Shown here in pieces: positions 1-64,000 of a DNA stretch of 64,000 bases. The stretch spans positions 124,001 to 188,000 of the forward strand of contig CAMCUD010000001.1 of NCBI GenBank assembly GCA_945878865.1. Reading direction: 5' to 3'. The position numbers and the translations under genes were made by a program. This stretch comes from Bifidobacterium breve. Lineage in GTDB: Bacteria > Actinomycetota > Thermoleophilia > Solirubrobacterales > Solirubrobacteraceae. The notes under the pieces are model-generated. The model was given only the letters and a program-made list of their open reading frames with translations. It made no database searches and had not been told where the DNA came from. Within the stretch, counting starts at the first letter, position 1. The number at the start of each line of letters is the position of its first letter.

Positions 1-1573
1 CCGCACGCTGCGCGCCGTCAACCCGGCATTCGCGGAGATGCACGGGGGAACACCCGAGGACTTCGAGGGCCAGCCACTGGTGGCAGTGCTCACGCCCGAG
101 GCCGCCGACCTCGTCGAGCACCGCGCGCAGATCGTCGACCGCGACGGCAGCCTGGACTTCGAGTCGGTTCACCGTGCCCGTGACGGGCGGATCTTCCCCG
201 TCGCCGTGGAGATCGTCGCCATCCGCGACGAGCACGGTGAGGTCACCCAGCGCGTCGGCGTCTACACGGACATCACCGCCCAGCACGCCCAGCGCGAGGC
301 CGAGCGGCGCGCGAACGCGCTGTTCGAGCGCTCGTTCACCGAGGCGCCCGTCGGCATGTTCATCGTGCGCGACGGCGTCGTGCAGCGCGCCAACGCCGCG
401 CTGGGCGAGATCCTCGGCGCCGTCCCCTCATCGCTCATCGGCCGCGCGGCGGCGTCGCTCGTGCATCCCGACGACCGCGAGGCGAGCGCCGAGGCCGTCC
501 GCCGCACGACTGCCGGCGAGACGCTGCCCCCGACCAATCGCAGGATCCTGCGGGCCGACGGCACCACACGGACCGTCACGTTGCGGTACTCGATCCTCTC
601 CGAGGAGAGCGGCCCGCCGATCGTCCTCATGCACGTCACCGACCGGACCGCCGAGCACGCGATCGAGGAGGAGCGCCAGCGCGCGCTGTCGCTCTTCGAG
701 GCGACGTTCGCCCGCGCGCCGATCGGGCTGTGCCTCATCGCGCCGGACGGGCGGTTCCTGCGCGTCAACGACGCCCTGTGCGCGCTGCTCGGGCGCAGCG
801 AGGCCGAGCTGCTCTCCACGGGATTCCAGGAGCTCACCCACCCCGACGACCTCGCGATCGACCTCAGCCTGCTGAGCGACACGCTCGACGGCCGGCGCGA
901 CGGCTACGAGATCGACAAGCGCTACCTGCGCCCCGACGGCACGGTGATCGACGCCCGCCTCGCGGTCTCCGCGATCACCGGCGCCGACGGCACGCCCGAG
1001 TTCCTCATCTCCCAGCTCGTCGACCTCACCGAGCTCAAGCGCGTCGAGGCGCAACTCAAGCACGCCGCCGACCACGACGAGCTCACCGGGCTCTACACAC
1101 GCCGCCGCCTCTCCGTGGAGCTCGACCGCGAGGTCGTCCGCATGCGCCGCCACGGCGGCTGCGCGACGCTCCTGCTGCTCGACCTCGACGGCTTCAAGGA
1201 CATCAACGACCGCTTCGGCCACTCGGCTGGCGACGACCTGCTGCGCGAGCTCTCCACGCACCTGCGTGGCCTGCTCCGCGAGAGCGACGTCATCGGGCGC
1301 ATCGGCGGCGACGAGTTCGCGATCCTCCTGCCCGACACGCAGCTGGAAGGCGCCCGGAACGCCGCCGTGAAGCTCTTGGCGACGGTGCGCACGCACGGGC
1401 GCGTCGAGCGCGACGGCGCGCGGGTCGGCGTCACCGCGTCGATCGGCGCGACGATCCTCGACGGCGCCGAGACGCTCGACCCCGAGGCGCTGCTCGTCGA
1501 GGCGGACGTCGCGATGTACCGCGCGAAGGCCGCAGGCAAGGACCGGCTCGTCGTGTTCGGCGAGACCACCTGA
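1..1573 (+). CDS. PAS-GGDEF diguanylate cyclase, 5'-truncated by window edge
   Basis: The frame is already open at base 2 (RTLRAVNPAFAEM precedes and includes the first ATG at 38), so the true start lies outside the window. About 523 residues are visible: the end of one PAS domain, two more PAS domains (about 100-215 and 220-345, each with an HPDD signature) and a C-terminal GGDEF domain. The active-site loop RIGGDEFAILL is intact, and an RxxD inhibitory site (RESD) lies five residues before it. An active, product-inhibited enzyme making cyclic di-GMP from GTP is expected. The stop is followed after 39 bp by an SDR gene on the same strand. The sensory ligand cannot be inferred. Confidence 0.93.
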   Translation, partial: RTLRAVNPAFAEMHGGTPEDFEGQPLVAVLTPEAADLVEHRAQIVDRDGSLDFESVHRARDGRIFPVAVEIVAIRDEHGEVTQRVGVYTDITAQHAQREAERRANALFERSFTEAPVGMFIVRDGVVQRANAALGEILGAVPSSLIGRAAASLVHPDDREASAEAVRRTTAGETLPPTNRRILRADGTTRTVTLRYSILSEESGPPIVLMHVTDRTAEHAIEEERQRALSLFEATFARAPIGLCLIAPDGRFLRVNDALCALLGRSEAELLSTGFQELTHPDDLAIDLSLLSDTLDGRRDGYEIDKRYLRPDGTVIDARLAVSAITGADGTPEFLISQLVDLTELKRVEAQLKHAADHDELTGLYTRRRLSVELDREVVRMRRHGGCATLLLLDLDGFKDINDRFGHSAGDDLLRELSTHLRGLLRESDVIGRIGGDEFAILLPDTQLEGARNAAVKLLATVRTHGRVERDGARVGVTASIGATILDGAETLDPEALLVEADVAMYRAKAAGKDRLVVFGETT

Positions 1574-1612
1574 CGCCGTAGGCTTCCCGCGCTCACATCG
1601 ACGGGAGGCGAG

Positions 1613-2374
1613 ATGGCGGGAGTGCTCGAGGGCGAGGTCGTCCTCATCACCGGCGGCAACGGCGGGATCGGGCTGGGGATGGCGCGCGGCGTCGCCGAGG
1701 CCGGCGCGCGGGTGGCGATCTGGGGCCGCAACGCGGACAAGAACGCGGCGGCGGTCGAGGACCTGCGGGCGCGTGGCGCCGAGGTGGAGGCCTTCGTCTG
1801 CGACGTGGCGGTCGAGGACGAGATCGTCGACACGTTCGCTGCGACGGTCGCGCGCTTCGGCAGGGTTGACGCGTGTTTCGCGAACGCCGGCGTGAACGGC
1901 AACGGCATGGCGTTCGTCGACCTGACGCTCGAGGAGTGGCGGCGCGTGCACACGGTCAACCTCGACGGCGTGATGCTGACGCTTCGGGAGGCCGCGCGGC
2001 ACATGGTCGCGCGCGGTGAAGGGGGCGCGCTCATCCCGGTCTCCTCGACGTCGGCCTACCACGGCGCCCCGCGCAACGAGCCCTATTCGGCCGCGAAGAC
2101 CGCGCTGCTCGGCCTCAGCCGCGGCCTCGCGGTGGAGCTCGCGCGCTACGGGATCCGCTGCAACGCGCTGCTGCCGGGTTGGACGGACACCGAGATCCTC
2201 GACGCGGGGCGGGGCAACGAGAAGTTCGTCGCCGCGACCGTGGGGCGAACTCCGGTGCGCCGCTGGGCCGACCCGGACGAGTTCGGGGCGGTGGCGGTGT
2301 TCCTGGCGCAGCGGGGCCTGACGTTCCACACCGGCGACGAGGTCGTGGTCGACGGCGGCTACACGAAGTTCTAG
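1613..2374 (+). CDS. SDR-family NAD(P)-dependent oxidoreductase
   Basis: This 253-residue classical short-chain dehydrogenase/reductase has the N-terminal Rossmann motif TGGNGGIG (about residue 14), the NAG motif in FANAGV, a catalytic Ser in VSSTSAY, and the YSAAK catalytic Tyr-Lys pair. The C-terminal VVDGGYTKF is typical of FabG-like members. It should be a soluble carbonyl/hydroxyl oxidoreductase; the substrate is unknown. A GGGAGG ribosome-binding site just before ATG 1613 supports the start. It is followed by a strong hairpin shared with the convergent gene downstream. Confidence 0.92.
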   Translation: MAGVLEGEVVLITGGNGGIGLGMARGVAEAGARVAIWGRNADKNAAAVEDLRARGAEVEAFVCDVAVEDEIVDTFAATVARFGRVDACFANAGVNGNGMAFVDLTLEEWRRVHTVNLDGVMLTLREAARHMVARGEGGALIPVSSTSAYHGAPRNEPYSAAKTALLGLSRGLAVELARYGIRCNALLPGWTDTEILDAGRGNEKFVAATVGRTPVRRWADPDEFGAVAVFLAQRGLTFHTGDEVVVDGGYTKF

Positions 2375-2390
2375 CGCTGCCCCGGGCGCC

Positions 2391-2434
2391 GAACGTCCGA
2401 TCACCGTCACTCTGGCGACGGTGATCAGACGTTC
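2391..2434. terminator. Bidirectional hairpin terminator with GAACGTC ends
   Basis: Bases 2391-2408 pair with 2417-2434 as an 18-bp inverted repeat with one mismatch and an 8-nt loop. The stem base reads GAACGTC/GACGTTC. It lies between the SDR stop (2374, plus) and the ABA4-like stop (2433, minus), so it can end transcription from both sides. There is no U-tract on either side. Similar stem ends occur at 58357-58402. Confidence 0.7.
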
Positions 2435-2870
2435 AGCGGGCGCGGCGGCCGAGCAGGTAGAGCGACAGCCCCGCCGGACCCGCCATCCAGGTCAGCAGCA
2501 GCGCGACCCGCGCGGTCTTCCCACGGTCCAGCGCGTCCTGCCAGATCCACCGCCCGACGAAGAGGTCGAACGCGATGTAGTGCGTCCACCCCGCCAGGAA
2601 CGCGTCGGGCTCGGCGAGCGCCGCACGCACGGCCTCGGGGTCGCGGAAGTCGATCATCTTCCCCTGCTGGGACGCGCCCGAGGCCAGGAGCACGTCGTAC
2701 GCCAGGCCAAGCGCGATGAACAGCGGCGAGGCGCGACCGACGAGCGCGCGGGTGAACCGCGAGCGCGGCGCGAGGATCATCGCCAGGAAGAACGGCGCCG
2801 ACGACGAGTTGATGACGGAGTACAGCGTGCGCCGGTCGCCCGGCATGGGTGGCAGCGTGGGCTCGGTCAC
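2433..2870 (-). CDS. ABA4-like (DUF4281) membrane protein
   Basis: A 145-residue protein is read from GTG 2870 (VTEPTLPPMPGDRR); an in-frame ATG at 2846 is an alternative start. Three or four hydrophobic segments are visible. The sequence WTHYIAFDLFVGRWIW matches the conserved core of the ABA4-like family, named after the Arabidopsis neoxanthin-synthesis protein. Bacterial members are small integral membrane proteins of uncertain role, so no carotenoid function should be assumed. The frame extends further upstream to 3080, but that part is low-complexity and overlaps the divergent small secreted protein. The stop codon lies inside the hairpin shared with the SDR gene. Confidence 0.8.
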   Translation of the reverse strand: MTEPTLPPMPGDRRTLYSVINSSSAPFFLAMILAPRSRFTRALVGRASPLFIALGLAYDVLLASGASQQGKMIDFRDPEAVRAALAEPDAFLAGWTHYIAFDLFVGRWIWQDALDRGKTARVALLLTWMAGPAGLSLYLLGRRAR

Positions 2871-2943
2871 CGTCGGGGTTCTACCAGAGCCTTCTCGCCT
2901 GGAACCGCGCAACCTCCGCGCCGTGCGCCCGTCCCTGCCGACA

Positions 2944-3216
2944 ATGCGCACACCGACGCTGGTCCTCACCCTCACCGCGCTGGCCCTCGGCCCCCCGGGC
3001 GACGCTCTCGCCGAGAAGACCCATTGGCGCCCGCCCGGCCCCGACCGGGTCAAGGTCGTCCTGCGCGACTGCGTGCACAACGCCCGCCTCGACCGTCGCT
3101 ACCGGGTCCCGACGCTTCGGCGAACGCTCCGGCACGTCCCAAAGGACATCGCCGACTACACCGACTGCACACGGGTCATCACGCGGGACATCCGCCGTCG
3201 AGGAGCCGGTCGCTGA
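2944..3216 (+). CDS. Small secreted protein, unknown function
   Basis: A 90-residue product starts at ATG 2944 with a clear Sec signal peptide (MRTPTLVLTLTALALG, ending near ALAEK). The mature part carries a motif of the form VLRDCVHNARLDRRY followed by a segment ending DIADYTDC. From memory, spaced Cys motifs ending in Tyr-x-Asp-Cys occur in other exported Thermoleophilia proteins; no function is known to me. The two cysteines could form one disulfide. The frame is open further upstream, but only this start puts the signal peptide at the N-terminus. An imperfect hairpin follows the stop. Confidence 0.6.
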   Translation: MRTPTLVLTLTALALGPPGDALAEKTHWRPPGPDRVKVVLRDCVHNARLDRRYRVPTLRRTLRHVPKDIADYTDCTRVITRDIRRRGAGR

Positions 3217-3228
3217 CCTTCGACGCGC

Positions 3229-3258
3229 CGTCGATCACCGTCCACCGAGTGATGGACG
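3229..3258 (+). terminator. Imperfect hairpin after small secreted gene
   Basis: CGTCGATCAC (3229-3238) pairs with GTGATGGACG (3249-3258) with one mismatch and a 10-nt loop. It starts 12 bp after the stop at 3216. It shares the strings GATCACCGTC and GGACGTTC with the stronger hairpin at 2391-2434, so the two may have a common origin. Confidence 0.4.
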
Positions 3259-3320
3259 TTCCTCAACTTCATCGCCGGTGCGTCGATGTCCCGATCATTC
3301 GAGGCGCCCTGTCCACACGC

Positions 3321-3686
3321 ATGTTCGCGTTTGCCGCCTTCGCACCAGCCTTCGCCGCGGCTGCTGCCTACGTCGCGGCGCGCCCGTTTCATGAAACCGT
3401 CGTGCGCCTTCCGGTCGCGCTCGTTGCGATGCTCGCCACGGCGGCCATCTTCAGCATCGCGATGTTCCTGCTCAGCCTCGTCGACTCGCACAATGCCGCC
3501 TCGAGCCTCTCGTGCAGCGCGGTCGATGACGACGACGGCTGCCACAACCTCGCCTACGCCACGTGGTGGTTCACGGGGGTCGCCTCCATCGCGCTACTCG
3601 CGGGCGTCACGATCATCGGGACCGTGGGCGTCACGGCGACGCGAGCGCTCCTTCCGCGATGCCGCCCAGACTCGTCGAGTCCGTGA
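3321..3686 (+). CDS. Small membrane protein, unknown function
   Basis: A 121-residue protein is read from ATG 3321 (MFAFAAFAPAFAAAAAY). It has about three transmembrane segments and a polar loop with two cysteines and an acidic run (SLSCSAVDDDDGCHN) between the second and third. An upstream in-frame ATG at 3252 is possible but falls inside a hairpin, so the later start is preferred. The family is not recognised. The gene ends 3 bp before the 3' end of a tRNA gene on the opposite strand. GC content looks slightly lower than in its neighbours. Confidence 0.45.
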   Translation: MFAFAAFAPAFAAAAAYVAARPFHETVVRLPVALVAMLATAAIFSIAMFLLSLVDSHNAASSLSCSAVDDDDGCHNLAYATWWFTGVASIALLAGVTIIGTVGVTATRALLPRCRPDSSSP

Positions 3687-3688
3687 AG

Positions 3689-3762
<74 letters not shown>

Positions 3763-3769
3763 AGTGAAG

Positions 3770-3859
3770 CGGAGAGGGCGGGATTCGAACCCGCGATGGA
3801 GCTATAAACCCCATACTCGCTTAGCAGGCGAGTGCCTTCAGCCACTCGGCCACCTCTCC
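3770..3859 (-). tRNA. tRNA-Ser (anticodon GCT)
   Basis: The minus strand folds as a 90-nt class II tRNA with acceptor GGAGAGG/CCTCTCC, anticodon stem CTCGC/GCGAG with loop CTGCTAA, a long variable arm and T-loop TTCGAAT. The anticodon GCT reads AGC/AGU serine codons. It lies 7 bp upstream of tRNA-Arg on the same strand, so the two are probably co-transcribed. Confidence 0.95.
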
Positions 3860-3917
3860 GTGCGGAAGGCCCGAGTGTACCCCGTCTCGCCGGCACGCCT
3901 GCGTCAGACGCGCCGAA

Positions 3918-3953
3918 GCCCGCCGACCGCGTGCTCGTTCGCGGTCGGCGGGC
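3918..3953. terminator. Strong GC hairpin (first of three)
   Basis: Bases 3918-3931 and 3940-3953 form a perfect 14-bp stem with an 8-nt loop. It lies between the tRNA pair and the convergent end of the secreted repeat-protein gene (stop 4080, minus). No U-tract follows on either strand. Confidence 0.5.
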
Positions 3954-3965
3954 CTCTGACAGGGC

Positions 3966-3990
3966 CCGCCGGTCATCAGATGACCGGCGG
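3966..3990. terminator. GC hairpin with 3-nt loop (second of three)
   Basis: CCGCCGGTCAT (3966-3976) pairs with ATGACCGGCGG (3980-3990) around a 3-nt CAG loop: an 11-bp perfect stem 12 bp after the first hairpin. Confidence 0.45.
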
Positions 3991-4020
3991 CGGACCGGCG
4001 CCTCCGTGCGCTGATGGAGA

Positions 4021-4053
4021 GGCCGCCCGCTCGGCGGGATCGAGCGGGCGGCC
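4021..4053 (-). terminator. GC hairpin downstream of secreted repeat protein (third of three)
   Basis: GGCCGCCCGCTCG (4021-4033) pairs perfectly with bases 4041-4053 around a 7-nt loop. It sits 27 bp downstream of the stop at 4080 in the minus-strand direction and is the most likely terminator of that gene. Confidence 0.6.
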
Positions 4054-4079
4054 GGTTCAGCGGCGGAGTGCCGCAGGCG

Positions 4080-6554
4080 TCACGCGGTGGTGAACGCCGT
4101 CTCCGTATCGATCTCGATCTGGTTCTGGGCGAACTGGCTGAGGAACAGGCTGCGGTTCAGCGCGAGGCTGACCTTCCGCACGCTGTTGCCCATGATGTCC
4201 ACCTGACCGCTGAGCGAGACGCTGATCTGCACCGGGACGAAGATCAGGACCCGGAACGAGGCGTTGCCCGTGCCGCCGAACGAGAGGCGCGTCTTCTTGC
4301 CCTCGAGGCAGCCGGTGCACGTGTTGCTGATCGTCGCGCCGACGCCCGTGAGCCAGGTCGTCGTCGGGCCGAGCAGGAACACGTTCGTGCTGAACAGGTT
4401 GATCCGCGACGCCTGGACGCCGGCGTTGTAGAGCACCTTGGCGTCCTCGCTCTTGATCTGCGCGTAGAACGTCGTGCCGTCGAACTTCGCGGCACGGCCG
4501 ATCGTGCAGGACGAGGCGATGCCCTTGGCGTCGAACGCCCAGTTGCGGCTGTCGACGACGATGCCCTTGGCCGAAGCGTCCAGGTACCCGGTCGTGCAGA
4601 TCTGGCGCACGGTGCCGCTGAACGAGAGGCCACCCTTGCTGTCGATGCTCAGCGAGCCACCGCGCAGGTACAGGTTGTCGTAGATCTTCGCCTGACCCGA
4701 CAGCGCGCCGCTGATCGAGTACGTGACGGCCGCACCGGGCGTCGCGCGCTTGATCGTGCCCTTCGCCCCGAGCGTCACGCCGCCGAGGGCGAGGTCATCG
4801 AGGTTGAAGGACAGGTTGAACGTGCTGTCCGAGGCGATCGCCATCGAGAACCCGGCGCCCTGGGTCGAGCCCTTGGCCGAGATGCTGTAGTCGCCCTGCG
4901 ACGCGGCGAACGAGAAGCCGACCGAGAAGGACGTCTTCGTCGGGATCAGGTTCGTGGTGATCGTCGCGTTCGCGTCCGCGGCGACGGACACGACCCCGGC
5001 GACCGACTTGACCGAACCGCTGAGGTTCGTGCCGGCGGCCAGGCCGAACTCCTTCGTGATCTGGCAGCCGTTCGCGCCGGCGCCGCCGGAGATCCCGAAC
5101 GACCAATCCTTGCCGCTGCCGATCGGCACGCTGCCCGAGACGCCGCCCGTGATCGAGCCGGAGACCGGGCACGCGAGCGTCACGTTGCCCGAGAGGCCGA
5201 TCGACGTGTTCGTCAGCTTCAGGCTGCCGCCGAGGCTCGTCTTGCTGTTGATCGCGATGTTCGCCGCGCCGGAGACGTCGTAGATGACCTCCGCCGAGGG
5301 CGCGGTGCGCTTGAGGTCGCCGCGGAACGCGACGTTCGAGCCACCGAACGGGATGGTGAAGTCCGCGTTGAGCGCGAACGTCCCGTCGAACTGGATCTTG
5401 CCCTGCGCGGTGCCGATGCCCGCCGACGCGTAGAACGCGATGTAGCTGCCGGCGTCGGTGCCGTCGTAGATGAAGCGGAAACGGGCGTCCCACTGGTTGA
5501 CCCCAGCGGGCAGCAGCGTCGTGCTGATCTTCCCGCCGACCTCAAACGCACCGGTCACCGACCCGTCAACGCTCTCGATGTCACCCGTGATGTCCCCGGC
5601 CGGAAGCGCGAGATCCTTCGAGACCACGCAGCCACCGGTCGTGGCGCCGGACAGCGAGAACTTCCAGTTCTTCTCGTCGTTGATCGTGCCGGCCACACTG
5701 GCGGCCAGGCCGCCCGTGGCGCAGTCGAGCTTGGCGCTGCCGCCGAAGCTGATGCCGTCCTGGCTGATCGAGACGTTGCCGCCCGTGATGTAGACGCCCT
5801 TCGTCAGCTCGATCTGGCCGGTGATCGCGCCACTGACCTTGTACGTCGCCGGCTGGAAGATGTTCGTCCCCTCCAGGCGGCCGCTGATCACGACGTTCTG
5901 GCCCTTGAACGAGAAGGGGTAGGTCAGGTCGAACCAGTACGACGCGTTGTAGCGGATCTGCCCGTAGACGATCTGCTGACCGCCGAGCTTCACCGTGACG
6001 GTGAGCTTGTCGACGTAGACCTTGATGTCGAAGCCGTACGTGCCACCGGCGGGCGGGGCCGGGATCGCCTTGGCGATGTCGTCCTGGCCGGCGTCGGTGC
6101 CCGCGAACGCGCGCAGGCCGACGGTCGGAGCCGCGGTCTCCTTGGTCTCGGCGAGCTCGCCGGTGACGTTGGTCGCGCCGGTGTCGCCGAGGTCGAAGAC
6201 GAGGCCGCCGTCCTTGATCGTGTAGACGGAGTCGTCAAGCGACTTCGGGACGGTGAAGCGCCCGCCCGTGAGGGTGAGCTTCGTGCCGGTCAGGGTGCCG
6301 GACACGCCCGTGCCCGAGACCGTCTTGCCGAGCTGCAGCGTGGCGTCGCTGAGCGTGGTGGCGTCGCCGCTGGTCGAGATCGACCCGACGACGAGCGAGA
6401 TGTCCGAAGTGAGCGCGACCGTGTCGCCGCTCTTGGCCCCCGAGATGGCCGTGGACGTGGAAGCAGAAGCGCTGCTGGCGGTACCCAGCAGCAGGCACGC
6501 TCCCGCGATAAGCGCGAGAACGAGCCGCAGGCGCGAGCCTGAAGCCGTCGACAT
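4080..6554 (-). CDS. Large secreted protein with three ~185-residue repeats
   Basis: The 824-residue product begins with a Sec signal peptide (MSTASGSRLRLVLALIAGAC, cleavage near SASAST). The rest is rich in Gly, Ser and Thr with alternating hydrophobics, suggesting beta structure. Three tandem copies of about 185 residues can be aligned by eye. They begin near YKVSGAITGQ, YDVSGAANIAI and YSISGALSGQ. Each contains a (D/S)G(I/L)SFGG-like strand, a first Cys (KLDCATGG, TLACPVSG, RQICTTGY), a W-F/D motif (NWKFSLSG, DWSFGISG, NWAFDAKG) and a second Cys (GGCVVSK, NGCQITK, SSCTIGR). The first two repeats end in similar sequences (LKRTAPSAEV, IKRATPGAAV). One disulfide per repeat is plausible. There is no transmembrane anchor or sortase motif. 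Function is unknown; a surface or matrix role is only an inference. Confidence 0.85.
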   Translation of the reverse strand: MSTASGSRLRLVLALIAGACLLLGTASSASASTSTAISGAKSGDTVALTSDISLVVGSISTSGDATTLSDATLQLGKTVSGTGVSGTLTGTKLTLTGGRFTVPKSLDDSVYTIKDGGLVFDLGDTGATNVTGELAETKETAAPTVGLRAFAGTDAGQDDIAKAIPAPPAGGTYGFDIKVYVDKLTVTVKLGGQQIVYGQIRYNASYWFDLTYPFSFKGQNVVISGRLEGTNIFQPATYKVSGAITGQIELTKGVYITGGNVSISQDGISFGGSAKLDCATGGLAASVAGTINDEKNWKFSLSGATTGGCVVSKDLALPAGDITGDIESVDGSVTGAFEVGGKISTTLLPAGVNQWDARFRFIYDGTDAGSYIAFYASAGIGTAQGKIQFDGTFALNADFTIPFGGSNVAFRGDLKRTAPSAEVIYDVSGAANIAINSKTSLGGSLKLTNTSIGLSGNVTLACPVSGSITGGVSGSVPIGSGKDWSFGISGGAGANGCQITKEFGLAAGTNLSGSVKSVAGVVSVAADANATITTNLIPTKTSFSVGFSFAASQGDYSISAKGSTQGAGFSMAIASDSTFNLSFNLDDLALGGVTLGAKGTIKRATPGAAVTYSISGALSGQAKIYDNLYLRGGSLSIDSKGGLSFSGTVRQICTTGYLDASAKGIVVDSRNWAFDAKGIASSCTIGRAAKFDGTTFYAQIKSEDAKVLYNAGVQASRINLFSTNVFLLGPTTTWLTGVGATISNTCTGCLEGKKTRLSFGGTGNASFRVLIFVPVQISVSLSGQVDIMGNSVRKVSLALNRSLFLSQFAQNQIEIDTETAFTTA

Positions 6555-6891
6555 CGTGGTCTCCCCCCGACGATGGTTATGAGAAATACGAGCAATAGGC
6601 CGGAAAGCAGGTCCCGGCGGGTACGTGACTGTACTTGTGGCGCGTGGGAATTCAAGGTCCGGGGTGGTGCTGCCGATACGCCCCAGCCAGAAACGCGGGC
6701 CGTTCTAGACAGCGTCCAGCCGAACGGTCGTCCAGGAAGGCCAGCAGATACGGGAGATTCCGCGTCTCGTTCGTTCGATCGAGCGCCAACGCGCCAGCTT
6801 TCGGTGGACGCACGTCCGAGGCGCGGTTGGACAGGAAATTTCGCGCTCACGCGCGGTCCAGCCCGGCCGCGTACAGTCGTTGCCGTCGCTC
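6555..6891. other. Gene-free stretch between secreted gene and tRNA-Ser
   Basis: These 337 bp contain no convincing gene. They separate the start of the minus-strand repeat protein (6554) from tRNA-Ser(TGA) and must hold the promoters of both. The part next to 6554 is A/T-richer than the surroundings (about 6570-6600), as expected for a promoter, but no clear -35/-10 pair could be assigned. A purine-rich GGGGAGACC precedes the start codon on the minus strand and can serve as ribosome-binding site. Confidence 0.5.
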
Positions 6892-6979
6892 GGAGGGGTG
6901 GCAGAGTGGTCGAATGCACCGGTCTTGAAAACCGGAGTCCGGCAACCCCGGACCGCGGGTTCGAATCCCGCCCCCTCCG
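6892..6979 (+). tRNA. tRNA-Ser (anticodon TGA)
   Basis: An 88-nt class II tRNA: acceptor GGAGGGG/CCCCTCC with discriminator G, anticodon stem CCGGT/ACCGG with loop CTTGAAA, variable-arm hairpin (GTCCGG...CCGGAC) and T-arm GCGGG TTCGAAT CCCGC. The anticodon TGA reads UCA/UCG serine codons. CCA is not encoded. Confidence 0.95.
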
Positions 6980-7109
6980 CTGCCGCCGGCCGGGGCGACC
7001 CAGGAACTGTCGCTCCTCTGTCGGGTAGTGACAGTTTGGTGAAGCAGCCTTGTTCGAAAGCGGTACCCAAGCCATGGTGTCCATGGTCGCCGTCGCCGGA
7101 GGTATCGAG

Positions 7110-8948
7110 ATGCATCCTCGCCGTGTGTTGCCGTTCGTCGCTGTGATGGGTTTGGTTGCCGCGGCGCCCCTACCGGCCATCGCAGAAGCGCCTGAGTGCA
7201 CGCTCCCCTCGGCGATCATCGGCACTGCCGGTGATGACGTTCTGCGTGGCACCTCAGGCGATGACGTCATCTGCGGGCTCGGTGGCAAGGATCAGATCCA
7301 TGGTGGGCGAGGACGGGACCTGATCATCGGCGGGAGCGACAAGGACCAATTGTCCGGCCAAGGGGGCTCGGACGAGTTGCGCGGCGACGGCGGCAACGAC
7401 TTGCTCGACGGCGGTGCCGGGAACGATGTGATTGCCGGCGGCGAAGGCGAGGACCTCGTTGGCTACGCCACGAGGACGGCAGCGGTGACCGTCACCCTGG
7501 GGGTGGGCGCAGAGGATGGGGAGGCCGGCGAGGGTGACGACATTCTCGGCGATGTCGAGAATGTGGCAACCGGGAGTGGAAACGACGTTCTCGTCGGTAG
7601 CGACGGCGACAATGTCCTGGAAGGGAACGCTGGCGACGACGTGCTCGTCGGAGCAGCCGGCAACGACACGTTGGGCGGATACGCGGGATCGGATGTCGTG
7701 GTCGGCGGCGACGGCCATGACGCATTCTGGTGCTACGGCGGAGTGGACGTCTTTGAACGGCTGCCGGGCGACGTGCGCTCGGGGTGCGAGATCAGCGATC
7801 CGATCGGGGTCGGAGCCGGGCACACCTGCGCGATCTCAGCGGCGCAGCAGGTTCGATGCTGGGGGAACGGAGACTCAGGCGAGCTCGGGAGCAATTCGAC
7901 CGCAGACCTGATGGATCAGCCCGGGGAGGAGTCCAGTGTGGTGCCGCTGGGGTCAAACGCGAAGGCTGTTTCCGTCGCAGCGGGCGACGACCACACGTGC
8001 GCTGTGACGGACGATGGGCTCGTGTGGTGTTGGGGGCGAGGCGCCAATGGCAGGATTGGGAGTGGAGCCACGGCGAACCTGATGGACGAACCAGGCGAGG
8101 TACCGAGCCGCATCGATCTCGGTGAGCCCGCAGTCAGTGTCACTGCGGGGTACGGCCACAGCTGTGCTCTGACGCAGGGCGGCAGCGTTCGCTGCTGGGG
8201 GCTTAACCAGTATGGCCAGCTTGGAACCGGCTCGAAGACCACGCTGATGGATGACGCCGGCGAGGCGCCGAGCACCGTGCCGCTCGGGATTCGCGTGGCG
8301 AGCCTGACCTCGAGCGCGTACGGCCTGTGTGCCGTTGCGGTCGACGGGACGGCGAGGTGTTGGGGAGAGGGGACGTTTGGACGGAACGGGGATGGAACGA
8401 GCGGGAGCCTGCTCGACGCCCCGGGGGAACACGCGAGCGTTGTGACACTCGGTTCTCCCGCGGTCGGGTTGGGGGGCGGTGATTTTCACGCCTGCGCACT
8501 CGTTCCGGGGGATATCGCGCGGTGCTGGGGCTACGGGCAGTACGGACAGCTCGGAGCAAGCGCGGTCACGAACCTGATGGACAACCCCGGCGAGGGCCCC
8601 AGTGCGGTCGGGATCGGGAGCCGCGCGCTTGACGTCACCGCCGGGCTCTACCACTCGTGCGTCGCAGCGGTCGCAGCGGTCCGATGCTGGGGGCACAACG
8701 AGTTCGGTCAGCTCGGCGTTGGTTCCACGCAGAACCTGATGGACCAACCCGGAGAGCAGCCGGGCACGCTGCGGCTCACCGAGACGATGGCATCGATAGA
8801 GGCCGGGTACTGGCACACCTGCGGCGTATCGCGCGTCGGGCGCGTCCGATGCTGGGGGAACGGTCGTTCGGGCCAACTCGGCAGCGGCGGGCGGAACAAC
8901 CTCATGGACGGCCCGGCTGAGTCGCCTTCGAGCGTGACACTCCCATAG
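7110..8948 (+). CDS. Secreted RTX-repeat plus seven-blade RCC1 propeller protein
   Basis: ATG 7110 has a GGAGG ribosome-binding site 7 bp upstream and gives a 612-residue product. A Sec signal peptide (MHPRRVLPFVAVMGLVAAAP, cleavage near AIAEA) is followed by glycine/aspartate nonapeptides of the haemolysin calcium-binding type (residues about 35-230; GTSGDDVICG, GGGGND-like). Residues about 240-612 form seven RCC1 repeats. Most carry an H(T/S)CA core and an (R/W)CWG motif, so the number fits a complete beta-propeller. Most blades also carry a NLMDxPGE insertion. The fourth blade lacks the His (YGLCAVAV). RTX repeats usually bind Ca2+ outside the cell, so this should be an exported, calcium-stabilised surface or binding protein; the ligand is unknown. 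Confidence 0.88.
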   Translation: MHPRRVLPFVAVMGLVAAAPLPAIAEAPECTLPSAIIGTAGDDVLRGTSGDDVICGLGGKDQIHGGRGRDLIIGGSDKDQLSGQGGSDELRGDGGNDLLDGGAGNDVIAGGEGEDLVGYATRTAAVTVTLGVGAEDGEAGEGDDILGDVENVATGSGNDVLVGSDGDNVLEGNAGDDVLVGAAGNDTLGGYAGSDVVVGGDGHDAFWCYGGVDVFERLPGDVRSGCEISDPIGVGAGHTCAISAAQQVRCWGNGDSGELGSNSTADLMDQPGEESSVVPLGSNAKAVSVAAGDDHTCAVTDDGLVWCWGRGANGRIGSGATANLMDEPGEVPSRIDLGEPAVSVTAGYGHSCALTQGGSVRCWGLNQYGQLGTGSKTTLMDDAGEAPSTVPLGIRVASLTSSAYGLCAVAVDGTARCWGEGTFGRNGDGTSGSLLDAPGEHASVVTLGSPAVGLGGGDFHACALVPGDIARCWGYGQYGQLGASAVTNLMDNPGEGPSAVGIGSRALDVTAGLYHSCVAAVAAVRCWGHNEFGQLGVGSTQNLMDQPGEQPGTLRLTETMASIEAGYWHTCGVSRVGRVRCWGNGRSGQLGSGGRNNLMDGPAESPSSVTLP

Positions 8949-9042
8949 GCGCACCGCTCGTGGCGGAAACGTAGTCCGACGCTCCCGCTTGATCGTCGCC
9001 CGAGGATCGCGCCACGGGACCTGCTCAGCAATCTGGCCCGCG

Positions 9043-9597
9043 TTACCGGCCGGCCACGCGGTAGCGCATGTGCACGATCCGCGAGCCGAAGGTCCGCGTG
9101 TCCACGAGCTCGAGGTCCAGCCGGTGGTCGCGCGGGAAGAACGGGATGCCGCCGCCGACGGCGACCGGGTGGACGAACACCCGGTACTCGTCGATGAGCC
9201 CCAGGCGGGCGGCATCGGCGGCGAGGCCCGCCCCGCCGATCCCGATGTCCCCTTCCACCTGCGCCTTCAGCGCGGCCAGCTCGGTCGCCAGATCCCGCCG
9301 CGCGAGCGTCGTGTTCGTGCCTTGCACCGCGTCGAGCGTGCGCGAGAACACGAGCTTCGGCAGGGCCTTCCAGACCTGGCCGAAGTCACGGGAGATGGGC
9401 GACGGATCGTCCGCCGTCTCCCAGTACAGCATCGTCTCGTACAGCCGGCGGCCCAGGAGGTGCGCGCCGAGTTCGCGGACCCGGTCGTTGTGGAACTGGT
9501 GCAGCTCGTCGTCGGGCTCCGACCAGTCGAACGTCCCGTCGGGGCCGTAGATGTAGCCGTCAGCCGACACCCCCATCTCGTAGATCACGTGGGTCAT
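9043..9597 (-). CDS. Dihydrofolate reductase-like (RibD C-terminal domain) protein
   Basis: A 184-residue single-domain protein read from ATG 9597 matches the RibD-C/DHFR-like family: MGVSADGYIYGPDG at the N-terminus, LLGRRLYETM in the middle, and a DIGIGGAGL nucleotide-binding turn near residue 120. Stand-alone members are NADPH-dependent reductases of unknown substrate. The start codon overlaps the stop of the upstream VOC gene by 4 bp (ATGA), so the pair is translationally coupled. Confidence 0.85.
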   Translation of the reverse strand: MTHVIYEMGVSADGYIYGPDGTFDWSEPDDELHQFHNDRVRELGAHLLGRRLYETMLYWETADDPSPISRDFGQVWKALPKLVFSRTLDAVQGTNTTLARRDLATELAALKAQVEGDIGIGGAGLAADAARLGLIDEYRVFVHPVAVGGGIPFFPRDHRLDLELVDTRTFGSRIVHMRYRVAGR

Positions 9598-10046
9598 GCG
9601 GCGGTGTCCACGGTCTCCGCGGGGGCGTCTTGGCCGGCAGCCGGGTTCATCCACATGACCTGCCAGCCGTGGCCGTCGAGGTCGAAGAAGCTGCGGGTGT
9701 ACATGAAGCCATGATCCTCAGGACCGTCCGCCTCGGTCGCACCTGCGATCAGCGCCGCGTCAGCGACGGCGTCGACGTCGTCGCGCGACGACACCGTGAA
9801 GGAGTACAGCGCCAGCGCGTGGGTCCGGGGATCGGCCGCCGGGAGCTTGGAGTACTGCGCGAACGCCTCCGGGCTCAGGAGCATGACCGAGGCGCCCTCG
9901 CCGACCTGCATGCACGCGGCGGTCTCCCCCGTGAAGCTCGGGTCGAACGTGAAGCCCAGCCCCGCGAAGAACACGGTGCTCCGGTCCAGGTCCGCGACGG
10001 GCATGCTCACGAACAGGGCGCGGTCAGGGAGAGAGGAAGAGGTCAT
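9594..10046 (-). CDS. VOC (glyoxalase/bleomycin-resistance) family protein
   Basis: A 150-residue protein has the paired beta-alpha-beta-beta-beta layout of the vicinal-oxygen-chelate superfamily, with FVSMPVADLDRSTVFFAGLG at the start and a C-terminal FFDLDGHGWQVMWMNP module. Members without a known partner are often annotated as extradiol dioxygenase or lactoylglutathione lyase, but the substrate cannot be assigned. It is the first gene of a two-gene unit with the DHFR-like reductase, with a 4-bp overlap. Confidence 0.85.
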   Translation of the reverse strand: MTSSSLPDRALFVSMPVADLDRSTVFFAGLGFTFDPSFTGETAACMQVGEGASVMLLSPEAFAQYSKLPAADPRTHALALYSFTVSSRDDVDAVADAALIAGATEADGPEDHGFMYTRSFFDLDGHGWQVMWMNPAAGQDAPAETVDTAA

Positions 10047-10076
10047 GCCCGGTGAGACCGGCCCCGCCCGCGAAAC

Positions 10077-11246
10077 TCATCGCTGCGGTGAAGACGGCGG
10101 GCGCGACGGCGTGACATCGAGGCCGAGGCGCTCGGTGACGACGTCGTGGAACAGGCCGACGAGCACCGGGTCCAGTCGCCCCCGCGCGTCGCGTCGCAGC
10201 TCGGCGAACGCCTCGCGCGCGGTGCGGGCCCGGCGATAGGGCCGGTCGGACGTCATCGCCTCGTAGGCGTCGGCGATCGCGAGGATCCGCGCCTCGACGG
10301 GGATCGCGTCGCCGGCCAGCCCGCGGGGATAGCCGCTGCCGTCGAGCCGCTCGTGGTGCATCGAGATCCACCCGGCGATCTCGTCGAGGCCGGCCGCCGC
10401 GACGATGTCGGCGCCCTGCTGGGCGTGCGCGCGCATCTCGTCCCACTCCGCGTCGTCGAGCGCCCCGGGCTTGCGCAGTACGGCGTCGGTGACGCTGACC
10501 TTGCCGATGTCGTGCAGGACGCCGGCGAGCCCCACGCTGCGTGTGCGATCGAGCGGCAGGCCCGCCGCGCGCGCGAGGGCCTCGGCCAGCATGCCGACGG
10601 TCGACGAATGCGAGAACGTGCCGGTGTCGCGCAGGTCGAGCGCCTGGGCCAGGGAGATCAGGACCCGCGATTCGGCATCCCGGGTGCTGCGCAGCCGGCG
10701 AACGAGATAGACCGTGCCCGCCATGGTGGCCACGAGCACCAGCCACGACGCCGCGAGGTACTCGCTGTCGAAGTTGTCGTTGACGGCGAAGGCGGCCGCG
10801 AGCACGATCCCGTCGACCGCCACCACGACGAGCGCGGCGCGGCTGCGGCCGACGTACGCCAGGCACGCCACCGGCAGGATCCACAGCACCCGTGCCACGC
10901 CGGCGCCGAACAGCACGTTCAGCCCGATGAGGACGTCCGCCCACACGGGGGTGGCGATCACGCCCCACGCCGGCAGCTGCCGGCCCCACCGCAGCAGCGC
11001 CGCGAACGTGAAGCCCGCGACGACCACCGTGACGACGTTCACCGCGTACGTCTCCTCGCCGGCGAGCGCGCCGACGACCGTGGCGACGGCCCCCGTGATC
11101 GTCAGGAACCCGAACACCCAGGTGCACAGGCGCAGCATGAGCAGGCGGTCGTAGTCCTGCGTGAGCGCCCCGGCGGCGTCGGGGCGGCGTGTCGCGTCCA
11201 CGGCGTCCGTGGCCGCGCTGTGCGCGGTGGCGGTGTCGTCCTTCAC
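10077..11246 (-). CDS. Membrane HD-GYP cyclic-di-GMP phosphodiesterase
   Basis: The 389-residue product starts at GTG 11246. Residues about 35-185 contain five or six transmembrane segments; residues about 195-375 form an HD-GYP domain. Its hallmark motifs are all present: the HD pair with GK (VLHDIGKVS), HHERLDGSGYP and a downstream DAYEAMTSDRPYR. HD-GYP enzymes hydrolyse cyclic di-GMP to pGpG or GMP using a two- or three-metal centre. With intact ligands this one is probably active and counteracts the GGDEF proteins in the window. What the membrane module senses is unknown. A Pro/Ser-rich tail ends the protein. Confidence 0.9.
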   Translation of the reverse strand: MKDDTATAHSAATDAVDATRRPDAAGALTQDYDRLLMLRLCTWVFGFLTITGAVATVVGALAGEETYAVNVVTVVVAGFTFAALLRWGRQLPAWGVIATPVWADVLIGLNVLFGAGVARVLWILPVACLAYVGRSRAALVVVAVDGIVLAAAFAVNDNFDSEYLAASWLVLVATMAGTVYLVRRLRSTRDAESRVLISLAQALDLRDTGTFSHSSTVGMLAEALARAAGLPLDRTRSVGLAGVLHDIGKVSVTDAVLRKPGALDDAEWDEMRAHAQQGADIVAAAGLDEIAGWISMHHERLDGSGYPRGLAGDAIPVEARILAIADAYEAMTSDRPYRRARTAREAFAELRRDARGRLDPVLVGLFHDVVTERLGLDVTPSRPPSSPQR

Positions 11247-11322
11247 GTTGTACGCGGCCCCGGGTCTCGTCCTCCCCGAACCGGAGCCAACCCTGTCAGA
11301 GCGACAGGATGCCTCGCCTCAG

Positions 11323-12348
11323 TCAGATGATGCCCACGATGGCGGCGCAGTCCCAGTTGCGCGCGCCGCGCCCGCCGTCCCAGAGCTTGGCGGCGAGCCG
11401 GTCCTGCTCGGCCTTGCTGGCCTGGTAGGCGTGCGGGGTCGAGCCGCCCATCCCGCGCCAGGTCGCCGGCATGAACTGGTAGTAGCCCGACGCACCCGCC
11501 CAGTTCGGCGGCATGTTCTGCCCGCCGGACTCGCACTGGACGATCGCCCACGGGATCGCCCACGGGCCGCCGGGGCCCTGCTTGTTCACAGCGGCCTTCG
11601 CCTGCGCGGCGAGGAGCTTGTCGAGCGTCTTCTGCGCGCGCAGCCGGCCGGCGCGCGTGGCCTTCAGCGCCTGGAGCCGTGCCGCTCGAGCCTGTGCGAG
11701 CGCGTTCTGGCGCGCCTGCACGGCCGCGGCCATCTGGGCGACCGCATCGCGCTGACGGCGAACCGTCTCGGTCTCCACGCGCTGGCGGGCCGCGACCTTC
11801 GTCAGCTTCGCGCGCTGGCGCTTGGCATCGTCGCGCCCGTCGCGCACGGCGTCGACGACGCTCGCGCCGGCGCGCTGCACGCGGCGCTGGAAGTCCACGC
11901 GCGTCAGGAGATCCTCAAACCCCTCGGCCTGCATGAGCACGGTGACCATGTCGGGCGGTGCGGCCACATAGGCGGCGCGCAGCATGTCGGCGAGCTGGTC
12001 GCGATCGCTGTCGAGGCGGCGCTTGAGCCGAACGTACCGCGCGCGCTGGGTGGCCAGCTGCGTCTCGGTCGTGTCGAGCTCGGCCTGCGAGCGGTCGAGC
12101 TGCGCCTGGACCTTCGCCTGCCGGGCCTGGAGCTTCGCCACGCCGGCCGCGGCCTTGCGCTCGAGCTCACCGAGCTTCGCGGCGGCGTTCTGCAGCCGGC
12201 CCTCGCGCGCCTTCGCGCTGCTGATCGACTGCTGCAGCTCACCCTGGCCGGCGCCCTGCGCCCCGAGGGGCAGGAGCGTCCACGCGAGGACGGGCACGGC
12301 GACGGCGAGCAGGAGCGCCGCGAGGCGGTTTCGGCGGGGGTTCGGCAT
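11323..12348 (-). CDS. Coiled-coil exported transglycosylase-like protein
   Basis: The 341-residue protein has a signal peptide or anchor (MPNPRRNRLAALLLAVAVPV), a long charged coiled coil (about 35-245) resembling the N-terminal part of PcsB/RipC-type hydrolases, and a C-terminal domain of about 75 residues. That domain has IVQCESGGQN with the likely catalytic Glu, GYYQFMPATWRG and LWDGGRGARNWDCA, the pattern of Rpf/lysozyme-like transglycosylases. It probably cleaves peptidoglycan glycan strands in the wall during growth or division. A hairpin separates it from metX upstream, so it may have its own promoter. Confidence 0.85.
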   Translation of the reverse strand: MPNPRRNRLAALLLAVAVPVLAWTLLPLGAQGAGQGELQQSISSAKAREGRLQNAAAKLGELERKAAAGVAKLQARQAKVQAQLDRSQAELDTTETQLATQRARYVRLKRRLDSDRDQLADMLRAAYVAAPPDMVTVLMQAEGFEDLLTRVDFQRRVQRAGASVVDAVRDGRDDAKRQRAKLTKVAARQRVETETVRRQRDAVAQMAAAVQARQNALAQARAARLQALKATRAGRLRAQKTLDKLLAAQAKAAVNKQGPGGPWAIPWAIVQCESGGQNMPPNWAGASGYYQFMPATWRGMGGSTPHAYQASKAEQDRLAAKLWDGGRGARNWDCAAIVGII

Positions 12349-12358
12349 GAGGACGGCG

Positions 12359-12378
12359 CGCCCGGCCGGACCCGGGCG
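12359..12378 (-). terminator. Short hairpin between metX and the transglycosylase gene
   Basis: CGCCCGG (12359-12365) pairs with CCGGGCG (12372-12378) around a 6-nt loop, within the 41 bp between the metX stop (12390) and the next start (12348). It could end the metYX transcript or lie in the leader of the next gene. Confidence 0.4.
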
Positions 12379-12389
12379 AAGGCGGCACG

Positions 12390-13487
12390 CTAAACCGCGG
12401 GGGATCCCGGATCTGCAACCCGCCTTGCAGCGGCAGGCGCGTCGAGGAAGCGCGCGACGGCCTCCTGGTAGGCGGGAACCTCGAGCAGGAACGAGTCGTG
12501 ACCCCAGGGCGACGCGATCTCCTCCTGCTCGACGGCGACACCACCCGCGCGGAGCTCTCCGGCGATGAACTCGGAGTGGTCGGTGCCGAACCGCCAGTCG
12601 GTGTCGAAGCTCAACAGCTGGAACGCGGTGTCCACGGCCGCGAGCTCCAGCCCCGCGTCCTCGAACGGCGCGAAGTAGTCCATGACCCGCGTGAGGTAGA
12701 GGTAGCTCAGCGCGTCGAAGCGCGCGGGGAACACCTCGCCCTGGTGGGTGAGGTAGTGCTCGACCTCGAAGTCGTCGGCGAAGGACATCGGCGCGCCGGG
12801 CACGCGCCGCTCGCGGTCGAACTTGCGCCGCAGCGCCTCCTCGCTCATGTACGTCAGGTGGGCCATCATCCGCGCGACGATCAGCCCCGTCTCGGGGACC
12901 GTGCCGTGCGCGGCGTAGTCGCCGCCGTGAAAGTCGGGGTCACGCATGATCGCTGCCCGGGCCGCCGCCGTGAACCCGGTGTTCATCGCGGTCAGGCGCG
13001 CGCTCGCGCAGATCACGACGGCGCGCTCGATCTCGCCGGGATGGTCGAGCGCCCACTGCAGGATCTGCATGCCGCCCAGGGACCCGCCGACCGCCGCGTG
13101 AAGTCGCTCGATGCCGAGGTGGGCGACGAGCGCGCGGTGCACCGCGACGAGGTCGCGCATGTGCAGGAGGGGGAAGCGCAGGCCGTACGCCTGGCCGGTC
13201 CCCGGGTCGATCGAGCTCGGCCCGGTGGTTCCCTGGCAGCCACCGAGCAGGTTCGCGCAGATGACGAAGAACCTGTCCGTGTCCAGCGGTTTTCCGGGAC
13301 CGACGAGGGTCGACCACCAGTCGGCCGCGCGCGCGTCCCCGGTCAGGGCGTGGCAGACGACGACCGCGTTGGCACGATCGTCGTCCAGCCGCCCGTACGT
13401 CTCGAAGTCGACCTCCACCGGCGCGAGGGTCGCGCCGGTGGAGAGTCGGAGCGGGCGGTCCTCGTCGAAGAGGACGGCGCGGGTCAC
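12390..13487 (-). CDS. metX: Homoserine O-acetyltransferase
   Basis: A 365-residue alpha/beta-hydrolase-fold acyltransferase. The family signatures [11 protein letters not shown] and [13 protein letters not shown] (nucleophile Ser) are present, with the triad Asp in LSFDTDWRF and the His in WGHDSFL. It transfers an acetyl group from acetyl-CoA to L-homoserine, making the substrate of MetY. Acetyl rather than succinyl specificity is inferred from the adjacent MetY and overall resemblance, not proven. GTG 13487 overlaps the metY stop by 4 bp (GTGA), so translation is coupled and metY-metX form an operon. Confidence 0.95.
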
Positions 13488-14785
13488 GCGCTGGCCAGGC
13501 TCCGCGTCGCGGCCAGGGCCTGGTCGAGGTCGCCGATGATGTCGTCGATGTGCTCGATGCCGACGGACAGGCGCACCGTCTCCTGCGTGACGCCCGCCGC
13601 GGCGAGTTCCTCCTCGGAGAGCTGCGAGTGCGTCGTCGACGCATTGTGGATCGCGAGCGACTTCGCGTCGCCGATGTTCGCGAGGTGGCTGAAGATCTTC
13701 AGCGACTCGATGAACGTCTTGCCCGCCTCGGCGCCGCCCTTGACACCGAAGGTGACGAGCGCGCCGTAGCCACCCGTCAGGACCCGGTCGGCGACTTCCT
13801 TGTACGGGCTGTCGTCCAGGCCGGGGTAGGAGACCCAGTCGACGTCCGGGTGGTCGGCGAGATGCCGCGCGACCGCCAGCGCGTTGGCGTTGTGGCGCTC
13901 CATGCGCAGCGGGAGCGTCTCGATCCCCTGGAGGATGAGGAATGCGTTGAACGGCGAGAGCGCGGCGCCGGTGTTGCGCAGGAGAACCGTCCGCGCGCGG
14001 CCGATGAACGCGGCCGGGCCGAGCGCCTCGCGCCAGACAACGCCGTGGTACGACGGGTCGGGCTGGGTCAGGCCCGGGAAGCGCGCCGCGTTGGCGTCCC
14101 AGTCGAAGTTCCCGCTGTCGACGATCGCGCCGCCGATCGACGTGCCGTGGCCGCCGATGAACTTCGTCAGCGAGTGCACGACGACGTCGGCGCCGAGGTC
14201 GAACGCGCGCGTGCCGACCGGCGTCGGGACGGTGTTGTCGAGGATGAGCGGCAGCCCCTGGGCGTGGGCTGCCTCAGCCCACGCGGGGATGTCGAGGACG
14301 TTCAGGCGCGGGTTGCCGATGACCTCGCCGAAGACGAGGCGGGTCTTGTCATCGGCGAGTGCGGCGATCCCGGCCGGATCGTCCGCGTCGACCCACCGCA
14401 CCTCGACGCCGTACTGCGGCAGCGTGTGCGCGAAGAAGTTGTAGGTGCCGCCGTAGAGCTGGCTGGTGCTGATGATGTTGTCGCCCGCGCGCGCGATGTT
14501 CAGCACCGCGTACGTCACGGCCGCCTGCCCCGAGGCGGTGACCAGCGCGCCGACGCCGCCCTCCAGCGCGGTCAGGCGCTCCTCGAGGACGTTCCACGTC
14601 GGGTTCATGATCCGCGTGTAGATGTTCCCGGGCTCAGCGAGCGCGAAGAGGTTCGCCGCGTGCTCGGTGCTGTCGAACGTGAACGACGTGGTCTGGTAGA
14701 TCGGCACCGCGCGGGCATTCGTGGCGGAGTCGGGCTCCTGGCCGGCGTGCAGGGCGAGGGTCTCGGGGCGAAGCTGGTCGGACAC
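13484..14785 (-). CDS. metY: O-acetylhomoserine sulfhydrylase (aminocarboxypropyltransferase)
   Basis: A 433-residue PLP enzyme of the Cys/Met metabolism family starts at GTG 14785, with AGGAGG six bases upstream. Recognisable parts are [20 protein letters not shown] near the N-terminus, the PLP lysine in [16 protein letters not shown] (about residue 208), and the C-terminal [20 protein letters not shown]. It converts O-acetylhomoserine plus sulfide to homocysteine, or to related thioethers with other thiols. The open frame continues far upstream to 16201, but that extension is antisense to other genes and not real. No SAM riboswitch could be recognised in the leader. Confidence 0.95.
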
Positions 14786-14823
14786 GGGGCCTCCTGGGGA
14801 CGAGGGAGAACGGGGAAGATAGC

Positions 14824-14839
14824 AATTCCGGATCGAATT
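14824..14839 (-). promoter_or_regulatory. AATTC-N6-GAATT dyad upstream of metY
   Basis: An inverted repeat AATTC (14824-14828) / GAATT (14835-14839) lies 38 bp upstream of the metY start, in the only A/T-rich patch between metY and the divergent gene. On the minus strand GCTATCTT follows it. The dyad could bind a repressor or simply belong to a promoter; neither is demonstrated. Confidence 0.3.
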
Positions 14840-14983
14840 ACTGGACTTTTGGGGGACCGGGCGGCGCTGACGGCACACGATGCAGCCCCGGCGCGGAGAC
14901 CGCCACCGGGACCCGTGCGGAAACCCTGGACGCTCCGGAATCCCGGCGCGTCGCCGTTGACACCGGCGAGAGACTGGAGAGTG

Positions 14984-16174
14984 ATGAGCGACGACCCCGA
15001 CCCCCGGCGCGACGGCCACTCGCGGGACCACGAGCTCCCCGATGAGCCGGAGGGGCTGCTCAGCGACGCCGACCGGTCGCTTGCCGACGCCGACCAGACG
15101 CTCGCCGACACCGACCAGACCGCCTCGGACGAGGACCAGGCGCTCTCCGGCCTCGACCAGATGGCCTCCGACGTCGACCAGCACGCCTCCGACCGCGACC
15201 AGGAGACCGCCGACCACGACGCCGAGTCCTCCTCTTCCAGTGGCTGGTCGAGGGCCCGCTACGCGGCGTCCCGCGCCGAGCGCCTGTCGAACTCCGTCGC
15301 CCGGTACGCCAACTCGCTCGAGCGCATGCGCGTGGTGGTGACGTGCGACAACGTCGCCCACCGCCGCGACCTGAGCGCCGAGAGCCGCGATGCGACGGCC
15401 GAGGCCCGTGACCGGCTTGCCGAGGAGCGCGAGGCCCGGATGCGGACGCTGCCCGCCGACCGGCAGGCCGCCGTCGACGCCTTCACCGCCTCGCGGCTGC
15501 GGGCCGGCGTGGACCGGCGCCGCGCGGCAGCGGACCGGCACATGGCGGCCTCCGACCGCGTCGCGGCCGCACGCGACCGGCAGTTCGCCCGCGAGGCGCT
15601 CCGCCACGCCCACCACGACGACGTCACCGGCGCGCTGCAGCGAGAGCTGGGAGAGCTCGTCCTGGAGCACGAGGTCACCCGCGCGCACCGGCACGACCGC
15701 CCGCTGACGATCGCGTCCCTCACCGACGCGAGCGAGACCGGCGGCGCCCTGGACGACGTCACCGAAGCGGCCCGGCTCGTCTTCATCGCCGACACCATTC
15801 GCCGGCACCTGCAGTCCTTCGACACCATCGTCCGCATGAGCGAGCGGACGTTCGTCTGCGCGCTGCCGGAAGCCGCGCCCGACGATGTCGCGCGGCGCCT
15901 CGACTCGATCCGCAACGAGGTGTGCGGCACCGACACCAGCCGGCCCGTCCTGACCAGGAGCGCGCGCCTGAAGCCCGGGGAGACCCTCGCCGACGTCCTC
16001 GAGCGCGCCGGCTTGGCGACGACGTCCTGCCGCCGGCTCAGGACGCGGGCTCGAGGCGCGCCGGCGCGCCGAACGGCACGAGCACCTCGGGCAGCACGAC
16101 GCTGCCGTCCTCCTGCTGCCCGGTCTCCAAGAGCGCCACGATCGTGCGGCCGACCGCGACGGCGGTGCCGTTGA
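14984..16174 (+). CDS. Degenerate GGDEF protein with acidic seven-residue repeats
   Basis: This 396-residue protein begins at ATG 14984. Residues about 27-75 are a seven-residue repeat of the type [29 protein letters not shown] charged Ala/Arg/Asp-rich helical region follows, with a second looser repeat ([19 protein letters not shown]). Residues about 205-345 resemble a GGDEF domain ([33 protein letters not shown]), but the signature GGDEF is replaced by SERTF, so cyclase activity is not expected. The frame runs 137 bp into the convergent serS gene, and the last ~45 residues look like a read-through shadow of serS. The original stop may have been lost. Confidence 0.7.
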
Positions 16175-17297
16175 GCGTGTGCAGCGGCATCGGCTTGCCA
16201 CCTTCGGGCCTGACCCGGATCTCCAGCCGGCGCGCCTGGAAGTCCGTGGTGTTCGAGCACGACGTCAGCTCGCGGTAGCGCTGCTGGCCGGGCAGCCACG
16301 CCTCGAGGTCGTACTTCTTGGCGGCACTGGCGCCGAGATCGTTCACCGCGATGTTCACGACGCGGTAGGCCAGGCCGAGCTCGGTGAGGATCTCCTCCTC
16401 GATGCTCAGCAGCCGCTCGTGCTCGTTCACGGACTCGTCGGGCGTGACGAACGCGAACATCTCGACCTTGTCGAACTGATGCACGCGGAAGATGCCGCGG
16501 GTGTCGCGGCCGGCGGCGCCGGCCTCGCGGCGGAAGCACGGGCTGAACCCGGCGTAGCGGCGCGGGAGCGTCTCGCCGTCGAGGATCTCGCCGGCGTGCA
16601 GCGATGCGAGCGCGACCTCGCTCGTGCCGACGAGGTAGAGGTCGTCCTCGGGCACCGTGTAGATCTGCTGCTCGGTGTCCGGGAACATGCCCGTCCCGAA
16701 CAGCGCCTGTTCGCGGACGAGTACCGGCGGGATGACCGGCTCGAAGCCCTTGCCACGCAGCTTCTCCAGCGCCCAGCGCACGAGGGCGAACTCGAGGAAG
16801 ACGAGGTCGCCGCGCAGGTAGGCGAAACGCGCACCGGAGAGCCGCGCGCCGCGTTCCATGTCGATGCGCTCACCGGCGAGCTCGAGGTGGTCCTTGGCCT
16901 CGAACGCCGGCTCGAAGCGCGTGCCGACCTCGCGCAGGACGACGTCCTCGGGCTCGGCGGCCGTCGGGTCAGGAAGGTTCGGGAGCCGGGCCAGCGCGGG
17001 CTCGAGCTCGGCCTCGACGCCCTGCAGCTCCTCGGACAGCGACTTCACGCGGCCGGCGACCTCGCGCATGGTGGCGATGGCCGCGTCGGCGTCGCCTCCT
17101 TCCTTCTTCGCGCGCGCGATGGCCTGATTCGCCTCGTTCTGCTGGGCGCGCAGGCCTTCGATCTCCGGCAGGAGGGCGCGCCGGCGCTCGTCGAGCTCGA
17201 GCACGCGATCGACGTGGTCGGCGACGTCGCCGCCGCGGCGTGCCAGAGCGGCACGCACGGCGTCGGGGTCCTTGCGGATCAGCCGCAGGTCGAGCAT
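16038..17297 (-). CDS. serS: Seryl-tRNA synthetase
   Basis: A 419-residue class II aminoacyl-tRNA synthetase. The N-terminal [19 protein letters not shown] and the long antiparallel coiled coil (about 25-100) are characteristic. The catalytic domain has [10 protein letters not shown], motif 2 with [18 protein letters not shown] and [12 protein letters not shown], and motif 3 [17 protein letters not shown]. It charges tRNA-Ser with serine; two serine tRNAs lie elsewhere in this window. ATG 17297 gives the standard N-terminus. The cytochrome c gene lies 39 bp upstream on the same strand. No T-box-like leader was seen. Confidence 0.98.
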
Positions 17298-17336
17298 GGG
17301 CCTGAGCCTATGCGGCGCGGCGGACCGGCGTCGGGA

Positions 17337-17735
17337 TCAGCCCTGCGGGCTGGCCGGCGCGGGCTTCTCGGCGCCCGCGTACTTCGCGAGGAAGTCCGCG
17401 ACCTTCTGGGCGTCCTCGCCCGTCAGGATGTTCTCCGGCATGATCGCGCCGGAGAAGCCGCCGTTGTGCAGCGCGTAGAGGACGTTCTGCTTCGTCTCCG
17501 CCCGCTGGTCGAAGTTCGGGCCGTCCACACGCTCGCGGTTGTTGATCTTGATCGCCGAACCCTCGGCGCCGACGCTGCTGAGCGTGTGGCAGCCGGAGCA
17601 GTTCTCCACGAAGAGGGTGGCGCCCTCTCGGTACTGCGGTGCGATGTCGGAGGTCTCGACGTTCTCCTTGCCGCAGGCCCCCAGGGCGAGGGCGGCGACG
17701 AGAGCGGCTGCGGGGATGATGATGCGGCGCGTCAT
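17337..17735 (-). CDS. Lipoprotein c-type cytochrome
   Basis: The 132-residue product has a lipoprotein signal (MTRRIIIPAAALVAALALGA followed by Cys), so it should be anchored on the outer face of the membrane. The mature domain has one haem-binding CSGCH motif (about residue 47) and a later Met in GAIMPENILTG as probable sixth ligand: a class I cytochrome c. It likely shuttles electrons in an aerobic chain. The gene diverges from a cupredoxin-like lipoprotein gene across only 20 bp, which suggests shared control and perhaps a shared redox role. Confidence 0.92.
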   Translation of the reverse strand: MTRRIIIPAAALVAALALGACGKENVETSDIAPQYREGATLFVENCSGCHTLSSVGAEGSAIKINNRERVDGPNFDQRAETKQNVLYALHNGGFSGAIMPENILTGEDAQKVADFLAKYAGAEKPAPASPQG

Positions 17736-17755
17736 GGGCGGCGCAGACTATAGGC
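17736..17755. promoter_or_regulatory. 20-bp divergent promoter region with palindromic CTATAG
   Basis: The 20 bp between the divergent cytochrome c (ATG 17735, minus) and cupredoxin (ATG 17756, plus) genes contain CTATAG (17748-17753). It is a perfect palindrome and reads TATAGT or TATAGG as a possible -10 element on both strands. -35 elements would have to lie inside the neighbouring genes. On the plus strand the spacing fits a start at ATG 17771 better than at 17756. Confidence 0.35.
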
Positions 17756-18163
17756 ATGATCTGCCGTTCGATGTCTCGTCGTCGCGCCATCCCCCTCGCC
17801 CTGGGCGCCCTCGCGCTGCTCCCGACCGGGTGCGGCGACGACCCCGTGCGCGTGTCCGACGGCGAGCTGCGAGTGACCCTCGACGAGTACGCGATCACCC
17901 CGAAGAAGGTCACCGTCCCCGCGGGCGAGCTGCGCATCGTCGCGCGCAACGTGGGCCGCCTCAATCACAATCTCCGCGTGGAACTGCCCCGTGAGAACCC
18001 CTCGACCCCCGAGCGCGCGATCGGCGGGACCCCGACCGCCAAGCCGGGTACGACGGTCGTCGGCACCGTGACGCTGGAGCCCGGCACCTACCGGATGGCC
18101 TCGACCATCTCCAACCAGGACGACCTCGGCATGTGGGGCGAGCTCACGGTGACCGGGCGATGA
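17756..18163 (+). CDS. Cupredoxin-like lipoprotein
   Basis: A 135-residue exported protein. MSRRRAIPLALGALALLPTG before a Cys combines a twin-arginine-like SRR with a lipobox-like end. ATG 17771 (MSRRR) is an alternative and perhaps better start than 17756. The mature part resembles a cupredoxin beta-sandwich (LRVTLDEYAITPKKVTVPAG, then NHNLRVEL with a His). The C-terminal Cys-x-x-His-x-x-Met copper ligands are missing: the equivalent region reads YRMASTISNQDDLGMWGELT. Copper binding is therefore doubtful. The stop overlaps the next gene by 4 bp (ATGA). Confidence 0.8.
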   Translation: MICRSMSRRRAIPLALGALALLPTGCGDDPVRVSDGELRVTLDEYAITPKKVTVPAGELRIVARNVGRLNHNLRVELPRENPSTPERAIGGTPTAKPGTTVVGTVTLEPGTYRMASTISNQDDLGMWGELTVTGR

Positions 18164-18642
18164 GCGCCGCCGACCCGCGGACCTTCCGCGACGCGATCGG
18201 CCGCTTCCCGACAGGGGTCTGCGTGGTGACGACGTTCGGCCCCGACGGCCCGGCGGGGTTGACCACCAACGCGGTCAGCTCGCTCTCGCTGGATCCCCTC
18301 TTGCTGCTCGTCTGCTTCGACAACGGGTCGCGGACGCTGCCCGCCGTGCGGTCGTCGGGGCGCTTCGGCGTCAACGTGCTCGCCGCCGGCCAGGAGGAGC
18401 TGGCGCGGGTGTTCGCATCCAAGGCGATGGCGGCGGAGAAGTTCGCGGCGGTGACGCACGTGGAGGAGCACGGGGTCCCGGTGCTGGACGGGGCGGCGGC
18501 GTGGATCGCCTGCTCGCTGACCGAGCTCGTGGCCGGCGGCGACCACACGATCGGGATCGGCGCGGTGTTGGGCACGCACAGCGCGCCGGAGCGCGAGCCG
18601 CTGGTGTTCGAGAGCGGGCGGTATCGGGTGCTGGCGCCCTGA
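18160..18642 (+). CDS. Flavin reductase-like FMN-binding protein
   Basis: A 160-residue split-barrel protein of the flavin reductase (HpaC/NtaB-like) domain family: FRDAIGRFPTGVCVVTT, GLTTNAVSSLSLDPLLLLVC and FGVNVLAAGQEELARVFA are characteristic. It should bind FMN or FAD and reduce it with NAD(P)H, supplying a monooxygenase or acting alone. The start ATG 18160 overlaps the stop of the cupredoxin-like gene, so the two are translationally coupled. No cognate monooxygenase is in the window. Confidence 0.9.
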   Translation: MSAADPRTFRDAIGRFPTGVCVVTTFGPDGPAGLTTNAVSSLSLDPLLLLVCFDNGSRTLPAVRSSGRFGVNVLAAGQEELARVFASKAMAAEKFAAVTHVEEHGVPVLDGAAAWIACSLTELVAGGDHTIGIGAVLGTHSAPEREPLVFESGRYRVLAP

Positions 18643-18660
18643 GCGGGCGGGCGCCCCGCC

Positions 18661-18711
18661 GGGGGTGTGGCCGAATACGGTCCGATCTCGACCGTTCTCG
18701 GCATCACCCCC
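18661..18711. terminator. Interrupted bidirectional hairpin
   Basis: Three paired blocks nest around a 7-nt loop: GGGGGTG/CACCCCC (18661-18667 with 18705-18711), GCCGA/TCGGC (18670-18674 with 18698-18702) and ACGGTC/GACCGT (18677-18682 with 18690-18695). It lies between the convergent flavin reductase (stop 18642) and metallophosphoesterase (stop 18713) genes. Confidence 0.6.
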
Positions 18712-18712
18712 C

Positions 18713-19447
18713 TCAGACCGGGATGACGTGTGAGGCGATGCCGTCGCCCGTCACCGCGTGCACCATCACGCCGGCCTGCGCGTCGGTGATCGCGACCAGG
18801 CCCGTCCCGTAGTCCGGCGCCAGCTGGATGTTCACCGAGGGCGCCGTGACGGCCACGACTCCGCCCACCGACGCCGCTGTCGTGAGGTGGAGGTGCCCGG
18901 CCACGACCCGGATCACGTTCGGGGCCGCCTCCAGCACCCGCGCCAGCTCGGCGCGCTGGTCGGCCGGCGGCGCCATCCCGTCCATCTGCTCGATCCCCAC
19001 GAGGTACGGCGGGTGGTGCATCGCCACGACCGTGGGCGTCAGCCGATCCTCGGCGAGCCGCTTGGCGACCCAGGCCACGTCGAGGTCCCCGTCGTCCGAA
19101 CCGGGGACGAGCGTGTCGCACGCCACGACCCGCACCCCGCCGTGCACGGAGACGGACTGCAGCCGCTCCTCCCCCGTCCCCGGAAGCCCGAACGCCGCGC
19201 GCATCCCGGCCCGGTCGTCGTGATTGCCCGGAAGCACGACCAGCGGGACGTCGAGCCGGGCGAGCTCCCGTGCGGCGTCCTCGTACTCGGACGACCCGCC
19301 GTCGTCCGCGATGTCCCCGGTCACGAGCACCGCGTCGGGCGCGACGCCGAGCCCAAGGATCCGGTCGACGCCGGCGCGGAGCTTCAGGACGCGCTCGGGC
19401 TCGTCGGCGCGCAGGTGGGAGTCGGTGATCTGGGCGAAGAGAGGCAC
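18713..19447 (-). CDS. Metallophosphoesterase (CpdA-like)
   Basis: A 244-residue calcineurin-like phosphoesterase read from GTG 19447. The metal-binding motifs appear in order: QITDSHL (D-x-H), VTGDIADDG (GD), LPGNHDDRAG (GNHD), AMHHPP and VVAGHLHLT (GHxH). It resembles class III cyclic-nucleotide phosphodiesterases such as CpdA/Rv0805, although the substrate cannot be fixed from sequence. The start is 4 bp after the stop of the MFS transporter gene, so the two probably form an operon. Confidence 0.88.
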   Translation of the reverse strand: MPLFAQITDSHLRADEPERVLKLRAGVDRILGLGVAPDAVLVTGDIADDGGSSEYEDAARELARLDVPLVVLPGNHDDRAGMRAAFGLPGTGEERLQSVSVHGGVRVVACDTLVPGSDDGDLDVAWVAKRLAEDRLTPTVVAMHHPPYLVGIEQMDGMAPPADQRAELARVLEAAPNVIRVVAGHLHLTTAASVGGVVAVTAPSVNIQLAPDYGTGLVAITDAQAGVMVHAVTGDGIASHVIPV

Positions 19448-19451
19448 CGGG

Positions 19452-21041
19452 TCAGGGTGCCGCAGCGTCCGGCGCCGCGTCGGGCGGGACGACGAAGTCC
19501 TGCTGACGCACGAGCATGTAGCCGGCGAGCGAGCCGAGCGCCGCAACGGCGGCGGCAATGAGCAGGAGCTCGTCGAGCGCGCCGGTGAAGGCCCCGTGCG
19601 CCATGTCGATGACCTGCCGACGTGCGGCGTCAGCCCACGGGCCGCCCGGCTCCGCCTCCACGGCGATCTCCCGGATTCGCCCGCTCGTCAGCGCACCGCT
19701 GTCAATCAGCGCCGAGATCGTGCCGCTCTTCGTGCCCGTCGGCGGGTCAGGCAACGGGTTCGCCGCGAAGGACTCCAGGAACTTCTGCCGGACCTCATGC
19801 TCGAAGAACGCTCCATACGCCGCGATCCCCGTCGCGATCCCGACCTGGCGGAACGTGTTGCCGATCCCACTCGCCATCCCGCTCTCGCGCGGATCCACCA
19901 CCCCCACCTGCGTCGATGCCAGCGGCGGGTTCGTCAGCCCGATCCCCGCGCCGCCGACGATGAAGCCGGCCAGCAGCGCGGTCCACCCCGAGGTCGGATC
20001 GACGAAGCGCATGAGGACGAGCCCCGCCGCCACGAGCGCCATCCCCGTGCCCAGCAGCAGCCGCACCGGCACGCGCGCCGACAGCCGGCCAGCCACAGGC
20101 GCCACGAAGAACGACATGAGCGTGATCGGCAGGAACCGCACGCCGGCCTCCAGCGGCGAGTAGCCCAGCACGTTCTGCACGTAAAGCGTGAGGTAGAGGA
20201 ACATCGAGAACAGCGAGGACGAGATGCAGAACGCGACGAGCGCCGCGCCCGCGAACGACCGGTTGCGAAACAGCGCGAGCTCGAGCATCGGGTGCTCGGC
20301 GCGCAGCTCGATCGCCACGAACGCGAGCAAGAGCAGGACCGAGCCGACCAGGAACCCGACGATGAGCGGGCTGCCCCACCCTTCCGTGTTCCCCCGGACC
20401 AGCGCGAACACGAGCAGGAAGAGGCCGCCGGAGAACGTCGCGAAGCCCGGGATGTCGAGCCGGCCGGGCCGCGGGTCGTGCGACTCGCGGACGTAGCGCA
20501 GCGTGATCGCGATCGCGAACACGCCGATCGGCACGTTGACGAAGAAGATCCACTCCCAGCCGATCGCCTCGACAATCGCCCCGCCGACCAGCGGGCCGAC
20601 GGCGACCGCCGCGCCGGTCACCGCGCCGAACGCGCCGAACGCCGTGCCCCGGTCGCGCCCGGTGAACGCCTGGGCGATGAGCGCGAGCGACGTGGCGAAC
20701 ATCATCGCGCCGCCGATCCCCTGCACGCCGCGCGCGAGGTTCAGCAGCAGCGGCGTGTGCGCGAGCCCGCACGCGATCGAGGACAGGCAGAAGACGACGA
20801 GGCCGAGCATGAAGATCAGCCGCCGCCCGACCCGGTCGGCCAGCGAACCCATCGTCAGCAGGAACGCGGCGAGCGTCAGCGCGTAGGCGTCGACGACCCA
20901 CTGCAGGTCGTTGAACGTGGAGTCCAGGTCGGACTGGATGTCCGGCAGCGCGACATTCACGACGGTGATGTCGAGCAGCAGCATGAAGATCGCGGTGCAG
21001 ACCGCGGCGAGCGTCCACCACTTGTTCGGCTCTCGGGACAT
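19452..21041 (-). CDS. DHA2-family MFS drug-efflux transporter (EmrB/QacA type)
   Basis: A 529-residue membrane protein with about 14 predicted transmembrane helices. Family signatures include motif A (GSLADRVGRRLIFM), LNLARGVQGIGGAMMF, and motif C (GPLVGGAIVEAIGWEWIFFV). DHA2 proteins are proton-driven exporters of hydrophobic or cationic compounds; the substrate here is unknown. A cytoplasmic C-terminal tail follows the last helix. It is followed by the metallophosphoesterase gene with a 4-bp gap. Confidence 0.92.
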   Translation of the reverse strand: MSREPNKWWTLAAVCTAIFMLLLDITVVNVALPDIQSDLDSTFNDLQWVVDAYALTLAAFLLTMGSLADRVGRRLIFMLGLVVFCLSSIACGLAHTPLLLNLARGVQGIGGAMMFATSLALIAQAFTGRDRGTAFGAFGAVTGAAVAVGPLVGGAIVEAIGWEWIFFVNVPIGVFAIAITLRYVRESHDPRPGRLDIPGFATFSGGLFLLVFALVRGNTEGWGSPLIVGFLVGSVLLLLAFVAIELRAEHPMLELALFRNRSFAGAALVAFCISSSLFSMFLYLTLYVQNVLGYSPLEAGVRFLPITLMSFFVAPVAGRLSARVPVRLLLGTGMALVAAGLVLMRFVDPTSGWTALLAGFIVGGAGIGLTNPPLASTQVGVVDPRESGMASGIGNTFRQVGIATGIAAYGAFFEHEVRQKFLESFAANPLPDPPTGTKSGTISALIDSGALTSGRIREIAVEAEPGGPWADAARRQVIDMAHGAFTGALDELLLIAAAVAALGSLAGYMLVRQQDFVVPPDAAPDAAAP

Positions 21042-21091
21042 GGCGGCGAGTCTGTCAGCCGCCCCCGCGGGCCGCGCCGGGTTTCAGACGC

Positions 21092-21535
21092 TCAGATCTC
21101 GACGATCGCGCGCAGCGCGAGGAACGCGACGACGAGCGCGGCGAGCGTCGCCACGCCCATCTCGCGCCGCAGGATCGCGATCACCACCGAGCGCTGCCCG
21201 GCCTCATCGAGGTCCTCCATCGCCTGCGCGTTCTCCAGACCCCGGGACTCGAGGACCTCGTGCGCGGAGGCGATCCGCACGCCCTCCGCGATGAACCCGA
21301 CGAGCACGGGCAGCAGCGCGTAGAGCCAGTACAGCCCGTTGCCGGGGTCGAAGCCCGCCACGTACAGGCCGCTGGCGACGAGCGCCTGCGCGATCGCGAA
21401 CCCCTGGCCGACCCGCGCCAGCGCCCAGAACGACCGGCTCGGAACCACCCGCCACCACTGCACGGCGCCGATCACGCCGGCGAGGCCGTTCGAGGCGACG
21501 GCGAGCCAGGCGGCGATGAGAGCGGCGGATTCCAC
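21092..21535 (-). CDS. Small four-helix membrane protein, unknown function
   Basis: Read from GTG 21535 the product is 147 residues with four hydrophobic segments: WLAVASNGLAGVIGAVQWW, FAIAQALVASGLYVAGF, LYWLYALLPVLVGFIAEGV and a C-terminal VATLAALVVAFLALRAI. A polar loop EVLESRGLENAQAMEDLDEA lies before the last helix. I do not recognise the family. It diverges from the nuo operon, with the nuo leader between. The start is uncertain because the frame is open further upstream. Confidence 0.6.
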   Translation of the reverse strand: MESAALIAAWLAVASNGLAGVIGAVQWWRVVPSRSFWALARVGQGFAIAQALVASGLYVAGFDPGNGLYWLYALLPVLVGFIAEGVRIASAHEVLESRGLENAQAMEDLDEAGQRSVVIAILRREMGVATLAALVVAFLALRAIVEI

Positions 21536-21583
21536 AGCGCGAGCGAGGGTAGTCCGGCGCACATTTCGGGCGGCCGAACTATC

Positions 21584-21626
21584 GTGCCGAGCGGCACTAA
21601 GTATCACCCTGTCACAAAGGGTGATA
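21584..21626 (+). promoter_or_regulatory. Two dyads in the nuo operon leader
   Basis: Two inverted repeats precede nuoA: GTGCCG-AG-CGGCAC (21584-21597) and a perfect TATCACCCT (21602-21610) / AGGGTGATA (21618-21626) with a 7-bp spacer. The second ends 17 bp before the nuoA ATG. They could be operators for a redox or growth regulator, or an RNA hairpin controlling nuoA initiation. No standard ribosome-binding site is visible between the second dyad and the ATG. Confidence 0.45.
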
Positions 21627-21643
21627 GAACGGTGGTCCCCCCG

Positions 21644-22000
21644 ATGCTTCGCTCGTATCTCCCCGCACTTGTCTTCATCTTCCTGGGCACAGGAATCGGC
21701 GTGCTGTTCGCGTTCGCGAACCGCTTCCTGGGCAAGGCGCGGCGGGTTCCGCACAAGGCGGATCCGTACGAGTGCGGCCTGCCGTCGGAGGTCAAGACCA
21801 ACTTCAAGTTCGGGATCAGCTTCTACCTGATCGCGATGCTGTTCATCCTGTTCGACCTCGAGGTCGTGTTCCTGTTCCCGGTCGCGATCCAGCTCGCGTC
21901 GTTCGGGACATTCGCGCTCATCGAGGTCGGCGTGTTCATCGCGCTGCTGGCGGTGGCGTTCGTCTACGTCTGGCGGCGAGGAGCTCTCTCATGGACGTGA
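21644..22000 (+). CDS. nuoA: NADH-quinone oxidoreductase subunit A
   Basis: A 118-residue protein with three transmembrane helices, first gene of the complex I operon. Family motifs: [20 protein letters not shown] (the loop Cys involved in active/deactive exposure in homologues) and [19 protein letters not shown]. NuoA packs beside NuoJ, NuoK and NuoH at the quinone entry region. ATG 21644 gives a normal-length subunit. The stop overlaps nuoB by 10 bp. Confidence 0.97.
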
Positions 22001-22722
22001 TCCGCTCGAAGCCGGGCGTGTTCCCCGGCATCGTCGAAGCGCCGTCGCAGCAGGATCTGAAGATCGAGCAGCGGCGCGCCCGCGACTTCCTCAAGGGCGA
22101 CCTCGCCGGCCAGGAGCTCGAGGAGTACGTCGAGTCGCGCCTGCTGACGACCACCCTGTCGAAGGCCGGCGCCTGGGCCGCGTCAAACGCGCTGTTCCCG
22201 GCGACGTTCGGCCTGGCGTGCTGCGCGATCGAGATGATGTCGATCGTCGCGTCGCGCGTCGACATCGCCCGCTTCGGCTTCGAGGCGTTCCGCGCCTCCC
22301 CGCGCCAGGCGGACATCATGATCCTGTCGGGCCGCGTCTCCATCAAGATGGCCCCGGTCGTCCGCCGCGTGTACGACCAGATGCTCGAGCCGAAGTGGGC
22401 CATCGCGATGGGCGCCTGCTCGAGCTCGATGGGCGTCTTCAACAACTACGCGATCGTCCCGGCGGACAAGTTCATGCCGGTCGACATCCACGTCCCCGGC
22501 TGCCCGCCGCGCCCGGAGGCGCTCGCCCACGGCATCCTCAAGCTGCGCAAGATGATCCAGGACGATCCCGACCTGGGCTGGCGCGCGCGCTACGACGCGG
22601 AGAAGACCGCCGAGCTCATGCCCGGCTACGAGCTGTCCGAGGAGCTGACCACGCCGCCGAGCGAGCCGTACGTCCTGGACGAGCCCGTCGCCGCGACCCC
22701 GACCGAGGGCGAAGGTGCCTGA
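21991..22722 (+). CDS. nuoB: NADH-quinone oxidoreductase subunit B
   Basis: The 243-residue protein carries the terminal N2 [4Fe-4S] cluster of complex I. Its ligands are the adjacent cysteines in [10 protein letters not shown], the Cys in [10 protein letters not shown] and the one in [11 protein letters not shown]2 hands electrons to the quinone held between NuoB and NuoD. Both termini are longer than in short homologues: about 50 residues precede the conserved core, and an acidic Pro/Thr tail of about 40 follows it. It overlaps nuoA by 10 bp and nuoC by 8 bp. Confidence 0.97.
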
Positions 22723-23260
22723 CGCCACCGGGCTCGAGCTCCTCGCCGGGGAGCTGCGCGACGCCGACGCCGACGCCGTGCTGGACACCGTGCACGCGCA
22801 CGGCAAGGGCCAGATCGTCATCGCCCCCGAGAAGATCGGCTGGGCGCTGCAGCAGCTGCGCGGCAAGGGCTTCAAGAGCCTGATGAGCGTGCACGGGGTC
22901 GACTACTACCCCGAGGAGCCGCGCCTCGGCGTGCACTACGAGCTGCTCGACATGAGCAAGGTCGACCGGCTCACGGTGAAGCTCCGCGTGCCCGTCGACG
23001 CGCCGAACGTCCCGTCGGTGACGAACGAGTGGCCCACCGCGAACCACCAGGAGCGCGAGGTCTACGACATGTTCGGCGTCGTCTTCGACGGCCATCCGGA
23101 TCTGCGCCGCATCCTCATGCCCGAGGACTACGAGGGCTTCCCGCAGCGCCGGGACTTCCCCATCGGCGGCGAGCCGGTGCTCTTCACGGCCGACGAGGCG
23201 CTCGGCAAGGACTACACGCTGGGCATCGACCGGGACCCGAACGGAGAGGACGCCCTCTGA
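22715..23260 (+). CDS. nuoC: NADH-quinone oxidoreductase subunit C
   Basis: A 181-residue protein of the 30-kDa subunit family, starting at GTG 22715 inside the end of nuoB. The signature [18 protein letters not shown] and the following [20 protein letters not shown] are intact. It forms part of the peripheral arm next to NuoD; here the two are separate genes, unlike the fused NuoCD of enterobacteria. The stop and the nuoD start share one base (TGATG). Confidence 0.97.
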
Positions 23261-24519
23261 TGGCGACCACCGAGCGCAGCGCGTACCGCCAGATGGAGGA
23301 CTCCATCACGATGGACGCCCGCCTGGAGCGGTTCGGCACCGTCGACGGCGGCGAGCACGAGCTCCTGACGGTCAACCTCGGCCCGCACCACCCCGCCACG
23401 CACGGGGTGCTGCGCCTGCTCGTGACGCTCCAGGGCGAGGTCGTCATCGATCTGCGGCCGATCATCGGCTACGTCCACACCGGCATCGAGAAGACCGCCG
23501 AGCAGAAGAGCTACTGGAAGGCCATCCCCGTCGTCGAGCGGATGGACTACCTCGCGTACATGTTCAACGCGACCGCGTACTGCGGCGCGGTGGAGTCGCT
23601 CCTCGACCTCGAGGTGCCCAAGCGCGGCCAGTACCTGCGCGTCATCCACATGGAGCTCAACCGGATCATGAGCCACCTCGTGTGGCTCGGGACCAGCGCG
23701 CTGGACCTCGGCGCGATGTCGATGTTCTGGTTCTGCTTCCGCGAGCGCGAGCGGATCCTCGACCTCTTCGAGCAGTCGACCGGCCAGCGCATGCACACGC
23801 GCTACATCCAGGTCGGCGGCGTCATGGAGGACATCCCGCGGGGCTTCGAGGAGAAGCTGCGGGAGTTCATCGCGATCATGCCCAAGCGGGTCGGGCAGTA
23901 CCGCGACATGCTCTACAAGAACGAGATCGCCCTGCAGCGCCTGAAGGGGATCTGCCCGCTCGACGAGGAGTCGCTGCTGGCCCTCGGCGTCACCGGGCCG
24001 CTGCTGCGCGCCGCGGGCAACCCGTGGGATCTGCGCAAGGCCGATCCGTACTGCAGCTACGAGGACTTCGACTTCAAGATCCCGGTCGGCACCGAGGGCG
24101 ACAACTGGGATCGCCTCGCCGTGCGCCTCGCGGAGATGGAGCAGTCCGTGCGGATCATCGAGCAGGCGCTCGACGGCCTGCCCGAGGGGCCGCACATCAC
24201 CGAGGACCGCAAGATCGCGCTGCCGCCGCGCCACGAGCTCGGCACCTCGATGGAGGCGCTGATCCACCACTTCAAGCTCGTCACCGAGGGCTTCCGCGTC
24301 CCGCCGGGCGAGCACTACTACCCGATCGAGTCGCCCCGCGGCGAGCTCGGCTGCTTCGTGCGCGCCGACGGGTCGAGCAAGCCGGCGCGCGTGCACATGC
24401 GCGACCCGTCGTTCGTGAACCTGCAGGCGACCGCGCCGATGACCCGCGGCACGTACATCGCCGACCTCATCGCGACGCTCGCGATGCTCGATCCGGTCCT
24501 CGGAGGCATCGACCGCTAG
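23260..24519 (+). CDS. nuoD: NADH-quinone oxidoreductase subunit D
   Basis: The 419-residue 49-kDa subunit, related to the large subunit of NiFe hydrogenases. Motifs include NLGPHHPATHGVLRLL (with the quinone-binding His region), GYVHTGIEKTAE and PRGELGCFV. Together with NuoB it forms the quinone-reduction site. About 30 residues precede the conserved start ([20 protein letters not shown]). Confidence 0.97.
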   Translation: MATTERSAYRQMEDSITMDARLERFGTVDGGEHELLTVNLGPHHPATHGVLRLLVTLQGEVVIDLRPIIGYVHTGIEKTAEQKSYWKAIPVVERMDYLAYMFNATAYCGAVESLLDLEVPKRGQYLRVIHMELNRIMSHLVWLGTSALDLGAMSMFWFCFRERERILDLFEQSTGQRMHTRYIQVGGVMEDIPRGFEEKLREFIAIMPKRVGQYRDMLYKNEIALQRLKGICPLDEESLLALGVTGPLLRAAGNPWDLRKADPYCSYEDFDFKIPVGTEGDNWDRLAVRLAEMEQSVRIIEQALDGLPEGPHITEDRKIALPPRHELGTSMEALIHHFKLVTEGFRVPPGEHYYPIESPRGELGCFVRADGSSKPARVHMRDPSFVNLQATAPMTRGTYIADLIATLAMLDPVLGGIDR

Positions 24520-24521
24520 CC

Positions 24522-25244
24522 ATGGCTGACGAGACCAAGGTCATCGAGCAGGAGCGCGCGCTCGCCGGCGAGATCATCGCCGCGCCCGAGCAGCCCGTGC
24601 CGATCGAGCAGTCGATCGCCGCGTTCAAGGACGAGCCGCCGCGGTACGCCGACGGCTCGCGCGTCCCCGGCTGGGACGACGCCGCCGACCTGACGAAGGA
24701 CCCCGCGACGATCCCCGATCCGGCGACGACGCCGGTCCCCGACGAGCTGCGCGCCGAGATCGAGGACCTCATGACGCGCTACCCGGACCCGAAGTCCGCG
24801 TCGATCCCCGCGCTGGCCGCCGCGCAGCGCCTGCACGGCTGGTGCTCGCCCGAGGCGATCACCCAGGTCGCGTGCGTCATGCGGCTCACTCCGGGCTACC
24901 TCATCGCGGTCGCGAGCTTCTACGACATGCTCGACACCAAGCCCGTCGGGCGGTGCCGGGTGTACGTCTGCACGAACATCAGCTGCTCGCTGAACGGCGC
25001 CGACGAGCTGCTCGACGCGGTGAAGGGCGAGCTGCGCGAGGGCGACGACATCCACGCGCGCGGCTTCGAATGCCTCGGCGCGTGCGACATCGCGCCGATG
25101 GCGTCGGTCGACGGCGTGTACGTCGGGCCGATCGCGCTGGATGAGGTGCCGACACTCGTCGAGCAGATCCGCAAGGGTGAGGACCCCCTGCCGGAGAAGC
25201 AGCTGATCAAGCGCCGCTCTGTGGACCCGGAGGCCAACGCATGA
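24522..25244 (+). CDS. nuoE: NADH-quinone oxidoreductase subunit E, long N-terminus
   Basis: The 240-residue 24-kDa subunit with a thioredoxin-like [2Fe-2S] domain. Cluster N1a ligands are visible as CTNISC and, about 38 residues later, ECLGAC. The first ~80 residues (acidic and Pro-rich, up to PVPDELRAEIEDLM) extend beyond typical bacterial NuoE, which is about 160-170 residues. NuoE sits at the tip of the peripheral arm with NuoF. The start ATG 24522 follows the nuoD stop by 2 bp; the stop overlaps nuoF by 4 bp (ATGA). Confidence 0.96.
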   Translation: MADETKVIEQERALAGEIIAAPEQPVPIEQSIAAFKDEPPRYADGSRVPGWDDAADLTKDPATIPDPATTPVPDELRAEIEDLMTRYPDPKSASIPALAAAQRLHGWCSPEAITQVACVMRLTPGYLIAVASFYDMLDTKPVGRCRVYVCTNISCSLNGADELLDAVKGELREGDDIHARGFECLGACDIAPMASVDGVYVGPIALDEVPTLVEQIRKGEDPLPEKQLIKRRSVDPEANA

Positions 25245-26557
25245 GCACGCCACACCTCCTCTTCAAGGACATCGACGAGCCGGGCCTCGACACGCTCGAC
25301 GTCTATGTCAAGCGCGGCGGCTACGACAACCTGAAGAAGGCCCTGACGATGCCGCCCGAGGCGGTCGTCGAGGAGCTCAAGGCCAGCGGCATCCGCGGAC
25401 GCGGCGGCGCGGGCTTCCAGATGGGCACGAAGCTGTCGTTCCTGCCGAAGGGCACGATGGACAAGTACGTCGTCTGCAACGCCGACGAGTCCGAGCCGGG
25501 GACCTTCAAGGACCGCGAGCTCATGCAGAAGATCCCCCACCTGCTCATCGAGGGGATCCTCATCGCCGGCTACGCCGCGCAGGCGACGAAGTCGTTCATC
25601 TTCATCCGCGGTGAGTACGACCAGCAGGCGTCGATTCTCGAGGCCGCCGTCGCCGAGGCGAAGGCCGCCGGCTACATCGGCGAGAACATCCTCGGGTCCG
25701 GCCACTCCCAGGACATGTGGGTCCACCGCGGGGCCGGCGCGTACATCTGCGGCGAGGAGACGGGCCTGCTCGACTCGCTCGAGGGGCGCCGCGGCAACCC
25801 GCGCCTGAAGCCGCCGTTCCCGGCCAACCAGGGCCTGTACCAGGGGCCGACGCTCATCAACAACGTCGAGACACTCTCGACCGCCCCGCTCATCATCGGC
25901 ATGGGCGGCGCCGAGTACGCGAAGCTCGGCGCGGAGAACTCCACGGGCACGAAGCTCGTGTCGGTGTCGGGCAACGTCAAGAACCCCGGGAACTTCGAGA
26001 TCGAGCTCGGCATGAAGAGCCGGGACATCATCGAGGGCCTGGCCGGCGGCGTGCCGGACGGCCGCCAGGTGAAGTTCTGGTTCCCGGGCGGGTCGTCCTC
26101 CCCGGTGCTGCTGCCCGAGGACCTCGACCTCACGTACGACTTCGACACGATGGCGAAGGCCGGCTCGATGCTCGGCTCCGGCGCGATCATCGTGGTCGAC
26201 GACAGCAACAAGGTCGTCGACGTCGCCCTGAAGCTCGCGAAGTTCTACAAGCACGAGAGCTGCGGCAAGTGCTCGCCGTGCCGCGAGGGCACGAACTGGA
26301 CGGTGAAGATGCTCCAGCGCATCGACGCGGGCGTCGCCACCCCGATGGACCTCGACATCCTCGCGTCGGTCCAGGACCAGATCATGGGCAACTGCCTCTG
26401 CGTCCTCGGTGACGCGATGGCGATGCCGCTGTCGTCGATGGTCAAGAAGTTCCGCGAGGAGTTCGAGGAGCACATCGAGCTCGCGCGGGCGCGGAACCCC
26501 TACGGGGATGAGGACGCGGGCCAGGCAGAACCTCCGATCGAGATCGCGGCGGCGTAA
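25241..26557 (+). CDS. nuoF: NADH-quinone oxidoreductase subunit F
   Basis: The 438-residue 51-kDa subunit binds NADH, FMN and the N3 [4Fe-4S] cluster. The NADH/FMN glycine-rich motifs GIRGRGGAGFQMGTK and GAGAYICGEETGLLDSLEG are present. The cluster ligands are ESCGKCSPCREGT plus the Cys in GNCLCVLGDA. It is where NADH is oxidised and electrons enter complex I. The TAATG junction joins its stop to the nuoG start. Confidence 0.98.
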   Translation: MSTPHLLFKDIDEPGLDTLDVYVKRGGYDNLKKALTMPPEAVVEELKASGIRGRGGAGFQMGTKLSFLPKGTMDKYVVCNADESEPGTFKDRELMQKIPHLLIEGILIAGYAAQATKSFIFIRGEYDQQASILEAAVAEAKAAGYIGENILGSGHSQDMWVHRGAGAYICGEETGLLDSLEGRRGNPRLKPPFPANQGLYQGPTLINNVETLSTAPLIIGMGGAEYAKLGAENSTGTKLVSVSGNVKNPGNFEIELGMKSRDIIEGLAGGVPDGRQVKFWFPGGSSSPVLLPEDLDLTYDFDTMAKAGSMLGSGAIIVVDDSNKVVDVALKLAKFYKHESCGKCSPCREGTNWTVKMLQRIDAGVATPMDLDILASVQDQIMGNCLCVLGDAMAMPLSSMVKKFREEFEEHIELARARNPYGDEDAGQAEPPIEIAAA

Positions 26558-29010
26558 TGCCCAGGCCCGATCGCAAGACCATCACCTTCTCGATCGACGG
26601 TCGGGAGGTCGAAGCCCCCGAGGGCACGATGCTCGTCGACGCCGCGAAGCTCGGCGACGTCGAGATCCCCGTCTTCTGTTACGAGCCCAAGCTCGGCGCG
26701 CCCGTCGGCGCCTGCCGCATGTGCCTCGTGGAGATCGAGGGCATCCCGAAGCTCCAGGCGGGCTGCGCGACCCCGGTCAAGGACGGCATGGTCGTCCACA
26801 CGCAGACCGACAAGGTCCGCGCGGCGCAGAACTCGGTCGTCGAGTTCCTGCTCGTCAACCACCCGCTCGACTGCCCGGTCTGCGACAAGGGCGGCGAGTG
26901 CCCCCTGCAGGACATCACCTTCGGCTGGGGCCGCGGTCGCTCGCGCGTCGTCGAGCCCAAGCGCCACTTCGAGAAGCCGCTGGCGCTCAGCCCGCTCATC
27001 GCGATCGACCGCGAGCGCTGCATCCTCTGCTACCGCTGCGTGCGGTTCAGCCAGGAGGTCAGCGAGGACTACCAGCTCGTGCTCCAGGAGCGCGGCTCGG
27101 AATCGTTCGTCGCGACCTTCGACGGCCACCCGTACGTCGCGCCGTTCTCCGGCAACATCATCGAGCTCTGCCCGGTGGGCGCGCTGACGTCGCAGCCCTA
27201 CCGCTTCCGCGCGCGCCCGTGGGACATCGAGCAGTCGGGCTCGGTCTGCAACCTCTGCCCCGGCCAGTGCAACGTCTCGTACACCGTGCGCGACGACCGG
27301 GTCCTGCGCGTCCTGGCCCGCGACCATCACGAGGTCGACGACGGCTGGCTGTGCGACCGCGGCCGCTTCGCCTACCAGGCGATGCACGTCGACGAGCGCA
27401 TCACGGCGCCGATGGTGCGTGACGGCGGCGTCCTGCGTGAGGTCACCTGGGAGCGCGCGCTCGAGGAGGCCGCGAAGGCCCTGGGTCGCGCGAAGGGCGC
27501 GGTCGGCGCGATCGCCGGCGGCTCGACGACGAACGAGGAGGGCTTCCTCCTCCAGCGCCTCGTCCGCGAGACGCTCGGCTCGCCGCATGTCGATTCCCGC
27601 GCGAGCGGCGCGCTGCCCATCGGGCTGCACGCCGCGCTGAGCGCCCCCGCCACGCAGGCGACGGTGCCGGACGTCGAGTTCGCCCACGCCGTCCTCGTGC
27701 TCGACACCGAGCTCGTCGACGACATGCCGATCCTCGACCTGCGCGTGCGCAAGGGCGTGCGGCGCAACCGCGTCAAGCTCGCGGTCGCCACGAGTCGCCC
27801 GTCGTCGCTGGACGCCAACGCGAAGGCCGTCGCGCGCTTCGCGCCGGGCGCTGGCGAGGCGTTCGTCGCCGCGCTCGAGGCCGCGATCGCCGGGTCGCCG
27901 ATCGGCGAGCTCGCCGCCGCCGCTGGCGCCGAGGAGGACGCGGTCACGGCCGTCGCCGACCTGCTGCGCGAGGCCGGCGAGGACGTCGTCATCGTCTGGG
28001 GCGAGCGCCTCACGCACGGCCCGCGCGCCGTGCAGGCCGCGCAGGCGCTGCTGAAGGTCTCCAGCCGGCTGAACCCCAACCCGCACCCGGGCGCGGGCCT
28101 CCTCGAGGTCCCCGCCGGCGCGAACGCGCGCGGCCTGCGCGAGGTCGGCGTGCTGCCGGGCATCGGCCCGGGCCTCACCGAGGCTGCGCCGGGCCTGGAC
28201 ACGCCCGGCATCGCCGCGGCCGCCGCCAACGGCGAGCTGCCGGCGCTCTACTTCCTGCACACCGACCCGCTGCGCGACCTGCCCGACCGCGCGACGTGGC
28301 AGCGCGCGCTTGACCGCGCCTCCACGGTGATCGCGCACGGCGCGTTCCTCACGGAGGGCCTGCGCGAGTTCGCCACCGTCGTCTTCCCCACGGAGGCGCC
28401 GGCTGCGAAGGAGGGCACGCTCACCCACACCGACGGCCGCCTGCAGCGCATGCGCCAGGCGATCGGGCATCCCGGCGATTCGCGTTCGGAGTGGCAGGTG
28501 CTCGCCGAGCTGTCCAAGCGCCTGGGCGACGACCTCCAGCTCTTCACCGCGCCGATGGTCTACGCGCAGGTCGTCGACAGCGTCCCGTTCTACGCGGGGA
28601 TCTCGCTCGACGACATCGGCGGCGTCGGCGTGCGCTGGCCGGCCCGCGAGGCCGCGTCGGCGTGGCCCGCCGGCGAGAGCGCGCCCGTCGGCCTGGAGGC
28701 GCCCGCCGCGGCGGCCTCGCCGAACGGCAAGCTGCGCGTCGGCACGTTCCGCTCCGTGTGGGCGGCGCCCGAGGTCGAGGCCTCGCCCGCGCTGAAGTTC
28801 CTCGCGCCCAAGCAGCGCGCCGAGCTCGCCCCGAGCGACGCCGCGCGCCTGGGCATCGGCCACGGCGAGCACGTGCTCGTCGGCGGCGTGCCCGCCGTCG
28901 CGCACCTGCGCACCGGCACGCCCGAGGGCACCGTCTTCCTCGAGGAGGGCATCGAGGCCGCGCCCGCCGCGGCGATCACCGACCCGCTGGCGGAGGTCAC
29001 GAAGGCATGA
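26557..29010 (+). CDS. nuoG: NADH-quinone oxidoreductase subunit G with N7 motif
   Basis: The 817-residue 75-kDa subunit. The N-terminal ferredoxin-like part shows the N1b ligands (VFCYEPKLGAPVGACRMC and AGC), the His-ligated N5 site (NHPLDCPVCDKGGEC) and the N4 site (CILCYRCV with a later CPVG). A further CNLCPGQC followed after exactly 27 residues by Cys (DDGWLC) matches the CX2CX3CX27C motif of the extra N7 cluster, found in some bacteria such as Escherichia coli and Thermus. A molybdopterin-oxidoreductase-like domain without an obvious active site follows to the C-terminus. Confidence 0.97.
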   Translation: MPRPDRKTITFSIDGREVEAPEGTMLVDAAKLGDVEIPVFCYEPKLGAPVGACRMCLVEIEGIPKLQAGCATPVKDGMVVHTQTDKVRAAQNSVVEFLLVNHPLDCPVCDKGGECPLQDITFGWGRGRSRVVEPKRHFEKPLALSPLIAIDRERCILCYRCVRFSQEVSEDYQLVLQERGSESFVATFDGHPYVAPFSGNIIELCPVGALTSQPYRFRARPWDIEQSGSVCNLCPGQCNVSYTVRDDRVLRVLARDHHEVDDGWLCDRGRFAYQAMHVDERITAPMVRDGGVLREVTWERALEEAAKALGRAKGAVGAIAGGSTTNEEGFLLQRLVRETLGSPHVDSRASGALPIGLHAALSAPATQATVPDVEFAHAVLVLDTELVDDMPILDLRVRKGVRRNRVKLAVATSRPSSLDANAKAVARFAPGAGEAFVAALEAAIAGSPIGELAAAAGAEEDAVTAVADLLREAGEDVVIVWGERLTHGPRAVQAAQALLKVSSRLNPNPHPGAGLLEVPAGANARGLREVGVLPGIGPGLTEAAPGLDTPGIAAAAANGELPALYFLHTDPLRDLPDRATWQRALDRASTVIAHGAFLTEGLREFATVVFPTEAPAAKEGTLTHTDGRLQRMRQAIGHPGDSRSEWQVLAELSKRLGDDLQLFTAPMVYAQVVDSVPFYAGISLDDIGGVGVRWPAREAASAWPAGESAPVGLEAPAAAASPNGKLRVGTFRSVWAAPEVEASPALKFLAPKQRAELAPSDAARLGIGHGEHVLVGGVPAVAHLRTGTPEGTVFLEEGIEAAPAAAITDPLAEVTKA

Positions 29011-30038
29011 CGACCGTCCTCGCCGAGGTCGGGTTCTACGAGCCCGTCTGGATCCAGATCCTCAAGGCGATCATCATCTTCGCCGTCGGCCTGCAGATCG
29101 TGCCGATCGTCCTGCTCGCCGAGCGCAAGGTCCTCGGCCGCTTCCAGAACCGCATCGGCCCGAACCGCGTCGGCCCGTTCGGTGCAATGCAGCCGCTCGC
29201 CGACATCGGCAAGCTGCTGTGGAAGGAGGAGTTCCGCCCGAAGACGTCGATCGGGTTCCTCTTCGTCCTCGCCCCGATCATCTCGGTGCTGACGGCGAGC
29301 GCCACGCTGGCGATCGTCCCGTTCGGCAACGTCGTCGACATCTTCGGCGAGCCCGTCGGCCTGTACGGCATCGACGTGAACATCGGCATCCTCTACGCCT
29401 TCGCGTTCGGCGCGGTCGCCTTCTACGGCATCGTGCTGGGTGGCTGGGCGTCGGGCTCGAAGTTCTCGTTCCTCGGCGCGATGCGCGGCGCCGCGCAGCT
29501 GATCAGCTACGAGGTCGCGGGCGGCCTGGCCGTCGTCGGCGTCGTCATGATGGCCGGCTCGCTGTCGCTGACGGAGATCGTCGAGGCCCAGGCGCGCGAC
29601 GGCCTGTGGTTCTTCATCCCGCAGTTCGTCGGCTTCATCGTCTTCCTCACCGCCGCGTTCGCGGAAACCAACCGCGCGCCGTTCGACCTCCCCGAGGCCG
29701 ACGCGGAGCTCGTCGGCGGCTACAACACCGAGTACGGCGGCGGCGGCTTCGCCACGTACTACATGGCGGAGTACCTGAACATCGTCGTCCTCTCGGCGAT
29801 CACCGCCACGCTCTTCCTCGGCGGCTGGCTGCTGCCGTTCGGCATCGACCCGCCCACGTGGGTCGACCCGTTCGTCGTCATCGCGAAGATCTTCGCGCTG
29901 TCGTTCTTCTGGATCTGGATCCGCGCGACGCTCCCGCGCCTGCGCTACGACCAGCTCATGAGCTTCGGCTGGAAGATCCTCCTGCCGCTGGCGACGATCA
30001 ACACCCTTGTGACCGCGATCCTGGTGGTGGTCTGGTGA
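29007..30038 (+). CDS. nuoH: NADH-quinone oxidoreductase subunit H
   Basis: A 343-residue membrane subunit with about eight helices. The conserved ERKVLGRFQNRIGPNRVGP and ETNRAPFDLPEADAELVGGY loops contribute to the quinone tunnel. It links the peripheral arm to the proton-pumping membrane arm. It overlaps nuoG by 4 bp (ATGA) and nuoI by 4 bp (GTGA). Confidence 0.98.
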   Translation: MTTVLAEVGFYEPVWIQILKAIIIFAVGLQIVPIVLLAERKVLGRFQNRIGPNRVGPFGAMQPLADIGKLLWKEEFRPKTSIGFLFVLAPIISVLTASATLAIVPFGNVVDIFGEPVGLYGIDVNIGILYAFAFGAVAFYGIVLGGWASGSKFSFLGAMRGAAQLISYEVAGGLAVVGVVMMAGSLSLTEIVEAQARDGLWFFIPQFVGFIVFLTAAFAETNRAPFDLPEADAELVGGYNTEYGGGGFATYYMAEYLNIVVLSAITATLFLGGWLLPFGIDPPTWVDPFVVIAKIFALSFFWIWIRATLPRLRYDQLMSFGWKILLPLATINTLVTAILVVVW

Positions 30039-30568
30039 CCTGGCATCCCGGAGATGACGTCGTCGAGGTCCTGCGGGGCCCCAAGCCCGGTGGCCCGGGC
30101 GGCGTGTACCGCGCGTTCGGGGAGACCCTGCGCGGCCTGAAGACGACGTTCGCGCGGATCCCCGAGGGTCCGACGACGATCCAGTACCCGGAGGAGAAGG
30201 TCCCGGTCTACCCGCGCTTCCGCGGCCGGCACCGCCTGCATCGCTTCGAGGACACCGGGCTGGAGAAGTGCGTCGGCTGCTCGCTCTGCGCGGCCGCCTG
30301 CCCGTCGGACTGCATCCGCGTCGTCGCCGCGGAGAACACGCCCGAGCACCGCGTGAGCGCCGGCGAGCGCTACGCCGCGGTGTACGAGATCAACCTCAGC
30401 CGCTGCATCTTCTGCGGCTACTGCGAGGTCGCGTGCCCGTTCGACGCGATCACGCTGGGACACGACTTCGAGATGTCGGACTACCACCGGTCCGACCTGA
30501 TCTTCACCAAGGAGATGCTGCTCACCGAGCCGCTGGAGCGCACGCCGCTGCGCGCCGAAGGCGAGTAG
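30035..30568 (+). CDS. nuoI: NADH-quinone oxidoreductase subunit I
   Basis: The 177-residue TYKY subunit starts at GTG 30035, overlapping the nuoH stop. Two ferredoxin-type [4Fe-4S] motifs are intact: CVGCSLCAAACP and CIFCGYCEVACP, carrying clusters N6a and N6b that pass electrons towards NuoB. The N-terminus has an unusual Gly/Pro-rich stretch (LRGPKPGGPGGVYRAFGE). A 22-bp gap follows before nuoJ, one of the few real gaps in the operon. Confidence 0.97.
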   Translation: MTWHPGDDVVEVLRGPKPGGPGGVYRAFGETLRGLKTTFARIPEGPTTIQYPEEKVPVYPRFRGRHRLHRFEDTGLEKCVGCSLCAAACPSDCIRVVAAENTPEHRVSAGERYAAVYEINLSRCIFCGYCEVACPFDAITLGHDFEMSDYHRSDLIFTKEMLLTEPLERTPLRAEGE

Positions 30569-30590
30569 GTTTCCCGGCCTCCATCCCCCC

Positions 30591-31226
30591 ATGGCCCCCG
30601 TCTTCTTCTTCATCTGTGGCATCGGCGCGATCGGCGGCGCGATCGGCGTCGTCGTGCTCAAGCATCCGCTGTACAGCGTGCTCTCGCTGGTGTTCCACCT
30701 GCTGTGCCTCGCCGGGCTGTTCCTCCTGCTGCGCGCCGAGTTCGTGGCCGCGGCGCAGGTGGTCGTCTACGCGGGCGCGGTCATGGTGCTCTACGTCTTC
30801 GTCGTCGCGTACGTCGGCGGCCAGGCCGAACCCGTCGGCAATGCGGGCGGGCCCGGCGGGCCGGCGGTACGCGCGTTGACGCTCGGCGTGGTGACCCTCC
30901 TGCTCATCGAGCTGCTCATCGCGACGCTCGGCTCCGGCCTGAGCGCGATCGGCGAGGAGGGCGCGCCGTACACCGCGGGCTTCGGCTCCCCGGCAAAGCT
31001 CGGCGAGCTGTTCCTCACGGACTTCCTGCTGGCCTTCGAGGTCGCGTCGTTCCTGCTGCTCATCGCGGCGGTCGGCGCCGTCGTGCTCGCCCGCCGCCGC
31101 GGCGGCGTCGGCGACCCCGACGCAGAGGGCCGCATCTCCGTCGCCCAGCTGCTCTCGCCCGAGGGCCTGGGCACCATGGCCGAGTCGGTCAGCGGCCGCA
31201 GCGGCCTGAAGGACGAGGTGCGCTGA
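30591..31226 (+). CDS. nuoJ: NADH-quinone oxidoreductase subunit J
   Basis: A 211-residue membrane subunit with five helices. The signature AAQVVVYAGAVMVLYVFVV, containing the pi-bulge helix TM3 of homologues, is present. It lies beside NuoA and NuoK in the proximal membrane arm. The C-terminus has a polar extension (VGDPDAEGRISVAQLLSPEG). The stop shares one base with the nuoK start (TGATG). Confidence 0.97.
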   Translation: MAPVFFFICGIGAIGGAIGVVVLKHPLYSVLSLVFHLLCLAGLFLLLRAEFVAAAQVVVYAGAVMVLYVFVVAYVGGQAEPVGNAGGPGGPAVRALTLGVVTLLLIELLIATLGSGLSAIGEEGAPYTAGFGSPAKLGELFLTDFLLAFEVASFLLLIAAVGAVVLARRRGGVGDPDAEGRISVAQLLSPEGLGTMAESVSGRSGLKDEVR

Positions 31227-31521
31227 TGGCGATCGGCTGGTACCTCGGCGTCTCGGTGATCATCTTCTGCATCGGGCTGGCGGGCGTCCTCATCCGGCGC
31301 AACCCGCTGGTGATCCTGCTCTGCCTCGAGCTCATGCTCAACGCGGCGAACCTCGCGCTCATCGCGTTCGCGCGGATGCACGGCAACATGGACGGCCAGG
31401 TCTTCGCGATCGTCGTCATGGTCGTGGCGGCCTGCGAGGTCACCGTCGGCCTCGGCATGATCGTCGCGATCTACCGCCGCCGCCTGCCCATCGACGTCGA
31501 CGAGCTCAAGGCGCTGAACGG

Positions 31522-31525
<4 letters not shown>
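31226..31525 (+). CDS. nuoK: NADH-quinone oxidoreductase subunit K
   Basis: A 99-residue, three-helix subunit related to MrpC. The conserved membrane glutamates appear in LLCLELMLNAANL and AACEVTVGLG; they take part in proton translocation in homologues. It overlaps nuoL by 4 bp (ATGA). Confidence 0.97.
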
Positions 31526-33536
<2,011 letters not shown>

Positions 33537-33540
<4 letters not shown>

Positions 33541-35231
33541 CCCTCCATCTCTCGATCATGCTCTGGCTGCCGGCGGCGTTCGGCCTGCTCGGCGCGCTGC
33601 TGCCCGGCAAGCTGCCGGCGCGTGTCGGCGTCCTCGGCTCGCTGCTGGCCCTCGCGTACGGCATCACGTACGTCGTCGACTTCGACTCGGGCAAGGCGAC
33701 GCTCCAGTACGTCACCGACGAGGACTGGATCAAGGCGCTCGGCATCCACTACAAGCTCGGGCTCGACGGGCTGAACCTCTTCCTCGTCCTGCTGACGACG
33801 CTGCTGTGGTTCGGCGCGACGCTGTGGGCGAACCTGCGCGACTGGGATCACCCCCGCACGTTCTTCCTGTGGCTCGGCATCGCCGAGACCGCCGTGCTCG
33901 GCGCCCTCCTGGCGCAGGACCTCGCGCTGTTCGTCGTCTTCTTCGACCTCATGCTCGTGCCGTTCTTCTTCATCACGGTCGGCTGGGGCGGTCCCGATCG
34001 GGTGCGCGCGGTCACGAAGCTCGTGATCTACACGCTCGTGGGATCGCTGCTCATGCTCACCGCGGCCGTCGCCACGGGCGTGCTCTCCGCGCAGGGCTCG
34101 GGCGACCCGATCAACTTCACGTTCACGGCGCTGCAGGAGATGGGGCTGTCCGAGGGCTCGCAGAAGTGGATCTTCCTGTTCTTCGCCGCGGCGTTCCTCG
34201 TGAAGATGCCCGCGTTCCCGCTGCACGGCTGGCTGCCCGACGGGTACAGCGCCATGCCGCTGCCCGCGCTAGCGCTGTTCAGCGGCGTGCTGAGCAAGGT
34301 GGCCGCCTACGGCTTCCTGCGCGTCTCGCTGCCGCTGTTCCCCGACGCGGCCGCGGACTTCCAGGACCTCATGCTCATCATCGCGGTGCTGACGATCTTC
34401 TACGGCAGCGCGATGGCGTTCACGCAGACGAACGCCCGGCTCATCCTGGGTTACTCGTCGATCGCCCAGCTCGGCTTCATCACGCTCGGGATCTTCGCCA
34501 TCGAGGGCGTGGGCGCCCAGGGCGCGATCCTCCAGTCGGTCAACCACGGCCTGGTCACGCTGCCCGCGATGTTCATCGTCGCGCTGCTGGCCGCCCGCGC
34601 CGGCGGCTCGGAGGACATCCGCGACATGGGCGGCATCGCGTTCAAGGCGCCGGTGCTCGCCGTGTTCTTCGTCATCACGACGTTCGCGCTGCTGGCGATG
34701 CCCGGCTCGTCGAACTTCGTCGGCGAGTTCCTCATCCTGCTCGGCGTCTTCAAGGCGAAGATGGCGATCGCGATCATCGCCTCGATCGGTGTCGTGATGG
34801 CGTCGGTGTACGCGCTGCGGCTGTTCATCCGCGCGATGCACAACCGGGTCGGCGTCGACGTCGAGTCGCGTGACCTGCGGTTCGCCGACGCGCTCGTGCT
34901 CATCCCGGTCGTGCTGCTGATCGTCGCGTTCGGTCTCTACCCGCAGTTCGCGCTCGAGAAGTCGCAGAAGACCGCAGCGGTGGCGATCGCGCCGGCGCGC
35001 GAGGTGCTCGGGCCGGTCAGCGGCAACTACGGCCTCGAGGAGGCCAAGGCCGCCGAGGAGCAGCCCGCCGCGCAACAGCCTGCCGCCCAGCCGACGATTC
35101 CCGGCGCCGTCTACGTCGACCCGCAGACCGGCCAGCAGGTTGATCCCGGCACCGCGGGCGCGATCGCGATCGATCCGCAGACCGGCCAGCCCGTGCAGCA
35201 GTCCGGCGCGACGAATGAGGTGACCCCGTGA
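33537..35231 (+). CDS. nuoM: NADH-quinone oxidoreductase subunit M, with Gln/Pro-rich tail
   Basis: The 564-residue antiporter-like subunit starts at GTG 33537 (VTLHLSIMLWLPAAFGLLG). The channel motifs are intact (LVKMPAFPLHGWLPDGYSAM, SGVLSKVAAYGFLR, MPGSSNFVGEFLIL). After the last helix a hydrophilic tail of about 75 residues appears, with EEQPAAQQPAAQPTIPG and two copies of IDPQTGQ/VDPQTGQ. This tail is absent from typical NuoM and would lie at the membrane surface. It overlaps nuoN by 4 bp. Confidence 0.97.
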
Positions 35232-36784
35232 CCCCGCTGCTCGCCGCCGCCAAGATCGACGGCCCGGAGATCGACTGGGCCGGCCTCTCCCCGCTGATCG
35301 CGCTGATCGGCGGCTCGATCCTCGCGCTGCTGCTCGGCCTCTTCCGTGCCCGGCCGGTCCGCGAGTTCCTCGTGCCGTTCGTCGCCCTGGCGGCCATCGG
35401 CACCGCGCTCGGCCTGACGATCTGGCAGTGGGACGAGACGAAGGACCTCGTCGCCGGCGCGATGCGGCTCGACCACCTCACGCTCGCGCTCACCGGGATC
35501 TTCTGCGTCGCCGGCATCGCGACGGTGCTGCTGTCGTGGCGGCACGTCGCGCCGCGCGAGTCCGCGCACGGCGAGTACTACGCCCTGCTGCTCGCCTCCC
35601 TGGCCGGCATGGTGCTGCTCGTCGGCGCCACGGACCTCGTCGCGCTCTTCATCGGCCTCGAGCTGCTCTCCATCCCGCTGTACGTGCTGTGCGCGACGGA
35701 GATGCGGCGCGAGGGCTCGCTGGAGTCCGGCCTGAAGTACCTCATCATCGGCTCGGTCGGATCGGCCACCCTGCTGTTCGGCTCGGCGTTCCTCTACGGC
35801 GCCGCCGGCTCCACCGGCTTCGCCGACATCGTCAAGGCGCTGGGTGACCAGGACATCCGCGACAGCGCGCTGCTGCTCACGGGCGTCGGCCTGCTCGTCG
35901 TCGGCCTGGCGTTCAAGGCGTCCGTCGCGCCGTTCCACATGTGGACGCCCGACGTCTATGAGGGCGCCCCCACCCCGGTCACCGCGTTCATGGCGGTCGC
36001 GACGAAGGCGGCGGCGATCGGCATCACGATCCGCCTCTTCGATGTCGCGCTCCTGCCCGTCAGCGACATCTGGCAGCCCGCATTGGCGATCCTCGCGGCG
36101 ATCACGATCGTCGTCGGCAACGTCGGCGCGCTCGGTCAGTCCTCGCTGAAGCGCATGCTCGCGTACTCCGGCGTGGCGCAGGCCGGCTATCTGCTGGCCG
36201 GCATCGTCGCGGCGACCCGCGGCGGCGTCGAGGCCACGGTCTTCTACCTCGCGGCGTACACGGTGATGAACCTCGCCGCGTTCGCCGTCATCACCGCGCA
36301 GCAGGGCCTGCGCCCCGACGGCGACGACCTCGGCGCCTACCGCGGCCTCGGCGTCGAGCGCCCGCTGCTGGCGTGGCCGCTGACGCTCGCGATGCTCGGC
36401 CTCGCCGGCTTCCCGCTGACCGCCGGCTTCATCGGGAAGTTCGCGCTCATCCAGGCGTCGGTCGAGGGCGGCTACACGTGGCTCGGCGTCTTCATCGTCA
36501 TCGGCTCGATGATCTCGCTCGGGTACTACCTCAAGGTCGTCGCGACGATGTGGATGACCGAGTCGCCCGAGCCCGCCGCCCCCGCGCCGGCGGGCATCAA
36601 CCCGGGCACCCCGCCCGTCCTGGCCGGCGGCTCACCCGAGGCCGACGCGCAGGGTCTGCGCTGGGAGGTCGCGTGCGTTGCGGTCGTCTTCGGCGCCCTG
36701 ACGCTGGCCATCGGCGTGTACCCGCAGCCGCTCTTCGAGCTCGCCTCGGACGCCGCGGGCGCGATCGCCGGCCTGCTGTCCTAA
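35228..36784 (+). CDS. nuoN: NADH-quinone oxidoreductase subunit N
   Basis: The 518-residue antiporter-like subunit, last gene of the operon, starting at GTG 35228. Motifs: DLVALFIGLELLSIPLYVL (channel Glu), FKASVAPFHMWTPDVYEGAP and FPLTAGFIGKFALI. A polar, Pro/Ala-rich loop lies between the last two helices (ESPEPAAPAPAGINPGTPPV). The stop overlaps the stop of the convergent O-methyltransferase gene by 4 bp, so no separate terminator exists between them. Confidence 0.97.
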   Translation: MTPLLAAAKIDGPEIDWAGLSPLIALIGGSILALLLGLFRARPVREFLVPFVALAAIGTALGLTIWQWDETKDLVAGAMRLDHLTLALTGIFCVAGIATVLLSWRHVAPRESAHGEYYALLLASLAGMVLLVGATDLVALFIGLELLSIPLYVLCATEMRREGSLESGLKYLIIGSVGSATLLFGSAFLYGAAGSTGFADIVKALGDQDIRDSALLLTGVGLLVVGLAFKASVAPFHMWTPDVYEGAPTPVTAFMAVATKAAAIGITIRLFDVALLPVSDIWQPALAILAAITIVVGNVGALGQSSLKRMLAYSGVAQAGYLLAGIVAATRGGVEATVFYLAAYTVMNLAAFAVITAQQGLRPDGDDLGAYRGLGVERPLLAWPLTLAMLGLAGFPLTAGFIGKFALIQASVEGGYTWLGVFIVIGSMISLGYYLKVVATMWMTESPEPAAPAPAGINPGTPPVLAGGSPEADAQGLRWEVACVAVVFGALTLAIGVYPQPLFELASDAAGAIAGLLS

Positions 36785-37416
36785 CGGACGAGCGCGTAGG
36801 CGAACCCGTCGTGGCCCTTCAGCCCGACGGTCTGCAGGACCGTCGCGTCGACCCGCGGGTCGGCGGCGAGGACCTCCAGCGCGCCGCGCGCGCCCGCCGG
36901 TGACGCGTCATCGCTGTCGACGACCGCGCCGCCGCGGATGACGTTGTCGCAGATGATCACGCCGCCGGACCGCACGCGCGGGATGACGAGCTCGACCTGC
37001 TGCGGCATCGTCGCCTTGTCGGCGTCGAGGAACGCGAGGTCGAACGGGCCGTCGACGCCTTCGAGGATCTCCAGCGCGGCGCCGACCCGCAGGTCGATCA
37101 CGCCGTCGAGCCCGGCCTCCGCGAAGCTCTCACGGGCGACCTCGGCGTGGCGCGGATCGAGCTCGATCGTGACGACCTCCCCGTCGGCGGGGACGGCCTG
37201 CGCCAGCCAGATCGTGCTGTAGCCGCCGAGCGTGCCCAGCTCGAGGATCCTCCGCGCGCCCATGGTCCTCGCGAGCAGATGGAGGAACATGCCCTGCAGC
37301 GGGCTGACGGCGATGGCGGGCAGGCCGGCTGCGTCGGCGCGCGCGGCGGCGGGAGCGGCGGGATCGTCGAGGCCGACGAACCCGGCGACGTGCTGATCGA
37401 TCGTTGCGTAGTCCAC
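36781..37416 (-). CDS. SAM-dependent O-methyltransferase (class I, COMT-like)
   Basis: Read from GTG 37416, this 211-residue protein matches the bacterial O-methyltransferase family 3 (catechol/caffeoyl-CoA type). The SAM-binding motif is RILELGTLGGYSTIWLA, followed by VTIELDPRHAEVAR, the metal-site FDLAFLDADKATMPQ and ICDNVIRGGAV. A divalent-metal-dependent methylation of a phenolic hydroxyl is likely; the substrate is unknown. It converges on nuoN with overlapping stop codons. The frame is open upstream beyond the chosen start, but conservation begins here. Confidence 0.88.
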   Translation of the reverse strand: MDYATIDQHVAGFVGLDDPAAPAAARADAAGLPAIAVSPLQGMFLHLLARTMGARRILELGTLGGYSTIWLAQAVPADGEVVTIELDPRHAEVARESFAEAGLDGVIDLRVGAALEILEGVDGPFDLAFLDADKATMPQQVELVIPRVRSGGVIICDNVIRGGAVVDSDDASPAGARGALEVLAADPRVDATVLQTVGLKGHDGFAYALVR

Positions 37417-37460
37417 GACGTCGACGGTAGCCGCCGCCGTTCTCGGGGTACGGACCCGAT

Positions 37461-37676
37461 ATGGACGCCCAGCACCCGCCCAGCCCCAACCACGAGACCG
37501 AGGACCCGCGCGGCAAGGACATCGGCCAGGGCTACCCCGAGGAGAACCAGGCCGGGACCTCGCCGCACGAATCGCCCGACCGCAGCGGCGGCCCGGCGCC
37601 GATCGAGGGTGACCCGGGGAAAGCCACCGGCAACCCGAACGCCGCCGGGGCGCGCCCGTCTGAAGACGACGTGTAA
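37461..37676 (+). CDS. Small hydrophilic protein, unknown function
   Basis: A 71-residue protein rich in Pro, Gly, Glu and Asp (MDAQHPPSPNHETEDPRG then IGQGYPEENQAGTSPHESPD). It contains no cysteines or hydrophobic stretch, so it is probably disordered. Similar short GYPEE-containing proteins occur, as I recall, in related actinobacteria, but no function is known to me. It diverges from the O-methyltransferase gene across 44 bp. Codon third positions are GC-rich, as expected for a real gene. Confidence 0.5.
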   Translation: MDAQHPPSPNHETEDPRGKDIGQGYPEENQAGTSPHESPDRSGGPAPIEGDPGKATGNPNAAGARPSEDDV

Positions 37677-37747
37677 CCGCGTCGCCGCGGCGGCGTACAT
37701 CACGTGTCGTTTGCAACAACCTGTCGCGTCAGCAAAGGAGAGACGTG

Positions 37748-37984
37748 ATGGACATGATTCGACGCGTGGAGCCGCTGTTCGTGCTCCTGCTCATCGTCGG
37801 TGGCCTGAACTGGGCGATGATCGCCCTGTTCGACACGAACGTCGTGACCGAGATCTTCGGCACAGGCACCGTGACGGACGTCGTCTACTGCCTCATCGGC
37901 GTGGCGGCCCTGATGGAGATCCCCCGCCTGCTGGAAGGGCTCGGGGTGCACATGGGCCACGGGGCCCATCCCACCGGGGCGTAG
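37748..37984 (+). CDS. DUF378 small membrane protein
   Basis: A 78-residue protein with two hydrophobic helices (VEPLFVLLLIVGGLNWAMIA and VTDVVYCLIGVAALMEIP). The GGLNWAMIALFDTNVV pattern is the signature of the DUF378 family, whose role is unknown. An AAGGAG ribosome-binding site 7 bp before ATG 37748 favours this start over GTG 37745. A strong terminator hairpin follows at 37997-38022. Confidence 0.88.
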   Translation: MDMIRRVEPLFVLLLIVGGLNWAMIALFDTNVVTEIFGTGTVTDVVYCLIGVAALMEIPRLLEGLGVHMGHGAHPTGA

Positions 37985-37996
37985 CGCCGAGCCACC

Positions 37997-38022
37997 GCGG
38001 GGGGCCGACCTCGGCCCCCCGC
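37997..38022 (+). terminator. Strong hairpin after DUF378 gene
   Basis: Bases 37997-38008 and 38011-38022 form a perfect 12-bp inverted repeat with almost no spacer, so the effective stem is about 11 bp. It lies 12 bp after the DUF378 stop and 24 bp before the next start. Confidence 0.75.
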
Positions 38023-38045
38023 CGACTCATCTAGTCTGAGCGGCG

Positions 38046-38507
38046 ATGACTCCGGGGAACCGCATCGCCATCGTCGCCGTCGGGCTCGTCGCCGTGATCC
38101 TCGGCTACGTCGCGCTCAAGCCGAAGGACGACGACACCACGACGTCGGCGACCGCCACGCAGACGACCGCCGCCCCGGTGACCGTCACCGCGCCGGGCAC
38201 CGTCGTCTCGACCGTCCGCACGACCACCACGGCCACCGCACCGCCCTCGTTCACCGTCACGGTGAAGAACGGCAAGCCCGTCGGCGGCATCAAGGAGATC
38301 GCCGTCACGAAGGGCGACCGCGTGCGCATCACGGTCACCGACGACGCCGAGGACGAGGTGCACCTCCACGGCTACGACATCGAGGAACCGGTCGCCCCCG
38401 GGAAGCCGGCGACGTTCGACTTCACCGCCAAGCTCGAGGGCATCTTCGAGATGGAGCTGCACTCGTCCGAGACGCAGATCGCCAGCCTCCAGGTCAACCC
38501 GTCGTGA
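38046..38507 (+). CDS. Membrane-anchored cupredoxin-like protein
   Basis: A 153-residue protein with an N-terminal signal anchor (IAIVAVGLVAVILGYVALKP), a Thr/Ala-rich linker (TTTSATATQTTAAP) that probably spans the wall, and a C-terminal beta domain (about 75-153). The domain reads like a cupredoxin fold (FTVTVKNGKP, EIAVTKGDRVRITVTDD, DEVHLHGYD, FEMELHSSETQIASLQV). Three His residues are present, but no Cys-x-x-His-x-x-Met triad, so a classical blue-copper site is unlikely. The terminator just upstream suggests its own promoter. Confidence 0.75.
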   Translation: MTPGNRIAIVAVGLVAVILGYVALKPKDDDTTTSATATQTTAAPVTVTAPGTVVSTVRTTTTATAPPSFTVTVKNGKPVGGIKEIAVTKGDRVRITVTDDAEDEVHLHGYDIEEPVAPGKPATFDFTAKLEGIFEMELHSSETQIASLQVNPS

Positions 38508-38549
38508 GGCGCCGAGGCCTCCGGCCGACCCGCTAGGTTGTCCGGCCCC

Positions 38550-40136
38550 GTGCGGTATCCGGACGAGAGCTTCACCCCCGCCGAGCGCGACCTCCTCCGC
38601 GCCCACGTCACCCATCTCGACCGGCCGGTCTTCGCGCTCGTCGGGCTGCCGGAGACGGTGAAGGGCGCGCTCTTCGCCCGCTACAGCCGCTACCCCGGCA
38701 CGATCAAGCGCCTGCTGCTCGACGAGTTCGCCGCCTCGCTGCCCGAGGGGCGCGCGTGGCAGGCCGACGAGGGCGAGCGCGCCGCCAAGCTCTACGAGAC
38801 GATCTTCCTGGGCTACGGCGACGACAGCGTCGCGCAGCTCGGCGGCGCGCATGTGGCGTGCGAGTGGACGAGCAACGTCCTGACGAAGATCCTCCAGCGC
38901 CCCCGGCTGGCGAGCTACCTCGAGCAGTCCACGCGCTACATCGCCTACGACGCGCCGATGGACGTCGACGGCCGGTACCGCTACTACCGCGACGAGCAGC
39001 TCGGCGCCGACTACGCCCACGCGATGGACCAGCTCTTCGCGATCTACGGCGCGCAGCTGCCGCGCGTGCAGGCGTGGGCCGCCGAGCGGTTCCCGGCCGC
39101 ACCCGGGGAGTCGGACGCCGCACACGCGCGGGCGACGAAGGCCAAGGCGCTCGACCTGCTGCGCGGCCTGCTGCCCGCCGCATCGCTGAGCCACATGGGC
39201 ATCTACGCGTCGGGGCAGAGCTACGAGCAGCTCATCCTGCACCTCATGGCCCACCCGCTGCCCGAGGCGCGCCAGTACGGCCGCTGGATCCTCGAGGCCG
39301 TGCAGGCGGTCATCCCGTCGTTCGTCACGCGGGTGGAACGCCCGGACCGCGGCGGCGAGTGGATCGCCTACCTCGAGGAGCGCTCGGAGGCCGCGCGCCG
39401 CTGGGTCGCCGACCTCGGCCTCGATCGCGAGCCCGGCGAGGACGCCGGTCCCTCGGTGCGGCTGCTGCACGTCGACGGCGACGAGGAGGCGCTGCTGGCG
39501 TCGCTGCTGTTCGAGGCCGCCGGCGTCAGCGAGGAACGCACGCGCGCGTCCGTCGCCGCGCTCTCCACCGAGGAGCGCGCGCGGCTGCTCGCCGACCTCG
39601 TGGGGGACCGGCGTAACCGCCGCCATCGCCCAGGCCGCGGGTTCGAGGCGCTGCGCTACCGCTTCGAGATCGTCAGCGACTACGGGGCGTTCCGCGACCT
39701 CCAGCGCCACCGGATGCTCACCGTCCAGTGGCAGACGCTCACCCCCGACCTCGGCGCCGGCGTCCCCGCCGAGCTCGACGAGGCCGGCGCGGGCGAGGAG
39801 TACCGTCGCGGCCTGGAGATCTCCCGCACCGCGTACGACGCGCTGCGCACCGCCGGCCAGGTGCAGGCCGCGCCGTACGCGCTGTGCCTGGGCTACCGCA
39901 TCCGCTACGTGCTCGATCTCAACGCCCGCGAGGCGATGCAGCTCATCGAGCTGCGCTCCGGCCGCGAGGGGCACCCGTCGTACCGGGCGATCGCCCACGA
40001 GATGCACGCGCAGATCGAAGCGGTCCACCCCGCCGTCGCCGCGACGATGACCTACGTGGACCGCGAGACCGAGCCGCGGCTCGAGCGGATCCTCAGCGAG
40101 CTGAAGACGCAGCGGAAGATCGACGCGGCGCCCTAG
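38550..40136 (+). CDS. thyX: Two-domain ThyX-like FAD-dependent thymidylate synthase
   Basis: A 528-residue protein from GTG 38550 (TTG 38538 is a possible earlier start). It contains two ThyX-like halves. The N-terminal half has YGDDSVAQLGGAHVACEWTS and LQRPRLASYLEQSTRYI, matching the ThyX pattern with RPR-x7-S. The C-terminal half has FRDLQRHRMLTVQWQTLTPD, matching RHR-x7-T, followed by ALCLGYRIRYVLDLN and an ELRSGREGHPSYR segment typical of ThyX C-termini. Ordinary ThyX is a homotetramer of about 220-250-residue chains, so this looks like a duplicated and fused form. It would make dTMP from dUMP with methylene-tetrahydrofolate and FADH2. The stop overlaps the stop of acs by 4 bp. Confidence 0.85.
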   Translation: MRYPDESFTPAERDLLRAHVTHLDRPVFALVGLPETVKGALFARYSRYPGTIKRLLLDEFAASLPEGRAWQADEGERAAKLYETIFLGYGDDSVAQLGGAHVACEWTSNVLTKILQRPRLASYLEQSTRYIAYDAPMDVDGRYRYYRDEQLGADYAHAMDQLFAIYGAQLPRVQAWAAERFPAAPGESDAAHARATKAKALDLLRGLLPAASLSHMGIYASGQSYEQLILHLMAHPLPEARQYGRWILEAVQAVIPSFVTRVERPDRGGEWIAYLEERSEAARRWVADLGLDREPGEDAGPSVRLLHVDGDEEALLASLLFEAAGVSEERTRASVAALSTEERARLLADLVGDRRNRRHRPGRGFEALRYRFEIVSDYGAFRDLQRHRMLTVQWQTLTPDLGAGVPAELDEAGAGEEYRRGLEISRTAYDALRTAGQVQAAPYALCLGYRIRYVLDLNAREAMQLIELRSGREGHPSYRAIAHEMHAQIEAVHPAVAATMTYVDRETEPRLERILSELKTQRKIDAAP

Positions 40137-42118
40137 CCGCTCTCGCTCTGCTCGCTGGCCACGAGCTGCTGGAGCTCCTCCATCACGCCGGGGTCGCGCA
40201 GCGTCGTGACGTCCCCGAGCGCCCGGCCCTCGGCGATGTCGCGCAGCAGGCGGCGCATGATCTTGCCCGAGCGGGTCTTCGGCAGATCGTCGGTCCAGAT
40301 GATCCGCTTGGGCCGCGCGAGCTTGCCGATCCGCACCGCGACGTGCTCACGGATGTCGGCCTCGAGCTCGGCGGTCCCCTCGAGGTCGCCCTGGAGGATC
40401 ACGAACGCCGCGACGGACTGGCCGGTGTCCTCATCGGCCTGGCCGATGACCGCGGACTCGGCGACGAGCTCGTGCGAGACGATCGCCGACTCGATCTCCG
40501 CCGTCGACATGCGGTGGCCGGAGACGTTGAGCACGTCGTCGATCCGCCCGATCACCGAAACGTAGCCCTCGTCGTCCATCTTCGCCGCGTCACCGACGAC
40601 GTAGGTCTCCCGACCGAGGCGCGACCAGTACGTCGAGAGGTAGCGGTCGTCGTCGCGGTACAGCGTGCGCAGCATGCTCGGCCACGGCCGGCGCAGGGAC
40701 AGCAGGCCCTGCGTGTTCGGCGGGACCTCGTTGCCGTCCTCGTCGAGGACCGCGGCGTCGATGCCGGGCAACGGCGTTCCCGCGATGCCGGGCTTGGCGT
40801 CCTGCGCGCCCGGGAGCGTCGTGATCATGATCGCGCCCGTCTCGGTCTGCCACCACGTGTCCACGATCGGGCAGCGGCCGTCGCCGACGACCTCGTGGTA
40901 CCAGAGCCAGGCCTTCGGGTTGATCGGCTCGCCGACCGTCCCCAGCAGGCGGAGCTTGGACAGGTCGTGCGGCTCGACGTGCTCGACGCCCCACTTCATG
41001 CAGGCGCGGATCGCCGTCGGCGCCGTGTAGAAGATCGTCGCGCCGCTCTTCTCGCACAGCTCCCACCAGATGCCCTTGTGCGGGTAGTCGGGCGCGCCCT
41101 CGTACATGACCGACGTCGCGCCGTTGGCGAGCGGCCCGTAGACGATGTAGCTGTGGCCGGTGATCCACCCGACGTCGGCCGAGCAGAACCAGACGTCCTC
41201 CTCGGGCTTGAGGTCGAAGACGTACTTGTGCGTCCACGCGACGCCGGTGAGGTAGCCGCCGGTCGTGTGCAGGATGCCCTTGGGCTTCGCCGTCGAGCCG
41301 CTGGAGTAGAGGATGAACAGCGGGTGCTCGGCCGGGAGCTCCTCGGCGGGCACCTCGGCGGGCGCCGCCTCCATCGCCTCGTGCACCCACACGTCCCGCC
41401 CGTCGGTCATCGGCGTGTCGACGCCGGTGTGGCGGACGACGAAGATCGTCTCGAGCGCGGGGAGGTCGCCCATGACCTCATCGACGTTGACCTTGACCGG
41501 CGCGGTCTTGCCCTTGCGGCGCGCGCCGTCGACGGTGATGAGCGCCTTCGCGTCGCTGAATTCCATCCGCTCGCGGACCGACTCGGCGGAGAAGCCACCG
41601 AAGACGACGTTGTGCGGCGCCCCGATGCGCGCGCACGCGAGCATCGCGACGACGACCTCGGGGATCATCGGCAGGTAGATCCCGACCACATCGCCACGGC
41701 CGATCCCGCGCGCCTTCAGCGCGCCGGCCATCCGCTGGACGTCGCGGTGCAGGTCGGCGTACGTGATGTCGCGCTGCTCGCCCTCCTCGCCGTACCAGTG
41801 GAAGGCGACGCGGTCGCCGTTGCCCGCCGCGACGTGGCGGTCCACGCAGACATGCGACGCGTTGATCGTGCCGTCGGTGAACCACTGGTAGAACGGCGGG
41901 TTGCTGTCGTCGAGCGCGACGGTGGGCTCCTTGAACCAGTCCAGCGTGCGGGCCTGCTCGGCCCACCACGCCACCGGATCCGCCGCGGCCGCCTCATGGA
42001 CGGACCGGTCCTTGATCAGCGCGTGCTCGGTGAAGCTCTCCGGGGGCGCGAACCGCTCCACGGCCAGCAGCTCCTCGAGCCGTTGAGCGAGCTGCTCCTC
42101 AGTTCCTGCACCGGCCAT
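40133..42118 (-). CDS. acs: Acetyl-CoA synthetase (AMP-forming)
   Basis: A 661-residue adenylate-forming enzyme starting at ATG 42118 with GAGGAG upstream. Core motifs: A3 loop YSSGSTAKPKGILHTT, WWQTETGAIMITTLPGA, and the C-terminal LPKTRSGKIMRRLLRD, whose Lys is the acetylation-regulated residue in homologues. It activates acetate to acetyl-CoA through acetyl-AMP. Length and all motifs are standard. A longer frame back to 42148 is unsupported. It converges with thyX with overlapping stop codons. Confidence 0.97.
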   Translation of the reverse strand: MAGAGTEEQLAQRLEELLAVERFAPPESFTEHALIKDRSVHEAAAADPVAWWAEQARTLDWFKEPTVALDDSNPPFYQWFTDGTINASHVCVDRHVAAGNGDRVAFHWYGEEGEQRDITYADLHRDVQRMAGALKARGIGRGDVVGIYLPMIPEVVVAMLACARIGAPHNVVFGGFSAESVRERMEFSDAKALITVDGARRKGKTAPVKVNVDEVMGDLPALETIFVVRHTGVDTPMTDGRDVWVHEAMEAAPAEVPAEELPAEHPLFILYSSGSTAKPKGILHTTGGYLTGVAWTHKYVFDLKPEEDVWFCSADVGWITGHSYIVYGPLANGATSVMYEGAPDYPHKGIWWELCEKSGATIFYTAPTAIRACMKWGVEHVEPHDLSKLRLLGTVGEPINPKAWLWYHEVVGDGRCPIVDTWWQTETGAIMITTLPGAQDAKPGIAGTPLPGIDAAVLDEDGNEVPPNTQGLLSLRRPWPSMLRTLYRDDDRYLSTYWSRLGRETYVVGDAAKMDDEGYVSVIGRIDDVLNVSGHRMSTAEIESAIVSHELVAESAVIGQADEDTGQSVAAFVILQGDLEGTAELEADIREHVAVRIGKLARPKRIIWTDDLPKTRSGKIMRRLLRDIAEGRALGDVTTLRDPGVMEELQQLVASEQSESG

Positions 42119-42230
42119 CGCTGCACTCCTCGTCGGTTGCGGACACACCCGCCGGGGACGCTACCGAGCCCGACGTTGCAGCGACGAAGCGTCGAGTGAC
42201 AAGCGCCCGGGAGTCGGCTGTGCGCAACCG

Positions 42231-43133
42231 CTACTTCCGGCGCTTGCGCGAGCGACGCTCGGGCGCGTCATCGCCACCGTCGTCGGCCCCGCCCGCCGCG
42301 GCCGCCTCGGCCTCGCGGCGCTCGCGGAGCTCCTGCTGCGACGGCCACGGGATCGCCTCGCCGCGGCTCCACGCCGGGGGATCGCGATACGCGCCGGGCA
42401 TCTTGCCGAGCAGCAGCAGGCCGACGAACACGAGCCAGGAGCTGCGCAGCAGGTTGATCTGGTCAAGTCCACCGCCGCCGAAGACGACGGTGATGCCGAC
42501 GATGATCCCGAGGATCCCGACGAACCGGGTGAGCAGCCCGACCCGCATCGCGTTCAGCGACACGACGATGAGGCCGACGGCCAGCGCGATCCGGCCGATG
42601 ATCCCGACGACCTGCGAAGCGATCGCCGGCTGCGAGGTCAGCATGTCGCGGGTGTCGGCGACGCTCGACCCGCTGAACGAGCTCGCGTCGATCCCGATGA
42701 CGACGGTGTAGACGAGTACGCCGATCCCGGACGTCACGGCGCCCACCACGACCATCGTCCCGCCCAGGGATCGCAAGTCGTCCTTGCGGGCGCGCGTCGC
42801 GCGGAACACGAAGACCACGGGGACGATGAGCAGCAGCACGCCGAGCGACGTGAGCAGCTGCGGGCCGATCCAGCCGATCAGGTGGTCGCCGATGTACTCG
42901 ATCTGGACGGCGTTGAAGCTGCGCGGCGGGGCGGTGTCGTCCACCACGCGCGCCTGCATCGCCTCAAGGACGTCGACGACCTTCGACGCCGTCGCGGTCG
43001 GCAGCGACCGCTGGAAGACCAGGGACCCGATCCCGCCCAGCAGCGACAGGACGCCGGCGACGATCGCGAAGTACGCGGCGCGCGGGCGCTCCGCCGCCTC
43101 GGCGGAGATCTCCTCCGGGGTGAGCTGCGCCAT
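42231..43133 (-). CDS. Four-helix membrane protein, unknown function
   Basis: A 300-residue membrane protein. After a short charged N-terminus (MAQLTPEEISAEAAERPR) come a first helix (AYFAIVAGVLSLLGGIGSLV), an extracytoplasmic loop of about 65 residues, and at least four more hydrophobic segments (LLTSLGVLLLIVPVVFVF onwards). The C-terminus is a long charged, Ala/Glu/Arg-rich tail. Not recognised as a named family. The start shares one base with the stop of the small upstream gene (TGATG), so the two are coupled. Confidence 0.7.
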   Translation of the reverse strand: MAQLTPEEISAEAAERPRAAYFAIVAGVLSLLGGIGSLVFQRSLPTATASKVVDVLEAMQARVVDDTAPPRSFNAVQIEYIGDHLIGWIGPQLLTSLGVLLLIVPVVFVFRATRARKDDLRSLGGTMVVVGAVTSGIGVLVYTVVIGIDASSFSGSSVADTRDMLTSQPAIASQVVGIIGRIALAVGLIVVSLNAMRVGLLTRFVGILGIIVGITVVFGGGGLDQINLLRSSWLVFVGLLLLGKMPGAYRDPPAWSRGEAIPWPSQQELRERREAEAAAAGGADDGGDDAPERRSRKRRK

Positions 43134-43330
43134 CAGTCGTCGTCTCGTGTGCGTCGCGGCAGCGCGCCGCCGGGCGCCGGCGGCAGGTAGACGGGCGGCT
43201 CCGAGCCGCCGAGCCGGGACACGCGGTCCCCGGCGGACAGCAGGAGGTCCAGGCCGGGCGACGCCAGGCGCAGGAGGACCTCGAGGCGGTGCCTCCAGGC
43301 GAGCATGGGCGGTCCGGATGAGGCGGCCAT
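43133..43330 (-). CDS. Small protein coupled to membrane protein, unknown function
   Basis: A 65-residue protein from ATG 43330, or 57 residues from ATG 43306 (MLAWRHRLEVLLRLASPGLD). It has an amphipathic N-terminal helix and a Pro-rich tail (EPPVYLPPAPGGALPRR). No family recognised. The one-base TGATG overlap with the downstream membrane-protein gene argues that it is real and functionally linked to it. Confidence 0.5.
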   Translation of the reverse strand: MAASSGPPMLAWRHRLEVLLRLASPGLDLLLSAGDRVSRLGGSEPPVYLPPAPGGALPRRTRDDD

Positions 43331-43384
43331 CTGCGGCGAAGTCTAAGCGAGGCGGGCCCGGCCACGACCTGTGGGAGAAGGCGT

Positions 43385-43849
43385 ATGGTCCGTGGCATGG
43401 AGATCCGCGAGGTCATGACGCGCTCCGTGGTCACCGCGCCGGCCGATTCCCCGGTCCGCGAGGTCGCCGAGCTCATGCGTGAGCGCAGCGTCGGCTCGGT
43501 CGTGCTCGTGGGCGCCGACGGTGAGACCGTCGAGGCGCTCGTGACCGACCGCGATCTCACGGTCAGCGTGCTCGCCGAGGGCCGCGATCCCGGGGAGACC
43601 GTCCGTGACCACGCGTCCGCGCCCGTCATCGCGGTGGCGCCCGCCGACGATGTCAGCCGCGCGGCGCAGCTCATGACCGAGCACGGGATCCGCCGCCTGC
43701 CCGTCGTCCAGGACGACGTGCTGCTGGGGATCGTCACGCTCGACGACCTCGCCGCGCGCACGGGGGACTCCGAGCTCGCGCATCAGCTGACCGCGCAGGT
43801 CGCTCGCACGGCGCTGCCGGACTTCTACTTCCACGACCGCGGCGGCTGA
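43385..43849 (+). CDS. CBS-domain pair protein
   Basis: A 154-residue protein consisting of two CBS motifs (about 5-60 and 70-130): IREVMTRSVVTAPADSPVRE with VTDRDLTVSVL, then MTEHGIRRLPVVQDDVLLG with VTLDDLA. Such Bateman modules bind adenosine nucleotides and act as regulatory proteins; no effector domain is attached. ATG 43385 has a GGGAG ribosome-binding site about 7 bp upstream; ATG 43397 (MEIREVM) is an alternative. It converges on the YjdI-like gene with a 6-bp gap. Confidence 0.9.
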   Translation: MVRGMEIREVMTRSVVTAPADSPVREVAELMRERSVGSVVLVGADGETVEALVTDRDLTVSVLAEGRDPGETVRDHASAPVIAVAPADDVSRAAQLMTEHGIRRLPVVQDDVLLGIVTLDDLAARTGDSELAHQLTAQVARTALPDFYFHDRGG

Positions 43850-43855
43850 CGCCGG

Positions 43856-44065
43856 CTACTGGCGCTCGATGCGCAGCGCCCCGCTGGGGCAGCGGCCGAC
43901 AACCTCGACGACGTCGGCGGCCGGCGCGTTGTCCGGCTGAATCCAGGGGCGCGCCTGCGTGTCGAAGACGGCCGGGAGGCCGCGGACGCATTCGGCGGCG
44001 TGCCGGCACACCTCGCTGTCAAAGCTGACGTCGACGTCGGCGCCGGTGTAGGTCTTGCGGCTCAT
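43856..44065 (-). CDS. YjdI-like (4Fe-4S) mono-cluster protein
   Basis: A 69-residue protein of the YjdI/DUF1271 type: YTGADVDVSFDSEVCRHAAE with its first Cys, a second Cys in AECVRGLP, and VVGRCPSGALRIE at the end. In this family the cysteines are thought to hold an Fe-S cluster; with only three visible, one ligand may be His or another residue. The start overlaps the stop of the GNAT gene by 4 bp. The same YjdI-YjdJ pairing occurs in E. coli. Confidence 0.85.
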   Translation of the reverse strand: MSRKTYTGADVDVSFDSEVCRHAAECVRGLPAVFDTQARPWIQPDNAPAADVVEVVGRCPSGALRIERQ

Positions 44066-44367
44066 AGCCCGAATCGCTCCCGGTGCTCGGCCGGCACGAG
44101 GTCGGTGTACTGCGGGTGCCGGCGGATGTACTCGTTGATGAACGGGCAGAACGGCAGGACGGCGACCGCCTGCGCGCGGGCGTCGTCCAGCGCCGCCTTG
44201 GCGAGCGCGCTGCCGACCCCCTTCCCCTCGAAGGCCGGGTCGACCTCCGTGTGGATGAACGCGAGGAGCCCCGGCCGGTCGCGGTACTGCGCGAAGCCGG
44301 CGAGCTGCCCGTCGACGCGGACCTCGTAGCGGTGCTCGTCGGGGTTGTTCCGCACCACGGGATCCAT
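44062..44367 (-). CDS. YjdJ-like GNAT-family N-acetyltransferase
   Basis: A 101-residue minimal GNAT protein: YEVRVDGQLAGFAQYR, FIHTEVDPAFEGKGVGSALA (the acetyl-CoA pyrophosphate loop of the form Q/GxGxG/A) and VLPFCPFINEYIRRHPQYTD at the C-terminus. This length and ending are typical of the YjdJ group, whose substrate is unknown. The frame is open further upstream, but ATG 44367 is the last start before conservation and follows the large palindrome at 44392-44502, which would form a hairpin in its leader. Confidence 0.88.
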   Translation of the reverse strand: MDPVVRNNPDEHRYEVRVDGQLAGFAQYRDRPGLLAFIHTEVDPAFEGKGVGSALAKAALDDARAQAVAVLPFCPFINEYIRRHPQYTDLVPAEHRERFGL

Positions 44368-44391
44368 GCCCCGCAGCCTACCCCCACCCAC

Positions 44392-44502
44392 GGTGAACGT
44401 TGGTTCACCGGGGTCAGAGGCCCGCTGGACGTACGCTCGGCCCGCGGCGCCGGGCGAGCGTACGTCGTGCGGGGTCAGAACCCCGGTGAACCAACGTTCA
44501 CC
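44392..44502. repeat. 111-bp nested palindrome (intergenic hairpin element)
   Basis: The outer arms, 44392-44414 and 44480-44502, are a perfect 23-bp inverted repeat. Within them, 44428-44444 and 44451-44466 form a second stem of 16 pairs with one unpaired base and a 6-nt loop. Each outer arm is itself a small palindrome (GGTGAAC-GTTG-GTTCACC). A 9-bp direct repeat, GGGGTCAGA, occurs at 44410-44418 and 44471-44479. The element covers the stop codon of the upstream hydrolase gene and ends 25 bp before the GNAT start. It could be a terminator, a REP-like repeat or a structured RNA. Confidence 0.85.
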
Positions 44503-45199
44503 CGGCGAGGGGGCGGACCGCGGAGCGCACCCCGTCGGCAGAGCGGGCGGTCGGCAGGTGGTCGGCGAGGCGCTGGGTCGCCAGCGCCACGTGGGCCGGC
44601 GCGCCCGGCGTGGCCACGATCGCCACCGGCACGGCGATGGCCCGCAGCTCGTGCCGCGAGGGACTCCAGCTCGCACGCCCCGCGTAGTCGGCCAGCGCCG
44701 CCCGCGGGTACTCCGCCGCCGTCCCGCCGAACACCGCGTGCGCACCACCCGGGCCGGAGGCCCGCAGCGCCTCCTCGAGTGCCAGCCGCTCGGCGGCCAG
44801 CGCCTCGTTGGCCTCGGGGACGAAGGCGAACGCGGGAGGGTCGACGAGGACCGCCGCCCGGACGAGCGTCGCGTGCCGGACGAGCACGTCCAACACGATG
44901 AGCGCGCCGAACCCGAGGCCGACCACCGTCGCCGGCCCGTCGGTCAACGCCCGGAGCACCGCCGCCGCGTCCTCGGCCTGCTCGTGGATCGTCGTCGCGC
45001 GGTAGGCCTCCGGCGCGCCGCTGCCCCCGTAGCCGCGGCGGTCGTAGACCACGACGCGATGCCCGTCGGCCACGAGCGCCTCGCGCAGCGGGTCCAGCGG
45101 CGCGGCGCCCGACGCGAGGTCGTGGACGAGCACGACGTCGGGGCCGGAGCCCGATGTAGTGGCCGCCAGGGGTACTCCCGCCCCTTCGATCATCCCCAT
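44498..45199 (-). CDS. Alpha/beta-hydrolase-like protein lacking the nucleophile Ser
   Basis: A 233-residue protein with the alpha/beta-hydrolase fold pattern: VVLVHDLASG (oxyanion strand), YDRRGYGGSGAP, VVGLGFGALIVLDVL (nucleophile elbow), and AIVATPGAPAHV. The elbow reads G-L-G-F-G, so the usual Gly-x-Ser-x-Gly serine is replaced by Gly. The expected catalytic His near the C-terminus is also not obvious. It is probably not a conventional hydrolase; a binding or regulatory role is possible. The stop lies inside the large palindrome. It diverges from the large secreted-protein gene across 49 bp. Confidence 0.75.
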   Translation of the reverse strand: MGMIEGAGVPLAATTSGSGPDVVLVHDLASGAAPLDPLREALVADGHRVVVYDRRGYGGSGAPEAYRATTIHEQAEDAAAVLRALTDGPATVVGLGFGALIVLDVLVRHATLVRAAVLVDPPAFAFVPEANEALAAERLALEEALRASGPGGAHAVFGGTAAEYPRAALADYAGRASWSPSRHELRAIAVPVAIVATPGAPAHVALATQRLADHLPTARSADGVRSAVRPLAG

Positions 45200-45210
45200 A
45201 CTCCAAGAGA

Positions 45211-45240
45211 TGGACGATCAGGGGCTCGGCGTTGTATACA
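45211..45240 (+). promoter_or_regulatory. Candidate promoter giving a near-leaderless mRNA
   Basis: TGGACG (45211-45216) and TATACA (45235-45240) are separated by 18 bp and resemble a sigma-A promoter (TTGACA/TATAAT). A start of transcription about seven bases downstream would fall 1-3 bases before GTG 45249 of the large secreted protein, and no ribosome-binding site is visible. Leaderless mRNAs are common in actinobacteria. Confidence 0.4.
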
Positions 45241-45248
45241 GTCGAGGT

Positions 45249-48200
45249 GTGCTGCCTTCACGCGTCGTCCTGTCCACGGCGGTTGCCGTCGCCTTCCTGT
45301 CTCCCGCTCCGGCCCTCGCGGCGACCCGCATCGTCGCCCCGAGCCCAGACCGCATCCTCCAGCAGTCTGGCACCACGCTGCGCGTGAGCGCGGCGAAGAA
45401 CGTCACGAAGGTGACGGCGCGCCGCGACGGCGCCGCCCTCCCGGGCCGCTTCACCCGGCGCGCAGACGGCACATGGGCCCTTCGGGTCACGCGCAGTGCG
45501 CTGCGCCCCGGCGTCAACCACTTCACCGTGACCACCCGGACGAAGCGCGGCCGCACCGTGACCTCCCGCGTGCGCGTCTTCTACGGCGCGCGCAAGCGCG
45601 CGTTCACCCAGGTCCGCCTGGGCTCGAGCTCGCGAGGCAGCGTGCCGCTGCGCGTGCGCACGTCGGCCGACCCCCGCCTGCGACTGCGCCTGACGCTCAA
45701 TGGCCGCGACGCCACGCGCGTGCTGGCACCGCGCTTCGGGGCCCGACGCGCGGGCCGGCTGGGCGCCGACGACGGGCTGCGCCACGGGCGCAACGTGCTG
45801 CGCGTCGTCGCGATCAAGGCCGACGGCACCTACGCGGCGGTCACACGGATCTTCCGGGTCGCTGCCGCGCAGCCGCTCGTCGGCGCCGGCCCGCCGCGCC
45901 GCGCGACGCCCGGCGAGCGGGTGACGCTCCCGGGCCGCATCGTCACGAGCCCCCGTATGGGCGCACGCGCCGCCGCCTCGGCGAAGTGGATGGTGCTCGA
46001 CGCCCCTCCGGGCTCCAAGGCGCTGCCGCTGACCACGACGAGCCTGCTGTCCACGTTCACGCCGGACAAGGTCGGCACGTACACGCTGCGGCTGGTCGCC
46101 GGCACCGGCGCGTCGGCGCCCCTCGACGAGGTCACCGTCACGAGCGTCGCGGACGTCCCGCCGATCGGCACCCCCGTCACGACGCTGACCAACCAGGCGG
46201 CGATCGAGATCGGCGGGTCGACCTACGCGTACAACCCCAATGAGGACGCCGTCCAGGTCGTCATGGTCGAACGCGCGACCCAGGCGGTGCTCTACGAGAA
46301 CGCGTTCTCCGGCAGCGCCGGGGACGTGCAGACGATCACCAACCAGATGAAGTCGTACCCGGAACCGCCGCTCGTGTTCCTGGCGAACCTGGACTTCAAC
46401 AACGAGTCGATCGTCGACCCGTCCTGGAACACGCTCGTCCAGGCGATCGGCGGCACCGCGATCCCGCACATCACCAACGGCGACAGCGGCGGCTGGTCGG
46501 TCGTCGGCGTGCCGGGTGCGCCGTCGGGCTCGGCGTTCCAAAACAACGGCACCGCGCAGAACTCCGCCAACCCCACGCAGGGGGAGATGCAGGGCTACCT
46601 CCAGCTCGACAGCAACGACCAGTTCGCGTTCGTCCCCGCCGAGCACCTGCGGCTCGACCTCTCCGCGCCCGGCGCGCCCGCCGGTCAGAACCAGATGGTG
46701 GTCGGCGCGAACACGTACAGCTCGGGCCCGCTGAGCGACAACGGGACGACGTGCACCGGGGGCATCCAGGTCCAGACCCTCAGCGCGGAGAACCTCATCC
46801 CGCAGAGCAGCGCGACGTTCGCGACGAACGGCTGCGGCCTGGCGGCCGACAGCGCGAACCTCCTCAGCGCGGCGAACTACATCCAGGGACTCGGTGCCGG
46901 CACGAGCGCGGGCACGCTGCTCATGCTCGTGCAGACGATCGGCGTGCCGCGCGACCCGTCCGCCCCGGCGGACCTGTGGGCGCTGCTCTCCAACGTCCTC
47001 GCGGCCAAGGGCGCCACGATCGCCGCGATCGGCGACGGCAGCGGCAGCTACTCGTTCGTCGGCGGCCTGGGCATCAGCGGCTTCCCGCTCGTCGAAGCCA
47101 GCTCGGCGCTGACCGGCCAACCGGCGCACATCACCGGCGTGCTCGAACGCGCGCGCAACGGCAACTTCACGCCGCAGGCGTCCTCGAAGACCGGCCCGTT
47201 CACGTTCGACCTCGCGACGCTGGCCTACCAGGCGCCGGACCCGTGGAACCCGTCGAGCGGCGAGCAGAAGGCGCTGGCGTACATCGCGACGACGGTGCTC
47301 GACCTCGACACGCCGACCCAGGGGGTCTCGTGCTACGTGCCGGCGACGCCGGACGTGCGCTCGCAGTACTGCAACTCGAAGTACTACTCGTCGTGGAGCG
47401 GCTACGCCGACAAGCTCGCGGCGCTCCCCTACCCCGCCGGCAACGGCTTCACGTCGACGGACTGGAGCAACGTCGTCGGCGAGCTCGCACCCGCGAAGGG
47501 GTACGGCGAGTTCGACGCCGTCCAGACCGTGTGGAGCACGATCTCCACCGCGCAGGGCACGAACACCCAGAACGCCGTCGACGCGGTCGCGATCTCCCAG
47601 GATGAGGCCGCGCAGATCGTCAGCGCCCTCACCGCGCGGGCGAACGCCGTCGGCAGCTGGCTGTCGTGGGCGGGCGATCTCAGTGACGCAGCGGACCGCC
47701 TTGCGGAGGTCGTCTCCGAGGACCTCGGCGGCCCGCTCGGGTTCATCGCCGCGGGCCTGCTGGTCTCCGGCGACACGGCGAACCTCCCCAACGGCGGCCC
47801 CGCGCTCGGCGCCTTCCAGGTCAAGGCGGCGAACTTCACCGCGCAGCTGGCGGAGAGCTACGGCACGGCCAACGACCAGCTCACCCAGCTCGGCGACCTC
47901 ATCGTCACCGACAAGGCCAAGCTCAAGGCGTTCGACCAGGGCTCGCAGTACGCGCTGAACGACAGCGACGCGGTCAACCAGGGGCTGCAGCTCGCCGCCG
48001 CGCAGCTGTCGTGGCGCTCGCTGCTTCCGGCCGCGTACGAACTCGTCCGGCTGCCGCGCGGCACGGGCGTGAACCAGGGCGTCACCGACGCGCGGGTGTA
48101 CCAGTGCAGCACGATGTACGGGTCGGACCCGAGCAGCTACAACCCCTTCGCCAACGCGGACCCGTCGGCCCAGCTGCTGACGCCGGAGCTGTTCGTGCTC

Positions 48201-48392
48201 GTCAACGCGAACTCGACGCTGCCGAACGGCTCGAACTACGAAACGCCGGCCTCGCCGCCCGCGAGCTTCATGAACCCGCTGTTCGCGCCGTACCAGCTGG
48301 GCGCCAACGGGATCACGCAGTACGGCATGGTCAAGCCGTGGCTGTTGCGGACCGCCTACAACCTGGCGAACGCGCCGCAGCCCAACTGCTGA
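45249..48392 (+). CDS. Large secreted protein of unknown function
   Basis: From GTG 45249 the product is 1047 residues with a Sec signal peptide (VLPSRVVLSTAVAVAFLSPA, cleavage near ALAATR). Residues about 35-220 form a basic, beta-rich region with Ig-like patterns (LRVTRSALRPGVNHFTVTTR, RVTLPGRIVTSPRMGARAAA). From about residue 300 on the composition changes to Asn/Gly/Ser/Ala-rich sequence with few Cys. It includes QVVMVERATQAVLYENAF and a long helical part (AENLIPQSS to WSTISTAQGTNTQNAVDAVA). It ends in Asn-Cys. No catalytic motif, anchor or repeat was recognised. The frame continues upstream to 45159, but only this start places the signal peptide first. Confidence 0.8.
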   Translation: MLPSRVVLSTAVAVAFLSPAPALAATRIVAPSPDRILQQSGTTLRVSAAKNVTKVTARRDGAALPGRFTRRADGTWALRVTRSALRPGVNHFTVTTRTKRGRTVTSRVRVFYGARKRAFTQVRLGSSSRGSVPLRVRTSADPRLRLRLTLNGRDATRVLAPRFGARRAGRLGADDGLRHGRNVLRVVAIKADGTYAAVTRIFRVAAAQPLVGAGPPRRATPGERVTLPGRIVTSPRMGARAAASAKWMVLDAPPGSKALPLTTTSLLSTFTPDKVGTYTLRLVAGTGASAPLDEVTVTSVADVPPIGTPVTTLTNQAAIEIGGSTYAYNPNEDAVQVVMVERATQAVLYENAFSGSAGDVQTITNQMKSYPEPPLVFLANLDFNNESIVDPSWNTLVQAIGGTAIPHITNGDSGGWSVVGVPGAPSGSAFQNNGTAQNSANPTQGEMQGYLQLDSNDQFAFVPAEHLRLDLSAPGAPAGQNQMVVGANTYSSGPLSDNGTTCTGGIQVQTLSAENLIPQSSATFATNGCGLAADSANLLSAANYIQGLGAGTSAGTLLMLVQTIGVPRDPSAPADLWALLSNVLAAKGATIAAIGDGSGSYSFVGGLGISGFPLVEASSALTGQPAHITGVLERARNGNFTPQASSKTGPFTFDLATLAYQAPDPWNPSSGEQKALAYIATTVLDLDTPTQGVSCYVPATPDVRSQYCNSKYYSSWSGYADKLAALPYPAGNGFTSTDWSNVVGELAPAKGYGEFDAVQTVWSTISTAQGTNTQNAVDAVAISQDEAAQIVSALTARANAVGSWLSWAGDLSDAADRLAEVVSEDLGGPLGFIAAGLLVSGDTANLPNGGPALGAFQVKAANFTAQLAESYGTANDQLTQLGDLIVTDKAKLKAFDQGSQYALNDSDAVNQGLQLAAAQLSWRSLLPAAYELVRLPRGTGVNQGVTDARVYQCSTMYGSDPSSYNPFANADPSAQLLTPELFVLVNANSTLPNGSNYETPASPPASFMNPLFAPYQLGANGITQYGMVKPWLLRTAYNLANAPQPNC

Positions 48393-48427
48393 GAAGGCCG
48401 ACGAACGCCGCTCGCTACGCTGTCTGC

Positions 48428-48694
48428 ATGGAAGGCTTCGGAGGTCTCTTCGGCGATCCGGACGAGCTCCAGCGCCGCATGGCGGAGTTCGCCGATCAGA
48501 TGCAGGGTCAGCAAAAGCTGGCCTGGGCGGACAACGCCATCAAGCTGGCGGTCGACATGACGGTCGCCGCGATCAACCGCGTCAACCTGCAGGGCGATGC
48601 CGATGCGCAGGCCCAGCAGATCCGGTCCGTGATGGCCACGGTGTTCCCCGAGGCCGTCACCCTCGTGCGCGAGGCGCGCGAGGGTCTGCGCTAG
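48428..48694 (+). CDS. Small helical protein, unknown function
   Basis: An 88-residue protein from ATG 48428 (MEGFGGLFGDPDELQRRMAE). It is predicted to be mostly helical, with a Gln-rich first third and a hydrophobic middle (AIKLAVDMTVAAINRVNLQG). The start resembles YbaB/WXG-like small DNA- or partner-binding proteins, but the match is too weak to assign. It lies 35 bp after the large secreted protein gene and is followed by a hairpin terminator. Confidence 0.5.
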   Translation: MEGFGGLFGDPDELQRRMAEFADQMQGQQKLAWADNAIKLAVDMTVAAINRVNLQGDADAQAQQIRSVMATVFPEAVTLVREAREGLR

Positions 48695-48724
48695 ACGCGA
48701 CTCGACGACCCGTTGACGGCGGTA

Positions 48725-48742
48725 CTCCCCGGTTCCGGGGAG
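48725..48742 (+). terminator. Compact hairpin after small helical gene
   Basis: CTCCCCGG (48725-48732) and CCGGGGAG (48735-48742) form a perfect inverted repeat with a TT centre, giving a 7-bp stem with a 4-nt loop. It is 30 bp after the stop at 48694. Confidence 0.5.
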
Positions 48743-48796
48743 GGTTGGCGCGTTGCCGCTCACATACGTCCCCAGTTCTGGCGACCACCCCAGGAC

Positions 48797-50428
48797 GTGA
48801 GACAGCGTGACCTGATCTTCTCGGCCGTCCTGACCGCCTCCACCCTCGCCCTCGCGGCGCCGGCGGACGCGGCGGACCTCATCACGTTCTCCGGAACCGG
48901 CACCGCGGGGTACGGCGGTGACGGCGGACCGGCCGGGGCCGCCACGCTCAACGGTCCGCGCGGCATGGCGCTGACCGCCGACGGCGCCGTCCTCGTCGCC
49001 GACACGACGAACAACCGCATCCGGAAGATCGCCGCGGACGGCACGGTCACGACCGTCGCGGGCACCGGCACGGCCGGCGCGACAGGCGACGGAGGCCCGG
49101 CCACGCTGGCGCAGATCAGCGCACCGCGCGACGTGGCCGTCACCACCGACGGCGGCTTCCTCATCGCCGACTCGGGCAGCAACCGCATCCGCAAGGTCGC
49201 GGCAGCGGGCACGATCAGCACGGTCGCCGGAACGGGCGTCGCCGGGTCAACCGGTGACGGCAGTCCCGCGACGCTCGCGACGCTCAACGTGCCCAGCGGC
49301 GTCGATCCCACCGCCGACGGCGGCTATCTCATCGCCGACACGACCGGCAACCGTGTCCGCAAGGTCAGCGCCTCGGGCACGATCACCACCGTCGCCGGCA
49401 CCGGCACCGCGAGCTCCACGGGCGACGGCGGACCGGCGATCCTCGCAACCGTCAGCGGCCCACAGGGGGTCGCCGCGACGGCCGACGGCGGGTACCTCAT
49501 CGCCGACACGACCGGCAACCGCATCCGCAAGGTCAGCGCCTCGGGCACCATCACCACCGTCGCCGGCACCGGCACCGCGTGCGCCACCACGACGGCGCTG
49601 TGCGGCGACTTCGGCCCCGCGGCGATCGCGCAGCTCAGCGGGCCGACGACGGTCGCCGCAGTGAGCGACGGCAGCTTCTGGGTCGCCGACACCACGCTGA
49701 ACCGTGTGCGACTCGTGTCCGCCACGGGGACCATCACGACGCCCGCCGGCTCGGGGACCGCGTGCGCGACCGCGACGTCGCTGTGTGGCGACGGGGCATC
49801 CGCGCCGCTGGCCTCGCTCAACGCCCCGCGGGACGTCCTGCCGCTCGGGGGCGGCGCCGCGCTCATCGCCGACAGCGGCACGAACCGACTTCGCAAGCTC
49901 ATGACGCCGACCGCCGGGCCGATGGGGGCCACCGGTCCTGCGGGGTCCTCCGGGACGAACGGCGTCGACGGGGCCGATGGCGCGCCGGGGGTGGCCGGCG
50001 CGTCAGGCCCCGCCGGTGTGATGGGCGCCGACGGCGCCCGCGGCGCGACCGGGGCGCAGGGTGCCGCGGGCGCGCAGGGCCCGGCCGGCCCGGTCCTCGC
50101 CAAGAACCGGCGGACACCCGCGCGGCTGTCTGTCCTCCTCGGCGATGTCGCGCCGGCGGGCGCCGACTCCACGCGCGTGCGCTTCGTTCTCACCGCGGGG
50201 GCGAAGGTGACACTGCGTATCGCGCGAGCGGGAAGCACCGTGCACGTACGCACCGCCGTCTACGGCGGCCGCGGCCGCAAGGCGATGACCTTCCCGGCCC
50301 TCGCGCCCGGGCGCTACCGCCTGAGCGTCGAGGCGCGCGCCGGTGCGACGACGGATCGCGACCGGGCGTGGGTGACGATCGCCGCGCCTGCGGCCCAGCC
50401 CGTGTCGCCCACCGCTTCACCGTCTTGA
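48797..50428 (+). CDS. Secreted NHL-repeat propeller with collagen-like segment
   Basis: Read from GTG 48797, the 543-residue product has a Sec signal peptide (VRQRDLIFSAVLTASTLALA, cleavage near ADAAD). Residues about 30-375 contain six NHL-type repeats of about 56 residues, each with a GDGGPA or similar turn, a GxLIADTxxNRIRKV core and a TVAGTGTA linker: a beta-propeller. Residues about 376-435 are a collagen-like Gly-x-y run of about 20 triplets (GPMGATGPAGSSGTNGVDGA). A beta-sandwich-like C-terminal domain follows (VRFVLTAGAKVTLRIARAGS). It is probably a cell-surface or extracellular binding protein; partners unknown. An earlier start at 48713 would bury the signal peptide. Confidence 0.85.
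   Translation: MRQRDLIFSAVLTASTLALAAPADAADLITFSGTGTAGYGGDGGPAGAATLNGPRGMALTADGAVLVADTTNNRIRKIAADGTVTTVAGTGTAGATGDGGPATLAQISAPRDVAVTTDGGFLIADSGSNRIRKVAAAGTISTVAGTGVAGSTGDGSPATLATLNVPSGVDPTADGGYLIADTTGNRVRKVSASGTITTVAGTGTASSTGDGGPAILATVSGPQGVAATADGGYLIADTTGNRIRKVSASGTITTVAGTGTACATTTALCGDFGPAAIAQLSGPTTVAAVSDGSFWVADTTLNRVRLVSATGTITTPAGSGTACATATSLCGDGASAPLASLNAPRDVLPLGGGAALIADSGTNRLRKLMTPTAGPMGATGPAGSSGTNGVDGADGAPGVAGASGPAGVMGADGARGATGAQGAAGAQGPAGPVLAKNRRTPARLSVLLGDVAPAGADSTRVRFVLTAGAKVTLRIARAGSTVHVRTAVYGGRGRKAMTFPALAPGRYRLSVEARAGATTDRDRAWVTIAAPAAQPVSPTASPS
49313..49579 (+). repeat. Two near-identical 99-bp direct repeats inside the NHL gene
   Basis: Bases 49313-49411 and 49481-49579 differ at only five positions over 99 bp and are spaced by 168 bp, exactly 56 codons. 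They encode adjacent propeller blades. The high nucleotide identity suggests a recent blade duplication or gene conversion. Confidence 0.85.
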
Positions 50429-50496
50429 ACGGGTGAAACGCCAACTCGACGAATGTTCGGTCGCCGTCCGGGGCCCTTCGCGCCGATAGTCCGCCT

Positions 50497-53400
50497 ATGG
50501 GTCCATCGGGGTGGCGGGCATCGCTGCTGACCACGGCGTTCGTCCTCTTCGTCATCGCGACGTTCGAAGTGGTCGAGCGCGTGCTCGACGTCGATGTCAC
50601 CAATCTGAACACCGCGAGCACGATCGTCCTGGCGCTCGTCGCCCTGGCGCTCGGCGGGGTCATCTTCTGGCTCCTGCGCGAACGGCGCGAGCGCGAGCAC
50701 GAGCGGCGCCGGCTGCGGCGCGCGCGTGAAGAGGACGCCGCCCGGTTCCGCCTCGCGTTCGAAGACGCGCCGATCGGCAAGGCGCTCGTCGGCCTCGACG
50801 GCCGGTACCTGCAAGTCAACGAGTCGCTCGCGGCCATGCTCGGCTACTCCCGCGAGGAGCTCGTGGACACCCAGTTCCAGGACGTCACCCATCCCGACGA
50901 CCTCGACGCCGACGTCGCGCTGATCGCCGCGGTCCAGGCGGGCGAGCTGGCCTCGTACGAGATGGAGAAGCGGTACCTGCGCGCGGACGGCATCGTCGTC
51001 TGGGGCCTGCTGTCCGTCTCGCTCGTCCGTGACACCGAGGGCGCCCCGGCGTACTTCATCCGCCAGGTGGTCGACATCACCGACCGCAAGCGCGCCGAAG
51101 CGCACCTCGCGTCCTCCGAGGCCCAGCTGCGCGCGATCTTCGACTCCGCCGACGCCGGCATCCTCAGCCTCGACCGCGACGACCGGCCGTGCGAGGTCAA
51201 CCCGGCGGCCGCCGCCGTCCTCGGGCTGGACATCGACCAGCCCGAGGCCGGCTACGCGCGGTTGACGTTCCGGTACCCCGACGGGCGGCCGATTCCACCG
51301 GAGGACACGCCGCAGGCCCGCGCCCTCCATGAGGGCCGGGCGCAGACCGGCACCCTCGTGCTCGTGCAGCGGCCCGACGGCGAGCGCCGCGCCGTGCAGA
51401 TGAGCGCCGTGCCGATCGCCGGGGCCGGCGACGGCGAGCCCGCGGTGGTCTGCTCGTTCGCCGACGTCACCGCGCGCGAGCAGGCGCTCGACGAGCTCGC
51501 GGCCCGCGAGCGGGAAGCTCGGACGCTGGCGTCCACCGTGCCGGTCGGCATCATCCGCGGCGACGCCGACGGACGCTGGATCTACGTCAACGACCAGCTC
51601 CGCGAGATGTGGCACATGGGCCCCGACCAGGCGCCCGACAGCCTGGACTGGCAGGCCGGCCTGCACCCCGACGACCGCGACCGCGTCTCGCGCGACTGGC
51701 AGGCCGCGCGTGAAGCAGGAGGGCGGTACGAGGCTGAGTTCCGCATCCGGGCCGCCGACGGCGGCTGGCGCTGGGTGTGGACGCGCGCGGTCGCCGAGCA
51801 CGACGAGGACGGGCGGGTCATCGGGTTTCTCGCCACCACGCTCGACACGGACGCGCGCCGCACGGCCGAGGACGCGTTGCGCACGACCGAGCAGCTGCAA
51901 CGCGGCGTCATGCGCAGCCTCCCGGGCTCGGGGCTCGGCGTCTACGACCACGACCTGTGCTGCCAGATCGCCGAGGGCGGCATGCTCAGCCAGTGGGGCC
52001 CTGACGGCGTCCGTGGCCGCGCGCTGCACGAGGTCATCAGCGCGGAGATCTACCCCGCCATCCGCTCGGGCCTCGAGCGTGCCCTGGCCGGCGCGGAGAG
52101 CGAGTGTGAGCGCCATTCTCCGCGGTTCCACCGCGACTTCGTCTTCCGCTTCGCCCCGGTCCGTGACGCCAGCGGCGCGGTCACCAGCGCGCTGGTGGTC
52201 ACCGAGGACGTCACGGAGCGCCGCAAGGCCGAACGCGCGCAGCGCGAGGCGCAGCAGCGGTTCGAAGTCGCGTTCGAGCGGGCGCCGATGGGGATGGCGA
52301 TCGTCGACCTCGACGGGCGCTTCACCCGGGTCAACGAGGCGCTGTCGCAGCTCGTCGGCTACGACCAGGACGCCGTGTGCGGGCTCGCGCCGTTCGCCCT
52401 GCTGCACCCCGACGAGGTGCCGGACAACATGTCCGCGTACGAGCGCATGCTCGAGACGGGTCACGTGACCATCGAGACGCGCTGGCTGCACAGCTCCGGG
52501 GCCGTCCTCTGGGTGGATCTGCGCGCGACCCTCATCCGCGACGCGAACGGCGACCCGCTGCACGTCCTCGCCCAGGTCCACGACGTCACCGACCGCCGCG
52601 GCTACGAGGAGCAGCTCGAGCACCTCGCCGACCACGACCCGCTCACCGGCCTGCTCAACCGCCGCGGCTTCGAGGCGGCGCTCGAGCGCCACCTCACGCT
52701 CGCGCGGCGCTACGAACCGGCCGGCGCGCTCCTGGCGATCGACCTCGACGGCTTCAAGCTCGTCAACGACAGTCTCGGCCACCGCGTCGGCGACGAGCTC
52801 ATCATCCGCTGCGCCGGGGCGCTGCGCGCGGCGCTGCGCGAGAGCGACGTCATCGCGCGCATCGGCGGCGACGAGTTCGCGGTCCTGCTCCCCGGCGACG
52901 GCGGGGAGGAGGCGCAGATCGTCGCCGACAAGCTCGTCCGCGCCGTGCGCGAGCACGGGGCGGGGATCGAGCAGCGCTACGCCCATGCCGTGACCGCGTC
53001 GATCGGCATCGCGCCCTTCGTCTCCGACGACCTGACCGCCGACGAGATGCTCGTCCGCGCGGATCTCGCGATGTACGAGGCGAAGGACCTCGGCAAGGAC
53101 CGCCACGCGACGTACAGCACCGACGAGCACGAGATCCCGCGGGTGCAGGCGCAGATGCAGTGGGCCGAGCGCATCCGCGGCGCGCTGGGCGAGGACCGCT
53201 TCGCGCTGCACGCCCAGCCGGTCGTCGACCTGCAGACCGGCGACGTCGTCGTCCACGAGATCCTCCTGCGCATGGTCGACGACGACGGCGACCTCATCCC
53301 GCCCGCCTCGTTCCTGCCGATCGCCGAGCGGTTCGGCCTCGCCCCGGCCGTCGATCGCTGGGTGCTCGAGCGCGCGCTCGACGCGATGGCCGAGCAGGCC

Positions 53401-53982
53401 GCGCGGGGTCGCCGGCTCGCGCTCTCGGTGAACCTCTCCGGCGCCTCGATGGGCGACCCGGCGATCCTCGAGCTCATCTCCTCGCGGCTGCGTGACGGCG
53501 TCATCACGCCGAGCGACCTCATGCTCGAGGTCACGGAGACGACGGCCGTCGCGGACATCCCGCGCGCCCGGGACTTCTCCGAGGCCCTCATGGCGCTCGG
53601 CTGCCGGCTGGCGCTCGACGACTTCGGCGCCGGCTTCGGGTCCTTCTCCTACCTCAAGCACCTGCCGTTCGACGTGCTCAAGCTCGACGGCGAGTTCGTC
53701 AAGAACGCCGCCTCGAACGAGACGGACCGGCTGATCATCGCCAGCGTCGCCTCACTGACCCAGGGGCTGGGCAAGCAGACGGTCGCCGAGTTCGTCCCCG
53801 ACGACGCGACGTGGCGGCTGCTGCTGCGCCACGGCGTCGACCTCGGCCAGGGCTTCCACCTCGGGCGCCCCGGGCCGCTGGAGCGCGTCCTCGCGGGCGA
53901 GGCGCCTACGTCGCCGCTTCGGCCGCCCGGTCCGCCTTCCCCCGCTCGCGCACCTCGCGGAACGAGCGGAAGCGGAAGATGA
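50497..53982 (+). CDS. Membrane-linked multi-PAS GGDEF-EAL protein
   Basis: A 1161-residue regulator. Two N-terminal helices (LLTTAFVLFVIATFEVVERV; TIVLALVALALGGVIFWLL) flank a short loop. About five PAS/PAC-type segments follow (about 80-205, 210-325, 335-455, 460-580, 585-705). The GGDEF domain (about 710-870) has RESDVIARIGGDEFAVLLPG, with an intact loop and I-site. The EAL domain (about 885-1130) has HEILLRM in place of EALLR, NLSGASM, LEVTETTAV and ALDDFGAGFGS, with the metal-binding acidic residues mostly retained. It may both make and degrade cyclic di-GMP, or use one domain as a sensor. The last ~25 residues overlap the convergent membrane-protein gene by 77 bp. Confidence 0.9.
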   Translation: MGPSGWRASLLTTAFVLFVIATFEVVERVLDVDVTNLNTASTIVLALVALALGGVIFWLLRERREREHERRRLRRAREEDAARFRLAFEDAPIGKALVGLDGRYLQVNESLAAMLGYSREELVDTQFQDVTHPDDLDADVALIAAVQAGELASYEMEKRYLRADGIVVWGLLSVSLVRDTEGAPAYFIRQVVDITDRKRAEAHLASSEAQLRAIFDSADAGILSLDRDDRPCEVNPAAAAVLGLDIDQPEAGYARLTFRYPDGRPIPPEDTPQARALHEGRAQTGTLVLVQRPDGERRAVQMSAVPIAGAGDGEPAVVCSFADVTAREQALDELAAREREARTLASTVPVGIIRGDADGRWIYVNDQLREMWHMGPDQAPDSLDWQAGLHPDDRDRVSRDWQAAREAGGRYEAEFRIRAADGGWRWVWTRAVAEHDEDGRVIGFLATTLDTDARRTAEDALRTTEQLQRGVMRSLPGSGLGVYDHDLCCQIAEGGMLSQWGPDGVRGRALHEVISAEIYPAIRSGLERALAGAESECERHSPRFHRDFVFRFAPVRDASGAVTSALVVTEDVTERRKAERAQREAQQRFEVAFERAPMGMAIVDLDGRFTRVNEALSQLVGYDQDAVCGLAPFALLHPDEVPDNMSAYERMLETGHVTIETRWLHSSGAVLWVDLRATLIRDANGDPLHVLAQVHDVTDRRGYEEQLEHLADHDPLTGLLNRRGFEAALERHLTLARRYEPAGALLAIDLDGFKLVNDSLGHRVGDELIIRCAGALRAALRESDVIARIGGDEFAVLLPGDGGEEAQIVADKLVRAVREHGAGIEQRYAHAVTASIGIAPFVSDDLTADEMLVRADLAMYEAKDLGKDRHATYSTDEHEIPRVQAQMQWAERIRGALGEDRFALHAQPVVDLQTGDVVVHEILLRMVDDDGDLIPPASFLPIAERFGLAPAVDRWVLERALDAMAEQAARGRRLALSVNLSGASMGDPAILELISSRLRDGVITPSDLMLEVTETTAVADIPRARDFSEALMALGCRLALDDFGAGFGSFSYLKHLPFDVLKLDGEFVKNAASNETDRLIIASVASLTQGLGKQTVAEFVPDDATWRLLLRHGVDLGQGFHLGRPGPLERVLAGEAPTSPLRPPGPPSPARAPRGTSGSGR

Positions 53983-54880
53983 AGACGAGCGCGAGGAAGC
54001 CGACGGCCAGGGCCGTCGCGCCGATCGCGATCTGCTGCCCGACCGAGTAGGCGGCGACCGTCGCGGCGGACGCCGTCCCGGCGAACACCTTGACGAGCAG
54101 CGCCTGCTGGACCCCCGCCCCGCCGGGGGTGAACGGCACGCTGGCGGCGACGGCGTTGACCCCCAGCACGAGCAGCACGTTCTTCACCGACCCGCCGACG
54201 TTGAACGCGTCGAGCAGGAACCAGAACGCCGTGAAGCGGAAGCACCACGCGACGAGCTGGACGAGGTAGACCTGCTGGAAGAAGCGCCGGCGGTCGCGCA
54301 GGATCGTCAGGCCCTGCCGCACGCGCGCCCAGAAGCGGCGCGCCCGGTCGCTGAGCAGCGCGAACGCCACGAGCGCGCCGACCGCGATGGCGGTGAGCAG
54401 GAACAGCGTGAATCGCGGGTGCCCCGCGAAGAACGACAGGTCGAACGCGTCGAGATCGGCGAAGTCCGGCGGCTTGGGGAACACGCCCTGCGTGAAGGCG
54501 AAGAGCAGGATGAGCCCGCCCATCGTCAGGTCGAAGATCATCTCCGGCACGAACGACGCGCCGACCGCGGGGTACGTCGAGTTGGGCACCGACGACTTGA
54601 CGAGGAAGAGCTTGATGACGTCGCCGCCGCGCGCGGGGACGACGTTGTTGAACCCGTACGCCGCGATGTACGCGCCCCAGATGTTGCGGAAGCGGATGTG
54701 CTCGGTCGGGTACGCGGCCCGCAGGACGTTGAAGTACGCGAACGAGCGGATGCTCAGATACGTGATGAACGCGGCGAGTCCCAGCAGCAGGGAGCCCAGC
54801 CCGATCTGCGAGAGGCTGCCGAAGAAGTCGCCGACCGCGTTGGCAAACGACGTGATGCTGGATCCCAGGGATGCGAGCAC
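53906..54880 (-). CDS. Lysylphosphatidylglycerol-synthase-TM-like membrane protein
   Basis: A 324-residue membrane protein from GTG 54880, with about eight helices. The patterns AAYGFNNVVPARGGDVIKLFL and NAVAASVPFTPGGAGVQQALL are the hallmark of the LPG_synthase_TM/UPF0104 flippase-like family (related to MprF N-terminal domains and AglD). No aminoacyl-transferase domain is attached, so it may flip or transfer a lipid-linked group. It converges with the GGDEF-EAL gene with a 77-bp overlap. Confidence 0.85.
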   Translation of the reverse strand: MLASLGSSITSFANAVGDFFGSLSQIGLGSLLLGLAAFITYLSIRSFAYFNVLRAAYPTEHIRFRNIWGAYIAAYGFNNVVPARGGDVIKLFLVKSSVPNSTYPAVGASFVPEMIFDLTMGGLILLFAFTQGVFPKPPDFADLDAFDLSFFAGHPRFTLFLLTAIAVGALVAFALLSDRARRFWARVRQGLTILRDRRRFFQQVYLVQLVAWCFRFTAFWFLLDAFNVGGSVKNVLLVLGVNAVAASVPFTPGGAGVQQALLVKVFAGTASAATVAAYSVGQQIAIGATALAVGFLALVFIFRFRSFREVRERGKADRAAEAAT

Positions 54881-54926
54881 GCCGCGTCAGAGACTACGAT
54901 CCGCCCGTCCCCGGCCCACCCGTGCC

Positions 54927-55961
54927 GTGACCGCCCTGCATCGCCTCACCGATGTCGTCACCCTGCGCGACGGACGCCGCCTCGGCTACGCCGAGTGGGG
55001 AAGCCGCTCCCCGGACGCGGCGACGGTCCTGTACTTCCACGGCGCGATGGGCTCGCCGATGCGCCGGTGCGCCGAGACCGACGCGGTGCTGCGAACCCTG
55101 GGCCTGCGCTACGTCATGGTGCACCGGCCGGGGTTCGGCGCGTCCGATCCGCAGCCTGGGCGGACGCTGCTGGACTGGCCCGCCGACGTCGCGCAGCTCG
55201 CCGACGCGCTGGGCGTGGAGCGCTTCGCCGTCGTCGGCGTCTCGGCGGGAGGGCCGTACGCGGCCGCCTGCGCGGCGACGCTCGGCGAGCGGGTCGCCGC
55301 CGCGGCGATCGTCAGCGGGATCACGCCGATCGCGGGCGCGCAGGACGCGTCGGCCGCGCTGCGCCTGCTCGCCCGTCATCCGCGCGCAGCCCGGGCGCTG
55401 CTCGGCACCGCCGTCCACGCCGTGCGCGCGCAGCCGCGCATGCTGCTCGCCGGGCTGGCGCTGCGCAACGGCCGTGCCGATGCCGCGGTGCTCGACGACC
55501 CCGAGGCGCGCGAGATCTTCGTGGAGAGCTTCCTCGCCGCCACCGCGCGCGGCGTCTCGCCGATGCTTGACGACTTCGGCCTGGCCGCCCGCGACTGGGG
55601 CTTCTCCCCCACCGAGGTCGCCCGGCCGGTCCACCTCTGGCACGGCGTGCAGGACGCCACCGTGCCCGTGGCCAGCGCCTACGCCCTGGCCGCCGCCCTG
55701 CCCGACTGCCGCGCGGCGTTTGCGCCCGACGAGGGGCACTTCTTCTTCCGCTCGCGGATGCTCGAGATCCTCGGCCCGCTCTCAGCGCGGCTCGCGCCAC
55801 ATGAGCCAGAGCGTCGGCCCGCGATCGGGGAACGTGATCGTCTCGACCACGCGAAAGCCATGCCGCGCGTAGAAGGCGACGTTCGCTTCCTTGGAGGACT
55901 CCAGGTAGCAGGGGAACCCTTCCTCGTCGGCGAGGGCGAGCCCGGGCCCGAGCAGCGCTGA
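54927..55961 (+). CDS. Alpha/beta-hydrolase, run-on C-terminus
   Basis: A 344-residue frame from GTG 54927 (VTALHRLTDVVTLRDGRRLG). Hydrolase features: VLYFHGAMGSPMRR, VHRPGFGASDPQPGR, nucleophile elbow VVGVSAGGPYAA (Gly-x-Ser-x-Gly), LWHGVQDATVPV (Asp) and PDEGHFFF (His). The domain ends near residue 285. The final ~58 residues are antisense to the convergent GNAT gene, overlapping it by 180 bp, and do not look conserved. Either the original stop was lost or the tail is tolerated. Substrate unknown. Confidence 0.85.
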   Translation: MTALHRLTDVVTLRDGRRLGYAEWGSRSPDAATVLYFHGAMGSPMRRCAETDAVLRTLGLRYVMVHRPGFGASDPQPGRTLLDWPADVAQLADALGVERFAVVGVSAGGPYAAACAATLGERVAAAAIVSGITPIAGAQDASAALRLLARHPRAARALLGTAVHAVRAQPRMLLAGLALRNGRADAAVLDDPEAREIFVESFLAATARGVSPMLDDFGLAARDWGFSPTEVARPVHLWHGVQDATVPVASAYALAAALPDCRAAFAPDEGHFFFRSRMLEILGPLSARLAPHEPERRPAIGERDRLDHAKAMPRVEGDVRFLGGLQVAGEPFLVGEGEPGPEQR

Positions 55962-56393
55962 GCCGATCCCGCGGCCCTGGAGCTCCGGGTCGGTGCCGAG
56001 CACCGAGAGGTAGAGGTGCGGCCGCTGCGGATGGTGGTCCTCGATCATCCGCATCGCCTTCAGCGCGTTGCCCAGCCGCGGGAGCATCGCCGGGATCGTC
56101 GGCAGGTACCGGATGACCTCGCGCCCCTCCTCACGCCACTGGTCGGGCAGCGCCCACAGCGCGGCGCCGGCGAGATCGTCGGTCGTGTAGACCTGATCCT
56201 GCGCACCCAGCTGGCGCAGGCGGATCTTGAAGAACGTGCGCGCGTGGCGCATCCGCGAGCGGTCGCTGGGATAGAACCAGCTCGTCACCGGGTCGTCGTA
56301 GAAGGCCCGCGCGAGGACCCGGGCGAGTTCACGGCGGTCTTCCGGGCGGGCGGTGCGGACGCTGACCGGCGTGGTGAGCACGGGGCGAAGCAT
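55782..56393 (-). CDS. GNAT-family N-acetyltransferase
   Basis: A 203-residue acetyltransferase from ATG 56393. Core motifs: VRTARPEDRRELARVLARAF, LYLSVLGTDPELQGRGIGSA (acetyl-CoA loop RGIGSA) and CYLESSKEANVAFYARHGFR. The pattern with a Trp-rich centre (LWALPDQWREEGREVIRYLP) resembles a common actinobacterial subgroup. Substrate unknown. The gene overlaps the convergent hydrolase frame by 180 bp and diverges from the epoxide-hydrolase-like gene across 12 bp. Confidence 0.9.
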   Translation of the reverse strand: MLRPVLTTPVSVRTARPEDRRELARVLARAFYDDPVTSWFYPSDRSRMRHARTFFKIRLRQLGAQDQVYTTDDLAGAALWALPDQWREEGREVIRYLPTIPAMLPRLGNALKAMRMIEDHHPQRPHLYLSVLGTDPELQGRGIGSALLGPGLALADEEGFPCYLESSKEANVAFYARHGFRVVETITFPDRGPTLWLMWREPR

Positions 56394-56405
56394 AGGATCG
56401 CGGGC

Positions 56406-57320
56406 GTGAGCGCGGTCGCGCACGATCAGATCCCCGTGGGCGACGGCGTCGAGCTGCACGTGGCGTCGGCCGGGCCCGCCGACGGCCCGGTGGTGCTGCT
56501 CGTCCACGGCTTCCCCGAGCTGTGGTTCTCCTGGCGCCATCAGATCGCGCCGCTGGCCGAGGCGGGCTACCGGGTGCTCGTCCCCGACCTGCGCGGGATC
56601 GGCGGCTCGACGCAGACCGCCCCGATCGAGGACTACGACAACGCGACGGTCCAGGCCGACCTCTTCGCCGTCCTCGACCACGCGGGCGCCGAACGCGCCG
56701 CCTTCGTCGGCCACGACTTCGGATCGAGCTTCTCGTGGCACATCGCGCTGGCCGCGCCGGAGCGGGTTGCCTGCGTGGGCGGTCTCTCCGTCCCCGCGGT
56801 CCCGCGTGCGCCCGCGCAGCCGCTGCCGATCATGCGCCGCCACCTCGGCGACGACTTCTACATCGCGTGGTTTCAGACCCCCGGCCCCGCCGACGCGGCA
56901 CTCGCAGCCGACGTCCGCCGCACGCTCGCGACGACGAAGGTGTGGAACCCGGCGTGGGCCGAGCAGGATGAGAACCCGCCCACCCCGCCGTTCATGACCG
57001 ACGAGGAGCTGCAGGTCTACGTCGACGCGTACACCCGCACCGGGTTCACGGGCGGGCTGAACTGGTATCGCAACATCGACCGCAACTGGCACGCCGACGA
57101 GGCGCTCGTCGGCCGCACCATCGACGTGCCCGCATGCTTCATCACCGGCGAGCGCGACCCGGTCGAGCGCTTCATGCCGATCGCCGCGATGGACGGCTAC
57201 GTGACGGATCTGCGCGAGCGCGTCGTGATCGACGGGGCCGGGCACTGGATCCAGCAGGAGCGCCCCGACGAGGTCAACGCCGTGTTGCTGCGGTTCCTCG
57301 CCGATGCATATCCCGCCTGA
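56406..57320 (+). CDS. Epoxide-hydrolase-like alpha/beta-hydrolase
   Basis: A 304-residue protein from GTG 56406. It has the oxyanion motif LLVHGFPELWFSWRHQ (HGxP), the nucleophile Asp in FVGHDFGSSFSWH (G-H-D-x-G), cap-domain tyrosines (GLNWYRNIDRN) and the terminal GAGHWIQQERPDEV (catalytic His). An Asp nucleophile with HGxP is typical of soluble epoxide hydrolases, although fluoroacetate and haloalkane dehalogenases share the fold. Divergent from the GNAT gene across 12 bp. Confidence 0.9.
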   Translation: MSAVAHDQIPVGDGVELHVASAGPADGPVVLLVHGFPELWFSWRHQIAPLAEAGYRVLVPDLRGIGGSTQTAPIEDYDNATVQADLFAVLDHAGAERAAFVGHDFGSSFSWHIALAAPERVACVGGLSVPAVPRAPAQPLPIMRRHLGDDFYIAWFQTPGPADAALAADVRRTLATTKVWNPAWAEQDENPPTPPFMTDEELQVYVDAYTRTGFTGGLNWYRNIDRNWHADEALVGRTIDVPACFITGERDPVERFMPIAAMDGYVTDLRERVVIDGAGHWIQQERPDEVNAVLLRFLADAYPA

Positions 57321-57345
57321 CACACTGCACCCAGGAGGTTTGACC

Positions 57346-57594
57346 ATGGACGACACCCGGATCCAGGACCACATCGAGGAGCTCGTCGCCGAGGAGCACA
57401 AGCTGCTCGAGTCGGCGGGCGAGGGCGGCCACGGCCTCGACGCGGCGGGCCACGAGCGCCTGCAGCAGATCGGCGTCGAGCTCGACCGCTACTGGGACCT
57501 GCTGCGCCAGCGCCGCGCCAAGCGCGAGTTCGACCTCCCGGTCGCCGACGCGGGCCTGCGCGACGCCGACACGGTCGAGGGCTACGAGGGCTGA
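57346..57594 (+). CDS. DUF2630 protein
   Basis: An 82-residue, highly charged helical protein starting at ATG 57346 with AGGAGG seven bases upstream. The segments IQDHIEELVAEEHKLLESAG, ELDRYWDLLRQRRAKREF and the terminal VEGYEG match the DUF2630 family of actinobacteria, function unknown. It lies 25 bp after the epoxide-hydrolase-like gene and 7 bp before the methionine aminopeptidase gene. Confidence 0.9.
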   Translation: MDDTRIQDHIEELVAEEHKLLESAGEGGHGLDAAGHERLQQIGVELDRYWDLLRQRRAKREFDLPVADAGLRDADTVEGYEG

Positions 57595-57601
57595 GGCCGC
57601 G

Positions 57602-58342
57602 ATGTCGGTCAAGACGCCCGAGGAGCTCGAAGGGCTGCGGCGCGCGGGGCGGGTTGTCGCCGAGACGCTGCGCGAGCTGCGTCGCCGTGCGCGCCCGGGC
57701 GTGACGACCGCCGAGCTTGACGCCGCCGCCGCGCGGATCTTCGCGCGCCACGGCGCGACGTCGGCGCCGCAGCGCGACTACGACGCGCCGTGCGCGGTGT
57801 TCATCAGCGTCAACGACCAGGCGGTGCATGGCCTGCCCGGCGCGCGGCGCTTGCGTGACGGCGACCTCGTCTCGATCGACGTGACCGTGGAGCTCGACGG
57901 GTTCTGCGCCGACGCGTGCGAGACCGTGGCCGTGGGCCGCGCCGGCCGTCAGCGCGTACAACTCGCGAGCGCCGCCCGCGCCGGTCTGGCGCGCGGGATG
58001 GCCGCGGCCACCGCCGGCGCACCGCTCAACGCGATCGGCGCCGCCGTCCAGGACGAGGTTGAGCGCCGCGGGTTCGCGGTGTGCGCGGACCTGACGGGCC
58101 ACGGCATCGGCCGCAAGATCCACGAGCCGCCGACGGTCGCCAACGTCTTCGACGCGGCCGCCACGCAGCCGCTGACCGAGGGGCTCGTCATCACGATCGA
58201 ACCGATCATCGCGGCGGGCACCGGTGAGGTCGAGCTGCTGCAGGACGGCTGGACGATCGCCACCGCCGACGGGTCGGCCGCAGCGCACGCCGAGCACACG
58301 CTCATGGTGACGAGCGGCGCGCCGGTCGTCCTCACCGCCTGA
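57602..58342 (+). CDS. map: Type I methionine aminopeptidase
   Basis: A 246-residue metalloprotease removing the N-terminal Met from new proteins. Metal ligands are visible in order: ISVNDQAVHGLPG, DLVSIDVTVELDGFCADACE (two Asp), LTGHGIGRKIHEPP (His), TIEPII (Glu) and AHAEHTLMV (Glu). Length and spacing are standard. It is not next to a secY/adk cluster as in some genomes, so a second copy elsewhere is possible. A terminator follows. Confidence 0.95.
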   Translation: MSVKTPEELEGLRRAGRVVAETLRELRRRARPGVTTAELDAAAARIFARHGATSAPQRDYDAPCAVFISVNDQAVHGLPGARRLRDGDLVSIDVTVELDGFCADACETVAVGRAGRQRVQLASAARAGLARGMAAATAGAPLNAIGAAVQDEVERRGFAVCADLTGHGIGRKIHEPPTVANVFDAAATQPLTEGLVITIEPIIAAGTGEVELLQDGWTIATADGSAAAHAEHTLMVTSGAPVVLTA

Positions 58343-58356
58343 CCCGCTCCACCCGC

Positions 58357-58402
58357 CGAACGTCGAAATGTTGTCGCTCCAGCGACAACTCCTCGACGTT
58401 CG
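58357..58402. terminator. Nested hairpin with CGAACGTCGA ends
   Basis: CGAACGTCGA (58357-58366) pairs with TCGACGTTCG (58393-58402), and inside it TTGTCGCT (58371-58378) pairs with AGCGACAA (58381-58388). The outer and inner stems are separated by 4-nt internal bulges. It lies between map (stop 58342) and the convergent GGDEF-EAL gene (stop 58419) and can serve both. Confidence 0.75.
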
Positions 58403-58418
58403 ACGCCGGTGCGGGCCG

Positions 58419-60605
58419 TCAGACGGTCACGCCGCCGAGCTTTTCGGCGATCTGCCCGGCCTCCAGCGGCCGGTCGAAGTGGTAGCCCTGGCCGATCTGG
58501 CAGTCCCAGCTGCGCAGGAGCTCGCCCTGCTCGGCGTGCTCGATCCCCTCGGCCACGACCAGCAGGCCCAGCGAGTGCGCGAGCCGCACGACGCCCTGGA
58601 CGATCGCGGCGTCGTCGGGATCCTCGGTGATCCCGTCGACGAACGACTTGTCGATCTTCAGCGTGTCGACGGGCAGCAGCTCGCGCAGGTGACGCAGCGA
58701 CGCGTGACCCACGCCGAAGTCATCGACGGCCAGCCGCACGCCGATCTCCTTGAGGTCACGGAGCGCGGCGGTGAGCACCTCGGGGTCGCCGAGGACGGCC
58801 GTCTCCGTGACCTCGAGGGTGAGCTGGCTCGCGCGGATCCCTGAGTCCGCGATGGCCTCGCGCACCGATGCGACGAAGCCCTCGGCGCCCAGCTGACGCG
58901 CCGAGACGTTGACCCCCACCCGGAGGTCCGTGCTGCCCCATGCGGCAAGCTGGTGACACGCCGTGCGCAGCACCCACGCCCCGATCTCGATGATCGTGCC
59001 GTTGCGCTCGGCCAGCGGGATGAAGCGCATCGGCGAGACCATTCCGATCGTCGGGTGCTCCCAGCGCAGCAGCGCCTCGACGGCGACCAGCCGGCCGCCG
59101 TCCTGCAGGTCGACGAGCGGCTGGTAGACGAGGCGCAGCTCGTCGCGCTCGAGCACGGTGCGCAGCGCGCTCTCGAGCTCGAGCCGCTGCACGGCCTCCT
59201 CGCGCATCGTCTCGTCGAAGACCTCCACCCGCGCCTTGCCGAGTTCCTTCGCCCGGTACATCGCGGCGTCGGCGTCGCGCATCAGCGTCGGCGAATCCGC
59301 CGCGTCACCGGGCGCGGAGACCTTCACGCCGACCGACGCCGAGACGAACCGGCGCTCGCCGTCGAGCACCACGGGCGCGCGCATCGCATGCTCCAACCGC
59401 GCCGCGACCTTCAGCGCCTCGTCCTGTCCCGTGATGCCGGGCAGCAGGATGGTGAACTCGTCGCCGCCGAAGCGCGCGATGACGTCGCCCTCGCGCAACG
59501 CGCCGCCCAGTCGGCGACCGACCTCCACGAGCAGACGATCGCCGGCCCCGTGGCCGAGCGAGTCGTTGACGATCTTGAAGTCGTCGAGGTCGACGAACAG
59601 CACGGCGGTGTGCTCGGTGCGCTCGGCCAGCGCGCCGTCGAGGTGGCGCTGGAAGAGCGCGCGGTTCGGCAGGCCGGTGAGCGGGTCGTGGTGCGCCTGC
59701 CACGTCAGCTGCGCTTCGGCCTCGCGACGCTTCGTCACGTCGATGACGTGGCTGATCCACGCGACGGGCTCGCCGTCCTCGTCGTGCAGCTGCGAGTGGC
59801 GCCACAGGCCCCAGCCGTGCGCGCCGCGGTGCCGCAGCTCGATCTCCTGCCCGTCGGCGGGGAACGGGCGGCCGGCGAGGTCGGCGGCGTCGACGAGGTC
59901 ACGCAGTGGCGCGCCCGTGGGGTCCTGGCCGAAGCGGGCGACGAGCGCGTCGTTGGCCTGCTGGACCTCACCGTCGAGGCCGACGAGCGCCATGCCGATC
60001 GGCGCGTCGGCGAAGGCCGAGCGGAACCGCTCCCGGCTCTCGGCGGTCGCCTCCCGCGAGATCTCGTTCAGCCGCCACGACACGAGGCAGACCAGGCCGA
60101 GGCAGGCGATGAAGAACGCGTGGATCGCCGCCCACTTCCATGGGTGCGCGATCGCGTCGGGGTGGTTGAAGACGGCGGTGGAGTCGAGCAGGCTCAGCAG
60201 GATGTGGTGCACGAGCACGTAGGCGAACGCCACGAGGTACGGGAACCACTCCTCGTAGAGCGAGAGCAGCGCGACCATCACGAAGAAGTGGAAGTGCGCC
60301 TCGATCGCCCCGTTCATGAGGTGCACGACGACGGCCGACGCGGTGAGCAGGCCGACCGTGACGCTGAGCTCGCGCATCCGGCGGCTGAGGACGTTCCAGC
60401 CGGCGAGCAGCGCGAAGGTCGTCACGGGCGCGACGTCGACGAGCGAGTGCGGGACGCTGTAGCCGTCGAGCAGCCCCCACAGGAACAGCACGGGGACGTG
60501 CCCCCAGAGGATGCACTCCATCCAGCGGTGGCGGATCGCCCAGGACGCGACGGGAAGCTCGCGGCCCCGGGGAAGCCAGGCCCAGAGCGCGTGGACACGG
60601 GACAT
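58419..60605 (-). CDS. Membrane PAS-GGDEF-EAL protein with His-rich sensor module
   Basis: A 728-residue protein. The first ~185 residues hold about six helices with a striking His motif, NGAIEAHFHFFVMVALLSLY, followed by VHHILLSLLD. Next come a PAS domain (about 195-310), a GGDEF domain (about 315-475; REGDVIARFGGDEFTILLPG, intact loop and I-site) and an EAL domain (about 485-728; VAVEALLRWEHP, NVSARQL, LEVTETAVL, AVDDFGVG). Both catalytic sites look intact, so it could make and degrade cyclic di-GMP. The sensed signal is unknown; the membrane His residues might bind metal or haem. Confidence 0.92.
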   Translation of the reverse strand: MSRVHALWAWLPRGRELPVASWAIRHRWMECILWGHVPVLFLWGLLDGYSVPHSLVDVAPVTTFALLAGWNVLSRRMRELSVTVGLLTASAVVVHLMNGAIEAHFHFFVMVALLSLYEEWFPYLVAFAYVLVHHILLSLLDSTAVFNHPDAIAHPWKWAAIHAFFIACLGLVCLVSWRLNEISREATAESRERFRSAFADAPIGMALVGLDGEVQQANDALVARFGQDPTGAPLRDLVDAADLAGRPFPADGQEIELRHRGAHGWGLWRHSQLHDEDGEPVAWISHVIDVTKRREAEAQLTWQAHHDPLTGLPNRALFQRHLDGALAERTEHTAVLFVDLDDFKIVNDSLGHGAGDRLLVEVGRRLGGALREGDVIARFGGDEFTILLPGITGQDEALKVAARLEHAMRAPVVLDGERRFVSASVGVKVSAPGDAADSPTLMRDADAAMYRAKELGKARVEVFDETMREEAVQRLELESALRTVLERDELRLVYQPLVDLQDGGRLVAVEALLRWEHPTIGMVSPMRFIPLAERNGTIIEIGAWVLRTACHQLAAWGSTDLRVGVNVSARQLGAEGFVASVREAIADSGIRASQLTLEVTETAVLGDPEVLTAALRDLKEIGVRLAVDDFGVGHASLRHLRELLPVDTLKIDKSFVDGITEDPDDAAIVQGVVRLAHSLGLLVVAEGIEHAEQGELLRSWDCQIGQGYHFDRPLEAGQIAEKLGGVTV

Positions 60606-60663
60606 GTCTCACCTATCGACGCGCGTAGCAGAACCTCGTCGCTGCGGCAACATACGTCAACGA

Positions 60664-60708
60664 TTTCTGGACACCACCTACCCGAAAAGGGTGAGGGGTG
60701 CCCAGAAA
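60664..60708 (-). terminator. Imperfect long hairpin after DEAD-box gene
   Basis: About 20 bases on each side (TTTCTGG at 60664 to CCCAGAAA ending at 60708) pair with four mismatches around an A-rich loop. It lies 13 bp downstream of the helicase stop in the minus-strand direction. Confidence 0.5.
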
Positions 60709-60721
60709 GCGAGGCGGCGTG

Positions 60722-61969
60722 TCAGGCCTGGCGGCTGGTGCTGCGGCCCGAGCCGCGGCGGCCGCTGCGGCCCTTCGGGCGCCCGCCGGCGTGTCCGCCG
60801 CCGTGGCGGTTGCCGTTGCGCGGCCCGCCCGGGCGGCCGCCGCCGTTGCGCGGCGCCGGCGTGAAGCCGGTCTCGCCGAACTCGCGGTGCAGCTCGAGGT
60901 CCGAGGCGATGCGGTGCACGTCCTTGGCCTGCTCGGCCGAGACGAACGTGATGCCGACGCCCGTGCGCCCCGCGCGGCCGGTGCGGCCGATGCGGTGCAC
61001 GTAGGCCTCGCGGTCCTCGGGAGCGTCGAAGTTGATGACGTGCGAGACGCCGTCGACGTCGATGCCGCGCGCGGCGACGTCCGTCGCGACAAGCGTGTCG
61101 ACGCGGCCGGCCTCGAAGCTGGCAAGCGCCTTCTCGCGCTGGCGCTGCGACTTGTCGCCGTGCATGGCGACGGCCGAGACGCCCTCGTTGCCGAGGCGCT
61201 TGGCGAGGCGGTCGGCGCCGCGCTTCGTGCGCACGAAGATGAGGGCGAGGTCGCGCTCGGCGTCAAGCTCGCGGATGAGCGTCTTGATGCGCTCCTCCCG
61301 CTCGACGGCGAGGAAGCGGTGCTCGATCTGCGCGGCCTTGACCTCGGTCGGCACGTGCTCGTGGCGCGCGGCGTCGTGCGTGTACTCCTGCGCGATCCGG
61401 CCGGCGTCGCCGTCGAGCGTCGCGCTGAAGAACAGCGTCTGGCGGTCGGACGGGCACTGCGAGACGATCCGGTCGACGGCCGGGCGGAAGCCCATGTCGA
61501 GCATCCGGTCGGCCTCGTCGAGCACGAGGACCTCGACGTTGCGCAGGCTGAAGGCGCCGCGCTGGAGCTGATCCTCGAGGCGGCCGGGGGTCGCCACGAC
61601 GATGTGGGACTTCGCGGCCTCGCGGCCCTGCTGCTGCAGGCCGACGCCGCCATAGACGGCGGTGATCTTCAGGGCGCGGGCATGCGCGATGCCGCGCAGC
61701 TCGTCGACGATCTGCGTGGCGAGCTCGCGCGTCGGGGCGAGCACGAGCCCGGCCGGACGGCGCGCCTCGGCGCTGATGCGGTCGATGAGCGGGACGCCGA
61801 ACGCGAGCGTCTTGCCCGATCCGGTCGGGGACTTCGCGAGCACGTCGCGGCCGGCGAGCACGTCGGCGACGACGAGCTGCTGGATCGCGAACGGCGCGGT
61901 GATGCCGCGCTTGGCGAGTGCGTCGCACGCGGCGGCGGACACGCCGAGATCGGCGAACGTCTGAGACAT
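60722..61969 (-). CDS. DEAD-box RNA helicase
   Basis: A 415-residue helicase with all core motifs: Q-motif region, SPTGSGKT (I), APTRELA (Ia), VATPGR (Ib), VLDEADRMLDMG (II), FFSATLD (III), VATDVAARGIDVDGV (V) and HRIGRTGRAGRTG (VI). A Gly/Arg/Asn-rich tail (PRNGGGRPGGPRNGNRHGGG) is typical of RNA-binding C-termini of RhlE/CsdA-like proteins. It should unwind structured RNA in ribosome assembly or mRNA decay. AGGAG precedes ATG 61969. Confidence 0.95.
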   Translation of the reverse strand: MSQTFADLGVSAAACDALAKRGITAPFAIQQLVVADVLAGRDVLAKSPTGSGKTLAFGVPLIDRISAEARRPAGLVLAPTRELATQIVDELRGIAHARALKITAVYGGVGLQQQGREAAKSHIVVATPGRLEDQLQRGAFSLRNVEVLVLDEADRMLDMGFRPAVDRIVSQCPSDRQTLFFSATLDGDAGRIAQEYTHDAARHEHVPTEVKAAQIEHRFLAVEREERIKTLIRELDAERDLALIFVRTKRGADRLAKRLGNEGVSAVAMHGDKSQRQREKALASFEAGRVDTLVATDVAARGIDVDGVSHVINFDAPEDREAYVHRIGRTGRAGRTGVGITFVSAEQAKDVHRIASDLELHREFGETGFTPAPRNGGGRPGGPRNGNRHGGGHAGGRPKGRSGRRGSGRSTSRQA

Positions 61970-62100
61970 ATGGGGAACTCCTGGCGGCGCTCGGTCAGGC
62001 CGCGGACGATTCGGGAGGCTGAAGGCTGACCCGAACCGCCGTTTTCACCAGGGCGGGACCCGTGCGAGCTGCTGCCTCACGGCCGGCGAGGCGCCGACCG

Positions 62101-62727
62101 TCACGAACCACTGTAGCGGCGGCGCGCAAACAGCCCGGCAGCGCCGATGCAGAACACCGCCACGGCGGCGACGATCGCGGTGCTCGCGGAGTCCACCACA
62201 CCGCTGATCCGCTCCCACTCGTGGCCGAGCGCCCAGCCGGCGCCGATGAGCAGCGCGTTCCAGATCAGCGAGCCGGCCGTCGTGAGCACGAGGAAGCGCG
62301 GCATCGACATCGAGGACGACCCGGCCGGGATCGACACGACACTGCGCACGCCCGGCACGAGCCGGCCGAAGAAGACGACCCAGTCGCCGTAGCGCTCGAA
62401 CCACACGTCGGCCCGCTCGAGGTCCTCAGCCCGCAGGCGGACCTTGTGGCCCCAGCGCTCGAGCGCGGGACGCCCGGCGAGCTGGCCGAAGTAGTAGAGG
62501 ATCACCGCGCCGCCCACGGAGCCGGCCGTCGCGGCGATCAAGACCCCGGCGAACGTGAGGTTCCCCAGCTCGACGTAGTAGCCGGCCAGGGGCAGGATGA
62601 GCTCCGAGGGGATGGGCGGGAAGAGGTTCTCGACGACGAGGAAGACGAGGACCGCGGCGTACCCCCACGTGTCCACGAGTTCGCCGACCCAGCCTCCAGC
62701 GGCCCCGCTGGTCGCGAGCTTCAGCAT
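62101..62727 (-). CDS. DedA-family membrane protein
   Basis: A 208-residue protein with about five hydrophobic segments. The DedA signatures VVENLFPPIPSELILPLAGY, VILYYFGQLAGRP and FFGRLVPGVRSVVSIPAGSS are present. DedA proteins are membrane transporters; some members flip undecaprenyl phosphate or phospholipids. The gene lies 16 bp after the ArsC/Spx-like gene on the same strand and is probably co-transcribed with it. Confidence 0.92.
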   Translation of the reverse strand: MLKLATSGAAGGWVGELVDTWGYAAVLVFLVVENLFPPIPSELILPLAGYYVELGNLTFAGVLIAATAGSVGGAVILYYFGQLAGRPALERWGHKVRLRAEDLERADVWFERYGDWVVFFGRLVPGVRSVVSIPAGSSSMSMPRFLVLTTAGSLIWNALLIGAGWALGHEWERISGVVDSASTAIVAAVAVFCIGAAGLFARRRYSGS

Positions 62728-62743
62728 CGGACCAACGTAGCGA

Positions 62744-63094
62744 TCAGAGGATCTCGAGGACCTTCTCGACCGGCCGGGCGAGCACCGCTCGGTCGCCCCG
62801 GACCACGATCGGCCGCTGCAGGAGCTGCGGGTGCTCGGCCATCAGCGCGATGAGCCGGTCCTCGCTGACGCCCTCGTCGGTGAGGCCGAGCTCCTTGACG
62901 AGCGGCTCGCGGGTGCGCAGCGCGTCGCGGGCGGTGATGCCCGCCTTGCCGAGCAGCTCGCGGATCTGGGGTTCCGTGAGACCCTCGACGTGGTATTCCA
63001 CCCGGTCGAACGGGATCCCCCGCTCCTCCAGCAGCTGTGCGAGCTTCTTGCAGGTCGTACAGGTGCGCTTCTCGAAGACGATGACCTCGGACAT
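62744..63094 (-). CDS. ArsC/Spx-family protein
   Basis: A 116-residue thioredoxin-like protein with FEKRTCTTCKKLAQLLEERG (CxxC at residues 12-15) and QRPIVVRGDRAVLARPVEKV near the C-terminus, the pattern of the ArsC/Spx/MgsR family. The CxxC pair is more like Spx or YffB-type proteins than like glutaredoxin-dependent ArsC with a single Cys. Arsenate reduction is therefore possible but unproven. The start codon overlaps that of the divergent methyltransferase gene in the sequence CATG. Confidence 0.88.
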   Translation of the reverse strand: MSEVIVFEKRTCTTCKKLAQLLEERGIPFDRVEYHVEGLTEPQIRELLGKAGITARDALRTREPLVKELGLTDEGVSEDRLIALMAEHPQLLQRPIVVRGDRAVLARPVEKVLEIL

Positions 63095-63743
63095 GAGCGC
63101 TCAGCATGCCACCCTCCCGTTCGTCGGGGCGGCCGGCCGGTTCGCGCCGACCGCGCTGTACGACCCGATCGTCGCGCTGACGATGCGCGAGGGCGCGTGG
63201 CGCCCGAAGCTCGTCGCGCGTGTCGCGGCGGCAACGCCCGCGACCGTGTTGGAGGTCGGCTGCGGCACCGGCGCGGTGACGCGGCTGCTCGGCGCGGCGC
63301 TCCCGGATGCGGCGATCACCGCGACAGACGTCGACCCGGCCGTCATGTCGCGCGCGGCCAAGCGCGTTCGCGATCCTCACGTCACGTGGACGCTGGCGTC
63401 CGCGACGAGCCTGCCGGCCGACGCCGCGAGCGTCGACGCGGTCGTGTGCTCGCTCGTCCTGCATCACCTCGACCCCGAGCCGAAGGCCGCGGCCCTCGCT
63501 GAGGCGCGTCGCGTCCTGCGCCCCGGCGGGCGGCTGCACGTCGCCGACTGGGGCATGCCGCGCGACCCGGTGGAGGGCCTGGCCTTCCTGGGCCTGCGCC
63601 TCGTCGACGGGATGGGCGCGACCCGTCAGCACGCGTGCGGCGCGCTGCCTGCGCTCCTGCGCGACGCCGGGTTCCGTGACGTCACCGTCCATGACCGGCT
63701 GCGCACCGCGTGGGGCGCGCTGGAACTGCTCGAAGCCCGGTAG
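63093..63743 (+). CDS. Class I SAM-dependent methyltransferase
   Basis: A 216-residue Rossmann methyltransferase from ATG 63093. The SAM motif VLEVGCGTGAVTRLL, followed by ITATDVDPAVMSRA, SLVLHHLDPEPK and LRPGGRLHVADWG, is typical of methyltransferase domains 11/25. A C-terminal segment resembles the substrate-lid region of small-molecule methyltransferases. The substrate is unknown. Its start codon is interlocked with that of the divergent ArsC/Spx-like gene, leaving no leader, so a leaderless mRNA or a promoter inside the neighbour is expected. Confidence 0.88.
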   Translation: MSAQHATLPFVGAAGRFAPTALYDPIVALTMREGAWRPKLVARVAAATPATVLEVGCGTGAVTRLLGAALPDAAITATDVDPAVMSRAAKRVRDPHVTWTLASATSLPADAASVDAVVCSLVLHHLDPEPKAAALAEARRVLRPGGRLHVADWGMPRDPVEGLAFLGLRLVDGMGATRQHACGALPALLRDAGFRDVTVHDRLRTAWGALELLEAR

Positions 63744-63762
63744 GAGAAAACCCGCAGCCGCT

Positions 63763-63777
63763 CGGGTGGTCCACCCG
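63763..63777 (+). terminator. Short CGGGTGG palindrome after methyltransferase gene
   Basis: CGGGTGG-T-CCACCCG is a 15-bp palindrome 20 bp after the stop at 63743. A hairpin must open its centre, leaving a 5-bp stem, so terminator activity is uncertain. Confidence 0.3.
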
Positions 63778-63813
63778 GTCGGCACGACATCCCGCGGATG
63801 ACACGCTGTCGAT

Positions 63814-64000
63814 ATGGACCTCGATGCGCTGCTCCCCGAGTACGACGTCTCCGATGAAGTCGCGCTGACCGTCGCCGCGCCCCCGGAGCGCACCTTCGAG
63901 GCGCTGCTGGCCGTCGACATGATCGAGCTCGGGCGCACCCGTCCGCTCATCGGCGTGCTCGGCGCCCTGCGCCTGCTGCCCGAGGTCATCATGCACATGC
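63814..64000 (+). CDS. SRPBCC-like protein, 3'-truncated by window edge
   Basis: ATG 63814 opens a frame that continues to the window end (62 residues visible: MDLDALLPEYDVSDEVALTV then AAPPERTFEALLAVDMIELG). The segment VAAPPERTFEALLAV is reminiscent of the first strand and helix of SRPBCC/START-like ligand-binding proteins in actinobacteria. The visible part is too short for a firm assignment. Confidence 0.5.
   Translation, partial: MDLDALLPEYDVSDEVALTVAAPPERTFEALLAVDMIELGRTRPLIGVLGALRLLPEVIMHM

Follow-up and report, generated by a model that had tools for sequence, protein, structure and literature searches.

The 111-bp palindrome described here, from a Solirubrobacteraceae genome, is one copy of a dispersed, non-coding REP-like repeat. 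It lies in a stretch of 64,000 nucleotides, which we call the window. Our preferred reading, to which we give a probability of roughly 0.6, is that the repeat is mobile and is the DNA site of a fusion of an AbiEi-like module with a DUF559 nuclease domain, whose cutting would drive the spread of the repeat.

The nested palindrome that the first-pass annotation reported is present in the sequence in all its parts, namely the outer arms, the inner stem of 16 pairs, the direct repeat and the stop codon of the hydrolase (Table 1). Each outer arm contains GGTGAAC-GTTG-GTTCACC, and the two 50-bp units that form the element each have the 9-bp direct repeat as their apical part. The element reaches into the hydrolase gene, whose TGA stop is read from the GGTGAAC end. 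The folding check that had been suggested gave −105.2 kcal/mol for the element as RNA, far better than shuffled sequences (z −10.5; 0 of 200 shuffles equal).

Table 1 Features of the window (positions within it) and AbiEi-DUF559 genes met at hairpins
Feature	Position	Strand	Remarks
111-bp element	44392..44502	.	head-to-head pair of 50-bp units (A-B / B-A), 11-bp spacer
Element arms	44392-44414 and 44480-44502		perfect 23-bp inverted repeats
9-bp direct repeat	44410-44418 and 44471-44479		GGGGTCAGA, spacing 61 bp
Unit 1	44392..44441	+	half A 44392-44413, loop TCAGAG 44414-44419, half B 44420-44441
Unit 2	44453..44502	+	half B 44453-44474, loop TCAGAA 44475-44480, half A 44481-44502
Hydrolase TGA stop	44498..44500	-	given by half A of the element (GG-TGA-AC)
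Alpha/beta-hydrolase gene	44498..45199	-	PF00561; 3' end abuts the element
YjdJ-like GNAT acetyltransferase gene	44062..44367	-	PF14542; downstream of the element
Type-C unit	58355..58404	+	same superfamily, GCCGAACGTCGAAATGTTGTCGCTCCAGCGACAACTCCTCGACGTTCGAC; between convergent methionine aminopeptidase and GGDEF-EAL genes
Methionine aminopeptidase gene	57602-58342	+	beside the type-C unit
GGDEF-EAL gene	58419-60605	-	beside the type-C unit
L026			own genome; A/B elements on both sides; intact, 294 aa
L147			G002; elements on both sides; intact, 292 aa
L182			own genome; type-C elements on both sides; gene truncated
L197			G001; elements on both sides; frameshifted
L084			different family; unit over the start codon of the AbiEi-DUF559 gene; noticed solely through a weak unit match
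L129			G001; more distant AbiEi-DUF559 gene between 53-nt inverted repeats of the GGGGCG-AGTTT-GCGTTC type
L214			G002; more distant AbiEi-DUF559 gene between 45-nt inverted repeats of the CTGTCGCGTTCACGGC type

A BLAST search of the element's own genome (96% complete) recovered about 30 matching loci, so the element is not a single-copy structure; at the same threshold, two genomes of the same genus gave no match. A model based on sequence alone resolved the same loci into 56 units at 30 loci (types A/B). Comparison of the copies shows a unit exactly 50 bp long, with two inverted 22-bp halves around a 6-nt loop, and no length change was seen across 52 segmented units. Half A reads GGTGAACG(T/G)TGGTTCACCGGGG and half B GCCGARCGTNNGTCNTGCGGGG. 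Twenty-nine copies, every one of them within a unit, share the identical 16-bp core of half A, GTGAACG(T/G)TGGTTCAC. Most A/B loci hold two units, 60–61 bp apart in 18 cases and 70–71 bp apart in four, so that the two spacings are roughly a helical turn apart. GAACGT predominates in outer halves and GAGCGT in inner halves (A in 37/44 versus 12/44, P = 1.2e-7), a bias that comes partly from half A, which always has GAA. A second family in the same genome, type C, comprises 17 units.

Both same-genus genomes (G001 and G002) and two other genera (G044 and G055) contain related families in which the 50-bp frame is kept but the inner sequence differs; several genomes are draft MAGs. G001 and G002 have GARCGTCGRAATGYGGYGG units, to which a third half-site is typically added 8 bp away in G002. 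G044 (AVDCRST_MAG85) has single units of the form GAACGTACG-TCGT-GCCGGG...CGTACGTTC, and G055 about 10 units of the GTGAACGTCGAAATCATGTCGC... type. All families share a 44-nt core frame (19+6+19), GARCGT...ACGYTC. A scan of 232 genomes of the order found multiple copies of the strict frame in G000 (18 matches), G002 (10) and G044 (31) only; elsewhere, as in G001 with one match, single matches are the most found, and the reversed frame pattern, used as a control, matched once. Two further G044 units in the same frame (L146 1501-1544 and L078 889-938) have other inner sequences, which suggests additional sub-families in that genome.

The units gather at gene ends. According to genes called by a simple codon-usage script on the stretches around the loci, the A/B loci of the own genome are convergent in 13 cases, tandem in 13 and divergent in 3; the corresponding counts are 14, 6 and 1 in G044 and 9, 4 and 2 for type C, with one more type-C locus inside a called gene (L187 743-792, own C5). 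The convergent setting thus accounts for 36/65 loci, compared with 6/50 gene pairs in the window (combined P = 9.5e-7). None of the 56 A/B units lies inside a called gene, the distance from unit to stop is often below 20 bp, and half A supplies the stop, through its TGA, at about eight own loci. A Guanidine-I riboswitch (RF00442, 77.9 bits) lies near one of the elements (L003 150-260, minus strand).

Comparison with relatives reveals sites without the repeat. The window locus is empty in G001 and G002, where the gap between the hydrolase and acetyltransferase genes is only about 35–40 bp; the L032 site has no element in G001, and orthologous convergent pairs in G004, a genus-mate of G044, are also without one. 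In G002, an element sits in frame within a membrane-protein gene (L141 1468-1550, G002:C27) and adds ~23 residues. G001 has a degenerate unit at that site, and the own copy of the gene is empty there and has an element at its stop instead. Strictly, the in-frame case is one of presence and absence, for which insertion is the simpler reading. The L008 site is occupied in all three species; we considered common descent for these elements, the alternative being a preferred site for independent insertion. No consistent direct repeat indicative of target-site duplication was found at 25 A/B loci. Phages and plasmids contained no DNA or protein relatives, and viral contigs none. Two suggestions of the first-pass annotation, a REP-like repeat and a mobile miniature element, gain from these results: multiple copies, gene-end location, empty sites and the in-frame element of a relative support them.

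The same location, at 3' ends and mostly between convergent genes, could indicate that the units are bidirectional terminators or stabilizers of mRNA 3' ends that are kept by the host, their copies being alike through gene conversion and the nuclease association being incidental. Strong hairpins on both strands and C-rich flanks agree with such a role. We nevertheless regard it as unlikely, because just tens of gene ends per genome have a unit, the units have no U-tract, and their sequence and length are conserved far beyond the needs of a terminator. Moreover, orthologous gene ends are empty and one element lies inside a reading frame.

A structured regulatory RNA had also been suggested, and this idea is not supported. 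The element has no match in Rfam 15, and the variable stem positions of the genome's own type B do not covary (7 both-sided cells versus 17.3 in shuffles). Comparison of families does show symmetric change in both the outer and the inner stem (90.6% paired versus 74.2% in shuffles), a pattern compatible with a hairpin and with a dyad DNA-binding site alike, which it cannot tell apart. Complementarity between the halves of a single unit is lower than after random re-dealing of halves (own B, P = 0.0004; G044, P = 0.007; own C, P = 0.007). The lack of covariation within a family and the fixed length favor a putative DNA site in which perfect palindromy is avoided. A preference for heterodimers is known from REPs (PMC3733652).

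What might recognize such a site is suggested by the genes between neighboring copies. Loci less than 2 kb apart are commoner than expected by chance (A/B, 4 pairs versus 0.35 expected; type C, 2 versus 0.11), and in four cases, spread over three genomes, two elements enclose a gene for one type of protein, AbiEi-DUF559. All seven AbiEi-DUF559 genes that we met adjoin hairpins, on both sides in six, and the hairpin sequences differ; these seven, a small sample, represent five genomic sites (L147 and L182 are syntenic, as are L129 and L214), and because all were met via elements, or at sites with an element in a relative, the proportion is not a general hairpin rate. L129 and L214 occupy the site at which the own genome has element L030. 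The window contains a single comparable inverted repeat (arms of at least 38 nt, 600–1400 nt apart), at 75%. The flanking units are in well-defined inverted orientation at L147 and L182 and in direct orientation at L197; the units being near-palindromic, an 'inverted' arrangement is trivial for some. No AbiEi-DUF559 gene was found near the units of G044 or G055. An arginase-family gene (L009 706-1723) and an MPAB-type oxygenase gene (L023 755-2126) likewise lie between two elements.

Similarity of the nucleases and similarity of their units fall together. For L182 and L197, nuclease similarity is 66% and the units agree at 40/50 positions; the values are 60% and 35/50 for L147 and L182, and 50% and 24–28/50 for L026 and L182. 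Since L182 and L147 are in synteny, nuclease and flanking units have diverged in parallel at a single ancestral site.

The C-terminus of the protein is DUF559 (PF04480), above the Pfam cut-off in L026, L147, L182 and L084, and the N-terminus matches AbiEi models of PADLOC with E values from 1e-10 to 7e-18. The alignment of the DUF559 nucleases has invariant E, D, ExD and H residues. The C-terminal domain alone was used for the structure search (pLDDT 78.7; the full-length model is poor, with pLDDT 46), and it models as a Vsr/homing-endonuclease fold: its best alignment is with the homing endonuclease I-Bth0305I (Z 10.2), followed by 3hrl (9.8), Vsr (8.9) and TnsA (6.6). AbiEi binds two 23-bp inverted repeats separated by 3 bp; for Rv2827c, the site consists of two tandem pairs, with 13 bp within a pair and 4 bp from one pair to the next (PMC7319586, PMC3985639). 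The 22+6+22 units that adjoin AbiEi-like genes show this layout of paired ~23-bp inverted half-sites, and with units often paired 11 or 21 bp apart the architecture is that of the AbiEi/Rv2827c sites. Based on this geometry and on the nuclease-like fold predicted for DUF559, we propose that AbiEi-nucleases bind the repeats and spread them by cutting.

From the observed association of nuclease and hairpin we infer binding, cleavage and mobilization by the nuclease. The AbiEi-type N-terminal DNA-binding module, fused to the Vsr/homing-endonuclease-like nuclease, would bind the half-sites (paired units 61 or 71 bp apart), the bound protein would cut DNA, and repair after the cut would copy the short repeat to new places. 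A nuclease gene between two copies of its own repeat would correspond to a RAYT gene flanked by REPs. Insertions that lie beside stop codons or replace them would be best tolerated, and copies would therefore gather at gene ends, mostly convergent ones; any effect of the units on host transcripts is likewise putative. In a more general form, AbiEi-DUF559 nucleases might spread the palindromes that they bind, their own operators, by cut-and-repair copying, with nuclease and site co-diverging into many specificities. This generalization is tentative, and we rate it slightly below even odds. The units might on the same joint claim be a new class of bacterial mobile repeat, which we put forward with the same reserve.

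The two-half geometry shared with AbiEi operators, and the L084 unit that overlaps the start codon of a nuclease gene, could also point to operators of a host regulon under AbiEi-like proteins that the nuclease does not move. This is improbable: the units are at 3' ends and rarely between divergent genes (3/29 own A/B loci and 1/21 in G044), and their positions differ among same-genus genomes. We consider it just as improbable that pairs of units are composite elements moved by some other enzyme, with AbiEi-DUF559 as cargo or defence. Other genes too are found between two units, and the N-terminus has matches among the AbiEi models of a defence library, but one type of protein is met repeatedly with different hairpins, and the similarities of protein and hairpin fall together. 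A classical REP/BIME moved by a RAYT (Y1 transposase) that was later lost is very improbable despite the gene-end location, stop-codon supply and dimers shared with REPs (PMC3733652) and the two Y1_Tnp genes of G044, since Y1_Tnp (PF01797) is absent from G000, G001, G002 and G022, the G044 RAYT that was examined (L082) adjoins the unrelated repeat GTGAGGGGACTGTCCCC, and the units have no GTAG tag and are longer than a REP. At L082 (G044:C168, 901-1700), the RAYT-like Y1 transposase gene follows several GTGAGGGGACTGTCCCCGCAC repeats, a separate and more classical REP/RAYT pair.

In the open-access literature we found no paper that connects DUF559 or AbiEi proteins with dispersed palindromes, and no described role for AbiEi-DUF559 fusions. 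DUF559 is still of 'unknown function' in Pfam, and these fusions would gain a role from a link to cognate dispersed palindromes. The same link would show that an enzyme other than RAYT can maintain populations of REP-like repeats, and would provide natural pairs of nuclease and site with differing specificities. It would also offer a testable origin for orphan palindromic repeats without RAYT, such as the CGTC REPs.

Several known systems resemble parts of this arrangement. Like MITEs, the elements are short, non-coding, multicopy inverted repeats, and the nuclease genes between elements may be an autonomous partner; unlike MITEs, they have no target-site duplication, every 50-bp unit is itself palindromic, and single, dimer and three-half forms occur. 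The predicted fold of the DUF559 catalytic domain is shared with I-Bth0305I, a Vsr-like homing endonuclease. Known enzymes of this group are freestanding or intron-associated phage enzymes, and we know of no link between them and hairpin repeat families. The operators of AbiEi and Rv2827c (type IV toxin–antitoxin) also consist of 22–23 bp inverted half-sites 3–13 bp apart, in single or tandem pairs, whereas here tens of copies are scattered over gene ends, and the AbiEi-type DNA-binding module comes joined to a nuclease. CGTC-tagged REPs are similarly palindromic, mostly dimers and without an associated transposase, but they have 8–9 bp stems and 4–5 bp loops, are reported from other phyla, and have no described association with a nuclease (PMC3733652). 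Parallels also exist with REP, BIME and REPIN sequences, which are also short palindromes in tens of copies, single and paired, with species-specific variants, and which lie between convergent or tandem genes beside stops that they may supply (PMC3733652); some REPs form a hairpin-bulge-hairpin (PMC6006769). As in REP/RAYT systems, an enzyme gene lies between copies of the repeat, although here it encodes an AbiEi-DUF559 nuclease and not a Y1 HUH transposase, and in place of a 20–40 bp repeat with a GTAG or CGTC tag there is a fixed 50-bp frame ending in GARCGT...ACGYTC. We propose that the units work like REP/RAYT with an enzyme and ends other than those that define that family.
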